64,000 bases of DNA from Polyangia bacterium (lineage in GTDB: Bacteria > Myxococcota_A > Polyangia > Fen-1088). Positions 1-64,000 of this stretch are shown piece after piece; within the stretch, counting starts at the first letter, position 1; every line of letters starts with the position of its first letter. The stretch is taken from NCBI GenBank assembly GCA_036268875.1, contig DATATI010000079.1, forward strand, positions 124,001 through 188,000, in the 5' to 3' direction. Made by a program: the position numbers and the translations under genes. A model generated the notes under the pieces. It worked only from the letters and a program-made list of their open reading frames with translations, was not told the DNA's origin and made no database searches.

Positions 1-1
1 C

Positions 2-808
2 GTCTCGATGGACGGCACGCTGTGCGACGATGGAAAGATCTGCACGACCATGGACGTCTGCAAGAGCGGCGTCTGCGTCGGCACCACGATCGCCGACGGC
101 ACGCACTGCACGAACGGCGACGTTTGCGAGATTCACGACAGCGCCGTCTGCATGAGCGGCAAATGTCTCGGCACGCCTGCCCCGGACGGCTATCCCTGCC
201 TGGACGACGATCCGTGCACTGATCCGGACACCTGCCACAGCGGCAAGTGCATTCCTGGCCCGCCCAAGGTATGCAGCGACGGAAACATCTGCACCATCGA
301 TTCGTGCGTGACCGGCAAAGGCTGTCTCTTTTCGCCCATTCCTGAATGCACGGGCGACGCCGCCGACGGTCCAGTCGATGCCGACGGCGGCGACGCCAGC
401 GACGCCGCCGACGCGGTGATCAACCCGATCGACACCATGTCGATGGACATGCTGGCGGCGGACAAGCCGGCAATGGACGAGACCGGCGCGGACCTGTCCT
501 TGCCCGAGACCGGCGACGTCGGCGATGGTCCTTCAGTCGAGGTGGCGGGCGACGCCGCCGTGGATCTACCGGGCGACGGCGTCTCCGATCAGGTCGTCGA
601 TGCCCCGGAGATCAAAGACGCGGCGCTGGATCAGCCCCTCGACGGCGGTGGCGACGCCTCGGACGATCAGGGAGAGACGCCGCCTGACCTGCGCGCGCGC
701 GGCGGGGCGTGCGTTTGTTCGGCCGGCGATGGAGCCGCTGGGCCGGGATGGTGGCTATTCGGCCCAATGTTGGCACTGGGCTGTCGCCGCCGCCGCGCCG
801 TTCGCTAA
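2..808 (+). CDS. Cys-rich surface protein, C-terminal part (5' truncated by window edge)
   Basis: The frame is open to the left edge, so the Met at position 8 is probably internal. About 110 residues of short Cys-rich modules (patterns such as CDDGKICTTMDVC and CLDDDPCTDPDTC, with recurring SGKC/SGVC) resemble disulfide-rich modules of secreted myxobacterial proteins. An Asp/Ala-rich low-complexity linker of about 115 residues follows, with almost no Lys or Arg. The end is Arg-rich, then GGACVC, then a short hydrophobic stretch with WWLFGPMLALG, then CRRRR. This order of Cys pair, membrane segment and Arg cluster resembles the MYXO-CTERM sorting tail, so the protein is probably processed and anchored at the cell surface. 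Function is unknown; a protease partner or ligand cannot be named. Confidence 0.7.
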   Translation, partial: VSMDGTLCDDGKICTTMDVCKSGVCVGTTIADGTHCTNGDVCEIHDSAVCMSGKCLGTPAPDGYPCLDDDPCTDPDTCHSGKCIPGPPKVCSDGNICTIDSCVTGKGCLFSPIPECTGDAADGPVDADGGDASDAADAVINPIDTMSMDMLAADKPAMDETGADLSLPETGDVGDGPSVEVAGDAAVDLPGDGVSDQVVDAPEIKDAALDQPLDGGGDASDDQGETPPDLRARGGACVCSAGDGAAGPGWWLFGPMLALGCRRRRAVR

Positions 809-888
809 GAACACCGTCGTCAGTCCGGAGTCCGGACGCCCCAATGCAAAAATTGGAGGCGGACGCCGCACACGACTAGGATCGGCCG

Positions 889-1626
889 GTGCTACGCATC
901 CTGGGCGTTTCGGTTCGAATGGGCGAGGCCATGGTGCTGGACGAGGTGGCCCTGCAGGCCCGCGCCGGCGAGCTGGTGGTGGTGGAAGGCGGGCGGGGCG
1001 CCGGCAAGACCACACTGCTGCAGGTAGCGGCCACGCTGCGCTGGCCGGATGCCGGCGAGGTCTGGGTGGCCGGTCGTGACGTCCTGGCCTTGCAACGCGC
1101 ATCGCTGCCCTACGTGCGTCGCAACGTCGGCTATTTTTCGGCCGGCGTTCCCCTGCTGCAAGGAATGACCGCCCTCGAAAACGTCATGCTGGCGCTGGGC
1201 GCGCGCGGCGCTGATCCTGCGCGCGCGCGCGAGCTGGGCATGCGGGCGCTGGGCCGCGTGGGCGCGCTGGGCGCGGCTACCCGCCGCGTAGAATCACTCT
1301 CCACCGCCGAGTGTCGTCTATGCGGCGTGGCGCGCGCGCTGGCCGGTGCGCCGTCGCTGATCTTGCTCGACGATCCGTCGGCGGGACTGGCCGCCAGCGA
1401 CACAGGCGCGGTGCTGTCGGCGTTACTGGGTGCGGTCGAGGCCGGTGCGGCGGCGTTGTGCGTGTCTGCCGACGGTTCGTTCGTGGCGGCCGCGGTGCGG
1501 GCCGGGGCGCGGCGGGTGCGGCTGGAAGCGGGGCGCGTCCTGGTTGGCGGCGGGCCGGTGGGCGTGGTCGGGACGCGCCGACCGGACACCGACAGCGACG
1601 GCGCGCGGGTCGAGACGCGCCGGTGA
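889..1626 (+). CDS. ftsE: FtsE-like ABC ATPase with degenerate catalytic motifs
   Basis: A 245-residue ABC nucleotide-binding domain starting at GTG. It is called FtsE because FtsX, a LytM protein and a CtpA protease follow directly. The Walker A motif is intact (GGRGAGKTT, residues 34-42). The other motifs are worn: the Q-loop Gln is replaced (YFSAG near 84), the LSGGE signature reads LSTAE (137-141), the catalytic Glu after the Walker B Asp is Asp (LLDDPS), the D-loop is lost, and the H-loop His is missing (VSADG, 192-196). In the family, FtsE hydrolyses ATP at the inner membrane and drives FtsX to activate periplasmic amidase activators. This copy should bind ATP but hydrolyse it poorly, if at all. 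The stop overlaps the ftsX start (GTGA). Confidence 0.8.
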   Translation: MLRILGVSVRMGEAMVLDEVALQARAGELVVVEGGRGAGKTTLLQVAATLRWPDAGEVWVAGRDVLALQRASLPYVRRNVGYFSAGVPLLQGMTALENVMLALGARGADPARARELGMRALGRVGALGAATRRVESLSTAECRLCGVARALAGAPSLILLDDPSAGLAASDTGAVLSALLGAVEAGAAALCVSADGSFVAAAVRAGARRVRLEAGRVLVGGGPVGVVGTRRPDTDSDGARVETRR

Positions 1627-2507
1627 CGGCGGTTTGGATCCTGCGCCGGACGGTTCTGGAGCTGCGCCGGCAACGCTGGTCGCTGGCGGCGCTGGCCGCC
1701 GCTGTCGCGCTGGCCACGATGCTGGGCGCTGGTTATCGCTTGGGCGCGTCGCCGCTGCGGATCGATCGGGCCGCCATTACGAAGAGCGGTGGCCCGCCGG
1801 CCCAGGTCATCGCCTATCTGCGCGAGGACCTTGATGGCGGCGCCACGCACCGGCTGCGCGACGTGCTGACCCGGTTACCGGGCGTGCAGCAGGTGGCGCT
1901 GGTCAGTGGGGAAGACGCGCTCGGCAAGCTGCGCCGCCAGCTGGGCGAGCGCGGGCGGCTGCTGGAGGACGCCGACGACGGTCTTTTGCCGGCGTCGCTG
2001 GAGGTGTGGCTGTCCGCGGGCGGCGATCCGGTCACCCGGGCCCACCAACTGGCCTGGCGCCTGGCGCGTCTAGACGGGATCGTCGACGCCGACGTCATCG
2101 ACGCCCGCGATGAGGAGCGCGTGACCGGCTGGGCGGAGGCGGCTGCCGGCGGACGGATTCTGTTGCTGGCGACGGTGGCGCTGGGCGCTTCGGTGATTTT
2201 GATCGGTGGCGTGCTGGTCGGACGGCGGCGCCAGCGCGACGAACTGCGGGTTTTGCTGACACTGGGCTTCACCCGGGCGGCGTTGCTGGCGCCGGTGCTG
2301 CTCCTGGCCACTGCAGCAGCCGTGACGGGCAGCGGTTTTGGCCTGGTCGTCGCCGGGCTGGCGCGCCGGTTCGGATCGGCGTGGCTGCCTTTGGGCACCG
2401 CGCTGACGGTCGGAGACGGGTTTCTTGCCTTGCTGGCGGCGGCGGTTCTGGGCCTGGCGGCTGGCCTGGTGCGGGGGCTGGCCCCCAATGTGATCGATGC
2501 GCGGTGA
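1623..2507 (+). CDS. ftsX: FtsX-like cell division permease
   Basis: A 294-residue membrane protein with FtsX topology: one N-terminal membrane segment (about residues 18-38), an extracytoplasmic domain of about 140 residues, then three C-terminal membrane segments. The GTG start at 1623 overlaps the stop of ftsE, and the frame upstream of it runs antisense-free inside ftsE but carries no FtsX-like sequence. In the known system FtsX transmits the FtsE nucleotide state to a periplasmic coiled-coil LytM protein, which in turn activates cell-wall amidases. The next gene is such a LytM protein and overlaps the ftsX end by 11 bases. Identity rests on topology, size and gene order more than on strong motifs. 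Confidence 0.8.
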   Translation: MTAVWILRRTVLELRRQRWSLAALAAAVALATMLGAGYRLGASPLRIDRAAITKSGGPPAQVIAYLREDLDGGATHRLRDVLTRLPGVQQVALVSGEDALGKLRRQLGERGRLLEDADDGLLPASLEVWLSAGGDPVTRAHQLAWRLARLDGIVDADVIDARDEERVTGWAEAAAGGRILLLATVALGASVILIGGVLVGRRRQRDELRVLLTLGFTRAALLAPVLLLATAAAVTGSGFGLVVAGLARRFGSAWLPLGTALTVGDGFLALLAAAVLGLAAGLVRGLAPNVIDAR

Positions 2508-3336
2508 GCGTCGAGGCCGGACGGCGACGGTTGTTTTGCTGATGATGGCTGCGTCTGGTTTTTTGGCCCCCGTGGCGAGTGCCGGGCCGCCAGCTGGCGC
2601 CGCCGATGCACCTGAAAGCGATGCGCCGCCGCCGCTGCGCGACACGCTGGGCATTCGCGAAATGATCTTGGTGAACCAGGTTGGTTTCGCCCGCGGAACC
2701 GCCCACTGGCGCGCCCGCGAGCTTTACCGTTTGTTGAAAAATCCGGTGCGCGAGGACGGCCGGCCTCTGGCGCCGAGCGATCGGGCGCGCGCGGTGGTGG
2801 CCAGTTTGAACGCGCTCAAGCGCGACCGGCAAGAGCAGGCCGCGCTGGTGCGCGAGCTGGATGCCGTGCGGGTCGAACGTTCAGCCGTCGCCCGCGTGGC
2901 GCCCGCTGGCCAGGACGAACCCGCTGCAGCCGGGTCTTCGTCGCCGGCGCCGCCGCCGGCATTCGTGGCGCCCGTCGAGGGCGTGGTGGTTTCGCCGTTC
3001 GGTCCGTCACGTGATGCCACCAGTGGGGTGTGGCTTTTTCATCCCGGCTTGCGCTGGCGCGTGCACGCTGGCGAAGCGGTGCGCGCGCCCGAGGCCGGCG
3101 TGGTCCAGCGCGTGGCCGACGCCGACGGCGGGCGGGCGATTGTCATTCGGCACGCCGGCAACTGGATCAGCATCGTCGGCGGTCTCCGCGACGCCTCCGC
3201 CAGCGTCGGCCAGTCGGTGACCCGCGGCCAGGTGGTGGGCCATGCCGCCGGCAATTCCAGCGAGCCGGAAGGCGTCACCCTGGAGCTCTGGCACCGCCGC
3301 GCGGCCGTCGATCCGGCCTCCGTTCTGCGCCGCTGA
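2497..3336 (+). CDS. EnvC/NlpD-like LytM-domain protein, catalytically degenerate
   Basis: A 279-residue exported protein. Residues 1-32 form a signal peptide ending near VASAG. Residues 55-145 are helical and charged and probably form a short coiled coil. A Pro-rich linker leads to a LytM/M23 fold (about 160-279). The zinc ligands are gone: the HxGxD motif reads HPGLR, and the HxH motif region reads TLELW. EnvC and NlpD of other bacteria are likewise inactive and work by switching on amidases, so this is probably the periplasmic effector of the FtsEX pair just upstream. The coiled-coil part is much shorter than in E. coli EnvC. The start overlaps ftsX, which suggests translational coupling. 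Confidence 0.75.
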   Translation: MRGERRGRTATVVLLMMAASGFLAPVASAGPPAGAADAPESDAPPPLRDTLGIREMILVNQVGFARGTAHWRARELYRLLKNPVREDGRPLAPSDRARAVVASLNALKRDRQEQAALVRELDAVRVERSAVARVAPAGQDEPAAAGSSSPAPPPAFVAPVEGVVVSPFGPSRDATSGVWLFHPGLRWRVHAGEAVRAPEAGVVQRVADADGGRAIVIRHAGNWISIVGGLRDASASVGQSVTRGQVVGHAAGNSSEPEGVTLELWHRRAAVDPASVLRR

Positions 3337-3447
3337 CGCGACCGGCCTTTGAAGACGATTTCAGCGTCGCCCTGCCGCCGTTCTCGCCTCTGTCGCGCGC
3401 ATCCCGTAAAATCGACCTTCGCCGTTTTCCCTGGGAGGTCTTCATCC

Positions 3448-4770
3448 ATGCCGGTTCCCTCTTCCCGTCGTCGCGCTTCGTTTGGAAGGTGGGGCACGCG
3501 CACGGCGCTGTGCTTTACGCTGGTGGTGGTGTCGTTCCTGACCGGGCTCATTTTCGCCCGCCCGTCACTGGCGGGGCGGTTCAACCCGTACCAGAAGCTC
3601 GGCATCTTTTCGAAGGTGCTTTCGTACATAGAAACCCAGTACGTCGAGGACATCTCGGAGACCGATCTCATGTACGGGGCGGCGCGCGGGCTGACCGATG
3701 TGCTGGACCCGCACTCGCGCTTCATGGACCCGGACGAGTACGACAAGCTGAAGAAAGAGACGGAGGGCAACGAAGAGGTCAACGGCATCGGCATCGACGT
3801 CGAGAAGCGGAAGAATCGTCTGGTGATCATCGCGCCCATCGAAGGCTCGGCGGCGGCCAAGGCGGGCATCGAACCCGGCGACATCATCAAGCGCGTCGAC
3901 GGCACAGACGTCGGCTCGCTGGAGTTCGACGACGCGGTAGCGCGCATGCAAGGCCCGCCTGGCAGCGAGGTGGTGCTGGTCATCGAACGCCACAGCCGCG
4001 AGCTGACGTTCCGCTTGCATCGCCAGCGTTATGAGCTCAAGCCCGTCGAGGGGCATCTGATCGAAAACGGCCTCGGTTACATCAAGATTCGCATCTTCGC
4101 CTCCAACACCGATGCCATGGTCGGCGACCTTTTGGAGCAGATGACCGGCAAGGGCCAGGGGCTGCGCGGATTGATCCTGGACATGCGGCGCAACCCGGGC
4201 GGCTTGCTGGATCAAGGCGTCCGCGTGGCCGATCGGTTTATCGCCGATGGTCTCCTGGTGAAGACCGTCGGCAAGGGCGGCCGGGTGATGGACGAGGCGC
4301 GGGCCCATTCGCGCGGGACGTTCCTGGGTTTTCCGATGGTGGTGCTGGTCGACGGAGCGACGGCGTCGGCGGCGGAGATCGTGGCCGGCGCGCTGCAGGA
4401 CCACGGCCGCGGCGTCATCATGGGCACGCAGACGTTCGGCAAGGGATCGGTGCAGACGCTGATCGATCTCGATGGCTGCGGGCCGAAGCCGTGCGGCTTG
4501 AAGATCACCATGGCCCGCTACTACACGCCGTCGGGGCGATCGATCCAGGGGCAGGGGATCACGCCGGACGTGGTGGTCGAGGCGACGGCGCCGCAGCCGC
4601 AGCCCGGCGACGAGGACATGCCGCGCGAGCGCGATCTGCAAAAACGCCTGCGCAACGAACAGGGCGAGAAGACAGCCGAGAGCAAACGCCTGGACGACTA
4701 TCAATTGCAGATGTCCCTGGACTATCTGCGCTCGTGGTCGGTCTTCGCCAAGCAGGCGACGAAGAAGTAA
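3448..4770 (+). CDS. ctpA: C-terminal processing peptidase, S41 family
   Basis: A 440-residue periplasmic serine protease. The ATG at 3448 has a GGGAGG ribosome site nine bases upstream; the frame opens 33 codons earlier but that part is not protein-like. An N-terminal anchor (about 18-37) precedes a PDZ domain (about 112-187) and the S41 core. The catalytic Ser lies in DGATASAAE (about 307) and the Lys in FGKGSVQT (about 332), the usual Ser-Lys dyad. CtpA-type proteases trim or degrade exported proteins. Members coded next to ftsEX are common in deltaproteobacteria and may regulate cell-wall hydrolases. It lies 111 bases after the LytM gene and is probably in the same transcript. Confidence 0.93.
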   Translation: MPVPSSRRRASFGRWGTRTALCFTLVVVSFLTGLIFARPSLAGRFNPYQKLGIFSKVLSYIETQYVEDISETDLMYGAARGLTDVLDPHSRFMDPDEYDKLKKETEGNEEVNGIGIDVEKRKNRLVIIAPIEGSAAAKAGIEPGDIIKRVDGTDVGSLEFDDAVARMQGPPGSEVVLVIERHSRELTFRLHRQRYELKPVEGHLIENGLGYIKIRIFASNTDAMVGDLLEQMTGKGQGLRGLILDMRRNPGGLLDQGVRVADRFIADGLLVKTVGKGGRVMDEARAHSRGTFLGFPMVVLVDGATASAAEIVAGALQDHGRGVIMGTQTFGKGSVQTLIDLDGCGPKPCGLKITMARYYTPSGRSIQGQGITPDVVVEATAPQPQPGDEDMPRERDLQKRLRNEQGEKTAESKRLDDYQLQMSLDYLRSWSVFAKQATKK

Positions 4771-4862
4771 GCGCGGTTGATTTCGACGACGATCTGGGCT
4801 CTGCTGACCGCTTCATGTTCGCGCGAGGCCGGGCGACCGCCGACGCGCCAGGAGGACCGTCG

Positions 4863-5876
4863 ATGAGCGCAGGAATGCCCCCCTCAGGAATGGACGAGTA
4901 CCAGCGGCTATTGGTGCAGCGAGCGGCGCAGCAGCGGCGCAACCGGTTGCTGGTCGGAGCGGTGGTGGTGCTGGCGGTGGGCGTGGGCGCGTTCCGGATG
5001 ATTCAGGATCGCAAGGCCAAGAGCCTGGCCCAGGAAAAGCTGGAGTTCGGCGAGCGGTTCGTCGACCTGGACAAGAACGAGACCGGCCCGTTCTGGAACT
5101 GCATCACCTCCAGCGAGGTCGACGTCGGCATGTTCCAGAGCACCGACCAGATTCAAAAGCGCGTCGAATCGGCGTACTTTACCCAGCAGAAGACATTTTC
5201 CGAACACCTGACCACCGAGTGCGTGCCGAAGATCGAACGCGCTCGTCAGGCGGTCAGCGGTTTGGCCAGCACCGCGCCGGCTGAATTCAAAGAGGCGATC
5301 GACAAGTACGCGGCGTCGCTGCCGCACCTGCAGTCCGGGATCGAGACCTACGCCGAGAAGATCAAGGGCCGCGGGCAGACCAAGGACATCGACCAGCTGA
5401 TCCAGGACACCGGCAACGCCTTCCATAGCAGCCAGTTGCCGACGGCGGAGGGCCTGGCCTTCGAGAAGTTTCTCTACTGCGCGATCCCGGGCATCGACAA
5501 GATGAACGACGCCCAGGCCATCCTCGAGTTCCTGGCCGACACTTGCTACCACAAGGACGCGGTGGGGTTCATGAACGGCGTGCGCGAAAAGTGCGGGCCG
5601 CTTATCAGCAACGTCAACAAGGACGCCAAGGTGGCGGCGTCGAAGACGTGGAAAACGACGATGAAGAAGTTCTACGAGGAAGACGCCCGGCAGCTGCGCG
5701 CCTGGGAAGATTGCGCGCGCAAATCGCGCAAGGGCAAGAAGGTGCAAGACCTGGAAGATTTTTTGGTCGCCGCCGGCGAGTACGTCGAGGCGCGCATCGG
5801 TGTGGTGCAGGCGGTGAAGGCGGCGGCGGCGCAGGCGGCGGGCGGCAGCGCTAGCGCGTCGAGCGCCGGAAAGTAA
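4863..5876 (+). CDS. Membrane-anchored protein of unknown function
   Basis: A 337-residue protein that I do not recognise. The ATG at 4863 has an AGGAGG site about ten bases upstream. Residues 1-30 are cytoplasmic-looking and basic (QRRNRLL), followed by one membrane segment (about 31-48, LLVGAVVVLAVGVGAF). The remaining 285 residues are mostly helical and charged, with about eight scattered Cys (NCITSS, TECVP, YCAIPG, DTCYH, EKCGP, EDCAR), and the end is Ala/Ser-rich. A single-pass protein with a large helical extracytoplasmic domain fits, and the Cys could form disulfides. It follows ctpA on the same strand by 92 bases. Its last 26 bases overlap the tail of the convergent cdd gene. Confidence 0.75.
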   Translation: MSAGMPPSGMDEYQRLLVQRAAQQRRNRLLVGAVVVLAVGVGAFRMIQDRKAKSLAQEKLEFGERFVDLDKNETGPFWNCITSSEVDVGMFQSTDQIQKRVESAYFTQQKTFSEHLTTECVPKIERARQAVSGLASTAPAEFKEAIDKYAASLPHLQSGIETYAEKIKGRGQTKDIDQLIQDTGNAFHSSQLPTAEGLAFEKFLYCAIPGIDKMNDAQAILEFLADTCYHKDAVGFMNGVREKCGPLISNVNKDAKVAASKTWKTTMKKFYEEDARQLRAWEDCARKSRKGKKVQDLEDFLVAAGEYVEARIGVVQAVKAAAAQAAGGSASASSAGK

Positions 5877-6270
5877 ACGCCTGGGGCAAGAGCGCGCCCA
5901 GGGTGTGCGTGACGGTGGCGGCGCCGCGCGGGCCGGCCAGATAAACGGCGGTGTCAGCGCGGCCGCGCTCGGCCAGGACCTGGCGGCAGGCGCCGCACGG
6001 GCTGGCCGGTGGGCGCGCCTCGGTGACCACGGCGATGGCGCGGATGGCACGCGCGCCGGCAGCCAGCGCAGCGGCGACGGCGTTGCGTTCGGCACAGACA
6101 GTCAGGCCGTAAGAAGCGTTCTCGACGTTGCAGCCGACGTGAATGCGGCCGGCGTCATCGACGACCGCGGCGCCGACGCGAAAATGCGAGTACGGCGCGT
6201 GGGCGTGGCGTCGCACGGCGCGGGCGGCGTGCAGCAGGGCGGCGGGCGGTGGCGGTGGCCGCTGTTTCAC
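5851..6270 (-). CDS. cdd: Cytidine deaminase
   Basis: A 139-residue short-form cytidine deaminase that converts cytidine or deoxycytidine to uridine or deoxyuridine for salvage. The zinc site is complete: NVENASYGLTVCAERNA holds the catalytic Glu and first Cys, and SPCGACRQ gives the two other Cys. The substrate-binding NVEN motif is present. The ATG overlaps the TGA of the upstream punA (ATGA), so the two are translationally coupled. It closes the deoB-deoA-punA-cdd salvage block. Confidence 0.95.
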   Translation of the reverse strand: MKQRPPPPPAALLHAARAVRRHAHAPYSHFRVGAAVVDDAGRIHVGCNVENASYGLTVCAERNAVAAALAAGARAIRAIAVVTEARPPASPCGACRQVLAERGRADTAVYLAGPRGAATVTHTLGALLPQAFTFRRSTR

Positions 6271-7121
6271 GCCGACTTTCGCGGCGGCAGCGTGGCGATG
6301 ATGCCGGTGACCAGATCGGCCAGCACCTCGGAGCCGGCGTTGGCGGCGCGCGTGACGTCCTCGTGGCGTAACGGCTCGCGCGAGACGCCGGCGGCGTGGT
6401 TGGCCACCAGCGACAGGCCCAGGATAGAAAGGCCGGCGTGGCGCGCGGCGATCACCTCGTGCACGGTGGACATGCCGACCACGCCCGCGCCCAGCGTGCG
6501 CAACATCCGCACCTCGGCCGGCGTTTCATACGACGGGCCGGCCATGCCGGCGTACACCGCCTCGCGCAGCGGGCGGCCCAGGACCGCGGGCGCAGCAGCG
6601 GCGGCCAGCGCCCGCAGCGACGGGGTATAGGCGTCGGTCATGTCCACGAAACGCGGCCCCAGCCGTTCGTCATTGGTGCCGGTCAGCGGCGAGATCCCGG
6701 TGAGGTTGACGTGATCGGCGATGCCGACGATCTCGCCGGGCTGAAACACCGGATCGATCCCGCCCGAAGCGTTGGTGACGATCAGCGTGCTCACGCCCAG
6801 CGCCGCCGCCACTCGCACGCCGAAGCCGACCTCGCAAGCCGAATACCCTTCGTAGCCGTGGACGCGCCCACACAGAAGCAGCGTCTTGCGCTGGGCGATC
6901 TGACCGCACATCAAGCGTCCCGGGTGACCGGCCACGGTGGTCTCGGGAAATCCGGGCAACGCCGCGTAGGGGATCTCTCGCGCGGCGTGCAGGCGGCGGG
7001 CCACGCCGCCGAGGCCGCTGCCCAGCACCACCGCCACCTCGGCGCCGAAAGCGTCGATGTGCTCGGCGGCCGCGCGCGCGGCTGCGGAGACCTGTTCGTG
7101 CAGGGTGGCCGCCAACTTCAT
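6267..7121 (-). CDS. punA: Purine-nucleoside phosphorylase (trimeric class)
   Basis: A 284-residue enzyme of the trimeric PNP/MTAP superfamily that splits purine nucleosides with phosphate. It has the phosphate loop GSGLGG near residue 34, the GRVHGYEGY block, TNASGGI, the purine-site segment GPSYETPAEVR, GMSTVHEV, and the late SLVANHAAG block with the Asn that contacts the base. Length is normal for the family. It sits between deoA (23 bases upstream) and cdd (overlapping), so purine and pyrimidine nucleosides are handled by one operon. Confidence 0.93.
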   Translation of the reverse strand: MKLAATLHEQVSAAARAAAEHIDAFGAEVAVVLGSGLGGVARRLHAAREIPYAALPGFPETTVAGHPGRLMCGQIAQRKTLLLCGRVHGYEGYSACEVGFGVRVAAALGVSTLIVTNASGGIDPVFQPGEIVGIADHVNLTGISPLTGTNDERLGPRFVDMTDAYTPSLRALAAAAAPAVLGRPLREAVYAGMAGPSYETPAEVRMLRTLGAGVVGMSTVHEVIAARHAGLSILGLSLVANHAAGVSREPLRHEDVTRAANAGSEVLADLVTGIIATLPPRKSA

Positions 7122-7144
7122 GGTCTGGCGCTACCGTAGCGCAA

Positions 7145-8485
7145 TCAGGCGAGCCTCTCCAGCACCAGGCGCGCCGTCCGCGGCGGCGGCCCGTGGTCGT
7201 CATCGACGGTGATGGCCTGCACCAGCAGCGGTCGGGCGGCGTTCCAGCGAGCATCGTCATTGTAGTGCACGGTGGCGATGGGCTGGCCGCGCGCGACCGA
7301 GGCGCCTTGCTTGACGTGGAAGGTGACGCCCACGCCGGGATCGACGCGATCTTCTTTGCGCTGGCGGCCCGCGCCCAGCAGCGTGGCGGCGCGGCCGATG
7401 AGGCCAGCGTCCAGGCGAACCAGGCGGCCGGCGCGCGGTGCTTTCCAAAGGTGGTGGTGGTGCGCCGTCGGCAGGCGGGCCGGATCGTCGATCACCCGCG
7501 GATCGCCGCCTTGCAGTTGCACGCAGCGCCGAAGTCGATCAAGCCCCGCGCCCGAGGCGATGGCCGCCTTGATGCGGGCGCCGCCGTCGGCGAGATCGCG
7601 CGCCACTTTGCCCTGCACCAGCATCTCGGCGCCCAGCCGGATGGTCAACGCGCGCGTGTCGGGCGGGCCGGCGCCGCGGAGGATCTCGATCGCCTCGGCG
7701 ATCTCGCTGGCGTTGCCCACCTCGCGGCCAAGCGGCTCGTCCATCGCGGTCAGCAAGGCGATCACCGACAGGCCGGCGCGTCGCCCGAGATCGATCAGCG
7801 TGCGCGCCAGCAAGCGGGCGTTGGCCCGCGACGGCAGGAACGCGCCGCGGCCGACCTTGACGTCCATGATCAGCGCGTCGGTCCCTTCGGCGATCTTCTT
7901 CGAGAGAATCGACGAAGCGATGAGTGGGATCGATTCCACCGTCGCGGTGGCGTCGCGCAGGGCATAGAGCAAGCGATCGGCCGGCACCAGGCGCTGGCTC
8001 TGGCCGGCCAGCACCAGGCCGGTTGCGCGCAGCACGCGCCGGAAGGCGGCCGGTTCCAGATCCGTGCGCATGCCGGGAATGGCTTCCAGCTTGTCGAGCG
8101 TTCCGCCGGTGTGGCCCAGGGCGCGGCCGGCCATCATCGGCACCGGCACGCCGCAGGCGGCGACCAGCGGCCCAAGGCAGATCGAGATCTTGTCGCCCAC
8201 GCCGCCGGTTGAGTGCTTGTCCACCTTGCGTCCGGCAATGTCATCGAGGCGTAGGCGATCGCCCGAGGCGATCATGGCGTCCATCCAGGTGGCCAGCTCG
8301 CGCGGCGACAAGCCGCGCCAGACGATGGCCATCAGCAACGCGGAGATTTGATAATCGGGGATGGCGCCGGCGACGGCGCCGTTGATGATCGCGCGCAGGG
8401 CATCGTCGGGCAGCTCGCCGCCGTCGCGCTTGCAGGCGATCCAGCCGGGGACCGGCAGCGGCGCTTTTTTTGATCGCGTGCTCAC
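7145..8485 (-). CDS. deoA: Thymidine/pyrimidine-nucleoside phosphorylase
   Basis: A 446-residue enzyme that converts thymidine (or uridine) and phosphate to the base and deoxyribose 1-phosphate. Family signatures include the phosphate-binding KHSTGGVGDK, ALGHTGGTLDKLE, and DVKVGRGAF. The GTG start at 8485 overlaps the TGA of deoB (GTGA); the frame stays open upstream inside deoB but lacks homology there. The C-terminal domain (from about residue 340) has the hammerhead-like KEDRVDPGVG segment. The product feeds the phosphopentomutase coded just upstream. DeoA and the broader Pdp type cannot be told apart here. Confidence 0.93.
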   Translation of the reverse strand: MSTRSKKAPLPVPGWIACKRDGGELPDDALRAIINGAVAGAIPDYQISALLMAIVWRGLSPRELATWMDAMIASGDRLRLDDIAGRKVDKHSTGGVGDKISICLGPLVAACGVPVPMMAGRALGHTGGTLDKLEAIPGMRTDLEPAAFRRVLRATGLVLAGQSQRLVPADRLLYALRDATATVESIPLIASSILSKKIAEGTDALIMDVKVGRGAFLPSRANARLLARTLIDLGRRAGLSVIALLTAMDEPLGREVGNASEIAEAIEILRGAGPPDTRALTIRLGAEMLVQGKVARDLADGGARIKAAIASGAGLDRLRRCVQLQGGDPRVIDDPARLPTAHHHHLWKAPRAGRLVRLDAGLIGRAATLLGAGRQRKEDRVDPGVGVTFHVKQGASVARGQPIATVHYNDDARWNAARPLLVQAITVDDDHGPPPRTARLVLERLA

Positions 8486-9657
8486 GGCAGGATCTGGGCG
8501 AGGAAGCTTTGCCCGCGGCGGAGGGCTGGCAAATCCAACCCATCGGCGATGGTTTGTCCGAGGTCGCAGAAGGACGCGCGCACGCCCAGGTTCACCGCGC
8601 CCACGCCGGGGCCGAAGGCCAGCAAGGGGACGCGCTCGCGGGTGTGGTCGGTGCCGGGCGTGGTGGGATCGTTGCCGTGGTCGGCGGTGATGAAGACGAC
8701 GTCGCCGGGTTGCAGGCGCGCGTGCAGCGACGGCAGCCAGTCGTCGAACTGGCACAGCGCCGCCGCGAAACCCGGGCAGTCGTTGCGGTGCCCGTACACC
8801 ATGTCGAAGTCGACCAGGTTGACGAACAGCAACCCGCGCCCGAGGCGCGGCAATGCGTCCAGCGTCAGGGCCAGGCCGTCGTCGTTGCCTTGGCTGTGAA
8901 TCGACTGGGTGATGCCGCGGCCGCCGAAGATGTCGCTGATTTTTCCCACCCCGACCACGTCCAGGCCGGCGCCGGCGATGGCGTCGCAAAGGGTCGCCTC
9001 GGGCGGCAGCCGCGCGTAATCGCGGCGGTTGTAGGTGCGCGAAAATTTCCCCGGCACGCCGACGAACGGCCGGGCGATCACCCGGCCGATGCGATAGCCG
9101 TCGGCGACGGCGCGCGCCTTTTCGCAGATCGCGTACAGCTCGGGCAGCGGCACCACGCTTTCGTGGGCGGCAAGTTGCAACACGGAGTCCGCCGACGTGT
9201 AGAGGATCAACTTGCCAGTGGCGACGTGCTCGGCGCCCAGTTCTTCGATGATCGCCGTGCCCGATGCCGTCTTGTTGCCCAGCAGGCCGCGCCCGCTGGC
9301 CCCCACCAGCGCGTCGGTGATTGCCGACGGAAACCCCTGCGGAAACGTTGGCATCGCCTGCGTCGTCACCACCCCCGCCATCTCCCAGTGCCCGGTGATG
9401 GTGTCCTTGCCAGCCGACGCTTCGTTCATCACGCCGTAGGCGCCGGTCGCGGCGCCCGTCGGCACGCCGTCGATCGCCGTTGTCTGCCCGAGGCCCAGCG
9501 CCGCCAGATTCGGCAGCGAAAGGCCGCCCAGGCGCCGCGCGAGGTTGCCGAGCGTGTCGGCCCCCGCATCGCCGTACGCCGCCGCGTCGTCGGCGTGGCC
9601 ACAGCCGACGCCGTCGGCTACCAGGATGATCGCGCGTTGGATGGAGGGAGGTCGCAC
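8482..9657 (-). CDS. deoB: Phosphopentomutase
   Basis: Interconverts (deoxy)ribose 1- and 5-phosphate, linking nucleoside phosphorolysis to central metabolism. It belongs to the alkaline phosphatase-like fold: the N-terminal metal site ILVADGVGCG, the phosphorylated Thr region ADTLGNLA, the ITGHWEMAG block, NLVDFDMVYGHRND, and the C-terminal metal motif TADHGNDPTT followed by DHTRE. The GTG at 9657 places the catalytic strand ten residues from the N-terminus as in relatives; an ATG at 9705 would add 16 Arg-rich residues. The gene is followed directly by deoA and lies 68 bases after dnaB. Confidence 0.93.
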   Translation of the reverse strand: MRPPSIQRAIILVADGVGCGHADDAAAYGDAGADTLGNLARRLGGLSLPNLAALGLGQTTAIDGVPTGAATGAYGVMNEASAGKDTITGHWEMAGVVTTQAMPTFPQGFPSAITDALVGASGRGLLGNKTASGTAIIEELGAEHVATGKLILYTSADSVLQLAAHESVVPLPELYAICEKARAVADGYRIGRVIARPFVGVPGKFSRTYNRRDYARLPPEATLCDAIAGAGLDVVGVGKISDIFGGRGITQSIHSQGNDDGLALTLDALPRLGRGLLFVNLVDFDMVYGHRNDCPGFAAALCQFDDWLPSLHARLQPGDVVFITADHGNDPTTPGTDHTRERVPLLAFGPGVGAVNLGVRASFCDLGQTIADGLDLPALRRGQSFLAQILP

Positions 9658-9725
9658 GCGCCTAGTTTGCCTGAAAATGCGACGCCGCGGTTCTGGCGCC
9701 CTCATCCGCCGCCGGGCCGGGCCCC

Positions 9726-11144
9726 TTAGTATTCGGGCTCGTCGGCGTGGTTTTCGAACTTGGTGTACTCCTTGATGAAGGTCAGCTTGACGGCGCCGGT
9801 GGCGCCATTGCGGTGCTTGCCGATGATGATCTCGGCGGTCGCCGTCGGGCCAGCCTCGGGCGCGTCGGACTGCATGTCTTCGCGGTGGATGAACAAGATA
9901 AGGTCGGCGTCCTGTTCGATGGCGCCGGATTCGCGCAGGTCGGACAGCTTGGGCTTGCCCTCGCGTTTCTCCACCTCGCGGTTCAGCTGCGAGACGGCGA
10001 TGATCGGGATCTTCAGATCCTTGGCCAGCGCCTTCAGCCCGCGCGAGATCTCGGCGATCTCCTGCTGGCGGTTCTCGTCGCGCTTGCCGGTTGACCCGCG
10101 CGCCAGCTGCAAATAGTCGACGACGATCAACCCCAGCGGCGGCTGCGGCGGCCGCCCGTCGACGGATTCGCCGGCGGGAAAATACTTGGGGTCGCCGCGG
10201 AAGCGCCGCGCCTTGGCCCGGATCTCCATGATGGAGATCGCCGACGAATCGTCGATCAGGATCGGCGCTTCGGCCAGGCGGCCGCTGGCGGGGTGGATCT
10301 TGTTTTTCCAGTCGGAGTACTCAAGAAAGCCGCGCTTGATGCGCGACGAATCGATGCGCGCCTCGCCGGCCAGCATGCGCTCCATCAGTTCGTACTTGGA
10401 CATTTCCAGCGAGAAGATCAGCACCGGGATCTTCTTCATCGCGGCGTTGACGGCGACGTTGACCGCCCACGACGTCTTGCCGCCGCCGGGGCGGGCGGCG
10501 ACGATGATCAGGTTTTCGCGCTGCAGTCCGGCGGTGTACTCGTCCAGCTTGGTGAAACCGGTGGGGACGCCTGTCACGGCCTTTCTTTCGGCCGCCCGCA
10601 CTTCAATGTTGTGCAGAACCTCTTCCATCATCTCGCTGGCCGCCGAGTAACTTTCGCGCCGGTTCTGCTGCGCGACCTTGAAGACCCTGGTCTCGGCCTC
10701 GTCCAGGAACAGCTCGAAGTCGCCGAAATCGGCGTAGGCGCTGGACTGGATCTCGGCGCAGGCGGCGATCAGCCGGCGCAGCGTGGCCTTCTCCTTCACC
10801 AGCCGGGCGTAGTGCGGGATGTTCTCGGCGGTGGGGACGGCGTTGGCCAGGGTCAGGAGATACGTCTCGCCGCCTTCCAGGCGCGGCAGCATCCCGCGCG
10901 TCTTCAGCTCGTCGGCGACGGCGATGACGTCCAGGGGGTGCCGGCGGCGGTCCAGCTCCAGCATCGCTTCGAAGATCTCGCGGTGGGCGGGCAGGAAGAA
11001 ATCGTCGACCTGCAACGTTGTGGCGACGTCGTCGAAAGCCGCCGGCTTGACCAGCACGCCGCCCAGCACGGACTTCTCGGCGTCCAGGTTGTGCGGCGGG
11101 GTCCGTGCCGATGGCGCGATCGATGAGCTAGCAAGCTCGAGCAT
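9726..11144 (-). CDS. dnaB: Replicative DNA helicase
   Basis: A 472-residue DnaB hexameric helicase that unwinds DNA at the replication fork. The N-terminal domain (about 15-160, starting NLDAEKSVLGG) binds primase and the loader, and a linker helix follows. The RecA-like motor begins near residue 190 (TGFTKLDEYTAG) with Walker A ARPGGGKT (217-224), Walker B LIVVDYLQL, and the SQLNREVEKR and QDADLILFIHR blocks. An insert of roughly 15 residues before Walker B (PKYFPAGESVDGRPPQ) is longer than in E. coli. No intein is seen. It follows rplI after a 233-base gap with a strong hairpin, so it may have its own promoter. Confidence 0.96.
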   Translation of the reverse strand: MLELASSSIAPSARTPPHNLDAEKSVLGGVLVKPAAFDDVATTLQVDDFFLPAHREIFEAMLELDRRRHPLDVIAVADELKTRGMLPRLEGGETYLLTLANAVPTAENIPHYARLVKEKATLRRLIAACAEIQSSAYADFGDFELFLDEAETRVFKVAQQNRRESYSAASEMMEEVLHNIEVRAAERKAVTGVPTGFTKLDEYTAGLQRENLIIVAARPGGGKTSWAVNVAVNAAMKKIPVLIFSLEMSKYELMERMLAGEARIDSSRIKRGFLEYSDWKNKIHPASGRLAEAPILIDDSSAISIMEIRAKARRFRGDPKYFPAGESVDGRPPQPPLGLIVVDYLQLARGSTGKRDENRQQEIAEISRGLKALAKDLKIPIIAVSQLNREVEKREGKPKLSDLRESGAIEQDADLILFIHREDMQSDAPEAGPTATAEIIIGKHRNGATGAVKLTFIKEYTKFENHADEPEY

Positions 11145-11290
11145 GGCGAACCCGAAAGCTTAAACGACGGGTTCGCGCTTTACTCCCTTGTTTCGCCGGA
11201 CGCTTGGTGGCGCTCCGAAAATACTTGTCCCCCGTGTACCAACAGACTTATCCACAGCCGCGGCCGCCGGTGTCACAGCCCTATGTAGGC

Positions 11291-11342
11291 GCGGCAACAA
11301 TAAGGGCGACCAGTCTTGGCTGGTCGCCCTTATTGTTGCCGC
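11291..11342. terminator. Perfect 23-bp hairpin between rplI and dnaB
   Basis: The arms 11291-11313 and 11320-11342 are exact reverse complements with a six-base loop (TCTTGG). Inside the arm, AACAATAAGGGCGACCAG pairs with CTGGTCGCCCTTATTGTT, which gives a GC core flanked by A/T-rich ends. This is how a two-way intrinsic terminator looks. It would end the ribosomal transcript after rplI, or attenuate read-through into dnaB. No long T-run follows outside the stem, so strength is uncertain. Confidence 0.7.
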
Positions 11343-11377
11343 TTTCCTGAGGCGCGGCTTGACCGCGCCAGAGCGCT

Positions 11378-11827
11378 TTACGATTCCTTCTTGACCACCC
11401 AGACCTTGATCTTGGCCTGGACGCCGCGGCCCAGCTTGATCGGGATCTCCGTCAGGCCCAGGGCGCGGATCGGTTCGTCGAGGTGGATCTTCTTCGAATC
11501 GACGGTGACGCCTTGCTGCTGCAGCGCCTCGGCGATGTCGCGGCTGGTGACCGAGCCGAACAGCTTGTCCTCCTCGCCGACGGCGCGGGCGATCGAGACC
11601 GTCACCTGCGACAGGCGATCGGCCTCGGCCTGCGTTTCCTTGGCCAGCTTGGCCGTGCGGGCGGCGATGATCTTCTTCTCGTGCGCGACGCGGGCGATGT
11701 CGCCGGCGGTGGCCAGCACCGCCAACCCGCGCGGCAAAAGATAGTTGCGCCCGTAACCGGTGCGAACGTTGACCACCTCGCCGGACTTCCCCAGGTTGTC
11801 CAGGTCTTCCTTGAGAATGATTTGCAT
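11378..11827 (-). CDS. rplI: 50S ribosomal protein bL9
   Basis: A 149-residue bL9, the usual length. It starts MQIILKEDLDNLG and contains the conserved GYGRNYLLPRGLA segment of the N-terminal rRNA-binding domain. A long central helix (about 45-75) and the C-terminal domain (LFGSVTSRDIAEAL, DEPIRALG) follow. bL9 binds 23S rRNA near the L1 stalk and helps frame maintenance. It lies three bases after rpsR in the rpsF-rpsR-rplI order found in most bacteria. Confidence 0.97.
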   Translation of the reverse strand: MQIILKEDLDNLGKSGEVVNVRTGYGRNYLLPRGLAVLATAGDIARVAHEKKIIAARTAKLAKETQAEADRLSQVTVSIARAVGEEDKLFGSVTSRDIAEALQQQGVTVDSKKIHLDEPIRALGLTEIPIKLGRGVQAKIKVWVVKKES

Positions 11828-11830
11828 GGC

Positions 11831-12115
11831 CTAGTTCCCCGTCACCGCGAACGGCATCAGCGCGATCATGCGGGCGCGATTCACCGAGACGGCGATGTCG
11901 CGCTGGTGCTTGGCGCAGTTGCCGGAGATCCGCCGCGGCACCAGCTTGCCGCGATCGGTGATGAAGTACTTCAGCAGACCAGCGTCCTTGTAATCGATCT
12001 TGAGGTTCTCGTCGCCGCAGAACTTGCACTGCTTGCGGCGTCCCATTGATCGTTTTTTCGGCGCGTCGCGATCGCCGTCGCCCCGGTCTCCTCGTTCTTC
12101 TCGATCCATGGCCAT
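11831..12115 (-). CDS. rpsR: 30S ribosomal protein bS18
   Basis: A 94-residue bS18 that pairs with bS6 on the 30S platform. The core is clear: [17 protein letters not shown] and [21 protein letters not shown]. About 22 charged residues precede it. The zinc-type Cys set is present (QCKFCGDEN with the later GNCAKHQ), so this is probably a zinc-binding (C+) paralogue. Its start is two bases after the rpsF stop. Confidence 0.97.
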
Positions 12116-12117
12116 GA

Positions 12118-12654
12118 CTAGTCCTCCCCCCGGGTGCGAACGGGTTCATCGACGGCGCCGAACACCGCCTCTTCAAAGTCGAACGCACCTTCTTCTTCGT
12201 CGCCGAAGACAGCGCGCAGGTTGGCCTGGCCGGTGGCGATCTCTTCCTCGTCGGGACCTGGTGTCGCCGCCTTGGTGAAGGCTTCCTCGTTGAAGTCGGA
12301 GGCGCGCACCGCCGGGTCGACGTTCTCCGCCATCTTCACCGAGTAATAACGAATGACCGAATCGGTCAGGCGCAGGTTGCGCTCCAGCTCTTCGACCAGC
12401 CCGGCGGTGCCGAGGTACGAGAAGAAGAGATAGACGCCCTTCATCTGCTTTTGAACTTCATAGGCCAGCTTCCGCTTGCCCCAGTTCTCGACCTTCAGCA
12501 GCTTGCCGCCGCCGGCTTCGATCACCGAGCGGGCCTTGGTGTTCACCTGGCCGATGACGTCGGTGGTGCTCTCCGGCCGCAATATATAGATGGTTTCGTA
12601 CTCGCGTTTCCGGCCGGGGATGTCCCGACTGGAGCCCAGTCTCATTTGTGCCAT
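12118..12654 (-). CDS. rpsF: 30S ribosomal protein bS6, extended acidic tail
   Basis: A 178-residue bS6. The core (about 17-113: [44 protein letters not shown]) is normal. About 16 residues precede it. A C-terminal tail of about 60 residues is rich in Glu and Asp ([24 protein letters not shown]). E. coli bS6 also has an acidic tail that RimK modifies with Glu, but this one is much longer. An AGGGAG ribosome site lies about nine bases before the ATG. A small hairpin (12681-12696, CCCGTG/CACGGG) lies in the leader between pth and rpsF; whether it is an S6:S18 autoregulatory site cannot be told by eye. Confidence 0.96.
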
Positions 12655-12722
12655 GTCTGTTTCTCCCTATGGACGTTGGTCCCGTGTCGCCACGGGCAAG
12701 GAGAGGAGGCGGCTCGTGACCA

Positions 12723-13316
12723 TCACGCGTCGTCCTCCACTGTCTTGTTGCCTTTGCTCTTGGTGTTGAACTTGTTCATCGCCGCGGTCAGACCCTGCGC
12801 GATGATCGCCTCGACGGCGTTGGCCGCGGTGATGCGCAGGTCGAGCAGATCTTTCTGTTCGGCGCGCGAAAAATCCTTCAGCACGTGGTCGGCGGCGTCG
12901 TGCCCGCCGGTCGGCCGCCCCACGCCGAACCGCACGCGGCGAAAATCCGGGCCCAGCTCGGCGATCAACGAACGCACGCCGTTGTTGCCGCCGTGGCCGC
13001 CGCCGGCGCCCAGCTTCAGGCGGCCAAACGGCAGATCCAGATCGTCGTGGATGACGACGGTGTTTTCTACCGGCACCTTCCAGAACTTGGCCACGCGCGC
13101 TGTCGCCTGACCGCTGACGTTCATGAATTCCATCGGCTTGCAAAGAAGGATGCGTTCGCCGCCCAGCGTGGCCTCGCCTACCGCGGCGCCGAACTTGGCC
13201 CGCAAGGGCGTCGATTCGGCGCGCGCCGCCAGCTCGTCCAGCACCTGAAAGCCGATGTTGTGGCGATTGCCGGCGTATTCGGCGCCTGGATTGCCGAGAC
13301 CAACCACCAGCCACAT
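12723..13316 (-). CDS. pth: Peptidyl-tRNA hydrolase
   Basis: A 197-residue Pth that recycles tRNA from prematurely released peptidyl-tRNA. It shows the start MWLVVGLGNPGAEY, the catalytic His in NRHNIGFQVLD, the CKPMEFMNVSG block, VIHDDLDLPFG, and GGGHGGNNGVRS. The C-terminal helix (ADHVLKDFSRAEQKDL) is normal. It lies between rplY (30 bases upstream) and rpsF, an arrangement seen in many bacteria. Confidence 0.97.
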   Translation of the reverse strand: MWLVVGLGNPGAEYAGNRHNIGFQVLDELAARAESTPLRAKFGAAVGEATLGGERILLCKPMEFMNVSGQATARVAKFWKVPVENTVVIHDDLDLPFGRLKLGAGGGHGGNNGVRSLIAELGPDFRRVRFGVGRPTGGHDAADHVLKDFSRAEQKDLLDLRITAANAVEAIIAQGLTAAMNKFNTKSKGNKTVEDDA

Positions 13317-13346
13317 GAGCGGACTTTACGGGAGGGCTGTCGCGAC

Positions 13347-14084
13347 TTACTTCCCCTTCTTTTCTCCCTCTTTTTTGCCAGCCGCGGGGGCCGCCCCGGC
13401 CGCCGCGCCGCCTCCCTTGGCGGCGCCTTCGCCGCCTGCCGCCGGAGCCGCGCCGGCCGCCGCGCCCTCGGCGGGAACCGCACCCTCGACAGGCGCCGCT
13501 TCTGCCTCCAGCTTCTCGGCCTTCGGCGCCACCACCGAGGCGATGGCTTCCTTGGGATCGAGCAGCGCGCGCACGCCGGCGCCCAGCTTGAGATCGCTGA
13601 CGTGCAGGGCGTGCCCGATCTCCAGGATGGTGACGTCTGCTTCCAGCTTGGTCGGGATGGCCGCCGGCTTCGCCGCGATGGCGATGGCGTGCATGCTCTG
13701 GTGCAGTTGGCCGCCGTTGGTCACGCCGACCGCCTTGCCGGTCAGCAGCAGCGGCACCGTCACGTGAACCTCTTCGTCCAGGCTGACGCGCAGGAAGTCG
13801 ACGTGGACCAGGCGGCGAGACAGCGGATCGATCTGCGCGTCGCGAATCATCGCCGTGACCTCTTCGCTCTTGCCGCTGCCCGAGACGGTCAGCGCGAACA
13901 CGGTGTTGCGCCGTTTCTCCTTGTCCAGCGACTGCACCAGCGTCTTTTCGTCGAACGACACCGGCAGCGGCTCGGCCTTGTGGCCGTAAAGCACGCCTGG
14001 CACCTTGCCGCCGGCGCGCACCTTGCGCGCCCCGCCCTTGCCCGACTGACCGCGAAGCTCGACGCTGACCTTTGCAAAATCCAT
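13347..14084 (-). CDS. rplY: 50S ribosomal protein bL25/general stress protein Ctc
   Basis: A 245-residue long-form bL25 that binds 5S rRNA. The N-terminal 5S-binding domain (about 1-95) has GGARKVRAGGKVPGVLYG and QIDPLSRRLVHVDFLRV. The TL5/CTC beta-barrel domain follows (about 98-185). The last 60 residues are Ala/Gly/Pro low complexity ending in KKEGEKKGK, a tail common in high-GC lineages. prs lies 37 bases upstream, the usual prs-rplY-pth order. Confidence 0.95.
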   Translation of the reverse strand: MDFAKVSVELRGQSGKGGARKVRAGGKVPGVLYGHKAEPLPVSFDEKTLVQSLDKEKRRNTVFALTVSGSGKSEEVTAMIRDAQIDPLSRRLVHVDFLRVSLDEEVHVTVPLLLTGKAVGVTNGGQLHQSMHAIAIAAKPAAIPTKLEADVTILEIGHALHVSDLKLGAGVRALLDPKEAIASVVAPKAEKLEAEAAPVEGAVPAEGAAAGAAPAAGGEGAAKGGGAAAGAAPAAGKKEGEKKGK

Positions 14085-14121
14085 GACTTGGTTCCTTTGA
14101 TTCCTGGTGACGGTTGGCTGC

Positions 14122-15063
<942 letters not shown>

Positions 15064-15162
15064 GGCAGGGTTGGGCAGACATCGCCCTTGGAAGGCGCGA
15101 ATCCTGCCATTGTCGGCGTGAACCGTCAACGGGTGGGTGTGACCGGCCGGTCGGGCCGAAAT

Positions 15163-15738
15163 TCAAGGCGCCGGGCGGGTTTCGCCCCACAACGCCAGCA
15201 GGTCCAGCTCGACCGCGTCGAAGGGGGGCAGGCGCACCAGATCGTCGTCGCCGCAGGTGGTGAGCAGGCGCCAGCCGCCCTGGTCCAGGCCCAGGACCTC
15301 GACCGTGCGGGAGGTGGGATCGACCAGCCAGGCGTGGCCGACGCCTTCACGAGCATAGGCGGGCAGCTTGCGGCCGCGGTCGAGGCGGGCGGTGCCGGGA
15401 GACAGCACCTCGCAGATCCAATCGGGGGCGAGCTCGAAGGCGGCAGTCTTGGGGACGGCGGGCATGCGTTCGCGCCGCCAGCCGGCGAGATCGGGGACGA
15501 GGACGTCACCACCGAGGTGAAGCTCCGGTTCGAAAAGTATCCACCAGCCGCCCGGACCGCCGCGACCGCGCTGGAAGGGCCCGCTGAGATCGCCTCCCAG
15601 GGCCGTGGTGGCGACCGCATGAGGCGGCGACGGCCGCGGACTGGCGTAAAGCTCACCGTCGACGATCTCGGCGACCAGGGGCTCCGGAACGCGCAGCAGG
15701 TCCTGGTACGTCGCTGGCTTTTTGATCGGACGGCCCAT
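15163..15738 (-). CDS. Uma2-family (DUF820) putative endonuclease
   Basis: About 191 residues, starting at the ATG at 15738 (MGRPIKKPATYQDLL); an in-frame start eight codons upstream is possible. The sequence follows the Uma2 restriction-endonuclease-like fold: LVAEIVDGELY near the N-terminus, VPDLAGWRRER, PDWICEVLSPGT, then DRGRKLPAYAREGVGHAWLVDP. The Asp, Glu and Lys of the PD-(D/E)XK-like site appear to be present. The family is abundant in cyanobacteria and myxobacteria; its biological role is unknown. It lies upstream of prs on the same strand with a 99-base gap. Confidence 0.85.
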   Translation of the reverse strand: MGRPIKKPATYQDLLRVPEPLVAEIVDGELYASPRPSPPHAVATTALGGDLSGPFQRGRGGPGGWWILFEPELHLGGDVLVPDLAGWRRERMPAVPKTAAFELAPDWICEVLSPGTARLDRGRKLPAYAREGVGHAWLVDPTSRTVEVLGLDQGGWRLLTTCGDDDLVRLPPFDAVELDLLALWGETRPAP

Positions 15739-15784
15739 CGATCGGTGAAGCCAGCTTAACACGGCGTTTTGCTGGATTGGACGC

Positions 15785-16922
15785 GTGCCGGCGGCGACTT
15801 TGCAAACGGGCGGTCTGCAAAGCGCAACTTGCGACAGGCGCTTCCGATATTGGAGTACATTCCGCGCCGCGAACGATTATTTTCCCACTCTTGTTTTCGT
15901 CGCGCGCGCTGCCGCTTTTGCGGTTTCTATGGCGGCGATTGTCAGCGTGTCGCCCGCTGCTTTCGCCCAATCCGGCGCCGAAGCCGATGCCGCCATCAGC
16001 AAAGGCGTCGTGCTGCGCCGTCAGGGCAAAGACGAGGAGGCGCTGGAATTCTTTCAACGAGCGAACAAGTTGGCCCCTAGCCCGCGGGCCAAGGCGCAGA
16101 TCGGCCCGGCCGAACAGGCCATCGGTCGCTGGCCGACGCCGAAAAGGATCTGAGTGAAGCGATGTCAGCGGCCGGCGATCCGTGGATCGCCAAGCAGCAC
16201 AACGTCCTCGGCGAAGCGCTGAACGTGATCCGACGGCACGTCGGTTCATTGACCGTCAAGGGCGAGCCCGCGGGCGCCGTCGTCGAGATGGACGGCGAGG
16301 CGGTGGGCGTCTTGCCGCTGCGCGACCGTCATGTCACGGCCGGCGAGGTGGTGGTGACCGTGCGCGCGTCTGGATACATCAGCGTGACCCGCAAGGTATC
16401 GGTCACCCCCGGGAGCTGGCAGCGGAGGTTTTCCACCTCAAGCGACTGGACAGCGACAGCGTGACGACCGCCGTCGCCAATCGCCCACCGGAAAGTGAGG
16501 CAGTGTCCGGCCGCGGGTCCTGCGAGCCAGTCCTGGCCACGTCGCCGTCGCCGTCGGTCGATCAATCAGAGCCGGCCAACGGAAGCCGCCGTCTGCGAAC
16601 GGCGGCCTGGGTCACCGGCGCGACCTTCCTGCTGCTGGGAAAGAGCAAAGCCAACTCGTTCAACAACGACAACACCTGCGACCTCAACGACGCCGGCGGC
16701 GTCATCGGCGGTTCGCACTGCCAGGACATTTACGATTCGTGGCACACCAACCGCACCATCGGCATCGTCAGCCTCTCGCTGGGCGCGGCGCTGGCCGCGA
16801 CGTCGGCGGTGCTGTTCGTGAAGACGCAAGGGACGGCGACGGCGGCCGGGCAAGCGTCACAGGCGCTGGCGGCGTGCGGGCTGGGGTCGGGGCGAGGTGT
16901 AGTATGCGCGGTGCGGTTTTGA
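15785..16922 (+). pseudogene. Frameshifted TPR/PEGA-domain protein
   Basis: Three overlapping frames together spell one protein. Frame 1 (15785-16153) has a signal peptide (SMAAIVSVSPAAFAQ) and a TPR (VLRRQGKDEEALEFFQRA, then SPRAKAQIGPAEQAIGRW). At about 16130 one base is missing and the text resumes in the next frame (DAEKDLSEAMSAAGDPWIA), followed by a PEGA domain (GSLTVKGEPAGAVVEMDGEA). At about 16415, in a C/G run, another base is missing and the third frame continues (ELAAEVFHLKRLDSDS) to a membrane segment and the TGA at 16922. Such proteins are frequent in Myxococcota. The segment before the last membrane helix also looks shortened. True decay and sequencing error cannot be told apart. 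Confidence 0.75.
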
Positions 16923-16994
16923 GAGGAGAGACGGATGTCGCTTTAGAAAGATTCACCTGCTGGTCGGCAGTGTTCCGTTGGGGAAGGCCATAAC

Positions 16995-17320
16995 ATGGTC
17001 CTATCCGACCTTCGATGGGAGCTCTATACGATTCCCACGTACGCGCTGACCGTGAAAGGATTCGCCGATAATGGCGGTGCAGCCCGTCGCGATTTTGAAG
17101 TTCTGCGCTTTGGCGTGAATAGAAAGACAAAGACACCACTCCGCGGATCGTTGGTCGGATCGGCCCGGAGACATTCGTCATTCATCGATGGTTACCGAAT
17201 TAGAAAGTCCACAGCTTCCCATCGCGTGAAGACGGCGCATGGCAGGTAATGGGGAACTACCTCATTCACGATGGCCCGGACAATCCATTGACTGAGCAAC
17301 GCCAATCTGGCTATCAGGAA
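16995..17320 (+). pseudogene. Probable remnant of a broken small gene in the 16.9-17.4 kb gap
   Basis: An ATG frame runs 16995-17249 (WELYTIPTYALTVKGF, ARRDFEVLRFGVN) and then stops. The text appears to continue in another frame from about 17215 (PSREDGAWQVMGNYLIHDGP), with no Met. The second part resembles the YLxHDGP block that I recall from small uncharacterised proteins ending in a Cys block, and that Cys block is not readable here. I infer a decayed gene. The rest of the 16923-17434 gap holds no other feature I can support. A+T content is higher than in neighbouring genes, in line with relaxed selection or foreign origin. Confidence 0.35.
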
Positions 17321-17434
17321 AGCGCGCGGCTTTCGCACCTGCGAAGCCATCGGAACCGCCCGCTATCATCAGGTCGGCCGCCTACCCGAATCCACGTTCC
17401 TCACCCATAGGTTTTGACGGGGAGGCAAAGGAAA

Positions 17435-17462
17435 AAGGGCCCGGGATTTCTCCCGGGCCCTT
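17435..17462 (-). terminator. Intrinsic terminator of the beta-helix lipoprotein gene
   Basis: A 12-bp perfect stem (17435-17446 with 17451-17462, AAGGGCCCGGGA/TCCCGGGCCCTT) has a four-base loop. On the minus strand it is followed by a run of T (complement of GGAAAAA at 17430-17436). It lies 28 bases after the stop of the gene at 17490-20315, the right place and direction for a rho-independent terminator. Confidence 0.85.
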
Positions 17463-17489
17463 CTGGGTGACTACGTCTTCAGTTACGGC

Positions 17490-20315
17490 TTACGGGCAGG
17501 CGACCACCGCGCAGGCGTTGCTCACGTCCACCTGAGCGGGAGCCGGCGGCGCGATGAACGGCGAGTAATCGACGTTACCGGCTGGCGGCAGATTCGACCA
17601 GTGGACCCACGATGCGTCGACGAGCGACGCACCGCTGACACGGAGACCGACGTTTCCGTCGCCGTGGCAGTACAGGGAGTTCGCCGTAGCGTCGCAAGCG
17701 GCGGACGGAGGGCTGATAATCCACTTGGTCGCGGGCAGGTCGGGAACGTTGGTGAATCCCAATTCGTCGCCCACGTTCGAGTGCACCTTGTTTCCGACGA
17801 ACGTCGGCAGCGTGCTGCTGCTGTTGAAGAGGATGCCGCCGACGGTGTGAGTTGTGCTGGTTGTCGCGTTTCCAAACACGTCATTGCTTTGGAATACGGT
17901 GGTCGTCTTGTTTGCTCCGTGTTCCTCGACCAGCACACCGGTGTCACCGTTACCGTTGATGGTCGACCCCTTGATCGTGACCGATGCGATGCCGGCCGTG
18001 CCGGCAACGTAGATGCCGCTGCCACCGTTGGTCGCGGCCGTTACGCCGTCCAACGTGACAGAGTTGGCATCGCTTCCGGTCTTCAGCGCCGCCTCAACCA
18101 AGATGCCATTCAACGTGTTGTTGGTGATGAGCATCGTGGCGGGAGTGCTGTTCCCGATGTTAACGACGGTCCCATCGGAGTTGATGTCGACGCCGTTCAT
18201 GGTGTTGGTGTGGATGCTGACGGCACTGATGTTGGTCAGCGCTCCCAGCAGCATGATGCCGTTGCCGGTGTTGCTGGCAACCTCGGTTGATCCGTCGACG
18301 GTCAGCAGGGTCCCGGCGCCGCCGACAATACCGTTACCAGCGACGGCTGTTCCGTTGCCATTGACGTGGCTTCCCTGATCGATCACCACGACGGTTCCGG
18401 CGCCACTCGCGGCTAGGCCGTCGCCGCCGTTGTTATTGATATCGACACCATGCAGGTTGGCAGAGCCACTGCTAATCGTGATGCCATCGCCAGTGCTCAA
18501 AGTGAACGTCGCTCCGGTGTCCGCGAGCAATGCTCCCTTTGAAATAACAGCGCCGACGGTATTGCCGGTCACGGTGCCGCCAACCAAGTGCAGGCTCGGT
18601 GCCGCGCCGGTCTCCAACTGGATGCCGGTCTGGTTGGCACTGATCGTCGCGTTCGTCATGGTGACTGCGCCCAGTTGGACGTCGACACCAAACTTTGATC
18701 CAGTGAAGGTGCCACCTGTCACTCCGACGGTGGCGGAGGTGTTGGCCGCGAGAGCTGCCACAGCAGCTCCTCCGACAGTGACGGCATTGAGGGTTGCCGA
18801 CGAGTTCGAGTTGATCAGGATACCGTCGGTCAGCGTTGAAGTCGTGCCGTGAGCATCGATGACGACGTTGTCCAGGGTTACCTGGGCGGACGGCAGAGCA
18901 TTCACCATCACGCCGGAGGCGCTGCCGCTGACGTTCTGAAGGGTGAAGCCCTGGATCTCCGACTTATCAGCCAATAGGACGGCGATATTCGTCGCGCTAT
19001 TGAAGTTGACCTTGTAGTTCGCCGGAGTCGGGGTCGCATCCGCAGTCGTCAGAAGAACGCCAGCAGGAACGTTCAGGGGGAACGACGGCTCAGCATTGAA
19101 GGCCGCGGGTGGCGCATCGGCGATGGCGACAACTCGAGTGACGCCTGCGGTGCTGGCCGCGACGCCCAGCCCTTTGGTCAACGTAGGCAGACGGCACTGC
19201 GCGGGCGACTGAATGCCAGTAGCGAAGACGCCACCGGTGTCGCTGGTGCCCCCGGCCGGGTCAGCGAACACGTCACCGCCGGTTCGTGCGGGGCACTGGC
19301 AAGCCGCGTGGCCAGCCTTGCTACCGCAGGTCAGTCCGCCGCCGTTGTCTGATTCGCAGAGACCGCCCGGCGCCACCTTCCAGATGTCGCAATTGCTGTC
19401 GCTGTCGTGGACGCAGGTGAGGATGTGAGTGGTGTCGCAGATGTTTGCGTCGGTTCCACGGACGCAACCCTCGTTCTCGTGGGTTCCGCCAGCGGCCGGG
19501 CAAATGCAAGCGCCGCCGACGCAGTTCTTGATGCTGCCGCAGGCGGTGGTCCCGGTGATCGTCCGGCAGGCCGGCGAGTTTCCGTCGTTGGCGCAGACGG
19601 CGGCCGTCTTCGCGTCAGAGCAGAAATTGCCGACAGTCGCGCACTGGTTGTTGCAGGTGCAAGCGGCGCTGGGGAGCGTTCCCGTGCACTGCGTGTCGGT
19701 CGCGCATGCCGTTGTGGCAGACACGAACTTGCACGAGCCGTCCACCGCGCAGGTCTTGAGAGATCCGTCGGTGGCGCAGAACGTTCCAGCAGCCGTGCAG
19801 CCCGTATCAGACGGGGCAACGCAGCCGCAGACGCCGCCGCTGCAGGCCTGATGGCCGCCGCAGGCAACCTCGGCGCCAAATACTGGGCAACCGCTGGCAT
19901 TGGTCGCGCACGTTTGCACGCCGCCGTTAGTACCGCACTGATGCGCGCCGAGCGTGCAAGGGCTAGTGCAAACCGGCGTCGTCACCTCGGCGTCGGTCGC
20001 GTCGGTGGCGTCCTTGGCGTCGCCAGCGTCGCTGACATCACCGGCATCGGTGGCGTCCTTCGCGTCGGTGGCGTCCGCGGCGTCGACGGTGTCCTTGGGG
20101 ACGTCGACGGCGTCGAGAGCATCCTTGGCGTCAGTTGTGGCGCCGCCGGTTCCTCCCGTGTCTACTTTGACGTCGCTTGAGACGGCGTCGTGAGTGTCCG
20201 TCCTGGCGTCCGAGGCATCGGTGGTGCTTCCACCACTGCCTCCGCAGCCGAAGTTAGACGTGACGACTAAACCAGTGAGCAATGACGTAACGAAAATTGA
20301 GCGAAGCTTGAGCAC
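17490..20315 (-). CDS. Large surface lipoprotein: Asp-rich linker, Cys-rich modules, beta-helix
   Basis: A 941-residue protein of unknown function. The GTG start at 20315 has a GGGGAGG site seven bases away. A signal peptide ends in FGCGG, so Cys24 is probably lipidated, although the lipobox is weak. Residues 30-112 are Asp/Ala/Thr repeats (DATDAKDATDAGDVSDAGDA). Residues 113-350 hold Cys-rich modules with CxCNN, CATDG and ACGG patterns. From about 370 to 900 short repeats of about 22 residues with regular Asn, Gly, Val and Thr (NNTLNGILVEAA, NTNTGNGIMLL-like) fit a right-handed parallel beta-helix. The end is NACAVVACP. Its A+T content is a little higher than in neighbours. An adhesin or polysaccharide-binding role is possible but not shown. 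Own promoter and terminator are visible. Confidence 0.85.
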   Translation of the reverse strand: MLKLRSIFVTSLLTGLVVTSNFGCGGSGGSTTDASDARTDTHDAVSSDVKVDTGGTGGATTDAKDALDAVDVPKDTVDAADATDAKDATDAGDVSDAGDAKDATDATDAEVTTPVCTSPCTLGAHQCGTNGGVQTCATNASGCPVFGAEVACGGHQACSGGVCGCVAPSDTGCTAAGTFCATDGSLKTCAVDGSCKFVSATTACATDTQCTGTLPSAACTCNNQCATVGNFCSDAKTAAVCANDGNSPACRTITGTTACGSIKNCVGGACICPAAGGTHENEGCVRGTDANICDTTHILTCVHDSDSNCDIWKVAPGGLCESDNGGGLTCGSKAGHAACQCPARTGGDVFADPAGGTSDTGGVFATGIQSPAQCRLPTLTKGLGVAASTAGVTRVVAIADAPPAAFNAEPSFPLNVPAGVLLTTADATPTPANYKVNFNSATNIAVLLADKSEIQGFTLQNVSGSASGVMVNALPSAQVTLDNVVIDAHGTTSTLTDGILINSNSSATLNAVTVGGAAVAALAANTSATVGVTGGTFTGSKFGVDVQLGAVTMTNATISANQTGIQLETGAAPSLHLVGGTVTGNTVGAVISKGALLADTGATFTLSTGDGITISSGSANLHGVDINNNGGDGLAASGAGTVVVIDQGSHVNGNGTAVAGNGIVGGAGTLLTVDGSTEVASNTGNGIMLLGALTNISAVSIHTNTMNGVDINSDGTVVNIGNSTPATMLITNNTLNGILVEAALKTGSDANSVTLDGVTAATNGGSGIYVAGTAGIASVTIKGSTINGNGDTGVLVEEHGANKTTTVFQSNDVFGNATTSTTHTVGGILFNSSSTLPTFVGNKVHSNVGDELGFTNVPDLPATKWIISPPSAACDATANSLYCHGDGNVGLRVSGASLVDASWVHWSNLPPAGNVDYSPFIAPPAPAQVDVSNACAVVACP

Positions 20316-20351
20316 CGCGGACCTCCCCGAAGTGAAAGTTTGGGCCCACGC

Positions 20352-20380
20352 AGTGTCGGGGTAGCGGTGCGCCTTGTCAA
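20352..20380 (-). promoter_or_regulatory. Candidate sigma-70 promoter for the beta-helix lipoprotein gene
   Basis: On the minus strand a perfect -35 box TTGACA (20375-20380) stands 17 bases before GACACT (20352-20357), a three-of-six match to the -10 box. A second TTGACA lies at 20383-20388. Transcription would start near 20345, giving a leader of about 30 bases. The rest of the 284-base gap (20316-20599) shows nothing else that I can support. Confidence 0.45.
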
Positions 20381-20599
20381 TATGTCAAATCGTGTGTTTT
20401 CGTGATTTTGGCCACTCTTTCGCACATGTAGGGCAGCAGGACCGAGTGCCGGAGCTTACAGCCTCAGGAAAAAAGTAATTCCGCTGAACCGGATTTCCGG
20501 TCGCGAAAATTACTCGGCGCTGCACGCCTTTGAAAGCCCGAGCGGCCGCTCGCGAATGTAAAAATTTCGACCGCCGCGCGGGCTCCGGGCAGCGCTTTT

Positions 20600-22717
20600 T
20601 TAAAGGTCGATGCGGGCCAGGAAGAACTTCATGTTGCTCTCGTCGATCACCTTCAGCGTCGGTCGCGCGTCGGTGGGGACGATGCCTTCGAGCTGCGTCC
20701 AGCGGCTGCGTTCGACCAACAGGAACGCGCGGTGGCCGCGATGTTTGCTGATCCAGTCCTTGAGATTCTCGACGTTGCGATCGCCGAGGAAGACGGTTCG
20801 CTCTTCGCGCGGGCCCTGGAAGATTTCGTTCTCGGTGTAAAAGTTTTCGCCTCGCCAGTACATCTGCCAGGCCAGCAGGTGCTCGGCGGGCGATCGCCGC
20901 TGGCGATAGTAGGTGGCGATGAGACCCTTCTGGGTCCAGTAGGGCGTCACGCTTCGCATGTATCCGTCGAGGAGGAAATACGTGAAGGCGACGGCGGTCA
21001 GGCAAAGACCAATCAGGGCCGATCGCTGGATCCGCCGCCAGCCAAGCGCCAACGTGAACCCGGATAGCACGACGGCGAATCCCACCAGCGTCGGCCCAAA
21101 GTTCAAGGCGTGCGGCCAAGGCCGGCCCTTGGGCGTGTTGATGTAGTCGTACGAGAACAGCCAGATGAAATGCTGGGCGCCGCTGGGCGCGCCGACCAGG
21201 TCGTGCACCACCAGGGCCAGCAGCGGCACACCCACCACGGCGGTGGCGGCGGCGGTCCGCCCATCGCCGCGATGGATCAGATCGTCGAGAAAACACCCGA
21301 TAACGATGGCCAGCCCGGGGATGGCCGGCAGGATGTAATGGTGGAACTTGGTGACTGACAGCGTGACCAACGCGTATCCCGAGATGAACCAGACGGCGCC
21401 GAACCAGAAAATTCCTTGCTTGCGCGGGTCGCGCAGCGGGCGCATCACCGCCGCCGCCAGGGCCGCCGGCGCGATGGCGATCCAGGGCAGGATGGCGTAG
21501 CCCAGCTCGCGCACGAAGTACTCGAACGAGCCGCGGTCTCCGTGGCGGCCCACCATCAACCGGCGCCAGTGGTTGTCGCCGTACAGCTCGTCCCAGAAGG
21601 GAAGGCCGTGCCGGATTAGCATCGCTTGGTGCCATGGCACTGCCACAACGGCACAGGCGATCAGCGACACCACGATGGCGAACCCGATCTGTGCCCGGCG
21701 CAGACGGTGCCAGCTGTTGGTGAAGGCCAGGTAGACGATGAAAATGATCACCGGCAGGCCAAGGCCAGCCAGGCCTTTCGCCAGCATGGCCAGGCCGCAC
21801 AGGACGGCGGCGATGTACAGATACAGGGGCGCCTTGTAGCGGGCGCGCGTCGCCAGCCACAAGAAGGCGGCGAAGCCGACGATCCACGGCAGCATCAGCA
21901 GCACACCCGGCAGCGTGATCGGGTGGCGCGCGACGGTCAGCGTCCAGCGCAGCTGGATGCAGTCGACAATGATCTGGGGCAGCGTCGACACGGTGAAGAT
22001 CGCCACCACGCCGTAGAACAGCCGGCTGCGCGGCCACGACAGGCGCCGCCATTGCCGGCGCGGCAGCTCGGCGTCCTGGTCGTCGAACAAGGCCAGCGCG
22101 CCCAGCACCAGGGCCATGGTCATCGGCCCGACGAAGGCCATGTCGGTCATCGCTTGCCGCGACACCAGGCTGTAAAGAGGCGACGTCGCGGTGACCACGG
22201 CGGCGATGACCCCCGCCCGCCGGCTGACGAAGCGCGAGAGAATCAGATAGACGGCGTAGATGCCCAGCACGCCCATCAAGCAGAACGGCAGGCGCAGCGC
22301 CCACTCGGGCCGCGAGGTCAGGGCCAGCTCGCCGGCGGGCAGGTGACCGCCCAGGCCGAAGAGGTGCATCGACAGGCTCATGATCCAGAACGACAGCACC
22401 GGCTTGGACCAGAAGTGCTCGGCGTCGATGGGCGAGCCCGGCCACCACAGGCTGATGTAGTCGTGGCGCACGGTCATCTGGCGCGCGACCTCGCCGTAGT
22501 GGGTCTCCCAAGGATCGTACAAGCCGTAGGTGCCAGCCAGCGGCACGTAGATGAGCAAGCCCATCAGCACCACGCCCCACGCCACCTGGCGATCGGACAG
22601 CTGGCTCAGCGAAAAACCGGCGAACAGCGATGGGCGGCGCGCGGGCGCGGAAGGCGGCGTGGGGAGCGTCGGCGACGGCGCGCGCGCCGGATCAGCGTCG
22701 GAACCTGCGACTGTCAT
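20600..22717 (-). CDS. ArnT/GT39-family glycosyltransferase
   Basis: About 705 residues with roughly a dozen hydrophobic segments, a polytopic GT-C fold enzyme. The catalytic first loop is visible: LYDPWETHYGEVARQM near residues 70-85 carries the Asp-Glu pair that in ArnT/PMT enzymes uses a polyprenyl-phosphate sugar. A second conserved block is HFWSKPVLSFW. The C-terminal 180 residues form a periplasmic domain with DRNVENLKDWISKHRG and VIDESNMKFFLARIDL. It probably transfers a sugar to lipid A, glycan or protein outside the inner membrane; the acceptor cannot be predicted. The ATG at 22717 is chosen over a TTG at 22756. It is divergent from glmS. Confidence 0.88.
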   Translation of the reverse strand: MTVAGSDADPARAPSPTLPTPPSAPARRPSLFAGFSLSQLSDRQVAWGVVLMGLLIYVPLAGTYGLYDPWETHYGEVARQMTVRHDYISLWWPGSPIDAEHFWSKPVLSFWIMSLSMHLFGLGGHLPAGELALTSRPEWALRLPFCLMGVLGIYAVYLILSRFVSRRAGVIAAVVTATSPLYSLVSRQAMTDMAFVGPMTMALVLGALALFDDQDAELPRRQWRRLSWPRSRLFYGVVAIFTVSTLPQIIVDCIQLRWTLTVARHPITLPGVLLMLPWIVGFAAFLWLATRARYKAPLYLYIAAVLCGLAMLAKGLAGLGLPVIIFIVYLAFTNSWHRLRRAQIGFAIVVSLIACAVVAVPWHQAMLIRHGLPFWDELYGDNHWRRLMVGRHGDRGSFEYFVRELGYAILPWIAIAPAALAAAVMRPLRDPRKQGIFWFGAVWFISGYALVTLSVTKFHHYILPAIPGLAIVIGCFLDDLIHRGDGRTAAATAVVGVPLLALVVHDLVGAPSGAQHFIWLFSYDYINTPKGRPWPHALNFGPTLVGFAVVLSGFTLALGWRRIQRSALIGLCLTAVAFTYFLLDGYMRSVTPYWTQKGLIATYYRQRRSPAEHLLAWQMYWRGENFYTENEIFQGPREERTVFLGDRNVENLKDWISKHRGHRAFLLVERSRWTQLEGIVPTDARPTLKVIDESNMKFFLARIDL

Positions 22718-22805
22718 GAAAGGGGCGATGCTAGTCGCGCGCGCACCGTCGTGCAAACAAGAGTGGCCATGGTGCGAATCCGGTTGATATCATGCTGCCG
22801 AAGAC

Positions 22806-24629
<1,824 letters not shown>

Positions 24630-25121
24630 ATGCCGCCGCGCCCGCGCCTTTCGCACGTGGACGGGCGCGGCCAGGCCCGCATGGTCGACGTGGGCGAGAA
24701 ACCGGAGACCGCCCGGGCAGCGACGGCCAGCGCGGAGGTGAAGATGAAACCAGCGACGCTGGCGCTCATCAAAAGCGCCACCGGCGCCAAGAACAAAGGC
24801 GACGTGCTGGCCACGGCGCGCATCGCCGCCTTCGCCGCGGTCAAACGCACGGCGGACCTGATCCCGCTTTGCCATCCGGTGCGGGTGGTGGGAACGGACG
24901 TGGAATTGACGGTGGATTCAGCGCTGCCCGGCGTGCGCATCGCCGTCAGCGTGCGCGCCTATGATCGCACCGGCGTCGAGATGGAGGCGATGGTGGGAGC
25001 GGCGGCGGCGGCGCTGACGGTTTATGACATGGTCAAGGGCGCGGAGCGCGGCGTGGAGATCCGCGCCGTGCGCCTGGAAGAAAAACGCGGCGGGCGCAGC
25101 GGATTGTGGCGGCGCCGGTGA
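24630..25121 (+). CDS. moaC: Cyclic pyranopterin monophosphate synthase
   Basis: A 163-residue MoaC, the second enzyme of molybdenum cofactor synthesis. It starts LSHVDGRGQARMVDVGEK and carries ATARIAAFAAVKRTADLIPLCHP, where LCHP is the substrate-binding block. It also has GVEMEAMVGAAAAALTVYDM followed by VKG with the catalytic Asp and Lys. Its ATG directly abuts the glmS TAG, so the two are almost certainly coupled. No other moa or moe gene is in the window. Confidence 0.93.
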   Translation: MPPRPRLSHVDGRGQARMVDVGEKPETARAATASAEVKMKPATLALIKSATGAKNKGDVLATARIAAFAAVKRTADLIPLCHPVRVVGTDVELTVDSALPGVRIAVSVRAYDRTGVEMEAMVGAAAAALTVYDMVKGAERGVEIRAVRLEEKRGGRSGLWRRR

Positions 25122-25186
25122 AACCGATTGCCCTTTGGGCACCTAAATAGGAAAAGAATCGGCAGCAGCGAAAGGAAACAGCAGCA

Positions 25187-26146
25187 ATGTCCTCTGTCGA
25201 GCACGCCAAGATTGCCATCATCGGTTCGGGACCAGCCGGGTACACGGCGGCGATCTACGCCGCCCGCGCCAACCTGGAGCCAATCCTGTTTGAAGGCGGC
25301 GGCGCCTTCGTCGAACCGCTGACCATCCCCGGCGGCCAGTTGATGATCACCACCGAGGTGGAAAATTATCCCGGCTTCCCCAAGGGCGTGCAGGGCCCCG
25401 AGTTGATGGAGCTGTTCAAGGCCCAGGCGGAACGGTTTGGCACCCGCGTCCGCACCGCCGACGTCACGGCCGTCGAGCTCGGCAGCCGGCCGTTCCACAT
25501 CAAGGCCACCGACGGCGACGTCTCGGCCGAAGCGGTCATCATCGCCACCGGCGCATCGGCCAAATGGCTGGGGATCCCGTCGGAGAAAAAATTTCAGAAT
25601 TATGGTTTGTCGGCGTGCGCGACCTGCGACGGGGCGCTGTTCCGGGGGCGGCCGCTGGCGGTGATCGGCGGCGGCGACACGGCGATGGAAGAGGCGACGT
25701 TCCTGACAAGGTTCGCCACCAAGGTGATGGTCCTGCACCGGCGCGACGAATTCCGCGCCTCGAAGATCATGCTGGAGCGGGCGCGCCGCAACCCGAAGAT
25801 CGAATTTCACACCAACGTCATCGTCGAGGAGATCCTGGGCGAACTGCCCAAGCCCGGCGTGACCGGCGTGCGCCTGCGCGACGCCCGCAGCGGCGAGACG
25901 CGCGTCCTGCCAGTGGGCGGCGTGTTTGTGGCCATCGGGCACCAGCCGAACTCGCAGCTGTTCACGGGCGTGCTGGACATGGACGCCGCCGGATATTTGC
26001 TGACCCAGGCGGGATCGTCGGCGACGAAGATCCCGGGCGTGTTCGCCTGCGGCGACGTGGCCGATCACGTTTACCGCCAGGCCATCACCGCCGCCGGCAC
26101 CGGCTGCATGGCGGCCATCGACGCCGAGCGGTTCCTGGCTCATTGA
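25187..26146 (+). CDS. trxB: Thioredoxin reductase (NADPH)
   Basis: A 319-residue low-molecular-weight flavoenzyme that reduces thioredoxin. It has the FAD motif [17 protein letters not shown] (about 10-26), the redox pair in [12 protein letters not shown] near 140, the NADPH motif [27 protein letters not shown], and the closing FAD block [21 protein letters not shown]. The ATG follows an AAAGGAAA region. A GU-containing hairpin follows the gene at 26197-26221. It serves cytoplasmic thiol redox and could ultimately reduce membrane thiol pathways. Confidence 0.96.
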
Positions 26147-26196
26147 TCGCGTGAGTGACGACGGGCTTTGCTCGGCGGCACTCTGCGCGGGGGATC

Positions 26197-26221
26197 AAAA
26201 GGACCCTCTCAGGGTTCTTTT
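26197..26221 (+). terminator. Intrinsic terminator after trxB
   Basis: The left arm AAAAGGACCCT (26197-26207) pairs with AGGGTTCTTTT (26211-26221) across a three-base loop, with one G-U pair. The right arm ends in TTTT and continues CTTAATC. It lies 51 bases after the trxB stop and before the next GTG start at 26254. Confidence 0.7.
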
Positions 26222-26253
26222 CTTAATCGTCGCGACGGCGGCATAATGCCGGC

Positions 26254-26844
26254 GTGAGCGACACCCCCGATCCAGACCTCGACTTCCGCGAACACGAAGG
26301 CCCAGCAGCGTCGGAAACTGACGCGGCGGCGCGGGCCACCGAGCCTTCGCGCGCGGCCGTGGTGGGAACCACCATTCCGCCCGAACAGGCGCTTGAACTG
26401 CTGTCGCGGATCAACCTCTTCGAAGGCCTGCAGCCGAGTTACCTGCGGCGCATCGCCAGCCTGGGCCTGGAAGAAAGCTACGCCGCCAACGACGTCATCT
26501 TTTCGGAGGGCGCGCAGGGCGACAAGATGTACCTCATCCTCGACGGCGCCGTGCGCATCAGCCGCCAGGTGCCCGGCATGGGCGAGGAGGCGCTGGCCGT
26601 GCTGAAGACCGGCACCTACTTTGGTGAGATGGCCCTCATCGATGATTTCCCGCGCAGCGCCGACGCCCGCGCGCACGAAGCCTGCCGGCTGTTCGTCATC
26701 CGCAAGGAAGACATGGAAGACCTGCTGTTCGTCGACCGCGACCTGGCCTACGACCTTTTGTGGACGTTCGTGCGCACGCTGTCCACGCGCCTGCGTAGCA
26801 CGAATGACAAGATGACCTTCCTGGCGGTGACGAACCGGTTCTGA
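26254..26844 (+). CDS. Cyclic-nucleotide-binding-domain protein
   Basis: A 196-residue protein with a GTG start. About 45 Ala/Asp/Glu-rich residues precede one CNB (cNMP-binding) domain (about 50-170): LFEGLQPSYLRRIAS, VIFSEGAQGDKMYLILDG, and the phosphate-binding-cassette region GTYFGEMALIDDFPRSADARA. The FGEMALI and PRSA elements match the cassette. No helix-turn-helix or kinase domain follows; the tail is one helix (AYDLLWTFVRTLSTRLRSTN). It may be a stand-alone cAMP/cGMP sensor acting through a partner protein. The terminator before it suggests independent transcription. Confidence 0.88.
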   Translation: MSDTPDPDLDFREHEGPAASETDAAARATEPSRAAVVGTTIPPEQALELLSRINLFEGLQPSYLRRIASLGLEESYAANDVIFSEGAQGDKMYLILDGAVRISRQVPGMGEEALAVLKTGTYFGEMALIDDFPRSADARAHEACRLFVIRKEDMEDLLFVDRDLAYDLLWTFVRTLSTRLRSTNDKMTFLAVTNRF

Positions 26845-26880
26845 TTCGCCACCGCCCCCGGACGGTCGTGGCTCACGCGA

Positions 26881-28479
26881 TCAGCGCGACCAGCTGAAAC
26901 CCGGCAGCGCCGGCGTCTCTTCGTTCTGCACCGCTTGCAGCAGGTCCGGATCCAACCCCAGCGATTCTAGAATCGTCGGCGCCACCTGCGACGTCGCCAC
27001 CGGGGTCTTCACGACGCGGCCGCGCAGGCGCGGATTGGCCACGATGAGCCCGACGTTGGTGTCGCCATAGCTGAAGCCGCCGTGCTCGGCGACCTTCTTG
27101 CCCGAGGTGGTGTAGATCGTCCCGTAGATCGGCTGCACGATGATGTCCGGCGTGCGGCTCTCGGTCAGCGGGTCGTTGAAGCGCAGGCGCAGGTCCGCGC
27201 CGGCCATCACCTGGTCGATGAACAGCGGTTTGGCGTTGGTGTTCAGATACGCGGCGACGGCGTCGGTCTGGGATTGATCGGCCAGCCAGATCAGCGCCAC
27301 GTCATCGTCCATCACCCACCCGCAGGCGCCGGTCGCGCAGTTGGCGGCGCTGACGATGGCCTGCGCCGCTGGATCACCGGCGGCGCCGGGCAGCCCGGCT
27401 ACCAGATCGCCAAAGTGTCCCGGCTTGTTCAGCTTGATCGGGTTGATCGGCGACTGGCCATGCTTGGCGCTGACGATGAACAGCGTCGAATCGTAAAGAC
27501 CGTGGTGCTTGAGGGCGTCGATCATCGACTGCAGCGCCTTGTCGGTCTGCTCCAGGCCAAACGTCAGCACGTCGCTGGGCGTGCCGCTGCCGTCCTTGTA
27601 TCCGCCGGGCTGGCCGTTGATGTGCGGGTCGGTGTCGTCGGCGCAGGCGCCGTCGGCGTTGTCCTTGGTCAGCTTCTGTCCGACGCTGACGGCCTGGAAG
27701 TTCATCCCGAACAGGGCGGGCACGCCGGGCGTCTTGCTGCCGTCGTGGTTGCGGCCGCGGATCTGGTTGAGGATGGCGGCGACCTTCAGCTGATCATTCT
27801 TCACCGTGCAGACGACGCTGGTGGTGGCGTCGGCGCCGCCCACGTTGGTGATCTCCGGCGTGTAGAGATCCACCACGCCCTGCCCCGAGGGGCCGTTCAC
27901 CAGATCGTAGGCCGGGTGCTTGTCGGCCCAGGCGGTCTGGCCGCCGGCGGCGCGCACCACCTCGAACAGGGTGTTGCTCTTGATGAAGTCGTGCGGAAAA
28001 ACCGGGACGCACTGGCCGTGTTGATTTTTGCGGCGCGGCAGCTTGGTCGGGTCGATGACGTTCTGGGAGACGCTGGCGGCGTTGTAAAGGTCGATGCTCT
28101 CGTCGAGGACCACGGTGTTGCCGGGCTGGCCGGCGCAGGTGGTGTTGGCGGGATCGAACAGCGTGCGGTCATAGCTGACGTCATAGAAGACGCCGTGGCT
28201 GATCGGCGAGCCGCCGGTGACCAGGGCCAAAAGGCCGGGGAACGAGTCACTGTTCGCCGGCGTGCGGGCGTTGCTGAAGGTGACGCCGCTGGCGCTGAGC
28301 GCGGCCAGCGCCGAGTGCGGGTGGTGGGCGACGAAGCGGGCGACGTCCAGGGCGTGCAGACCGTCGACGCTGATCAGCAGCACGTGATCGACCAGTTCGT
28401 CGTGGCGGCGACTGTCCTTGGCCAGAGCGGCGACAGGATAAAGAAGCGCGAGCAGAGCGATGGCTTTGGTGAAGCGCAT
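26881..28479 (-). CDS. Exported alkaline phosphatase-fold phosphodiesterase
   Basis: A 532-residue periplasmic or secreted protein with a signal peptide (1-20, ending ALAK). It belongs to the type I phosphodiesterase/nucleotide pyrophosphatase group. The first metal Asp is in VLLISVDGLHALD; the nucleophile is probably the Ser or Thr in NARTPANSDSFPGLLALVTG; ALIWLADQ and VAEHGGFSYGD (metal His) lie towards the C-terminus. About six Cys could form disulfides. The substrate, perhaps a nucleotide or phospho-ester, cannot be told. The gene converges with the CNB gene (36 bases between stops) and has no obvious operon partner. Confidence 0.85.
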   Translation of the reverse strand: MRFTKAIALLALLYPVAALAKDSRRHDELVDHVLLISVDGLHALDVARFVAHHPHSALAALSASGVTFSNARTPANSDSFPGLLALVTGGSPISHGVFYDVSYDRTLFDPANTTCAGQPGNTVVLDESIDLYNAASVSQNVIDPTKLPRRKNQHGQCVPVFPHDFIKSNTLFEVVRAAGGQTAWADKHPAYDLVNGPSGQGVVDLYTPEITNVGGADATTSVVCTVKNDQLKVAAILNQIRGRNHDGSKTPGVPALFGMNFQAVSVGQKLTKDNADGACADDTDPHINGQPGGYKDGSGTPSDVLTFGLEQTDKALQSMIDALKHHGLYDSTLFIVSAKHGQSPINPIKLNKPGHFGDLVAGLPGAAGDPAAQAIVSAANCATGACGWVMDDDVALIWLADQSQTDAVAAYLNTNAKPLFIDQVMAGADLRLRFNDPLTESRTPDIIVQPIYGTIYTTSGKKVAEHGGFSYGDTNVGLIVANPRLRGRVVKTPVATSQVAPTILESLGLDPDLLQAVQNEETPALPGFSWSR

Positions 28480-28669
28480 GAGATCTCCAGCGTGAGTGGT
28501 GAAGCCGCCGATCGCTGTTCACGATCGCCGGCGCCGCCAACCTGCCATGCAGGTGATCCCGGCACGGAAACACTTCTTCGACGATGGCGTGTCGGTACTG
28601 TTGAAGAAGAAAAATTAATGCAACTTCGTCGATGGAATCAGGGCCGGCGGGCACGCACGCTGAAACGAA

Positions 28670-29950
28670 TCACAAGCTCCAATACCGGATTCCGCGTTCC
28701 ATCTTCGCCGGCGCGAACACGCTCTTGACGTCGACGAAGACGCCGTTGTCACGCACCATGCCGAGGAGCTTGGTCTGGCCCAGCTGCACGTACTCCTTGT
28801 GGCTGACGGCGACGATCAGACCGTCGAGATCTTTGTAGCGCTCGAGCTCGCTCAGCGTCAGGCCATATTCGTGCTTGGCCTCCGCAGGGTTGCCGCGGCT
28901 GTCGTGAATCAGCGCTTCGATCCCGAACTGGCGGAGCTCGGCCAGGATGTCCGGCACCTTGCTGTTGCGCAGGTCGTTGCAGTCTTCCTTGAAGGTCAGG
29001 CCCAGCACGCCAACCCGCGCGCCTTTGACCGGGAAGCCCTGGTTGATCAGCATCTTCACCAGCTGCTGGGCGAGATACGGCCCGACGTTGTTGTTGATGC
29101 GGCGGCCGGCCAGGATCACCTCGGGCTGATAGCCCAGCTGCTGCGCCTTCATCGTCAGGTAATACGGATCGACGCCGATGCAGTGGCCGCCCACCAGGCC
29201 GGGACGGAACTTGAGGAAGTTCCATTTCGTACCCGCCGCCTCGAGCACGTCGGCGGTGCGGATGTTCATGCGTTCGAAGATGATTGCCAGCTCGTTCATG
29301 AGGGCGATGTTCAGATCGCGCTGGGTGTTCTCGATGACCTTGGCCGCCTCGGCGACCTTGATCGACGACGCCCGGTGCACGCCGGCCTCGATGATCGAAC
29401 CGTAGGCGTTCGCCACCCGGTCCAGCGTGGCGGCGTCTTCGCCCGACACGACCTTCACGATGCGCTCCAGCGTGTGTTCCTTGTCGCCGGGGTTGATGCG
29501 CTCGGGAGAATAACCAAGCGTGAAATCTTTGCCCTGCGTTAGGCCGGACAGTTTCGCGAGAATCGGGCCGCAAACTTCCTCCGTGACGCCCGGGTACACC
29601 GTCGATTCGAAGACGACCACCGCGCCCTTGTTGAGGGCCTTGCCCACGGTCTCGGACGCGCGCACCACCGGCGTCAGATCGGGGACATTGTTGTGATCGA
29701 CCGGCGTCGGCACGGCGATGACGAAGAAGGTCACTGCCTTGAGGTCGGCGATGTTACTGCTGATGGTCAGCGCCGAACCCTTGAGCTCCGACTCCGGCAC
29801 CTCTTGGTTGCGGTCGAAGCCACGACGGAGCTCGTCGACCTTCTCCTTGTTGACGTCGAAGCCGATGGTCCCCGGAAACTTGCGCGCAAAAGCCAGCGCC
29901 ACCGGTAGCCCGACGTATCCGAGACCAATCACTGCGATCCGCTCTTGCAT
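28670..29950 (-). CDS. UDP-N-acetylhexosamine 6-dehydrogenase (TviB/WbpA type)
   Basis: A 426-residue member of the UDP-glucose/GDP-mannose dehydrogenase family. It shows the NAD motif IAVIGLGYVGLPVALAFA, FFVIAVPTPVD, VVFESTVYPGVTE, LGYSPERINPGD, and the catalytic Cys in LVGGHCIGVDPYYLT. The linker helix AEAAKVIENTQRDLNIALMNE and the C-terminal domain (GVLGLTFKEDCNDLRNSKV) are of the TviB/WbpA type, which oxidises UDP-GlcNAc to the uronic acid for capsule or O-antigen. It stands alone here; no epimerase or transferase gene is adjacent, so the polysaccharide is unknown. Confidence 0.92.
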   Translation of the reverse strand: MQERIAVIGLGYVGLPVALAFARKFPGTIGFDVNKEKVDELRRGFDRNQEVPESELKGSALTISSNIADLKAVTFFVIAVPTPVDHNNVPDLTPVVRASETVGKALNKGAVVVFESTVYPGVTEEVCGPILAKLSGLTQGKDFTLGYSPERINPGDKEHTLERIVKVVSGEDAATLDRVANAYGSIIEAGVHRASSIKVAEAAKVIENTQRDLNIALMNELAIIFERMNIRTADVLEAAGTKWNFLKFRPGLVGGHCIGVDPYYLTMKAQQLGYQPEVILAGRRINNNVGPYLAQQLVKMLINQGFPVKGARVGVLGLTFKEDCNDLRNSKVPDILAELRQFGIEALIHDSRGNPAEAKHEYGLTLSELERYKDLDGLIVAVSHKEYVQLGQTKLLGMVRDNGVFVDVKSVFAPAKMERGIRYWSL

Positions 29951-30011
29951 GTGTCCTGTCGCTCCTCGCGCGCAAGACTATCGCGTTTCGGCGAGCGCCG
30001 CGACGGGGCCG

Positions 30012-31115
30012 CTAGACGTTGAACTTGAAGTGGATGACGTCGCCGTCTTTGACGACGTAGTCCTTGCCTTCAAGGGCCAGCTTGGCGTTGGCGCGGCAGG
30101 CGGCTTCCGAGCCGTACTTGATCAGGTCTTCCCACCAGATAACCTCGGCCTTGATGAAGCCGCGCTCGAAGTCGGTGTGGATGGCGCCGGCGGCTTGCGG
30201 GGCCTTGTAGCCGCGCTTGATGGTCCAGGCCCGGCATTCGTCTTCGCCGGCGGTGAGGAACGTGATCAAATCCAGCAGGTGATACGCCGTGCGCGCCACC
30301 GCGTGCAGGCCCGGTTCCTTGAGGCCCAGCGTCTCCAGAAAGGCCGGGCGGTCGGCGGCGTCCAGCGACGCGATCTCCGCCTCCGCTGCCGCGCAGATCA
30401 CCACCACCGGCGCGTTCTCCGTCGCGGCGTGGGCCTTCAGCGCGCGCACGTGCGGCTCGACGTCGGGGTTGTCGATCTGCTTTTCCGAAACGTTGGCGAC
30501 GTAGAAGACCTTCTTCAGGGTCAGCAGGCTGGCCTCGCGCAGCAGCGCCTGCTCGTCGGCGTTCAAGCCTTGCGCGCGCGCCGGCTTGCCAGCGTCGAGG
30601 CCAGCGCGCACGCGCTCGCAGATCTCCAGAATCAACTTCTCTTCTTTGGGCGCCGGGCCCTTCAAGGCCTTCTTCGCCCGGTCGATGCGCTTCTCGACGG
30701 TCTCGAGGTCTTTGAGACAAAGTTCAGTGTCGATGGTGCCGACGTCGGCGATCGGATCGATGCGGCTGTCGACGTGGACGATGTTGTCGTCTTCAAAGCA
30801 GCGCACCACGTGGGCGATGGCGTCGGTCTCGCGGATGTTGGCCAAAAATTGATTGCCCAGGCCCTCGCCCTTCGAAGCGCCGCGCACCAGGCCGGCGATG
30901 TCGACGAAGTTCACGGTCGCCGCGACCACGGACTTCGGGTGGTACAGCGCCACCAGCGCGTCCAACCGAGGGTCGGGCACCGGCACCACGCCGACGTTCG
31001 GCTCGATGGTGCAGAAGGGATAGTTCGCCACCGCGGCCCCGGCCGCCGACAGCGCGTTGAACAGCGTCGACTTGCCGACGTTCGGCAAGCCGACGATGCC
31101 GCAGGAAATAGCCAT
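30012..31115 (-). CDS. ychF: Redox-responsive ATPase YchF/Ola1 family
   Basis: A 367-residue YchF. The G1 motif GLPNVGKSTLFNAL, G3 DIAGLVRGASKGEGLGNQFL and the C-terminal TGS domain (LITFLTAGEDECRAW to VIHFKFNV) are clear. The base-specificity loop reads NVSE instead of NKxD, the reason this family prefers ATP over GTP. YchF binds ribosomes and negatively affects oxidative stress responses. It follows atpE on the same strand with a hairpin between them. Confidence 0.96.
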   Translation of the reverse strand: MAISCGIVGLPNVGKSTLFNALSAAGAAVANYPFCTIEPNVGVVPVPDPRLDALVALYHPKSVVAATVNFVDIAGLVRGASKGEGLGNQFLANIRETDAIAHVVRCFEDDNIVHVDSRIDPIADVGTIDTELCLKDLETVEKRIDRAKKALKGPAPKEEKLILEICERVRAGLDAGKPARAQGLNADEQALLREASLLTLKKVFYVANVSEKQIDNPDVEPHVRALKAHAATENAPVVVICAAAEAEIASLDAADRPAFLETLGLKEPGLHAVARTAYHLLDLITFLTAGEDECRAWTIKRGYKAPQAAGAIHTDFERGFIKAEVIWWEDLIKYGSEAACRANAKLALEGKDYVVKDGDVIHFKFNV

Positions 31116-31144
31116 GGGTTGATCGTCAGTCTACGGGACCGACG

Positions 31145-31166
31145 AGGCGAGCGCTGCCGCTCGCCT
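31145..31166 (-). terminator. Hairpin between atpE and ychF
   Basis: A perfect 9-bp stem (AGGCGAGCG 31145-31153 with CGCTCGCCT 31158-31166) and a four-base loop lie nine bases after the atpE stop. No T-run follows on the minus strand, so this may be a weak terminator or an RNA-stability hairpin limiting read-through from the F0 genes into ychF. Confidence 0.45.
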
Positions 31167-31174
31167 TGACCAAA

Positions 31175-31516
31175 TCAGCCGATCTTGCCGAACAACTGGA
31201 AAGCGATCAGCAGGCCGTAGATGACCAGCGACTCGATCAGGGCCAAGCCGACGATCATCGGGACGAAGATCTTGCCTGACGCCTGCGGGTTGCGGGCGAT
31301 GCCTTCCAGGGCCGAGCCAGCGGCGCGGCCCTGCCCGATGGCGCCACCCAGCGCGGACAGGCCAATCGCCAGCGCGGCGGCGATGCCCAGCCACTTGTCG
31401 CGGTCCATGCGAGCGGCGTCAGCCGACTGGGCAAAGGCGGTGCTGCTGACCAGCAAGGTCAGGGCAACGATGCCGAGGGTGGTGAGGGTGGCGAACAGCT
31501 TGGACGTGCGGCGCAT
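31175..31516 (-). CDS. atpE: ATP synthase F0 subunit c with N-terminal signal-like extension
   Basis: A 113-residue subunit c, about 30 residues longer than usual. The extra N-terminus ([20 protein letters not shown], then Q) is a signal-peptide-like stretch, as in some other bacterial c subunits. Two membrane helices follow, with the RNP loop at 75-77 and the ion-binding carboxylate Glu95 in [11 protein letters not shown]. Gln62 in the first helix, Ser96 and Tyr100 are also present. Subunit c forms the rotor ring. It is last in the order atpZ-atpI-atpB-atpE, and the F1 genes are not in this window. Confidence 0.95.
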
Positions 31517-31559
31517 GAGGAAGCTCCCTGCAAATGGATGATGGATCGATGGATGGTGA

Positions 31560-32330
31560 TCAATGCTCTTCGTGAGCGACTGCGGAACCGATGTACACGG
31601 TCGAAAGAAGCGAAAAAACCACGGCCTGGACGACGGAGACGAACACGCCCATCACCAGGAACGGGACCGGAACCAAGAACGGAATGACGGCGAAGAACGA
31701 CAGCACCACCGCGTGATCGGCGGCGATGTTGCCGAGCAGACGCATGGCCAGCGAAACCGGACGGGCGATGTGGCTGATCACTTCGATCGGCAACATCAGC
31801 GGCGCCAGCCACCACAGCGGCCCCAGGAAATGCTTGAAGTACTTCACGCCGTGCGCGCGCACGCCGAAGATGTGCGTCAGCAAGAAGATCATCACCGACA
31901 ACGCCAGGTTGGTCTTCAGCGTGTCGGTCGGCGGCAAGAACCCTGGGATCAGCGCCAGCAGGTTCGAAAACAAGATGAACAGAAACAGCGAGCCCACCAG
32001 CGGCAGATAGCGCTTGGCTTCCTTCTCGCCCATCACGCTGACCATCAGGCCGAAGATGGTGTCCGACAGCATCTCGAAGAGGTTGCGCAGGCCGAAGCGG
32101 GGCGGGGGGACCAGGCCGGCGTCGCCCGCGCCACCGACGGCGGCGGCGTAACGGGTGGCGCCGAAGAGCAGGAACAGCACCACCAGCAGCGCGCCCATGA
32201 TGTGGTCGATCTGAAAGTGGGTGGACTGGAACATCTGCCAGGTCCACTCGCGGCCAAGATAGATCTGGAGGTTCTGCTTCAGCGTTTCATAGCCGGGGAG
32301 AAAGTCGAACCAGGTGGCGTGTGGTTGCAT
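31560..32330 (-). CDS. atpB: ATP synthase F0 subunit a
   Basis: A 256-residue polytopic membrane protein, the stator channel for ions entering the c-ring. The essential Arg lies in [14 protein letters not shown], and [11 protein letters not shown] precedes it. The C-terminal helix pair ([24 protein letters not shown]) is standard. The stop is 43 bases before atpE. It carries about five membrane helices with a loop of charged residues (MGEKEAKRY). Confidence 0.96.
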
Positions 32331-32334
32331 GGGC

Positions 32335-32730
32335 CTAGCGCGCCTCCGGCGCTTCGGCGGCCGCGTCCGTCGGCGCGCTGAGGCTGGTGAGGAAGATGGA
32401 AATCACGAACACCGACAGGCCCAGCGAGAACGGCAGCACGGCCAGATGGCCGACCCGCACCGCCACCCAGACCATCACGAACAGCGCCGCCATCTTCAGA
32501 GCCAGCCCGACACCCAGCATCGCCGCCTGCCCGCCGGTGGCCCCGGTTTGTACGCGCGCCACCACCCGCCCGGCCAGCCGGGCGATGGACCAGAAGTTCA
32601 GGCAGCCCAGCGCCGCGCCCACGCCCGCTGCCAGCATGCCGGAGGCGCCCCACAAAAGGCCGGCGCCGCAGGTGATGGCGACGCCGAGGATGAGGTTCGC
32701 GCGTTCAATCTTTTTTAGCGGGGGCATCAT
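32335..32730 (-). CDS. atpI: ATP synthase subunit I-like membrane protein
   Basis: A 131-residue protein with four hydrophobic segments (about 12-30, 33-50, 68-90, 98-115) and short loops. Size, topology and place between atpZ and atpB match the ATP synthase I family, which helps assemble the c-ring and may handle Mg2+. The C-terminus is Ala/Glu-rich. Its first 26 bases overlap the end of atpZ, and atpB begins four bases after its stop. Confidence 0.75.
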   Translation of the reverse strand: MMPPLKKIERANLILGVAITCGAGLLWGASGMLAAGVGAALGCLNFWSIARLAGRVVARVQTGATGGQAAMLGVGLALKMAALFVMVWVAVRVGHLAVLPFSLGLSVFVISIFLTSLSAPTDAAAEAPEAR

Positions 32731-32953
32731 CTGATGGTGGTTTCGTCTCGTCTCCGAAGTTGCGGCGGTAAAACCGGGTCACCCGCACCAACCCTTTGAT
32801 CGCCGCGCCGACGCCGGCGAACAAGCCCAGGTACATGAGCCAAGGTGCGGTTCCGAATTTTCTGTCCAGATAATTTCCTCCGAAATAGCCGATGCCGATG
32901 GCAAGGACGATCTCGATCCCGACGGCGCCGGTCGAACCGACAATCCGCCACAT
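32705..32953 (-). CDS. atpZ: AtpZ/AtpI-family F0 accessory protein
   Basis: An 82-residue protein with two membrane helices (IEIVLAIGIGYFGGNYLDRK and WLMYLGLFAGVGAAIKGLVR). The family motif GxxLDxxFGTxPW reads GNYLDRKFGTAPW. AtpZ proteins are coded at the head of ATP synthase operons and are proposed to work with AtpI in ion import or ring assembly. The ATG at 32953 (MWRIVGS) is chosen; a TTG at 33013 is less likely. The tail is charged (ETKPPSDDAPAKKD). Confidence 0.85.
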   Translation of the reverse strand: MWRIVGSTGAVGIEIVLAIGIGYFGGNYLDRKFGTAPWLMYLGLFAGVGAAIKGLVRVTRFYRRNFGDETKPPSDDAPAKKD

Positions 32954-33108
32954 ATTTTTCTCGTCACGGTCGATGAGCGGCGTTCCGGTACCACGGCGGC
33001 GGCCCAAAATCAAGGTGCCGCCGCCAGGCCCGCGCGCGTCGGCACAGGGGTTGCCGGCGGTAACGGCGTCCCCACGTTTTCCCCGAGAGCAACGAAAGGG
33101 AGGATGAA

Positions 33109-33540
33109 ATGGACAATCGTGTGGCGAAGGCGGATGTGACCATCAAGGCGCCCGTCGAGAAAGTGTGGGAAGCGCTGGTCACCCCGGCGATCATCAAGAG
33201 CTACATGTTCGGCACGGACGTGCAGTCCGAATGGAAAGCCGGCAGCCCGATCGTCTGGCAGGGCGAATACCAGGGCAAGAAGTACGAGGACCACGGCCGG
33301 ATTCTGGAGGTGGTGCCGCAACACAAGCTGCGCTACAGCCACTTCAGCCCGCTGTCAGGGCTGCCCGACACACCGGAGAATTACCATCAGGTGACGATCG
33401 ATCTGGCGGGCGAAGACGGCTCGGTGAAGGTGGCGCTGGCGCAGGATCAGAACCACAGCGCGCAGGCCCAGGCCGAATCGGAGAAGAACTGGAACGTGAT
33501 GCTGGCCGGCCTGAAGAAGACCGTCGAGGCGGCCAGCTAA
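33109..33540 (+). CDS. SRPBCC (AHSA1/START-like) family protein
   Basis: A 143-residue single-domain protein with the helix-grip fold of the AHSA1 group. It begins with a strand and APVEKVWEALVTPAIIKSY, followed by WKAGSPIVWQGEYQGKKYEDHG and VPQHKLRYSHFSPLSGLPD. The last helix is EKNWNVMLAGLKKTVEA. Such proteins bind hydrophobic ligands or act in stress responses; the ligand is unknown. An AGGGAGG site lies about seven bases before the ATG. It is a lone plus-strand gene between two minus-strand blocks. Confidence 0.9.
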   Translation: MDNRVAKADVTIKAPVEKVWEALVTPAIIKSYMFGTDVQSEWKAGSPIVWQGEYQGKKYEDHGRILEVVPQHKLRYSHFSPLSGLPDTPENYHQVTIDLAGEDGSVKVALAQDQNHSAQAQAESEKNWNVMLAGLKKTVEAAS

Positions 33541-33599
33541 GCTCAGCGACGCTGGCGTTTCATTCGGCCGCGCTCGGTCCGCGCGGGAAGGAATGCTGC

Positions 33600-34934
<1,335 letters not shown>

Positions 34935-34952
34935 GTCAGCTCCCTGCCTGGC

Positions 34953-37592
<2,640 letters not shown>

Positions 37593-37708
37593 TTAGAGAC
37601 CTCTTATACGTGAAACGAACCCGCGGTTCCATACCACGGGCAGGCCTGCCGGCGACGGCGATCCGACGGCGGGAGCAGGGTTTTTCCCGCCCGCCGATGG
37701 GCCCGCCA

Positions 37709-38428
37709 CTACTCGGACGTCAGCGTTCCGGTGACCGACAACGTGCACGTTCCGGTCGGTGCCAGCGTTGTTTTGGGCAAGCAATTGTTGGTGTTCTTCG
37801 GGTCCGCGGGGTTGGTGTAGTCCTTGTACGTGGCGTTGACGTTGCCGTTCACCTGGGCGGTGGCGCCGTCGCTGCTGCTGAACGCGAACGACTGCCCCAT
37901 CCAGGTGAAGTCCGTGCAACCGCCACTGGACGTGCAGGTCTGCCCGGGCTCCAGCGTGCCGGTGGCGGTGTTGCCGACGGCGTTGAAGTCGAGGATCCAC
38001 CCACAGTAATAGTCGGCGACCACCGTGCTGCCGCTGCCGGCGGAGACGTCCATGTTGTCGGCGGGCCCCTTGAGTGGCTTGCTCTGGCTGGTGCCGTCGC
38101 TGCAGGTGATGGTCAAAGTGCCGCTGGAAAAGTCCCAGGTGCCCAGCAAGAGGTTGCGGCTGACCACGCTGCTGCCGCCGGTGCCCGACGAACCGCCCGT
38201 GTCGGCGCCGCCAGTGCCCGACGAGCCGCCCGAACCGCTGGACGGATTGGCCCCGCTTTTCCAGCAGGTGTGTCCCATCACGCAGTGATAACCCTTCGGG
38301 CAGCTTTCGCCCGTGCCGCACAGAAGCTCGCCGTCCTTGAAATCGGGCGAGTAGGTGCAGGCGTTCGAGGCGGCCAATCCCAGCGTCGTCAGAGCCAGCG
38401 CGGCGCGCGCGACCGTCGGCAGGCGCAT
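37709..38428 (-). CDS. Cys-rich lipoprotein with Gly/Ser linker
   Basis: A 239-residue protein of unknown function. The signal peptide ends at LAASNAC, so Cys24 is probably lipidated. A short disulfide-rich module follows (LCGTGESCPKGYHC, MGHTCW), then a Gly/Ser/Thr linker (about 58-85), then a beta-rich domain of about 150 residues starting LLLGTWDFSSGTLTITCSDG, with four more Cys. The module is a frequent start of Myxococcota lipoproteins. The ATG overlaps the stop of the upstream TPR gene by one base (TGATG), which points to translational coupling. Confidence 0.82.
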   Translation of the reverse strand: MRLPTVARAALALTTLGLAASNACTYSPDFKDGELLCGTGESCPKGYHCVMGHTCWKSGANPSSGSGGSSGTGGADTGGSSGTGGSSVVSRNLLLGTWDFSSGTLTITCSDGTSQSKPLKGPADNMDVSAGSGSTVVADYYCGWILDFNAVGNTATGTLEPGQTCTSSGGCTDFTWMGQSFAFSSSDGATAQVNGNVNATYKDYTNPADPKNTNNCLPKTTLAPTGTCTLSVTGTLTSE

Positions 38429-39363
38429 CAGAACGTCATCCCCAGCGACGCCGAGGCGCCATTGCGCGTGACCGAAGGAACCACCGTTACGCCCGCCGGC
38501 CCGGAAGACTCCGACTGATGGCCCATCACATAGCAGACCACACCGGCGATCAACGAGGCGCCCCCGATGCCCAGGAAGGTGAACTCCAGCGTCTGGTCAG
38601 TGCGGCCGTTCTTGTCGGTGGTCTGCAACGCCGGCGTGTACATGCCGTTCATATCGGCCGCCTTGTTGATGTCGCTGGCGGCGCTCTTGGCCTCGACGCC
38701 GTATTCGGCGGCGCCGATCAGCGCGGTGACGCCGACACCGGCCAGGATCCAACCGGCAATGCGTAGGCCGCGGCCCGGGTTCGCGTCGACGGGCGCGGGT
38801 AGCGGCGGCGGTGCCGGCATGGCCACAGTAGGCGCCGGGGCGGGCGCGGTCGCTGGGCCGAGAATGGGCGGCGGTGGTGCAGCGGGCGGCGGCGCCGCGG
38901 GAACCTCCGGCGCGGCGGGCGGCGCCGGTTGCCACGGTGGCGCCCCCGGCGGCAACGATGGCTGGATGGTCTGGGTGGGGGGTGAGGTCTGCGTGGCGGT
39001 CTTTTGATCCACCAGCTTTTCCAGCTGCTTGATCTTGTCTTCGATGTCGGCGCGGTTCGGTGGATTGGGGTTGCGGCGCAGATAGGTTCGATAAAAACGC
39101 AGGGCCTGTTCCGGGTTGCCGGCCAGGCGGTGCGCCTGGGCCAGGTTGTAGAGAAACGCCGGATCGTTCTTCGCTTCGTAGGCGGCCTCGAACTCTTTGA
39201 TCGCCTCCTGGTACTTGCCCAGATCGAAGAAAGCCGTGCCTTTTTGGTAGTGCTCGCGAGCGGCGGTGGTGTCCTCGGCGTGCGCCACGCCGGCCGACGC
39301 CAGCAGGCCGCACACCACCACCGCGACTGTCAGATAAGCGGACGAGCGGGGGAAGTTAGACAT
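38428..39363 (-). CDS. Exported TPR protein with C-terminal membrane segments
   Basis: A 311-residue protein with ATG at 39363 and signal peptide (1-27, ending GVAHAE). A TPR pair follows (TTAAREHYQKGTAFFDLG, KYQEAIKEFEAAYEAKNDPA, FLYNLAQAHRLAGNPEQALR). A short coiled coil (NRADIEDKIKQLEKLVDQKT) leads to a Pro/Ala-rich linker of about 75 residues and two membrane segments (RIAGWILAGVGVTALIGAAE and LGIGGASLIAGVVCYVMG). This layout, TPR, Pro-rich, two helices, is a common Myxococcota envelope type; function is unknown. It is coupled to the lipoprotein gene downstream. Confidence 0.85.
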   Translation of the reverse strand: MSNFPRSSAYLTVAVVVCGLLASAGVAHAEDTTAAREHYQKGTAFFDLGKYQEAIKEFEAAYEAKNDPAFLYNLAQAHRLAGNPEQALRFYRTYLRRNPNPPNRADIEDKIKQLEKLVDQKTATQTSPPTQTIQPSLPPGAPPWQPAPPAAPEVPAAPPPAAPPPPILGPATAPAPAPTVAMPAPPPLPAPVDANPGRGLRIAGWILAGVGVTALIGAAEYGVEAKSAASDINKAADMNGMYTPALQTTDKNGRTDQTLEFTFLGIGGASLIAGVVCYVMGHQSESSGPAGVTVVPSVTRNGASASLGMTF

Positions 39364-39430
39364 GGCAGGACCCGCATTATCGCCCAGTTTTCGCATCTGC
39401 GGGAGTTTTGTGGCGCCCTTCGAAGGCAAG

Positions 39431-39602
39431 CCCGTTACCCGCGGGCGAAAGTGGACCACCGATTGGAGGGTGGCTTTCGCGCGTTTGTACTCCTCTTATG
39501 AAGAGCGCTCTTTTGATCCAAAAAGGGCGCTCTTCCAGGAGCGCAAACGCGCGAAAGCGGCCCGCCAATGGGGTTGCTGACCTTCGCCCCGCGCGTAACG
39601 GG
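39431..39602. repeat. Large imperfect inverted repeat (172 bp)
   Basis: The left arm (39431-39514, starting CCCGTTACCCGCGG) matches the reverse complement of the right arm (39520-39602, ending CGCGTAACGGG) over about 83 bases with roughly four in five positions equal and two small gaps. The 15-base core GCTTTCGCGCGTTTG is identical in both. Only about five bases lie between the arms. It occupies the gap 39364-39692 between a TPR gene and the HD-GYP gene and has no credible gene. Weaker symmetry seems to continue outward. A transcript would fold into one long hairpin; a miniature mobile element is possible. Confidence 0.8.
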
Positions 39603-39692
39603 ATCACCTTGGGAGAAGTGACCAATCATGAGGCGGACGCGGAAGAACTCCGTCCCCGGCCCGGCCAGCACCCACCCGTAGCCGCATTGCCC

Positions 39693-41309
<1,617 letters not shown>

Positions 41310-41455
41310 CTGCTCATCCGCCGATCGTCTCGATCAGAGTAAACAACTTCAACGTTCGCGGCCAGCGCGGGTATTTTCGTCACCATCGCGGGCTTACCTC
41401 GCGCGGACCGGCTTTACGGAGCGACGGTGAGTGGTGGGAGGGCTCAGCCCCACGC

Positions 41456-42109
41456 TCATTTCATCTTGTCGCGCTGCGCTTGCAGATCTTGCCACTTTTC
41501 TTCGAGCTTTTTGGCGCTTTTTTCTTCTGACGCGGCGTCCTTCTCGGCCGACTCGAAGTCGCTGTTCTTGCCTTTCCACTGGCTCTCGAAGTCACTGACG
41601 TCCAGAGGGCTGGCGGTCTTGATGCCCTTCGCCTTGGCGACGCGGGCTTTTTCCAGCTCGACCTTGGCATTGTTGGCCTCGATGTGGGCGTCCGCCGCGG
41701 CCCCGGCCTGCTTGTCGGCGGTCCGTTTCTGGGTCAGCCATTCGATCTTTGCTTCGGCGACCTTCATGTCCAGGCCGGCTACTTCTTTGTTGTGCTCGGC
41801 GGTGTTGGCTCGGTTCTCGTCGAGAGACTTGACCGCCGCGTCCTGGTTGGAGGTGACTTGGTCGACCCGCAGCTGCGCTTGCTGGCGTTCCTTGTCGGCG
41901 ATGTCCAGCTCGCGATTGGTCTCTTCCAGCTGATCGGCCACCGTGCGCCGATCGCCCTGCGACACTTCCAGGTCGCGGCGCGCGTCGAGCACCGGCTGCT
42001 GATCGCTGGCGGGGATCGCGTCCATGGCCGCGTCGTCGACTCTGTACTTCATCCCGCCGCCGCATCCGGCGGCCGACACGGCCAGCAACAACATCGTCAG
42101 TTTTTTCAT
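41456..42109 (-). CDS. Coiled-coil lipoprotein
   Basis: A 217-residue protein. Start at the ATG at 42109 (MKKLTMLLLAVSAAGCGGGM) gives a clear signal peptide and a lipid-modified Cys16; the frame stays open 47 codons upstream but that part is not a signal. The rest is almost entirely helical and charged with few hydrophobic clusters (LEETNRELDIADKERQQAQ, EKDAASEEKSAKKLEEKW), so a long coiled coil is likely. It could span the periplasm like other Lys/Glu-rich lipoproteins. It lies 34 bases after the membrane protein gene on the same strand. Function unknown. Confidence 0.82.
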   Translation of the reverse strand: MKKLTMLLLAVSAAGCGGGMKYRVDDAAMDAIPASDQQPVLDARRDLEVSQGDRRTVADQLEETNRELDIADKERQQAQLRVDQVTSNQDAAVKSLDENRANTAEHNKEVAGLDMKVAEAKIEWLTQKRTADKQAGAAADAHIEANNAKVELEKARVAKAKGIKTASPLDVSDFESQWKGKNSDFESAEKDAASEEKSAKKLEEKWQDLQAQRDKMK

Positions 42110-42143
42110 GCCCGCCAAGGCGAAATGGTCCCTCATCCCGGTT

Positions 42144-43796
42144 TCAAGGGTTGCGCGCCGTTGATCCGATGTCGCCAATGTCGCCCAGATCGCCGAACCA
42201 GTCGAAGAACGCCCGCAGCGCTTCCTTGCGCGCGTCGTCCAGGTAATCAAAGTTGGTCCCGCGATCGACCACCTCCCAAAACTCCTTCGACGTCACGGCC
42301 AAAAGCTCGTCGCGGATCGAACGCAGGCGCTCGGGCGTCTCCATCGCCATGTCGGTATGGATGGTGCGGGCGGGCGCGGTCTTGCCGTGCAGCAGGTAAT
42401 ACGACGCCAGCTTGGCCTGGGCCTTGCGCACGCCGCGCAGCGCTTTTTCCTGGGCAGTGTTCTCCGCCTCCTTGTCCAACTCCAGCAGCGTGGCCAGCAG
42501 GCGATCGTGCGCCGGCGCTCCGCGATCGCTGGCCCGTTCGCACAATGTGCACAGATCGTATGCCGCCGTCTCGGCGACGAAGGACAGGCCCATCCCGCTG
42601 CCCAGCTGCGCGTAGTAACGAAAGTGCCCGGCCACGTCGATCAGCGTCGCCGTCGCGTCGGCGGTGTCGTGGTTCATCACCGCCTCGGCCAGCTGACGAT
42701 ACTGGTTCAGTACGTTGTAAGCCGCCCGCACGTCGCGGCCGTTCAGCGCCTGGCGCAGGAACGTGTTCATGAACTTGATGGTCATCTGGAGCACCGCTTG
42801 ATCGCCGCACGCCAGCGCCGCCTCGCCGACATAGCGCGCCTCGATGGCCACCACGTGCGCCATCTCGGGCAGGCTCTGGCAGGCCTGGGCGAAGACCTCG
42901 CGGAACTGGCGCAGCACCTTCCACTCCAGCCAGGTGCGTTGCTGTTGCATATCAGCGATCGATTGCGCGGCCAGGGCCACAAAGTCCGGCGTGCGCAGCA
43001 GGGTCGGCCCGATGACGAACCAATCAGGTGGCAGCATGGTCTTTTGCGGCAGGTAACTGACCGCCACCGCCCGCAAGGCGCTGATGGCGTCGGAGGCGAT
43101 CACCTTGTCCTTCTGGGCCAGGGCGTTGACGGCGATGTCGCCCAGTTGCTCCATGCTGGTCACGGTGGCGGCCTGGCGCGCGATGGTGGATCGGGCGCCG
43201 CCTCGGTCGCGCGCCTCCAGCGCCGCGCGCAGCGTCTGGTCACCAATGCGGGCGATGACTTTTTCTGGATCGAGAAAGTCGAACACGTAAGCGAAGTACG
43301 GCACCAGCAGCAGCAATCCGCAGGTCGCCACCGCGATGGTCGCGGCGATGGTCGCTTGCGGGACATAGTCGTGCGTGACGGCAAAGCTGACCCACAGCGA
43401 ATCGACGCAGGCCACCACGAAGAAACCCATCACGGTCAAGCTGATGCGATCGCGAAAGAACATCTCCGCCACGCGCGGCGTGTACCGATTGGCCGCCAGC
43501 TGCACCACGATCGACACCACGGTGATGGCGATGCCCAGGACGGCGGTGATGATCTGGGCCAGGTTGGGCAACGCGTTCTGCAGCGTTCCCGGATCGAAAT
43601 CGAAGAACAGCTGCACCGGCCCGCGTGATCCGTGTCGGGCGACGTCGGTGTAAAAATAGTCCAGCAGCCAGAACGACAGGAACAACGTCACCGCGAAGGC
43701 CGCCAGCAGGGCCAGCGTGCGCAGCGGGTGGCGCAAGAGGCCGCTCGGTTTGGCGGCGGGGTCGGCTACAGGTTCAACCGGCGAGGCAGCGGACAT
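42144..43796 (-). CDS. DUF2254-like polytopic membrane protein
   Basis: A 550-residue protein starting at the ATG at 43796. The first 190 residues hold four membrane segments (LALLAAFAVTLFLSFWLL, IITAVLGIAITVVSIVVQLA, LTVMGFFVVACVDSLWVSFA, AATIAVATCGLLLLVPYFAY). A cytoplasmic helical region of about 360 residues follows with no recognised catalytic motif. The block FDFDPGTLQNALPNLAQIIT to ANRYTPRV resembles DUF2254 proteins, of unknown function. The same frame is open further upstream only as an antisense shadow of coaX. It is divergent from coaX with 87 bases between. Confidence 0.75.
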   Translation of the reverse strand: MSAASPVEPVADPAAKPSGLLRHPLRTLALLAAFAVTLFLSFWLLDYFYTDVARHGSRGPVQLFFDFDPGTLQNALPNLAQIITAVLGIAITVVSIVVQLAANRYTPRVAEMFFRDRISLTVMGFFVVACVDSLWVSFAVTHDYVPQATIAATIAVATCGLLLLVPYFAYVFDFLDPEKVIARIGDQTLRAALEARDRGGARSTIARQAATVTSMEQLGDIAVNALAQKDKVIASDAISALRAVAVSYLPQKTMLPPDWFVIGPTLLRTPDFVALAAQSIADMQQQRTWLEWKVLRQFREVFAQACQSLPEMAHVVAIEARYVGEAALACGDQAVLQMTIKFMNTFLRQALNGRDVRAAYNVLNQYRQLAEAVMNHDTADATATLIDVAGHFRYYAQLGSGMGLSFVAETAAYDLCTLCERASDRGAPAHDRLLATLLELDKEAENTAQEKALRGVRKAQAKLASYYLLHGKTAPARTIHTDMAMETPERLRSIRDELLAVTSKEFWEVVDRGTNFDYLDDARKEALRAFFDWFGDLGDIGDIGSTARNP

Positions 43797-43883
43797 CGGC
43801 GCGCGATGGTACCCGGGATTCGGGCTCGGCGGCCACCCGGGCGATCGCCGGCGCCGGCCGCCGGCTGATACAATCGACGAGAC

Positions 43884-44631
<748 letters not shown>

Positions 44632-44648
<17 letters not shown>

Positions 44649-45477
44649 CGCTGGGGCGGGCGCTGCGGTCGCCGCCGTGCCGGACGATCTGGCCGCGCGC
44701 CTCCGGGATCCAGCGACGCCCGATCAGATCGTCGCCGTCTGGGCCGCGCTGGTCGATGCGGCGGGGGCGACGTTGATCGCCGAGGCCAGCACAAGATTTC
44801 TCCGTACGCCAGCGATCGTCACCCAGCTTTACGCCAACCCGCGCGCGCCGATGGCCGCACTCAACCAGGCCATCGCGGCCTGCGCGCGCGCCGCGATCAA
44901 GGTCGACGGCATCCCGGCCTTCGATGACGTCGCCCAAGCCGTCGCGGCTGATCCCGAAGCCATTGACGCCGCCCGCGCCGATGGTTCCTTTGGCGCCGCC
45001 CTGGCCCACGCTGCCGACGAGGAAGCCGTCGCTCGTCTGCCACCCGCCGAGGCCGCCAAGAAGCGCAAAAGCCCGATCATCGACTTCACGAAGCTCAAGC
45101 TGTACGAGAAGATCCGCCTGGCCACCCTGGGCAACGCCTATTGCCGCCAGACCTTGCTGCGCGATGCGAACAAGATGGTGTCGATGGCGGCCATTCGCTC
45201 GCCCGGGATCACCGACGCCGAGGTGGTGCGCGCCGCCGGCAACCGCGCCGTCTCCGAGGAGGTCATCCGCTACATCGCCAGCAGCCGCGACTACGTGAAG
45301 TTGTACCCGGTCAAGCTGAGCTTGGTGCAAAACCCCAAGTGCCCGCTGGCGATGTCCCTGAAGCTTTTGCCGCTGCTGCACGCCGAGGACCTGAAAAACG
45401 TGGCCAAATCGCGCAATGTTCCGAGCGCTCTGTCCACCGCCGCGCGCAAGCTGGCCGCGGCGCGGGAAGCGAAGTAG
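44632..45477 (+). CDS. Conserved helical protein of unknown function
   Basis: A 281-residue soluble protein that I do not name. The first 130 residues are Ala-rich helices (DPATPDQIVAVWAALVDAAG, TRFLRTPAIVTQLYANPRAP). The second half is better conserved in style: KLKLYEKIRLATLGNAYCRQ, LLRDANKMVSMAAIRSPGIT, EEVIRYIASSRDYVKLYPVK, KNVAKSRNVPSALSTAARKL. Helix pairs spaced by about 30 residues look like HEAT- or DUF2336-type repeats common in deltaproteobacteria. It overlaps coaX by 17 bases and is followed nine bases later by the Yip1/thioredoxin gene, so it belongs to this operon. A scaffold role is a guess. Confidence 0.8.
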
Positions 45478-45486
45478 ATCCTGATC

Positions 45487-46632
45487 GTGGCCGACTCTTA
45501 TCCAGAGACGCTGTGGAAGTTTCCGGTTCGCGTGGCGTCGTTGCTGGCGGCGCCGCGGGCGGCGCTGGGCCGCGTGGACGCCCGGGGCGGCGGCTTCCGC
45601 GACGCCGTCATCTTGACCCTGGTCGGCGTGGTGGCGTTCCGTTTTCAGCAGCTGGCCGAGGCGGTCTTGGCCTTCAGCCAGCCTTCGCAAGGAGCGATCG
45701 GGCACCTGCTGGGGATATGGAGCAACGAGCTTTCCGAAGCGGCGATGGTGGTGATTCCAGCGGCGCTGTTGCTGACCCTGCTGGCGGGCCCGCGCCGCGA
45801 TCCAGCGCAAGATCTGGAATTGGGCGCCGCTTGCTATGCCGCCTTCTTCGTGGTGCGGGGAATGGCCCGGGCGGTGAACGCCCTGGTCGGCGAGCGCGTG
45901 ATTCCCGACGTCGTGAGCTATGTGCCGGCGGCCATCGCCACGCTGTGGTTGATGGGGCACGCGCTGCTGGTGATTCGCCAGCGCTCGCCCGCGCCGGTCG
46001 AGCCCGACGGGACGACCGTGCCCGCGACCGGGGTGCCACCGCCGCCCGTCGCTGCGGCGCCGGTGGTCGACGGTCCGGCCGCGCCCGCCGCGCGCCGCCG
46101 CCTGGTCGGCGCCCTGCTGTTCGTCGCCACCGTGGTGGGCGTCGGCCTAGGCGGCAACGCGGTGTGGGCGGTGCGCCGCCTGGACGCCCTCAAGCCAATG
46201 GCGCGCGGCCTGGACGCGCCCGACTTCGAGCTGCCGCGCATCGACGGCCATCCAGGTTCGCTGGCGTTGTCGTCGTTCCGCGGCCAGGTGGTCCTGCTGG
46301 ATTTTTGGGCCACCTGGTGCGGCCCGTGCATCGAGATGATCCCGACCATGGAGAAGCTGCACCACGAGTGGAGCGGGCGCGGGGTGGCGTTTTTGGGCGT
46401 GAACTCCGATGGGGGGCAGACCAGCGAGGGCGACATCCGCGCGTTCTTGCAGCGGCGGCCGGCGCCTTACCCGATGGTCCTCGACGACGGGCGGGCCAAC
46501 GCCGCCTATCGCATCAGGTTCCTGCCGCAGTTCGTGCTGATCTCGCGCGAGGGGACAGTGTTGCGATCGTTCACCGGCATCAACGGCAGCGCCACCTTCG
46601 GCGAGGCGTTCGAACGCGCGCTGGCGCAGTAA
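45487..46632 (+). CDS. Yip1-like membrane domain fused to a TlpA-type thioredoxin
   Basis: A 381-residue protein starting at GTG. Residues 1-165 form a Yip1-like domain with about four or five membrane segments (AVILTLVGVVAFRF, MVVIPAALLLTLLAG, SYVPAAIATLWLMGHALLVI). A Pro/Ala linker leads to another membrane helix (RRLVGALLFVATVVGVGLGG). Residues 240-381 are a TlpA/ResA-like thioredoxin with the redox motif WATWCGPC, NSDGGQTSEGDI and the cis-Pro in RFLPQFVLISREG. The catalytic part faces the periplasm. It may reduce or oxidise exported thiols, for example apocytochrome Cys. I do not recall this fusion as a standard architecture. Confidence 0.85.
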   Translation: MADSYPETLWKFPVRVASLLAAPRAALGRVDARGGGFRDAVILTLVGVVAFRFQQLAEAVLAFSQPSQGAIGHLLGIWSNELSEAAMVVIPAALLLTLLAGPRRDPAQDLELGAACYAAFFVVRGMARAVNALVGERVIPDVVSYVPAAIATLWLMGHALLVIRQRSPAPVEPDGTTVPATGVPPPPVAAAPVVDGPAAPAARRRLVGALLFVATVVGVGLGGNAVWAVRRLDALKPMARGLDAPDFELPRIDGHPGSLALSSFRGQVVLLDFWATWCGPCIEMIPTMEKLHHEWSGRGVAFLGVNSDGGQTSEGDIRAFLQRRPAPYPMVLDDGRANAAYRIRFLPQFVLISREGTVLRSFTGINGSATFGEAFERALAQ

Positions 46633-46647
46633 CCGGCCGCCGGCGGC

Positions 46648-46851
46648 TCACTCGCGGCGGGCCACTTCCTCGGTGAAATAGGCGCTGCGGTGGCGGGCGT
46701 TCGGCAGGTGGCTGTCCCAGCACGACGCCGAACAGAACATCAGCTTCACCCGGCCCGAGTTGCAGGTGCTGACCGAGCACTTGATCACCTTGCCACCGAC
46801 AGCGATCGGTTTGCGGCACATCGAGCAGACGAACGCAGGCGCTGGCGTCAT
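46648..46851 (-). CDS. Small treble-clef-like zinc-binding protein
   Basis: A 67-residue protein with three Cys pairs: VCSMCRK, the second pair in KCSVSTCNSG, and MFCSASCWD. The WDSHLPNARHRSAYF segment adds two His. Spacing suggests two zinc knuckles, like MYM/FCS-type fingers. No other domain is present. It is coded on the opposite strand between the Yip1/thioredoxin gene and the kinase-like gene, with 15 bases to the former. It could bind RNA, DNA or a protein partner; function is unknown. The length matches small zinc proteins predicted in related genomes, as I recall. Confidence 0.75.
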   Translation of the reverse strand: MTPAPAFVCSMCRKPIAVGGKVIKCSVSTCNSGRVKLMFCSASCWDSHLPNARHRSAYFTEEVARRE

Positions 46852-46940
46852 TTAGTCCTTCGTGCCTCCGGAGCCCAAGGTAACGCCTTCCGCTTCGTGA
46901 GGCGAGCCGTCCGCGCGCAGCTGCGATAAAATTGTCAGGC

Positions 46941-48017
46941 GTGCGTTTGGGGACGTGCATCTTGGTCGAGCTCGGTCTGGCGGGGACGCTCCTCGCGGGG
47001 CTGGGCGTGGTCGGCGCGCGCGGCGTGGGCGAGCTTCGGCACACGCTGGCCAGCCGGCCCATTCACGCCCCGCCCGAGCCGACACCTGCGCCGATGCTGG
47101 CGGTGCGGCGCGATCTGTCGCAGGTGCCGGACCTGCGCGTGGCCATCGAATCGGCCGGCACCTTCCTGGGCATGGCCGACGAGCTGTTGCTGGAACGGGT
47201 GCGCACGCAGCCCATCGTGCGCTTCAAGTTGAACCATGGCGGATCGTCGCTGTCGTTCCGGGTCGACTTCGCCGACGGCTCGCGGGCGGCCTTCAAACCG
47301 GCGCAGACCAATTCGCAGACCATCCCGCGCAGGGAGGTGGCGGCGTATCGCCTCAATCGCCTGCTGGGATTGAACGCCGTGCCGCCCGCCGCTCCGCGCG
47401 CGGTCAGCCGCGACGAACTGCTGGCCCACCTGCACCCGGACAGCGCGCCCGCGCTGCCGCGCATCCAGGCCGAGACCATCTTCGGCCCCACCGGCAAGAC
47501 GCTGGGCGAGGCGTCGTACTGGATCCCGATCATCAAAGACTCGGGTTTCGACACCCCGACCGGCAAGCAGCAGATGGCCGCCTGGCTGACCGCCGGCGAA
47601 CCGATCCCCGTCGACCAGCGCGCGATCGCCGCCCAGCTTTCCGATCTGGTGGTGTTCGATTTTCTCACCTCGAACCCGGATCGCTTTTCGGGCGGCAACA
47701 TGAAGGTGTCGCCCGACGGCACGCAGCTTTATTTCATGGACAACACCATGTCCTTCTTCGTCGAGCCGGAGGGCAACCCGAAGACGCGCCAGATGCTGGA
47801 GAAGACCCAGCGCTTCTCGCGCTCGCTGTACCAGGCGCTGGAACGCATCAGCGTGCCGACCCTGCAGCGCATCCTGTCGGAGGAGGACGGCGCGCCGTAC
47901 GAGATCCTCACCGCGGCCGAGATCGGCTCGGTGGTCTCGCGCCGCGACGTCGTGCGCCACCACATTGATGAGCTGATCGCGGCGATGGGGCCCCGCGCGG
48001 TGCTGGTTTTTCCCTGA
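46941..48017 (+). CDS. FAM20-like secreted kinase homologue
   Basis: About 358 residues. The GTG at 46941 is the probable start. An N-terminal hydrophobic segment (VELGLAGTLLAGLGVVGA) is a signal anchor, so the body is periplasmic. The fold looks like the FAM20/Four-jointed secreted kinase family: the ATP-binding Lys in AAFKPAQ (about 119); the block REVAAYRLNRLLGLNAVPP, which aligns by eye with the FAM20 Glu-bearing helix; the catalytic Asp in VVFDFLTSNPDRFSGGN (about 247); and the metal Asp in LYFMDNTMSF (about 267). In animals these kinases phosphorylate secreted proteins or glycans. All key residues are present, so activity is plausible. The substrate is unknown. It precedes rimO by 52 bases. 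Confidence 0.75.
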   Translation: MRLGTCILVELGLAGTLLAGLGVVGARGVGELRHTLASRPIHAPPEPTPAPMLAVRRDLSQVPDLRVAIESAGTFLGMADELLLERVRTQPIVRFKLNHGGSSLSFRVDFADGSRAAFKPAQTNSQTIPRREVAAYRLNRLLGLNAVPPAAPRAVSRDELLAHLHPDSAPALPRIQAETIFGPTGKTLGEASYWIPIIKDSGFDTPTGKQQMAAWLTAGEPIPVDQRAIAAQLSDLVVFDFLTSNPDRFSGGNMKVSPDGTQLYFMDNTMSFFVEPEGNPKTRQMLEKTQRFSRSLYQALERISVPTLQRILSEEDGAPYEILTAAEIGSVVSRRDVVRHHIDELIAAMGPRAVLVFP

Positions 48018-48069
48018 GCCAAGCGGGTGGCGGGCGAAGGCGCGTGCTAAGCTCCCGCGCTTTCCGCTC

Positions 48070-49413
48070 ATGAACGTCCATTTTGTATCGCTCGGCTGTC
48101 CCAAGAACCGCGTCGACACCGAGGTCATGCTGGGCCACACCGCCGGCGCCGGGCACACCGTGGTAGGGGCGCCCGAGGATGCCGACGTCATCGTGGTCAA
48201 CACCTGCGGTTTCATCGGCGAGGCCAAGCAAGAGTCGATCGACGCCATCTTGGAGATGGCCCGCCACAAAGAGGCCGGCACCTGCAAGCGCCTGGTGGTG
48301 GCCGGCTGCCTGTCGCAGCGTTACCCGAAAGAGCTGGCCGACGAGATGCCGGAGGTCGACACCTTCATCGGCACCGACGAGGTGGGCCTGATCGCCGACG
48401 CCATCGGCGGCGGCACCCGCCGGGTCCAGGTGGCCGAGACGCCGCGCTTTCTGTACGACGACATTGCTCCGCGCCGGCCGTCGATGGCCACCCACACCGC
48501 CTACGTCAAGATCGCCGAGGGCTGCGATCGCCCGTGCGCCTTCTGCATCATCCCCAAGTTGCGCGGCCCGCAGCGCAGCCGGCAGCCTGATTCGGTGGTG
48601 CGCGAAGCGCAGGCGCTGGCCGCCGCCGGCACGAAGGAGATCTGTCTGGTGGCGCAGGATCTCACCACCTACGGCACCGATCTGGATCCCACCGCGCCGC
48701 CGACGCTGGAATCGCTGCTGGCGCAGCTGGCGGCGGTCGACGGCCTGCGCTGGATCCGTCTGCACTATGCCTATCCCAGCGCCTGCACCGACGGTCTGCT
48801 GGACGTGATGGCCCGGGAGCCGCGGGTAGCCAAGTACCTGGACGTGCCGATCCAGCACATCGACAGCGGCGTCTTGAAATCGATGCGCCGCGGGTACGGC
48901 GAGCGCGCCGTACGCGCCCTGTGCGAACGGGTGCGCGCCCGGGTCCCCGGCGCCACGTTGCGCACCACCTTCATCGTCGGTCACCCGGGCGAAACCGACG
49001 CGGCGTTCGCCCGGCTGTGCGACTTCGTGCGCGAGGCTGATCTGGATCGGGTCGGCGTCTTCAATTACTCGCGCGAGGAGGGCACCGTCGCCGCGCTGCT
49101 GCCCGGGCGGGTCCCGAAAAAAGAGATCGACGCCCGCCGCCGCGAGCTGCTGCGCATCCAGCGCGACATCTCGAAGAAAAAACTGCGCGCCCTGCGCGAC
49201 CAGACCATCGAAGTCCTGGTCGAAGGCCCCTCCGACGAGTCCGAGTACTTGTTGATGGGTCGCCACGAAGGCCAGGCCCCCGAGATCGACGGCCAGGTCT
49301 ATCTGTCGCTGCCCGAAAGCGCCGGCGACGCGCCGCCGCCGGCGGCCGGCACGTTGGTGCGAGCGACCGTCACGCACACCGCCGAGTACGATCTGGCCGC
49401 GACGATCGTCTGA
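48070..49413 (+). CDS. rimO: Ribosomal protein uS12 methylthiotransferase
   Basis: A 447-residue radical-SAM enzyme that adds a methylthio group to the conserved Asp of uS12. The N-terminal MTTase domain carries three Cys for the first 4Fe-4S cluster (SLGCPKNRVDTE, NTCGFIGEAKQESID, VVAGCLSQRYP). The radical-SAM CxxxCxxC is CDRPCAFC in EGCDRPCAFCIIPKLRGPQ. A C-terminal TRAM domain (about 380-447) binds RNA or the ribosome. The short first part (MNVHFVSLGCPKNRVDTE) is RimO-type rather than MiaB-type. Confidence 0.95.
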   Translation: MNVHFVSLGCPKNRVDTEVMLGHTAGAGHTVVGAPEDADVIVVNTCGFIGEAKQESIDAILEMARHKEAGTCKRLVVAGCLSQRYPKELADEMPEVDTFIGTDEVGLIADAIGGGTRRVQVAETPRFLYDDIAPRRPSMATHTAYVKIAEGCDRPCAFCIIPKLRGPQRSRQPDSVVREAQALAAAGTKEICLVAQDLTTYGTDLDPTAPPTLESLLAQLAAVDGLRWIRLHYAYPSACTDGLLDVMAREPRVAKYLDVPIQHIDSGVLKSMRRGYGERAVRALCERVRARVPGATLRTTFIVGHPGETDAAFARLCDFVREADLDRVGVFNYSREEGTVAALLPGRVPKKEIDARRRELLRIQRDISKKKLRALRDQTIEVLVEGPSDESEYLLMGRHEGQAPEIDGQVYLSLPESAGDAPPPAAGTLVRATVTHTAEYDLAATIV

Positions 49414-49465
49414 TGATCTGGGCGCACGGGCGCTAGAAGCTAATCGCAGGGCAGTCGGCTATTCA

Positions 49466-49551
49466 GGTCCGGAAGGAGATCGGACCGCAGCGCCGTGCTG
49501 CACTCTCTTGACCCTCGCGCTGTTGCGCCGCGCTTGCGGCACGGCGCGAGG
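49466..49551. other. Structured intergenic stretch between rimO and nadA
   Basis: The 243-base gap (49414-49656) separates two convergent genes. It holds three hairpins in a row: GGTCCG/CGGACC (49466-49486), GCAGC/GCTGC (49487-49501) and CCTCGCGC/GCGCGAGG (49513-49551), the last with an inner GCCGC/GCGGC stem. No long T-run follows. They may be a terminator array for both genes or a small RNA. No reading frame here looks like protein. Confidence 0.4.
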
Positions 49552-49656
49552 ACCGAAAGGCGGGTCCACCGGTGGTCAAGGACCCCGGACGGTGGAACCG
49601 CGACTATCACAGATCACGCTCATTTTCGCCCCGCCCGAGGCTTTCCGCGTCACGAT

Positions 49657-50772
49657 TCAATCGAAGTCAATCGGGCCTCGGGCTGCGGTGCTAGCCAGCT
49701 CGATCATCTTCATCATCGCCCGCGCCGCGCCCACCCGGACGTCTTCGGGCACGGTGATGCGTCGGTCCTCCGGCTCGTCGCGCAGGGTCTCGTAGACGTT
49801 TTCCAGATCCGTCGCCTTCATGTACTGGCACAGGCGGCAGGGCTTGTAGAACTGCTTTTCGGGGTGCTCGAGCTCCATGCGCACCACCAGGCCGCACTCG
49901 GTGAGGATGGCGAAACGGGTCTTCTCGGGGTGGGCGTCGACGTACTTGATCATCTGCGACGTCGACAGCACCGCGTCGGCGATCTTTTGTAGTTCGGGCC
50001 GCACCTCGCCGTGCACGACGATCACCGCCTGCGGATCGTCACGGCGAATTTTCTCCACCTCGGCGACCGTCATCTGGTGGTGCACGTGACAGGCGCCTTC
50101 CCAGGCGAAGACATTGCCGATCAATCCTTGCCGCTCGCCCTCCCGGATCAGGGGCTCGATCATCGCGGCGTATTCCTTGGGATGAAACCGGTTCGGTTCG
50201 GGTGGCGGCAGGTACATGCGCCGGGTTTTGAGGGCCACTTGATAGGCGAGATTCTGATCGGGCACGAACAGGATGTCGGGCACGTCCAGCCGCTCGGCGA
50301 TGCGGGCGGCGTTCGAGCTCGTGCAACACGAATCGGACAACGCCTTCACGTCGGCGTAGGTGTTCACGTAGGTCATGGTCGCGAACCTCCGGCCAGCAGC
50401 GCGCAAGAAATCCTGGCGCTCGGCCACGTCGTCGGCGTCGACCTCGGCCAGCGAGCACAGGGCCTGCAAATTGGGCAGGTACACCGGCCGTTGCGGCGCC
50501 AGCGTGTAGCAGCCCTCGGCCATGAAGCGCACGCCGCAAAAGACCACCAACCGCGCGTCCAGATCGCGCGCCCGCACCGCCAACTCGAAAGAATCACCGA
50601 CGGTGTCGGCGATCTCTTGCACCTCGGGCACCTGATAATTGTGGGCGGGGATAAAGGCGTTCTTCTCGCGCTTGAGGCGCCGAATTTCATCCCACAAGAA
50701 GGCCACCCGAGCGGCGCGATCCTCCGGCACATGACCGCCGGCCACCAGACGATCGATCGAAACAAACGACAT
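49657..50772 (-). CDS. nadA: Quinolinate synthase A
   Basis: A 371-residue 4Fe-4S enzyme that condenses iminoaspartate with dihydroxyacetone phosphate in NAD synthesis. It has AHNYQVPEVQEIADTVGDS, VVFCGVRFMAE, TYVNTYADVKALSDSCCTSS, FVPDQNLAYQ, and TECGLVVRMELEHPEK. The cluster Cys of the family are in CGVRF, the EGACHVHHQ block, and TECGL. A CRLCQ pair near the end is an extra. nadB and nadC are not near. The ATG (MSFVSIDRLVAGG) is at 50772. Confidence 0.95.
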   Translation of the reverse strand: MSFVSIDRLVAGGHVPEDRAARVAFLWDEIRRLKREKNAFIPAHNYQVPEVQEIADTVGDSFELAVRARDLDARLVVFCGVRFMAEGCYTLAPQRPVYLPNLQALCSLAEVDADDVAERQDFLRAAGRRFATMTYVNTYADVKALSDSCCTSSNAARIAERLDVPDILFVPDQNLAYQVALKTRRMYLPPPEPNRFHPKEYAAMIEPLIREGERQGLIGNVFAWEGACHVHHQMTVAEVEKIRRDDPQAVIVVHGEVRPELQKIADAVLSTSQMIKYVDAHPEKTRFAILTECGLVVRMELEHPEKQFYKPCRLCQYMKATDLENVYETLRDEPEDRRITVPEDVRVGAARAMMKMIELASTAARGPIDFD

Positions 50773-50854
50773 GCTCCAGGGTTTACCGCGCGGGCGCGCT
50801 GCGGTCGACGTCGCGTCACCGAACCGTCACCCGCCTCGTGGTAGGGTCGCGCCC

Positions 50855-51856
50855 ATGGAGCGGATGTTCGATCCCGAGATCTGGCGTTCGGTCACCGGCG
50901 GCGCCGTCGCCGAGCGGGTCCGCCGCCTGACCCGGGTGACGCCGCTGGTGCCGGCGCCCGCCCTCGGCCGTCGCAGCGGCGCTGACGTCTGGTTGAAGCT
51001 AGAAAATCTGCAGCGCACGGGCTCGTTCAAATTGCGCGGCGCTGCCGCTCGCTTGGCGGCGATCGCGCTCGACGATCATCAACCCAAACGCACGGTCATC
51101 GCCGCGTCGGCGGGAAACCACGGCCTGGGCGTGGCCTTCGCGGCGCGCGCGTTCGGGCTGCAGGCCACGGTGCTGGTCTCGGCGCAAACCCCGGAGGTCA
51201 AACGCGCCGGCATCGCCGCCCTCGGTGCCGCTGTCGAGGTCGCCGGCCCCACCTACGATCACGCGGAGGCCGAGGCCAAGCGCCGCGCCGCCGCCGATCC
51301 GCAGACCGTGTTCGTGTCGGCGTTCGACGACGATTACGTCATCGCCGGCAACGGTGGCCTGCTGGCGCGCGAGATCCTGGCCCAGCTTCCCGACGTGCAG
51401 GCGGTGGTGGTCCCCGTCGGTGGCGGCGGGCTGGCCGGTGGCCTGGGCGTCGAGATGGTGCCGCGCGGGATCAAGCTCTACGGCGCTTCGCCGGAAGCCA
51501 ACTGCGCCATGCGCCGTTCGCTGGAAGATGGGCGCGCGTACACCGTCTACGAAGGCGGCCCGACGCTGGCGGAAGGTCTGGAAGGCGCGGTCAGCGAACG
51601 CACCTTCGCCATGGCCCGTGACTATTTTCCCGAGATCGCCCTGGTCAGCGAGGTGGCCATCCGCCAGGCCATCGTCTACGCCTATCGGACGCTGGGCATT
51701 CTTTGCGAGGCGTCAGCGGCGCCTGGGATCGCCGCGCTCCTCGACGACGCCAGCGCGATTCGTGGGCGGCGCACGGTGGTCGTCATCTCGGGCGGCAACA
51801 TAGAACACGATCTCCTCGACCAATTGCTGGCTGGTCCGGCGCCCACCGGGGTTTAG
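50855..51856 (+). CDS. Threonine/serine dehydratase family PLP enzyme
   Basis: A 333-residue fold-type II PLP enzyme. The ATG at 50855 (MERMFDPEIW) fits the family N-terminus. The PLP Lys is in TGSFKLRGAAARL, the substrate loop in AASAGNHGLGVAFAAR, and the phosphate-binding Gly-rich loop in VPVGGGGLAGGLGV. The catalytic domain fills the whole length; there is no C-terminal ACT domain, so it is like catabolic TdcB, threo-hydroxyaspartate dehydratase or serine racemase rather than feedback-controlled IlvA. It is divergent from nadA with 82 bases between start codons. Confidence 0.88.
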   Translation: MERMFDPEIWRSVTGGAVAERVRRLTRVTPLVPAPALGRRSGADVWLKLENLQRTGSFKLRGAAARLAAIALDDHQPKRTVIAASAGNHGLGVAFAARAFGLQATVLVSAQTPEVKRAGIAALGAAVEVAGPTYDHAEAEAKRRAAADPQTVFVSAFDDDYVIAGNGGLLAREILAQLPDVQAVVVPVGGGGLAGGLGVEMVPRGIKLYGASPEANCAMRRSLEDGRAYTVYEGGPTLAEGLEGAVSERTFAMARDYFPEIALVSEVAIRQAIVYAYRTLGILCEASAAPGIAALLDDASAIRGRRTVVVISGGNIEHDLLDQLLAGPAPTGV

Positions 51857-51879
51857 CCGGCCCATCGTTTACAGGCGCC

Positions 51880-53619
51880 TTACAACTTGGTCGCCTGATC
51901 CGCAGCCGCCGTGTGGGCCCGGTTTTGCGCCGCCGACCGCAGCTCGTGGCCAGTCGGGCCAACGCCCAGCTTGGCGCGCGCCGACTGGCCGTGTCCGGCG
52001 CCGAGCACATCGCGCAGGTAGGCGGCGTACTGAAACGTGTCCGAGTGGTGTTCGTTGTGACAGCCAAGGCAAGTGGTCTCGGGCGTGTCACGGTGAACGC
52101 TGCTCGGTTCTTCCAGCCCTTTTTCGGCGACGTGGATCGATCCTGGGCCGTGGCAAGTTTCGCACTGCACGTCGGAGAGGCCCTTGCTGTGACCCAGGCT
52201 GGTGCCGCCGACCTGGCCGTAACCGGTGACGTGGCAGGCGACGCATTTGTAATCGGCTTGTTTGCCGGCGGCCACCAGCGTCTGCCAGGCTTCGGCGTGA
52301 ACGGTGGTCTTCCAGAAAGCAGCAGCCGACTTGTGGCAGGTCACGCACTTGTTCATGCCGACGTAGAAGGCTCGCCCCGGTTCGGGCGGCGGTGGCGGCA
52401 GGGCATGCTTGAGGTTGACGGCGGCGATCTTGGCGTCGAGGCGCTTCATCGCCGCGCCCATCATTCCGTCCCGGCCGAGCTCGCGGTTCAAGGCGATCAA
52501 GCGATTGGTGAAATAGTTGCCCGTCGACGGCGGGGTAAAAGGCAGGGCCAACCGCGCGCGTTCGGCGGCCATTTCGCCGCGCTGGGCGCGCCTGCTGGCC
52601 ACGAACGCGGTGTCGCCGCTGCTGCCTGACCAGCGCGCCAGATCGTCGTCCAGCCGTTTGATCGCGGCATCCAGCTCGGCCATGCGCGCCTGGTTGGCTT
52701 CGGCGCCGCCGGCGTCGACCAGCGCGCCGCCGCCATGGCGTAAGACCAGATCGATCCGCCCCACGCGCTGCAGCTCGTCCGCCGGCGAGACCAAGAAGGC
52801 CGCGCCGACTTTTTCCGCCCGGGTCGAGCCTTTGCCCACTTGCCGCCCCGCCACCACAAAATCAGCGCCGGCGTCGCGGGCCACCCGTCGGGCGATCGAT
52901 CGATCGACCGGCGCCAGCACCACGACAATCTCCGCGCCTTCGCGGCGCAGGCGCTCGACGTCGCGGCTGGCGGCCTTGGTCGGTTCTTCGCCGGCCACGC
53001 CCAGGGTCGACGCCAGCGCCGGATCGGCCACGCCGACCAGCCCGATCTTGACGCCCCCGACGGTCTCGATGCGCGCCGGTTCGATCACCGCGGCGCCGCC
53101 CAGATTCGAGGCCAGCCGTTTCGGCTGCACCAGTCCCAGGCCGCCAATCAGGTCAGTTTCGCCGAGGCCCGCGCCGCGCAGCCCGAGGTTGGTCAGTTCA
53201 GTGGCGAGAAACTTGGCCCGCAGATCGTCCGCCGGACGTTCTTTCGGCGACACGCCACCCTCGCCGTACAGCAAGCCGCCCGCGTCCACCAGCAGCGTGG
53301 CTGCGCCTTGCTCGCGCGCCGAGCGCACCAGCGCCGCGTAGCGCGCGATGTCGCCCAGCGGATCGCTGGTGCAGCCGCACGGCTCCAGGGTGCCGTGCAC
53401 CTCGGCCGTGTAAAAGATGCTGACCCGGCGTTCGCCGGCGCCGGTCGCCGATCTTTCTACCGCGGCGGCGACGGCGGCTGGAGCACGCAGACCGACGCCC
53501 GGCAGGCCGGCGAGGGCGATCGTCGCCAGGCTGACCGCCAGACTTCCCCACAACACCGCTCGTGCGCTCGGCAAAGCGCCCTCACTATGCAACCATTGCC
53601 GCCGCCAGCCAATTGCCAT
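51880..53619 (-). CDS. Metallophosphoesterase-like domain fused to tetraheme cytochrome c
   Basis: A 579-residue exported protein. A signal segment (about 19-45) precedes a 5'-nucleotidase/UshA-like domain (about 66-300): SIFYTAEVHGTLEPCGC aligns with the first metal block, but the usual Asp-x-His reads AEVH, DAGGLLYG replaces the Asp-Leu-Phe form, and GLGETDL stands where GNHE is expected. Metal ligands are thus worn. A helical linker (310-415) is followed by four CxxCH heme sites: CVTCH (426-430), CVACH (460-464), CETCH (487-491) and CLGCH (518-522), with His-rich surroundings (CHNEHHSD). It probably carries electrons in the periplasm or at the surface; an enzymatic phosphoesterase role is doubtful. 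The start is the ATG at 53619. Confidence 0.85.
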   Translation of the reverse strand: MAIGWRRQWLHSEGALPSARAVLWGSLAVSLATIALAGLPGVGLRAPAAVAAAVERSATGAGERRVSIFYTAEVHGTLEPCGCTSDPLGDIARYAALVRSAREQGAATLLVDAGGLLYGEGGVSPKERPADDLRAKFLATELTNLGLRGAGLGETDLIGGLGLVQPKRLASNLGGAAVIEPARIETVGGVKIGLVGVADPALASTLGVAGEEPTKAASRDVERLRREGAEIVVVLAPVDRSIARRVARDAGADFVVAGRQVGKGSTRAEKVGAAFLVSPADELQRVGRIDLVLRHGGGALVDAGGAEANQARMAELDAAIKRLDDDLARWSGSSGDTAFVASRRAQRGEMAAERARLALPFTPPSTGNYFTNRLIALNRELGRDGMMGAAMKRLDAKIAAVNLKHALPPPPPEPGRAFYVGMNKCVTCHKSAAAFWKTTVHAEAWQTLVAAGKQADYKCVACHVTGYGQVGGTSLGHSKGLSDVQCETCHGPGSIHVAEKGLEEPSSVHRDTPETTCLGCHNEHHSDTFQYAAYLRDVLGAGHGQSARAKLGVGPTGHELRSAAQNRAHTAAADQATKL

Positions 53620-53696
53620 CACGGCAACAGTGTTGGACCTTGACAGCGTCCGTTGCGGCCGATAGCCTCCCGTCCTCGATTTCGAAGGAAGACCTG

Positions 53697-53975
53697 ATGT
53701 CCGTTATCATTCGACTCACGCGCGCCGGAAGCAAAAAAGTTCCCTTTTACCGGGTGGTCGCTGCTGACAAGCGCAGCCCCCGCGATGGCCGCTTCATCGA
53801 ACAGCTGGGCGTCTACGACCCGCTGCGGGTGCCGGTCGAGTTCCGTGTCGATCAGCCGCGGCTGGATCACTGGCTGAAGGTGGGCGCGCTGCCCAGTCAG
53901 ACGGTGGGCGAGCTGATTCGCGAGATGCGCAAGGCTGCGCCGCCCGCCGAATCGGCGGCCAAGTCGGGCAGCTAA
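53697..53975 (+). CDS. rpsP: 30S ribosomal protein bS16
   Basis: A 92-residue bS16 starting at the ATG at 53697 with a GAAGGA site about eight bases upstream. The core (IRLTRAGSKKVPFYRVVAAD, RSPRDGRFIEQLGVYDP) is canonical. It opens the rpsP-khpA-rimM-trmD-rplS-yraN operon on this strand. The signal recognition GTPase gene ffh often precedes rpsP, but here it does not. Confidence 0.97.
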   Translation: MSVIIRLTRAGSKKVPFYRVVAADKRSPRDGRFIEQLGVYDPLRVPVEFRVDQPRLDHWLKVGALPSQTVGELIREMRKAAPPAESAAKSGS

Positions 53976-54004
53976 CGTCGCCTCGCGGTCCGTCGCCAAA
54001 CAGC

Positions 54005-54307
54005 GTGACCATGACTGACAACCCTCCCAGAGCCTCCGAACGGCAGCAGGACGCGCCGTCGGGCGCCGAGCCGTCGCTGCGCGAATTGGTCGACTATCTG
54101 GCCCGCGGTCTGGTTGATCGGCCGGAAGAGGTCGAGGTGGAAGAGATCGAAGAGGCCGACGCCCTGGTCTTCGAGCTGAAAGTGGCCGAAGAAGATCTGG
54201 GCAAGGTGATCGGCAAGCAGGGTCGCACCGCGAAGGCGCTGCGGACCATTCTTTCGGCGGCGTCGGCCAAGCTGCGCCGCCGGGTCATCCTCGAGATTCT
54301 CGAGTAA
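54005..54307 (+). CDS. khpA: KH-domain RNA-binding protein KhpA
   Basis: A 100-residue protein; GTG at 54005 or ATG at 54011 could start it. The first 22 residues are variable. The KH domain (about 23-100) begins SLRELVDYLARGLVDRPEEV and carries the GxxG loop in LGKVIGKQGRTAKALRTIL. KhpA usually acts with KhpB in mRNA and cell-envelope control. The place between rpsP and rimM is typical of many lineages. Confidence 0.94.
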   Translation: MTMTDNPPRASERQQDAPSGAEPSLRELVDYLARGLVDRPEEVEVEEIEEADALVFELKVAEEDLGKVIGKQGRTAKALRTILSAASAKLRRRVILEILE

Positions 54308-54321
54308 CGGCGAGGCCGCGG

Positions 54322-54858
54322 TTGTACGACCCGGACACGCTGGCCATCGGCGTGCTGGGCAAGCCGCACGGCCTGCGCGGCGAGATCGTCCTGCGGCAGT
54401 ACAACAGCGTCGGACGGGTGCGATCGCAGCTACCCACCGACGGCGACGCGGTGGAACTGGTGCGCGACGGGCAGACGATGCGAAAGCGCCTGCGTTCCTG
54501 CCGCCCGCTGGGCGAGACCTTGGTGCTGGCCTTCGAAGGGGCCGATTCACCCGATGCCGTCCGGGTCTTCACTCACTGGGAGGTACGGGTGGCGCGCCGG
54601 GCGTTGCCGGCCCTGGCGCCCGGCGAATATTTTGTCGAGGACGTGGTCGGCTGCGACGTGCTGAACGCCGACGGACAGCGACTGGGCCAGGCCACCGGAA
54701 CGTTCTGGAACGGCGCCCACGACGTGATGACGGTTTCTTTGGCCGAAAAGAAAGGCGCCGCCGAGATGCTGATTCCCATGGTGCCGGCGGTGATGCTGGC
54801 GGTGGACGCTGGCGCGCGGGTGGTGCGCGTCGCCTGGGAGGCGGGCGACGATGAGTGA
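54322..54858 (+). CDS. rimM: Ribosome maturation factor RimM
   Basis: A 178-residue protein that helps 30S maturation with bS19. The N-terminal beta-barrel begins LAIGVLGKPHGLRGEIVLR and has ALPALAPGEYFVEDVVGCDV; a PRC-barrel domain (about 95-175) follows, ending EMLIPMVPAVMLAVD. The start is TTG at 54322, 12 bases after the khpA stop. The end overlaps the trmD start by eight bases. Confidence 0.93.
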   Translation: MYDPDTLAIGVLGKPHGLRGEIVLRQYNSVGRVRSQLPTDGDAVELVRDGQTMRKRLRSCRPLGETLVLAFEGADSPDAVRVFTHWEVRVARRALPALAPGEYFVEDVVGCDVLNADGQRLGQATGTFWNGAHDVMTVSLAEKKGAAEMLIPMVPAVMLAVDAGARVVRVAWEAGDDE

Positions 54859-55657
54859 CGCTGACGCCGCTCCTCTGGTCACGTTCGAGCTGGTCACGCT
54901 TTTCCCCGAGGTTTTCGCGGGAATCTTGGCGACGTCGCTGCTCGGCAAGGCGATCGGCGCCGGCGTGCTGGCGGTGCACGCGACCAACCCACGCGACTTC
55001 GGCAAGGGGCGGCACCGCTCGGTCGACGACACACCATACGGCGGTGGGCCCGGGATGATCCTGGGCGTCGAGCCGGTGGCGGCGGCCCTGCAAGCGATCA
55101 CCGAGGCGCGCGGATCCTCCCACCGCGTGCTGCTGTCGCCGCAAGGCGCGCTCTTCGACCAGCGACGGGCCGAGGCGCTGTCACGTCTGTCGCGTGTCAC
55201 GCTGATCTGCGGTCGCTATGAAGGCTTCGACGAACGTGTGGGCCAGGCGCTGTGCGACGAACAGCTGAGCATCGGGGACTATGTGCTGGCGGGCGGCGAA
55301 CTGGCGGCGGCGGTGATCGTCGAAGCGGTGGCGCGCCTGGTGCCTGGGGTTCTGGGCTGCGGGATGTCCGCCTGCGACGAATCGTTCTCGCGCGGGAGGC
55401 TGGAATACCCACAGTGGACCCGGCCCGAGGTCTGGCAAGGTCTGGCCGTGCCACCGGTCATGCTGTCTGGCGACCACCAAGCTATCGCCCGTTTTCGTCT
55501 GCGCGAGGCGGCCCGCCGGACCCGCGAACGCCGCCCCGATTTGCTGGCCGCGTGGCCTTTGACCCCCGAAGAAAAGCGGGCTCTCGGCCAAGAAGAGCCG
55601 ACTGGACCTGGGCGCGAAGAAGGCCAAAGCGGCGCCAAAGGCCGTCCTGGGCCTTGA
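54851..55657 (+). CDS. trmD: tRNA (guanine-N1)-methyltransferase
   Basis: A 268-residue SPOUT enzyme that methylates G37 of tRNAs read by CNN/GG codons. It has FELVTLFPEVF, the substrate loop DDTPYGGGPGMIL, the knotted SAM site (VTLICGRYEGFDERV, LSIGDYVLAGGELAA), and EYPQWTRPEVWQG. The last 40 residues are charged (KRALGQEEPTGPGREEGQSG) and look like a lineage-specific tail. The start overlaps rimM. Confidence 0.96.
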   Translation: MSDADAAPLVTFELVTLFPEVFAGILATSLLGKAIGAGVLAVHATNPRDFGKGRHRSVDDTPYGGGPGMILGVEPVAAALQAITEARGSSHRVLLSPQGALFDQRRAEALSRLSRVTLICGRYEGFDERVGQALCDEQLSIGDYVLAGGELAAAVIVEAVARLVPGVLGCGMSACDESFSRGRLEYPQWTRPEVWQGLAVPPVMLSGDHQAIARFRLREAARRTRERRPDLLAAWPLTPEEKRALGQEEPTGPGREEGQSGAKGRPGP

Positions 55658-55693
55658 CTACCGGGTCAGGGCCGACTAGGAATAACCCCCCTT

Positions 55694-56107
55694 ATGAGCC
55701 AGCACCCTCTGATCAAAGAGATCGAGACCAGCTTCAGCCGCACGGATATCCCGCACTTTCGTTCCGGGGACAGCGTCCGCGTGCACACCCTCATCAAAGA
55801 GGGCGACAAGGAGCGCGTGCAGATCTTCGAGGGCGTGGTCATCGGCCAGCATCGCGGCGGCTCGCGGGCGTCGTTCACGGTCCGCAAGATCTCGTACGGC
55901 GTGGGCGTCGAGCGTATTTTCCCGGTGCACACCTCGCGCATCGAGCGCATCGAGATCGTGCAGAAAGGCCACGTTCGTCGGGCTCGGCTCAATTACCTGC
56001 GCGAGCTGCAGGGTCGCGCCGCCCGCATCAAGAGCGAGAAGACCACGCAGGACAACGAAGTCGCCGCGCCGGCCGCTGCTGTTCCGCCGGTCGCGCCCCA
56101 AGGCTAG
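55694..56107 (+). CDS. rplS: 50S ribosomal protein bL19
   Basis: A 137-residue bL19, which sits at the 30S-50S interface. Core: [56 protein letters not shown], and [20 protein letters not shown]. The end has an Ala/Pro tail ([15 protein letters not shown]) that is longer than in E. coli. It starts 36 bases after trmD. Confidence 0.97.
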
Positions 56108-56126
56108 TTCGGCGGAGAGGCCGGTC

Positions 56127-56516
56127 GTGTCCACCGGTCGTCTGGCCGGGCGTCCCGGGACCGGACGTCACGCCGAGGAGCTGGCGATAGCCCTGCTGGA
56201 ACGGGCCGGCCTGCGCATCGTTGCGCGTAACTGGCGCCGGCCGGAGGGTGAGCTCGACCTGGTGGCCGACGACGCAGGCACCTGCGTCTTCGTCGAGGTC
56301 CGCTCGCGCACCGGCGACGATCACGGCCATCCGCTGGATTCGATCACCGCCCGCAAACGCGCCCAGGTGATTCGCGCCGCCCGCTTGTTTCTCGAGGCTG
56401 AACCAATCGCCGCCGTTGGGTTCCGCTTCGACGTTGTCGCGGTGACGTTTCCCGAGGGCAGCGGCGACCCAGAGGTCGTCCACCTGCCAAACGCCTTCGA
56501 CCTCAGCGGTGTTTAG
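56127..56516 (+). CDS. yraN: YraN-family (UPF0102) putative nuclease-fold protein
   Basis: A 129-residue protein with GTG start 19 bases after rplS. It has the YraN pattern: RHAEELAIALLERAGLRIVA, RNWRRPEGELDLVADDAGT, then VFVEVRSRTGDDHGHPLDSI, which together give the GELDLV/VEVR acidic site of the PD-(D/E)XK fold. Function in the cell is not settled. It closes the operon and runs towards the lipoprotein gene at 56553-57035, with 36 bases between the stops. Confidence 0.93.
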   Translation: MSTGRLAGRPGTGRHAEELAIALLERAGLRIVARNWRRPEGELDLVADDAGTCVFVEVRSRTGDDHGHPLDSITARKRAQVIRAARLFLEAEPIAAVGFRFDVVAVTFPEGSGDPEVVHLPNAFDLSGV

Positions 56517-56552
56517 CCGCTCCTGAGCTTGGTGGGCCCACGCCTCCTGCGC

Positions 56553-57035
56553 TCAGTGGACGTTCTTGCAGGTACTGCCGGAGCCGGATTTGCACGAAGC
56601 TGGCTCGTCGAGCTGGCCACTCGGTGTGTCGATGAAGTCCCGGCAGATGCAAACTTTTTGGCAGCAAAAGTCGCCGACCTCGGTGGCCACGCCGCAGACG
56701 AAGCCGCTCTTGCAGCGCTTGTCGTCGGCGGCGCTGGAGCGCAGCTCGCCGTCGCTGCAGTCGTCGTCCGTCGAGCACTCGGCGGTGCAGTAAGGGCTGT
56801 CGTCGGTGGTCTTCATCGCCGCCGGCAGGACGCAGATGCGGCTAGGACAGGCGAGCACCTCGCCCGAGATGGTGGCGTTGGTCCCCGCGCTGCTGGAGCC
56901 ACCGTCATCGGGCACCCCCAGGTTGCACGGTCGACCGAGGTGCTTGTTCTCGCAGCCGAATAGGCTCATCGCCAGAAGCGCGAAAGCAACAGGAGAGCAC
57001 GAAATAGACATGGCACGGCGCAGCGAGAACCTCAT
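56553..57035 (-). CDS. Cys-rich lipoprotein
   Basis: A 160-residue protein of unknown function. The start ATG at 57035 has a GGAGGAG site. The signal peptide ends LAMSLFGC, lipid-modified Cys28 followed by ENKHLGRPCNLG. About 17 further Cys are spread along the chain in pairs (CTAECSTDDDCSDG, CKSGFVCG, DFCCQKVCICRDF). The CTAECSTDDDC form matches the disulfide modules seen in many Myxococcota surface lipoproteins. It is convergent with yraN. Confidence 0.85.
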   Translation of the reverse strand: MRFSLRRAMSISCSPVAFALLAMSLFGCENKHLGRPCNLGVPDDGGSSSAGTNATISGEVLACPSRICVLPAAMKTTDDSPYCTAECSTDDDCSDGELRSSAADDKRCKSGFVCGVATEVGDFCCQKVCICRDFIDTPSGQLDEPASCKSGSGSTCKNVH

Positions 57036-57286
57036 GGGGACTCCTCCGGTCCGGGGAAAAGCGCTGACTGGGGAACCAGAAAGTTTGACGTCACTTTTGA
57101 TCGGGGGGGCGGGGCGCGCTCGTCACCGGCTGCGGGGCCGACGGAGGGCGGCGCCATGTTACCCACCACTCCACACCTGTCAAGCGCAGAGTGGCCGGCA
57201 GACACGCGACACGGATCAGTTTCATTGCTGGTTTATTTACTGGATTTACCGCATCTTGAGATGCCAAACCCCATCAAATGACCCAC

Positions 57287-57315
57287 TTGACATGGCAGAT
57301 CTCGTTTCATAGCAT
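57287..57315 (+). promoter_or_regulatory. Sigma-70-type promoter before the TPR cluster
   Basis: A perfect -35 box TTGACA (57287-57292), a 17-base spacer and TAGCAT (57310-57315, four of six matches to TATAAT) lie in the 396-base gap between the divergent lipoprotein gene and the first TPR gene. Transcription would start near 57322, leaving a leader of about 110 bases. The region around it (57220-57320) is A/T-rich for this genome. The rest of the gap shows no gene. Confidence 0.6.
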
Positions 57316-57431
57316 GGCTCGGTTTTAGGGTGAGCCGTTACACGTCATCACACGCCACTGTCAGGCCCTGTGGTTAACGCGATTGCCGCCCAGGCCCCCA
57401 CAACCCCCGGGAACACCAGCGAGGATTGCAG

Positions 57432-59117
57432 ATGAGCGGAATGCGCGCAGTGGGCATCGTCACGATTGGTTCGCTGTTGCTCGCCTCGTCGGCAGCTGTT
57501 GCACAGAAAAAGAAGAAAAAGGCGGATTTTCAGCCTGACTCCACCGCTGTCGGCGACCAGCCGTCAAAGGTCCTCGAACGCGCGTTCAAACTCTATGACG
57601 GCGACGATTTCACGCAGGCGTCGATCGAGTTGAACAAGGTCATCGAAAACGAGACCGGCGACACAGAAGGCAACAAGCAGAAGGCCGAGTTCTGGATGGG
57701 CAAGGCCTTGTACAACATGAAGTATTACTCGGCCTCTCTGTCGTACTTCGACCGGGTGGTGCAAAAGGGGCCGTCGCACGCCTATTACAACGCCACCTTG
57801 AAGTGGCTGGCTTCGTTGTCGCGGCAGTTGCCGGACTCCACCGGTATTCTGGAAAAGATCGGAAAATACAACCGCGCCGAGCTGGACCAACCGGCGCTGG
57901 AAAAGGTCAAGGACGAACTTTACTTCCTGCTTGGCAAGTACAACTACCAGAAGGGCAGCTTAAAAGAAGCGGTGTCCTTGTTCAGCGCGGTCCCCCCCAC
58001 CAGTGAGTTCTACGTTCAGGCCAAGCTGTTCGAAGGCGCCACCTACGTGCGTGAGTTGCAGGGCAAGCCGGCTGTCGAGGCGTTCAAAGAGGTTCTTCGC
58101 GTCTCGACCGACAGCTCCGACCCGAAGATCAAGACGTTCGAAGATCTGGCCAACCTGTCGCTGGCGCGAACGTTCTACTCGACCGGCCAGTTCGACCTGG
58201 CGGTGAAGTACTTCGACCGCGTGTCGCAAGATTCGTACGACTGGCCGAACAGCTTGTTCGAGTCGTCTTGGGCCAACTTCATGCTCAAACAGAAGGGTTA
58301 TCCCAAAGCGCTGGGCAACATCCACACCCTCCAGGCGCCGTATTTCGAGAACTTCATCAAGCCCGAATCAATCGCCGAGGCGCTGTCAGTCAAAGCGACG
58401 ATCTATTTCTACAACTGCCTTTACGACCGCGCCGGCGAGGCGATCAGAGAGTTCAACGCCGTCTACCCGCAGCTTTTTCAGGACCTGAAAAAGCTGGTCA
58501 CGTCGACCACCGACAACACCGCCATGTTCGAGCTGGCCACCAAGATCCGCGCCGGCAAATCTGGCCTGCCCGATGCCACCGAGCGCGCGGCGCGCGGCGA
58601 TCTCGGCGACCTCAGCCTGGCCAAGCGGTTCCAATATGTGGACGAGCTGGACCGCGAGCTCAAGCAGCATGACCGGGCCGAAGCGGATTGGAAGTCGACC
58701 AACATCGCCCAGGCGGTTTTCGCCGACGTGACGCTGCAGCGGTCGCTGGCGGTGAACGAGGCAGGCGATCTGGCCCGTCGTCGGTTGATCCGTCTGACCC
58801 AGGAGCTGGCCCAGTTGATCAAGCGCGTCATCAAGATCGAGTACGAAATCCTGCAGGGCCAGCGCGGCAGTCTGGAGCAGGAAGTGATTCAGGAGCAGCA
58901 GATCCTCAAGAACGGCCCGCAGCGCCGCGCCGAAGAAATTCGCGTCGACGATGAGCACGACATCTGGCCGTTCACCGGGGAGTACTGGCGCGACGAGCTC
59001 GGCTATTACCGGGTGCGGGTGTCCAATCGCTGCGAGCGCAGCGCGCCGGAAGGCGCCCCCACCACTGCCGATCCGTCCATGTCAAACGCCGGGGGCGAAG
59101 CTGCTCCCAAGCCGTAG
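57432..59117 (+). CDS. Exported TPR protein, first gene of a Glt-like cluster
   Basis: A 561-residue protein. The ATG at 57432 has GAGGA seven bases upstream; TTG at 57426 and ATG at 57441 are alternatives. The signal peptide (about 1-23) ends SSAAVAQ and is followed by KKKKKA. The rest is helical repeats of TPR type: VLERAFKLYDGDDFTQASIE, AEFWMGKALYNMKYYSASL, ELYFLLGKYNYQKGSLKEA, SLARTFYSTGQFDLAVKYF. The C-terminal part (about 440-520) is a long helix, and the last 35 residues are polar. A periplasmic scaffold is likely. It precedes the 1,178-residue TPR gene by 138 bases and is probably cotranscribed. Confidence 0.8.
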   Translation: MSGMRAVGIVTIGSLLLASSAAVAQKKKKKADFQPDSTAVGDQPSKVLERAFKLYDGDDFTQASIELNKVIENETGDTEGNKQKAEFWMGKALYNMKYYSASLSYFDRVVQKGPSHAYYNATLKWLASLSRQLPDSTGILEKIGKYNRAELDQPALEKVKDELYFLLGKYNYQKGSLKEAVSLFSAVPPTSEFYVQAKLFEGATYVRELQGKPAVEAFKEVLRVSTDSSDPKIKTFEDLANLSLARTFYSTGQFDLAVKYFDRVSQDSYDWPNSLFESSWANFMLKQKGYPKALGNIHTLQAPYFENFIKPESIAEALSVKATIYFYNCLYDRAGEAIREFNAVYPQLFQDLKKLVTSTTDNTAMFELATKIRAGKSGLPDATERAARGDLGDLSLAKRFQYVDELDRELKQHDRAEADWKSTNIAQAVFADVTLQRSLAVNEAGDLARRRLIRLTQELAQLIKRVIKIEYEILQGQRGSLEQEVIQEQQILKNGPQRRAEEIRVDDEHDIWPFTGEYWRDELGYYRVRVSNRCERSAPEGAPTTADPSMSNAGGEAAPKP

Positions 59118-59255
59118 TTGATGGATTTCCCTGGCCGTGGATGTAAAAAGAAAGAGGCGACTTTTTTTGCGCGCGTTTCCCGCGCGGTCTCTCTTAAAGG
59201 TGGATGGCGGCGCGCCCCCGTGCGCCGTTCCGAACGTGTCAACAGCGGAGCCAAC

Positions 59256-62200
59256 ATGACCATTGTGCAAGTGGGTTTCTCTAGCAAACTGGTGCGCGCG
59301 CTGGTGACGGCGCTGGCCTTGGCCGGTCCCGGCACCGCGTTGGCGGCGGACGCCCCCCCGCCGAAGGCGCGCTATCAGAAGCAGGAGAAAGAAGTTCAGG
59401 CGACGCAGACCAACCTGACCAAGCCGCAGGCGCCGCCGCCCGAGAAGAAAGAGACGGGCCCGACCATCACGGTCGATCAGTTCGTCCAGGGCAAGCAGAA
59501 GCAGATCGACAAGCTGGTCGATCTGCAGATCGAAAAGATGCGGCGGCTCATCAATGTCACCCAGGACGACGATCCGCAGAAGGCCGACTTCTGGTTCCGT
59601 CTGGCCGAGCTTTACGCCGACAAAGAGCACTATTTCAATTATCAAGCGCGCTCGCTGGACCAGAAGATCTTCGACGCGCCGCCGGCGCAGAAGACGACGC
59701 TGACGAACCAGCAAAAGCAGTACGAGTCACAAGAGCAGAAGTGGCTCCTCGACGCGGTGAAGAGCTACATCGCCGCCACCCGCTATCGCAAGTACGAGCG
59801 CATGGACGAGGTACTCTTCAAGCTGGCGTACCTTCTGACGTCGGTGAAGAAGGAAGACCAGGCGCGCGAGTTCTTTCACCGCCTGATCAAGGACTACCCG
59901 AACTCGAAGTACATCCCCGACGCCTATCTGTCGTTCGCCGAGTTCTATTTCAACAAGGGCGAGATGGACTCGGCGATGAAGTTTTACGAGAAGGTCGAGC
60001 AGTTCCCCAAGTCCAGCGTCTATCCCTACGCGGTCTACAAGAAGGGGTGGTGCTACGTGAATCTGGGCGACCACAAGACGGCGCTGGAGACGTTCGTCTC
60101 GGTGGTGCGGATGACCCAAGATCCAAAAAGCAACATCAACGCCCAGCAGAAGTCGGCGCTGGCCAAAGAGGCCAAGAAGGACATCGTCAAGTCGTACTCG
60201 CACGTCGGCGGTCCCGACAAGGCGTGGGAGTTCTTCCAGCGCACCGGCGGCGACTTCGCCCCAAAGATGATGGAGGCTCTGGCCGAGATTTACTGGGAAC
60301 AGGGCAAGTTCGGCGATTCGACGCGCGTGTACCGCAAGGTGATCTCCATGAATATGGATTCACCGCGCATCTGCGAGTGGCAGAACAAGATCGTGCGCAA
60401 CACCCTGTCACAGGGTTCGAAGCGCGATCAGGTACAAGAGCTGCAGCGCCTGGGCGCGGTCTATGACCGTGTTCATGAAATGAAGGGCGTGAAGAAAGAC
60501 CAGCTGGAAGAATGCAAGGTCGCCTTCCACGACACCACGAAAGAGCTGGCGCTGATCTGGCACAAGGAAGCGCAGAAGACGAAGAACCAGGACACATATG
60601 CCCTGACCAAGTTCGTCTACAAAGAGTTCCTGGACCACTTCACCGACGATAAGGACGCTTACGATATGTCCTTCTACTACGGCGAGCTTTTGTGGACCCT
60701 GGAACAGTGGAAGGACGCCGCCGAGCAGTACACCAAGGTCGTCAAGATGAATACCAAGGGCAAGTACGTGAAGGATGCGGCCTATGCCGCCGTGCTGGCC
60801 TGGAAGAACGCGCTGAACGTCGACGACCACGAACAGCGTGAGGCGGTCGAACAGGACCGCGGCAAGTTCAAGGACAAGCACAAGTTCGATCCGATGCCGA
60901 TCCCCGAATACCAGAAGAAGATGATCGCCGCCTTCGACACGTACATTCAGTACGTGCCGGACGCGCCCGAGCTGGTGACCATCAAGTATCGCAAGGCGCG
61001 CATCTACTATGAGTACAACCACTTCGACGAGGCGGCGCCGCTGTTCGGCGACATCGTCGAAAAGCACCCCAAGCACGAACTGGCGATCTACTCGGCGAAC
61101 CTTTGGCTCGATTGTTTGAATGCGCAGGGCAAGACCAAGGAAGTCGTCGCGTTGGTCGATAAGTTCCTCGAGATGCCGGACCTGATGAAGGATCCGGAGT
61201 TCGGCAAGCAAATGGTCTCGCTGAAGAGCGACACCTATGACATGGAAGGCCACGAGTACGAGAAGCTGCACAACTTCAAAGAGTGTGGGCGCTCGATGCT
61301 GGCGTCGGCCGATGCGTTGCCGGAACACCCGAAGCATGCCGAGCGGTTGTGGAACGCCGGGCAGTGCTTCCAGAACGCACACCTGGTCGGTCAGGCGCTG
61401 AAGGCGCGCCAAGAGTTGATCAAGGCCCACCCGAAGGATCCGCTGGCCCAACGGGCGCTGTTCCGCGTGGCCGCCGGCTATCACCAGCTGGCCTACTACA
61501 CCAAGGCCGCCGACTATTACGAGGACTTCGCCGCCCGGTTCCCGGGCGAGAAGAAGGCAACCGACGCGCTTGGCAACGCCACCACGTTCCGCATCGGCCT
61601 CGGCGAATCGGACAAGGCAATCGCCGATATGGAATCGTTCGTGAAGTTCTACGGCTCGCGCCAGCCGCAAGACGCAGCCGGCGTCTTCTTCCAGAAGGCC
61701 GACGTCTTCGAGAAGGAAAAGAAGTACGACGAGCTGGCCCGGCACCTGGAGGACTACCTGAAAAAGTGGGGCGCCCAGGGTGGCCCCGATCGCCAGATCC
61801 TGGCCCACTTCCGGCTGGGCGAGCTGGCCTGGAAGTCATCGTGCCCGAAGGCCGCCGAAGACGGCGCTTGCTTGGAGATCAAGCGCGTGGCCGCTACCGG
61901 CCGCCAGAAGGTCATCGCCGACCTCAACAAGAAACTGGGCAAGAAAAAGAAGATCAAAGACAAGCTGCGCACCCAGTGCGGTCCGCCGACCAAGTCGAAG
62001 ATCGTCCTTTTCGATCGCGGCAAGGCCCCGGCGACGAAAGCGCAGGAGCACTTCCAGACCGCGATCAAGATCTGGGCGAAGGGTGAGGCCGCGAAGCGCA
62101 TCACCGGCAAGGACGTCGAGGCGCGGGCTAACTCGGCGGCGTACGCCTCGGCGGGCGCGGCGTTCTATCTGGCCGAGAAGCAATACGAGGACTTCCTGCG

Positions 62201-62792
62201 CATCAAGTTCCCCGAGGGCCTGGACTTCCAGACCCCCAGCCAGTACGACAGCGCGCGCAAGCAGGCGGCGACGAAGAAGAAGATGGAAGAGTCGGCGAAG
62301 AAGTTCACCGCCTACCTGGATCTGAAGGCGAAAGCCTTGGACAAGGCACGCACTACGTACCTGGACGTCTTCGGGATGAAGCAGGCGCAGTGGACCATCG
62401 CCTCGGCGGCGCGGGTCGGGCAGATTTACTCGGACTTTGCCGGTCAGCTTTACACCGCGGAGATCCCCAAGGACCTGAAAGAGATCGATCAGTGGGGCAA
62501 CCAGCCGCGCCAGATCTACTGCGATCAGCTGGAAGACAAGGCTGAACCTATCGAGGCCAAGGCGGTCGAGGGCTTCGAGAAGTGTCTGAAGGCGGCCACC
62601 GATCAATCCTGGTACAACGAATGGTCGCGCCTGTGTGAGCGAGAGCTGAACCAGATGAAGCCGTCGGATTATCCGTTGGCCTCCGAGGTGAAGCCCGAGG
62701 CGGGCTATGTCTCGACCACCATGTCGCCGACGCCGGTCATTTCCGAGCTGAGTGAATCCGCGCCCGTGGCCGCCGCCGCGAGCAGCAAGTAA
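59256..62792 (+). CDS. Large periplasmic TPR protein, AgmU/GltD-like
   Basis: A 1,178-residue protein. The start is the ATG at 59256 with CGGAG upstream; the signal peptide ends near GTALAADA. The chain is almost all helix with many TPR-like units (FWFRLAELYADKEHYFN, DAYLSFAEFYFNKGEMDSAM, AIYSANLWLDCLNAQGKTKE, FRVAAGYHQLAYYTKAADYY). Size, export signal and its place before an exported TPR lipoprotein match AgmU (GltD) of Myxococcus xanthus, a periplasmic part of the gliding-motor complex with about 1,200 residues as I recall. I infer homology from layout; the sequence was not aligned. Related clusters exist in non-gliding bacteria, so motility is not proven. Confidence 0.7.
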   Translation: MTIVQVGFSSKLVRALVTALALAGPGTALAADAPPPKARYQKQEKEVQATQTNLTKPQAPPPEKKETGPTITVDQFVQGKQKQIDKLVDLQIEKMRRLINVTQDDDPQKADFWFRLAELYADKEHYFNYQARSLDQKIFDAPPAQKTTLTNQQKQYESQEQKWLLDAVKSYIAATRYRKYERMDEVLFKLAYLLTSVKKEDQAREFFHRLIKDYPNSKYIPDAYLSFAEFYFNKGEMDSAMKFYEKVEQFPKSSVYPYAVYKKGWCYVNLGDHKTALETFVSVVRMTQDPKSNINAQQKSALAKEAKKDIVKSYSHVGGPDKAWEFFQRTGGDFAPKMMEALAEIYWEQGKFGDSTRVYRKVISMNMDSPRICEWQNKIVRNTLSQGSKRDQVQELQRLGAVYDRVHEMKGVKKDQLEECKVAFHDTTKELALIWHKEAQKTKNQDTYALTKFVYKEFLDHFTDDKDAYDMSFYYGELLWTLEQWKDAAEQYTKVVKMNTKGKYVKDAAYAAVLAWKNALNVDDHEQREAVEQDRGKFKDKHKFDPMPIPEYQKKMIAAFDTYIQYVPDAPELVTIKYRKARIYYEYNHFDEAAPLFGDIVEKHPKHELAIYSANLWLDCLNAQGKTKEVVALVDKFLEMPDLMKDPEFGKQMVSLKSDTYDMEGHEYEKLHNFKECGRSMLASADALPEHPKHAERLWNAGQCFQNAHLVGQALKARQELIKAHPKDPLAQRALFRVAAGYHQLAYYTKAADYYEDFAARFPGEKKATDALGNATTFRIGLGESDKAIADMESFVKFYGSRQPQDAAGVFFQKADVFEKEKKYDELARHLEDYLKKWGAQGGPDRQILAHFRLGELAWKSSCPKAAEDGACLEIKRVAATGRQKVIADLNKKLGKKKKIKDKLRTQCGPPTKSKIVLFDRGKAPATKAQEHFQTAIKIWAKGEAAKRITGKDVEARANSAAYASAGAAFYLAEKQYEDFLRIKFPEGLDFQTPSQYDSARKQAATKKKMEESAKKFTAYLDLKAKALDKARTTYLDVFGMKQAQWTIASAARVGQIYSDFAGQLYTAEIPKDLKEIDQWGNQPRQIYCDQLEDKAEPIEAKAVEGFEKCLKAATDQSWYNEWSRLCERELNQMKPSDYPLASEVKPEAGYVSTTMSPTPVISELSESAPVAAAASSK

Positions 62793-62804
62793 GGAGCCCC
62801 CGGA

Positions 62805-64000
62805 ATGAACACGCGAGTGAAAACGGGCACGGGCACGATGATCAGCGACTCGAAGACCGCGGGGCTTCGCTGGGCGGCGGGATTGACCGCCGGTTTGGGA
62901 TTGGCGTTGCAGCTCGTCGGCTGCGGCGGCGCGCCCCCCCCGGCGGCAAAGAGCGGCAGCGATCTCATCGGCGAGAGCAAGCCGGGCGCCGAACAGATCA
63001 TCCCGAAGGAAAAAAAGCGCGACCTGACCGCCGACCAGAAAGCTGACTTCGCCGCGGCCATGGAACGGTATCAATCGGCCAAGAAGTCGGGAGGTCTCAG
63101 CGCTTCGGAGTGCAGCAGCGTGTCGGAAGCCTTCCGCGCGGCCGCCGACGCCAACCCGAACGTGCCCGAGGCCCGCTTTAATCAGGCGGCCGTTCTGCAG
63201 GAGTGCGGTCGTGAGGCGGAGGCCGTACGCATCTGGGAAGGCATGACCGAGGGCAAGAGCAAGTACGGTCCAGCCATGACCAATCTTGGGTACGTGGCCT
63301 GGAAGAACGGCGACATGCCCCGCGCCGAATCGCTGTTCACCAAGGCCATCGACGCCGATCCGCTGCACACCGTGGAGGCGCGCAATAACCTGGCGCAGAT
63401 CCTCCGCGACAAGGCCCGCAAGGCGTCCTCGCCCGAAGAAAAGCGGCAGTACGTGAACCAGGCGGTGAGCAACCTGCGCACGGTGCTGGCGCTGGACAGC
63501 AACAACCTGCAGGCGTTCTCGACGCTGTCGTTCATCTACTTCGATCTCGGCATGCTGGAGATGGCCAAGCTGGTTGGCAATCAGGCCATCCGCAAAGCCG
63601 ATGAGATCGCCACCGGCAAGTTCGAGGAAGAAAGAGCCGAGGACAACGCGGCGGCCAAGGCCAGCAAGAGCGGCAAGAAGGCCAAGCAGAAGGACAAAGA
63701 AAAGAAGGACGAAGAAAACGCCGCTCCTGGGTTGGCCCACGCGGTGGACGTGCGCGAGGTCGGCACCGGCGTGACCCCACAGATGAAGGTGCAGCTGGCG
63801 GTGGTGCACAACACGCTGGGCCTGGTCGAACTGCGCAAGCGCAACATCAGCCCAGCGATCAGCCAGTTCCGGCAGGCGGTGGAGCTGAACCCGGCCTTCA
63901 ACGAAGCGCGCCTGAACCTGGCAGCCCTGTCGCTGAACAACCGGGACTACAAGACCGCCGAGGAGAATTTCCAGGCGGTGCTGCAGGCGCAGCCGAAGAA
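62805..64000 (+). CDS. TPR lipoprotein, AglT/GltE-like (3' truncated by window edge)
   Basis: The ATG at 62805 has AAGGAG eight bases upstream; a second ATG at 62838 is possible. A signal peptide ends in LQLVGCGG, so the Cys is lipidated (residue 40, or 29 from the second Met). The chain then has TPR units (PEARFNQAAVLQECGREAEA, PAMTNLGYVAWKNGDMPRAE, NNLQAFSTLSFIYFDLGMLE) and a Lys/Glu-rich stretch (SKSGKKAKQKDKEKKDEE), then more TPR (AISQFRQAVELNPAFNEA) to the right edge without a stop. An outer-membrane TPR lipoprotein just after a GltD-like protein is the gltD-gltE (aglT) order. It may be a secretin- or motor-like assembly factor. Confidence 0.75.
   Translation, partial: MNTRVKTGTGTMISDSKTAGLRWAAGLTAGLGLALQLVGCGGAPPPAAKSGSDLIGESKPGAEQIIPKEKKRDLTADQKADFAAAMERYQSAKKSGGLSASECSSVSEAFRAAADANPNVPEARFNQAAVLQECGREAEAVRIWEGMTEGKSKYGPAMTNLGYVAWKNGDMPRAESLFTKAIDADPLHTVEARNNLAQILRDKARKASSPEEKRQYVNQAVSNLRTVLALDSNNLQAFSTLSFIYFDLGMLEMAKLVGNQAIRKADEIATGKFEEERAEDNAAAKASKSGKKAKQKDKEKKDEENAAPGLAHAVDVREVGTGVTPQMKVQLAVVHNTLGLVELRKRNISPAISQFRQAVELNPAFNEARLNLAALSLNNRDYKTAEENFQAVLQAQPK

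Follow-up and report, generated by a model that had tools for sequence, protein, structure and literature searches.

The FAM20 kinases, members of the animal secreted-kinase family, were called a eukaryote- or metazoan-specific cluster by one survey (PMC9758233), and bacteria go unmentioned in the 2018 paper on FAM20 structure and evolution. Their activity needs an acidic residue in the long Kbeta3-Kalpha3 loop (Glu306 in human FAM20C, Glu213 in the worm protein, Asp152 in the hydra protein), and four disulfides are common to FAM20B and FAM20C (PMC5865150). Animal FAM20 kinases act on secreted proteins and on sugars; one member, FAM20A, is a pseudokinase. Among bacterial proteins, similarity to FAM20C was reported for the CotH spore-coat kinases of Bacillus (PMC12189002), which reportedly lack the DFG metal motif and sandwich the adenine between two aromatic residues.

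We analyzed a 64,000-nucleotide stretch of a Polyangia genome assembly (6.15 Mb, 95 contigs), referred to below as the window, in which a sequence-only reading had identified a FAM20-like kinase with a membrane anchor. Based on sequence comparison and structure modelling, we regard this protein as probably an active, periplasm-facing FAM20-like phosphotransferase that would act on a glycan or a small molecule. The features of the locus are listed in Table 1; the open reading frame, from the GTG to the stop codon ending at 48017, was correctly delimited in the sequence-only reading. A TTG codon nine bases 5' of the GTG, at 46932, is a possible alternative start, as against the start resembling VRLxxY/C that is common to the relatives of the window kinase. 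A promoter scan gave no sigma-70-like site.

Table 1. Features of the FAM20-like kinase gene and its conserved neighbours in the window.
Feature	Position	Strand	Basis or remark
FAM20-like kinase gene, 358 aa	46941..48017	+	GTG start at 46941; conserved across Myxococcota
Probable membrane anchor, hydrophobic segment, residues 6-24	46956..47012	+	Mean hydropathy 2.12 over 19 residues; long helix in model
Pro/Ala-rich disordered linker, residues 39-69	47055..47147	+	pLDDT <50
FAM20-like kinase domain (predicted), residues ~70-358	47148..48014	+	FAM20 matched by Foldseek and VIA-align
Gly-rich NHGGSSLSFR motif, residues 98-107	47232..47261	+	G100, G101 and R107 invariant
FKP motif, K119 (codon 47295-47297) as beta-3 Lys	47292..47300	+	Invariant in the 20-relative alignment; aligns with FKP of FAM20C
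PRREVAAYRLNRLLGLNAVPP, E132 as helix-C Glu	47325..47387	+	Aligned with FAM20 NAEIAAFHLDRIL..VPP
FDFLTSNPDRFSGGN catalytic segment (D247, R248, N253)	47655..47699	+	Conservation in alignments of relatives
LYFMDNTMSF metal-binding segment (D267, N268)	47727..47756	+	Conservation in alignments of relatives
Membrane protein, TlpA/AhpC-type thioredoxin domain at C-terminus	45487..46632	+	Pfam AhpC-TSA 3e-20; conserved neighbour by synteny
Small Cys-rich zinc-ribbon-like ORF, 67 aa	46648..46851	-	Divergent from kinase; conserved neighbour
RimO-like radical SAM methylthiotransferase	48070..49413	+	52 bases downstream of kinase; conserved neighbour

In a single-sequence phmmer search of PDB sequences, the top match of the window protein alone was FAM20C (E 1.6e-4). 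A profile built from 20 relatives strengthened this to 1.2e-21 and also found FAM20A (2e-16) and a FAM20B-type protein of hydra (3.5e-10); these three were the only significant proteins, the next being the type II phosphatidylinositol 4-kinase PI4K2 at E 0.49. With a wider profile from 42 sequences, FAM20C was matched from end to end (E 7e-30), while PI4K2 remained marginal at 0.001. The Pfam model Fam20C (PF06702) gave the window protein 14.3 bits, which is under its cut-off of 26.8 bits. The same model was matched by 16 of the 20 relatives, and matches above the cut-off occur in 12 of 141 genomes of the phylum, with 38.6 bits for the relative of the window protein in genome G025 and at most 67.9 bits for paralogues. 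Because some bacterial relatives thus exceed the cut-off, the family is already visible to Pfam.

The AlphaFold2 model computed with the 20-relative profile (pLDDT 88, pTM 0.77) shows residues 39-69 as disordered. The sequence-only reading had named a different fold in the model as one result that would refute it, and the predicted fold instead agrees with FAM20: FAM20 chains were the top 28 Foldseek matches of the model, and VIA-align superimposed FAM20 structures on it with Z-scores of 23-25 over 277-284 residues, i.e. the entire kinase domain. PI4K2 followed as the second-best fold (Z 16-17), then CtkA (14-15) and HipA-type kinases (about 12 or less). CotH is absent from the list of folds, an absence that excludes nothing. 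Sequence, profiles and model together support a membrane-anchored protein with the kinase fold of FAM20.

The catalytic motifs support the same assignment. K119, E132, D247 and D267 sit at the positions of the FAM20 beta-3 Lys, helix-C Glu, catalytic Asp and metal Asp, and further matches concern the VPP after the helix-C Glu, the NxDR containing the catalytic Asp and the DN of the metal site. The FKP Lys, the Glu helix, VPP, FDFLTSNPDRF and FMDN are all found in the order first proposed, and these motifs are invariant among relatives. Likewise, K119, E132, D247, R248, N253, D267 and N268 do not vary among the 20 aligned relatives and are kept, with few exceptions, in some 85 more remote sequences. 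We considered a chance match of motifs, which is ruled out by the profile E-values (1.2e-21 and 7e-30) and the predicted fold.

The relatives of this genome are Myxococcota. The gene is present in all 17 other searched members of the window's family (58-70% identity), and among 41 further genomes from its class, 32 carry a homologue. Across the phylum, 51 of 189 genomes match at E <=1e-8, some of them as many as six or seven times; a search for plasmid-borne relatives gave no match. Divergent FAM20-like domains were also observed in another class of the phylum (L110, L112, L114); L110 and L114 probably have a membrane segment at the N-terminus, and several of these genomes carry two or three copies. 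A separate subfamily comprises L123 (4954-5826), L125 and L126; its members reach 67.9 bits with the Pfam Fam20C model, and their N-termini resemble lipoprotein signals. A literature search for myxobacterial FAM20 found no paper on these proteins, its one pertinent hit being a review of bacterial phosphorelays, although an earlier mention is possible.

On which side of the membrane the kinase domain lies was assessed from the N-terminus and from the relatives. The charge flanking the hydrophobic helix is balanced in the window protein, with +2 on each side, so that the positive-inside rule gives no decision on topology. A lipobox was found in 24 of 86 relatives, nearly all of them distant paralogues, compared to 2.6% of composition-matched shuffles, and a hydrophobic or lipoprotein N-terminus in 83 of 86 compared to about 29% of shuffles; these counts come from a rough signal classifier with script-chosen start sites, and a few of the 86 rows are duplicated. 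Cys makes up 0.28% of the family's kinase domains, compared to 0.71% of PanK3, 1.07% of the PALP enzyme and up to 2.7% of other neighbouring proteins. Taken together, the lipoprotein signals of the paralogues and the scarcity of Cys favour, by homology, a domain outside the cytoplasm. The extracytoplasmic location assumed in the sequence-only reading is thus supported indirectly, through the family, whereas the balanced charge of the helix in the window protein itself does not speak for it. The hydrophobic helix contains a conserved Glu, which led us to consider a leader of the type IV prepilin kind; we rejected it, since the alignment does not consistently show Gly ahead of the possible cleavage site.

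The gene order in the window is PanK3, an unknown ORF, the membrane-bound TlpA-type thioredoxin protein, the divergent Cys-rich ORF, the kinase, RimO, NadA and the PALP enzyme, and much of this order is kept in several families. The Cys-rich ORF has no Pfam match and adjoins the kinase in 12 other loci. Another conserved gene close to the kinase in the window's family (51883-53622, minus strand) encodes a multi-haem domain of the cytochrome c554 type. In 16 loci of related families, an MFS transporter gene (Pfam MFS_1 3.8e-20) lies downstream of the kinase on the same strand, either directly after it or after an intervening gene for a HEAT-repeat protein with Cys pairs near its N-terminus. Examples of this tandem, often with the HEAT-repeat protein, are L053:6501-8177, L063:6843-9270, L065:6588-9583 and L067:6900-9433. 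Six of the 16 MFS loci (L053, L056, L059, L063, L068 and L081), some on short contigs, are without the PanK3 and RimO synteny, which implies that the link of kinase and transporter probably reflects more than shared ancestry of the gene order. None of the six genomes searched in the window's family has the MFS gene, against five of six others, so that the functional link may fail for the window member. The sequence-only reading had further envisaged an action on surface proteins coded in the window; no such link was found, and it is the MFS transporter to which the neighbouring genes of the relatives point.

These results are best accommodated by a protein held in the inner membrane by one N-terminal transmembrane helix, from which a flexible linker would lead to a complete FAM20-type kinase domain facing the periplasm. 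With roles taken over from FAM20, K119, E132, N253 and D267 would bind the nucleotide-metal complex and D247 would act as the catalytic base. Our confidence is lower for the extracytoplasmic placement of the kinase domain and for the kind of substrate; an envelope glycan or a small molecule seems somewhat likelier than a casein-like protein, given that FAM20's substrate loop is missing and that related families have the MFS tandem. Two further points weigh against the overall reading: free ATP is generally considered scarce in the periplasm, and the catalytic acidic residue of FAM20 is missing together with its loop.

That the substrate could instead be Ser/Thr of envelope or secreted proteins, as for FAM20C or CotH, is a possibility of lower standing. 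FAM20C scores best of the FAM20s in the profile searches, and CotH sets the precedent of a bacterial FAM20C-like kinase acting on structural coat proteins (PMC12189002; PMC7821199). However, the Kbeta3-Kalpha3 loop, through which FAM20C engages its substrate and dimerizes, is missing here, the relatives are linked to a transporter, and no co-encoded Ser-rich substrate was noticed, albeit without a systematic search. We consider it unlikely that the N-terminus of the helix lies outside and the kinase domain in the cytoplasm, where it would act, as PI4K2 or SCO1664-type proteins do, on a cytoplasmic substrate or a membrane lipid. The positive charge on both sides of the helix would allow this arrangement, ATP is present in the cytoplasm, PI4K2 is the second-best fold, and a weak match to the SCO1664 family was obtained for all 20 members; yet lipoprotein or secretory signals occur on distant paralogues that share the catalytic motifs, and the kinase domains are Cys-poor. 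It appears more improbable still that the fold was kept for other chemistry, such as AMPylation or the use of a non-ATP donor, or by a pseudokinase. AMPylation by SelO is a precedent within the kinase fold (PMC10870513), and both the missing acidic residue of the FAM20 loop and the scarcity of periplasmic ATP would fit, but the invariance of the Lys, the Glu, the catalytic Asp, the Asn and the metal Asp would be unusual for a pseudokinase. The periplasm-facing phosphotransferase therefore remains the reading that we prefer.

A widespread bacterial relative of FAM20, mostly equipped with export or anchor signals, would offer a simpler model for extracytoplasmic phosphorylation, and both the source of phosphate in the periplasm and the origin of animal FAM20 would become testable questions. 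In trees, animal FAM20 groups with the myxobacterial L123, L125 and L126 (support 100/99, or 99/91 with L123 alone), whereas the window protein is placed in another well-supported group. As only two animal FAM20 sequences on a long branch were included and the bacteria were Myxococcota only, this grouping hints at the origin of FAM20 without demonstrating it. On a speculative view, to which we give rather little credence, Myxococcota would possess a large system of many paralogous FAM20-like kinases, with lipid or membrane anchors, for the phosphorylation of extracytoplasmic molecules, and animal FAM20 would stem from one of its subfamilies.

The comparison with described systems delimits the position of the new family. 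CotH was not among the reported Pfam or PDB matches of the window protein. The SCO1664 family (TIGR03843) resembles it weakly and at the catalytic segment, the score of 25.7 bits being far under the curated cut-off of 172.4 bits, and the type II phosphatidylinositol 4-kinases combine the second-best fold (Z ~17) with a marginal sequence match. In contrast to FAM20, the window protein is without the Kbeta3-Kalpha3 loop: the region is about 12 residues shorter, the FKP Lys and the helix-C Glu lying 13 residues apart, and has no equivalent acidic residue. Its catalytic segment reads DRFSGGN, in keeping with the form DR[FYW][ST]GGN that is typical among bacterial relatives, where FAM20 has DRHHYE with a substrate-contacting His. 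The FAM20 disulfides are missing as well, as the kinase domain contains zero Cys. Membership in the animal secreted-kinase family, as originally suggested, thus stands as regards fold and catalytic positions and fails as regards loop, DRHHYE, disulfides, Pfam cut-off and tree grouping; judged by these sequence features, the window protein is not FAM20 proper. What it has in common with animal FAM20 is the whole predicted kinase-domain fold with the C-terminal helices, and it may also share the extracytoplasmic location; its family is a distinct bacterial branch, nearer in predicted fold to FAM20 than to PI4K2 or HipA.
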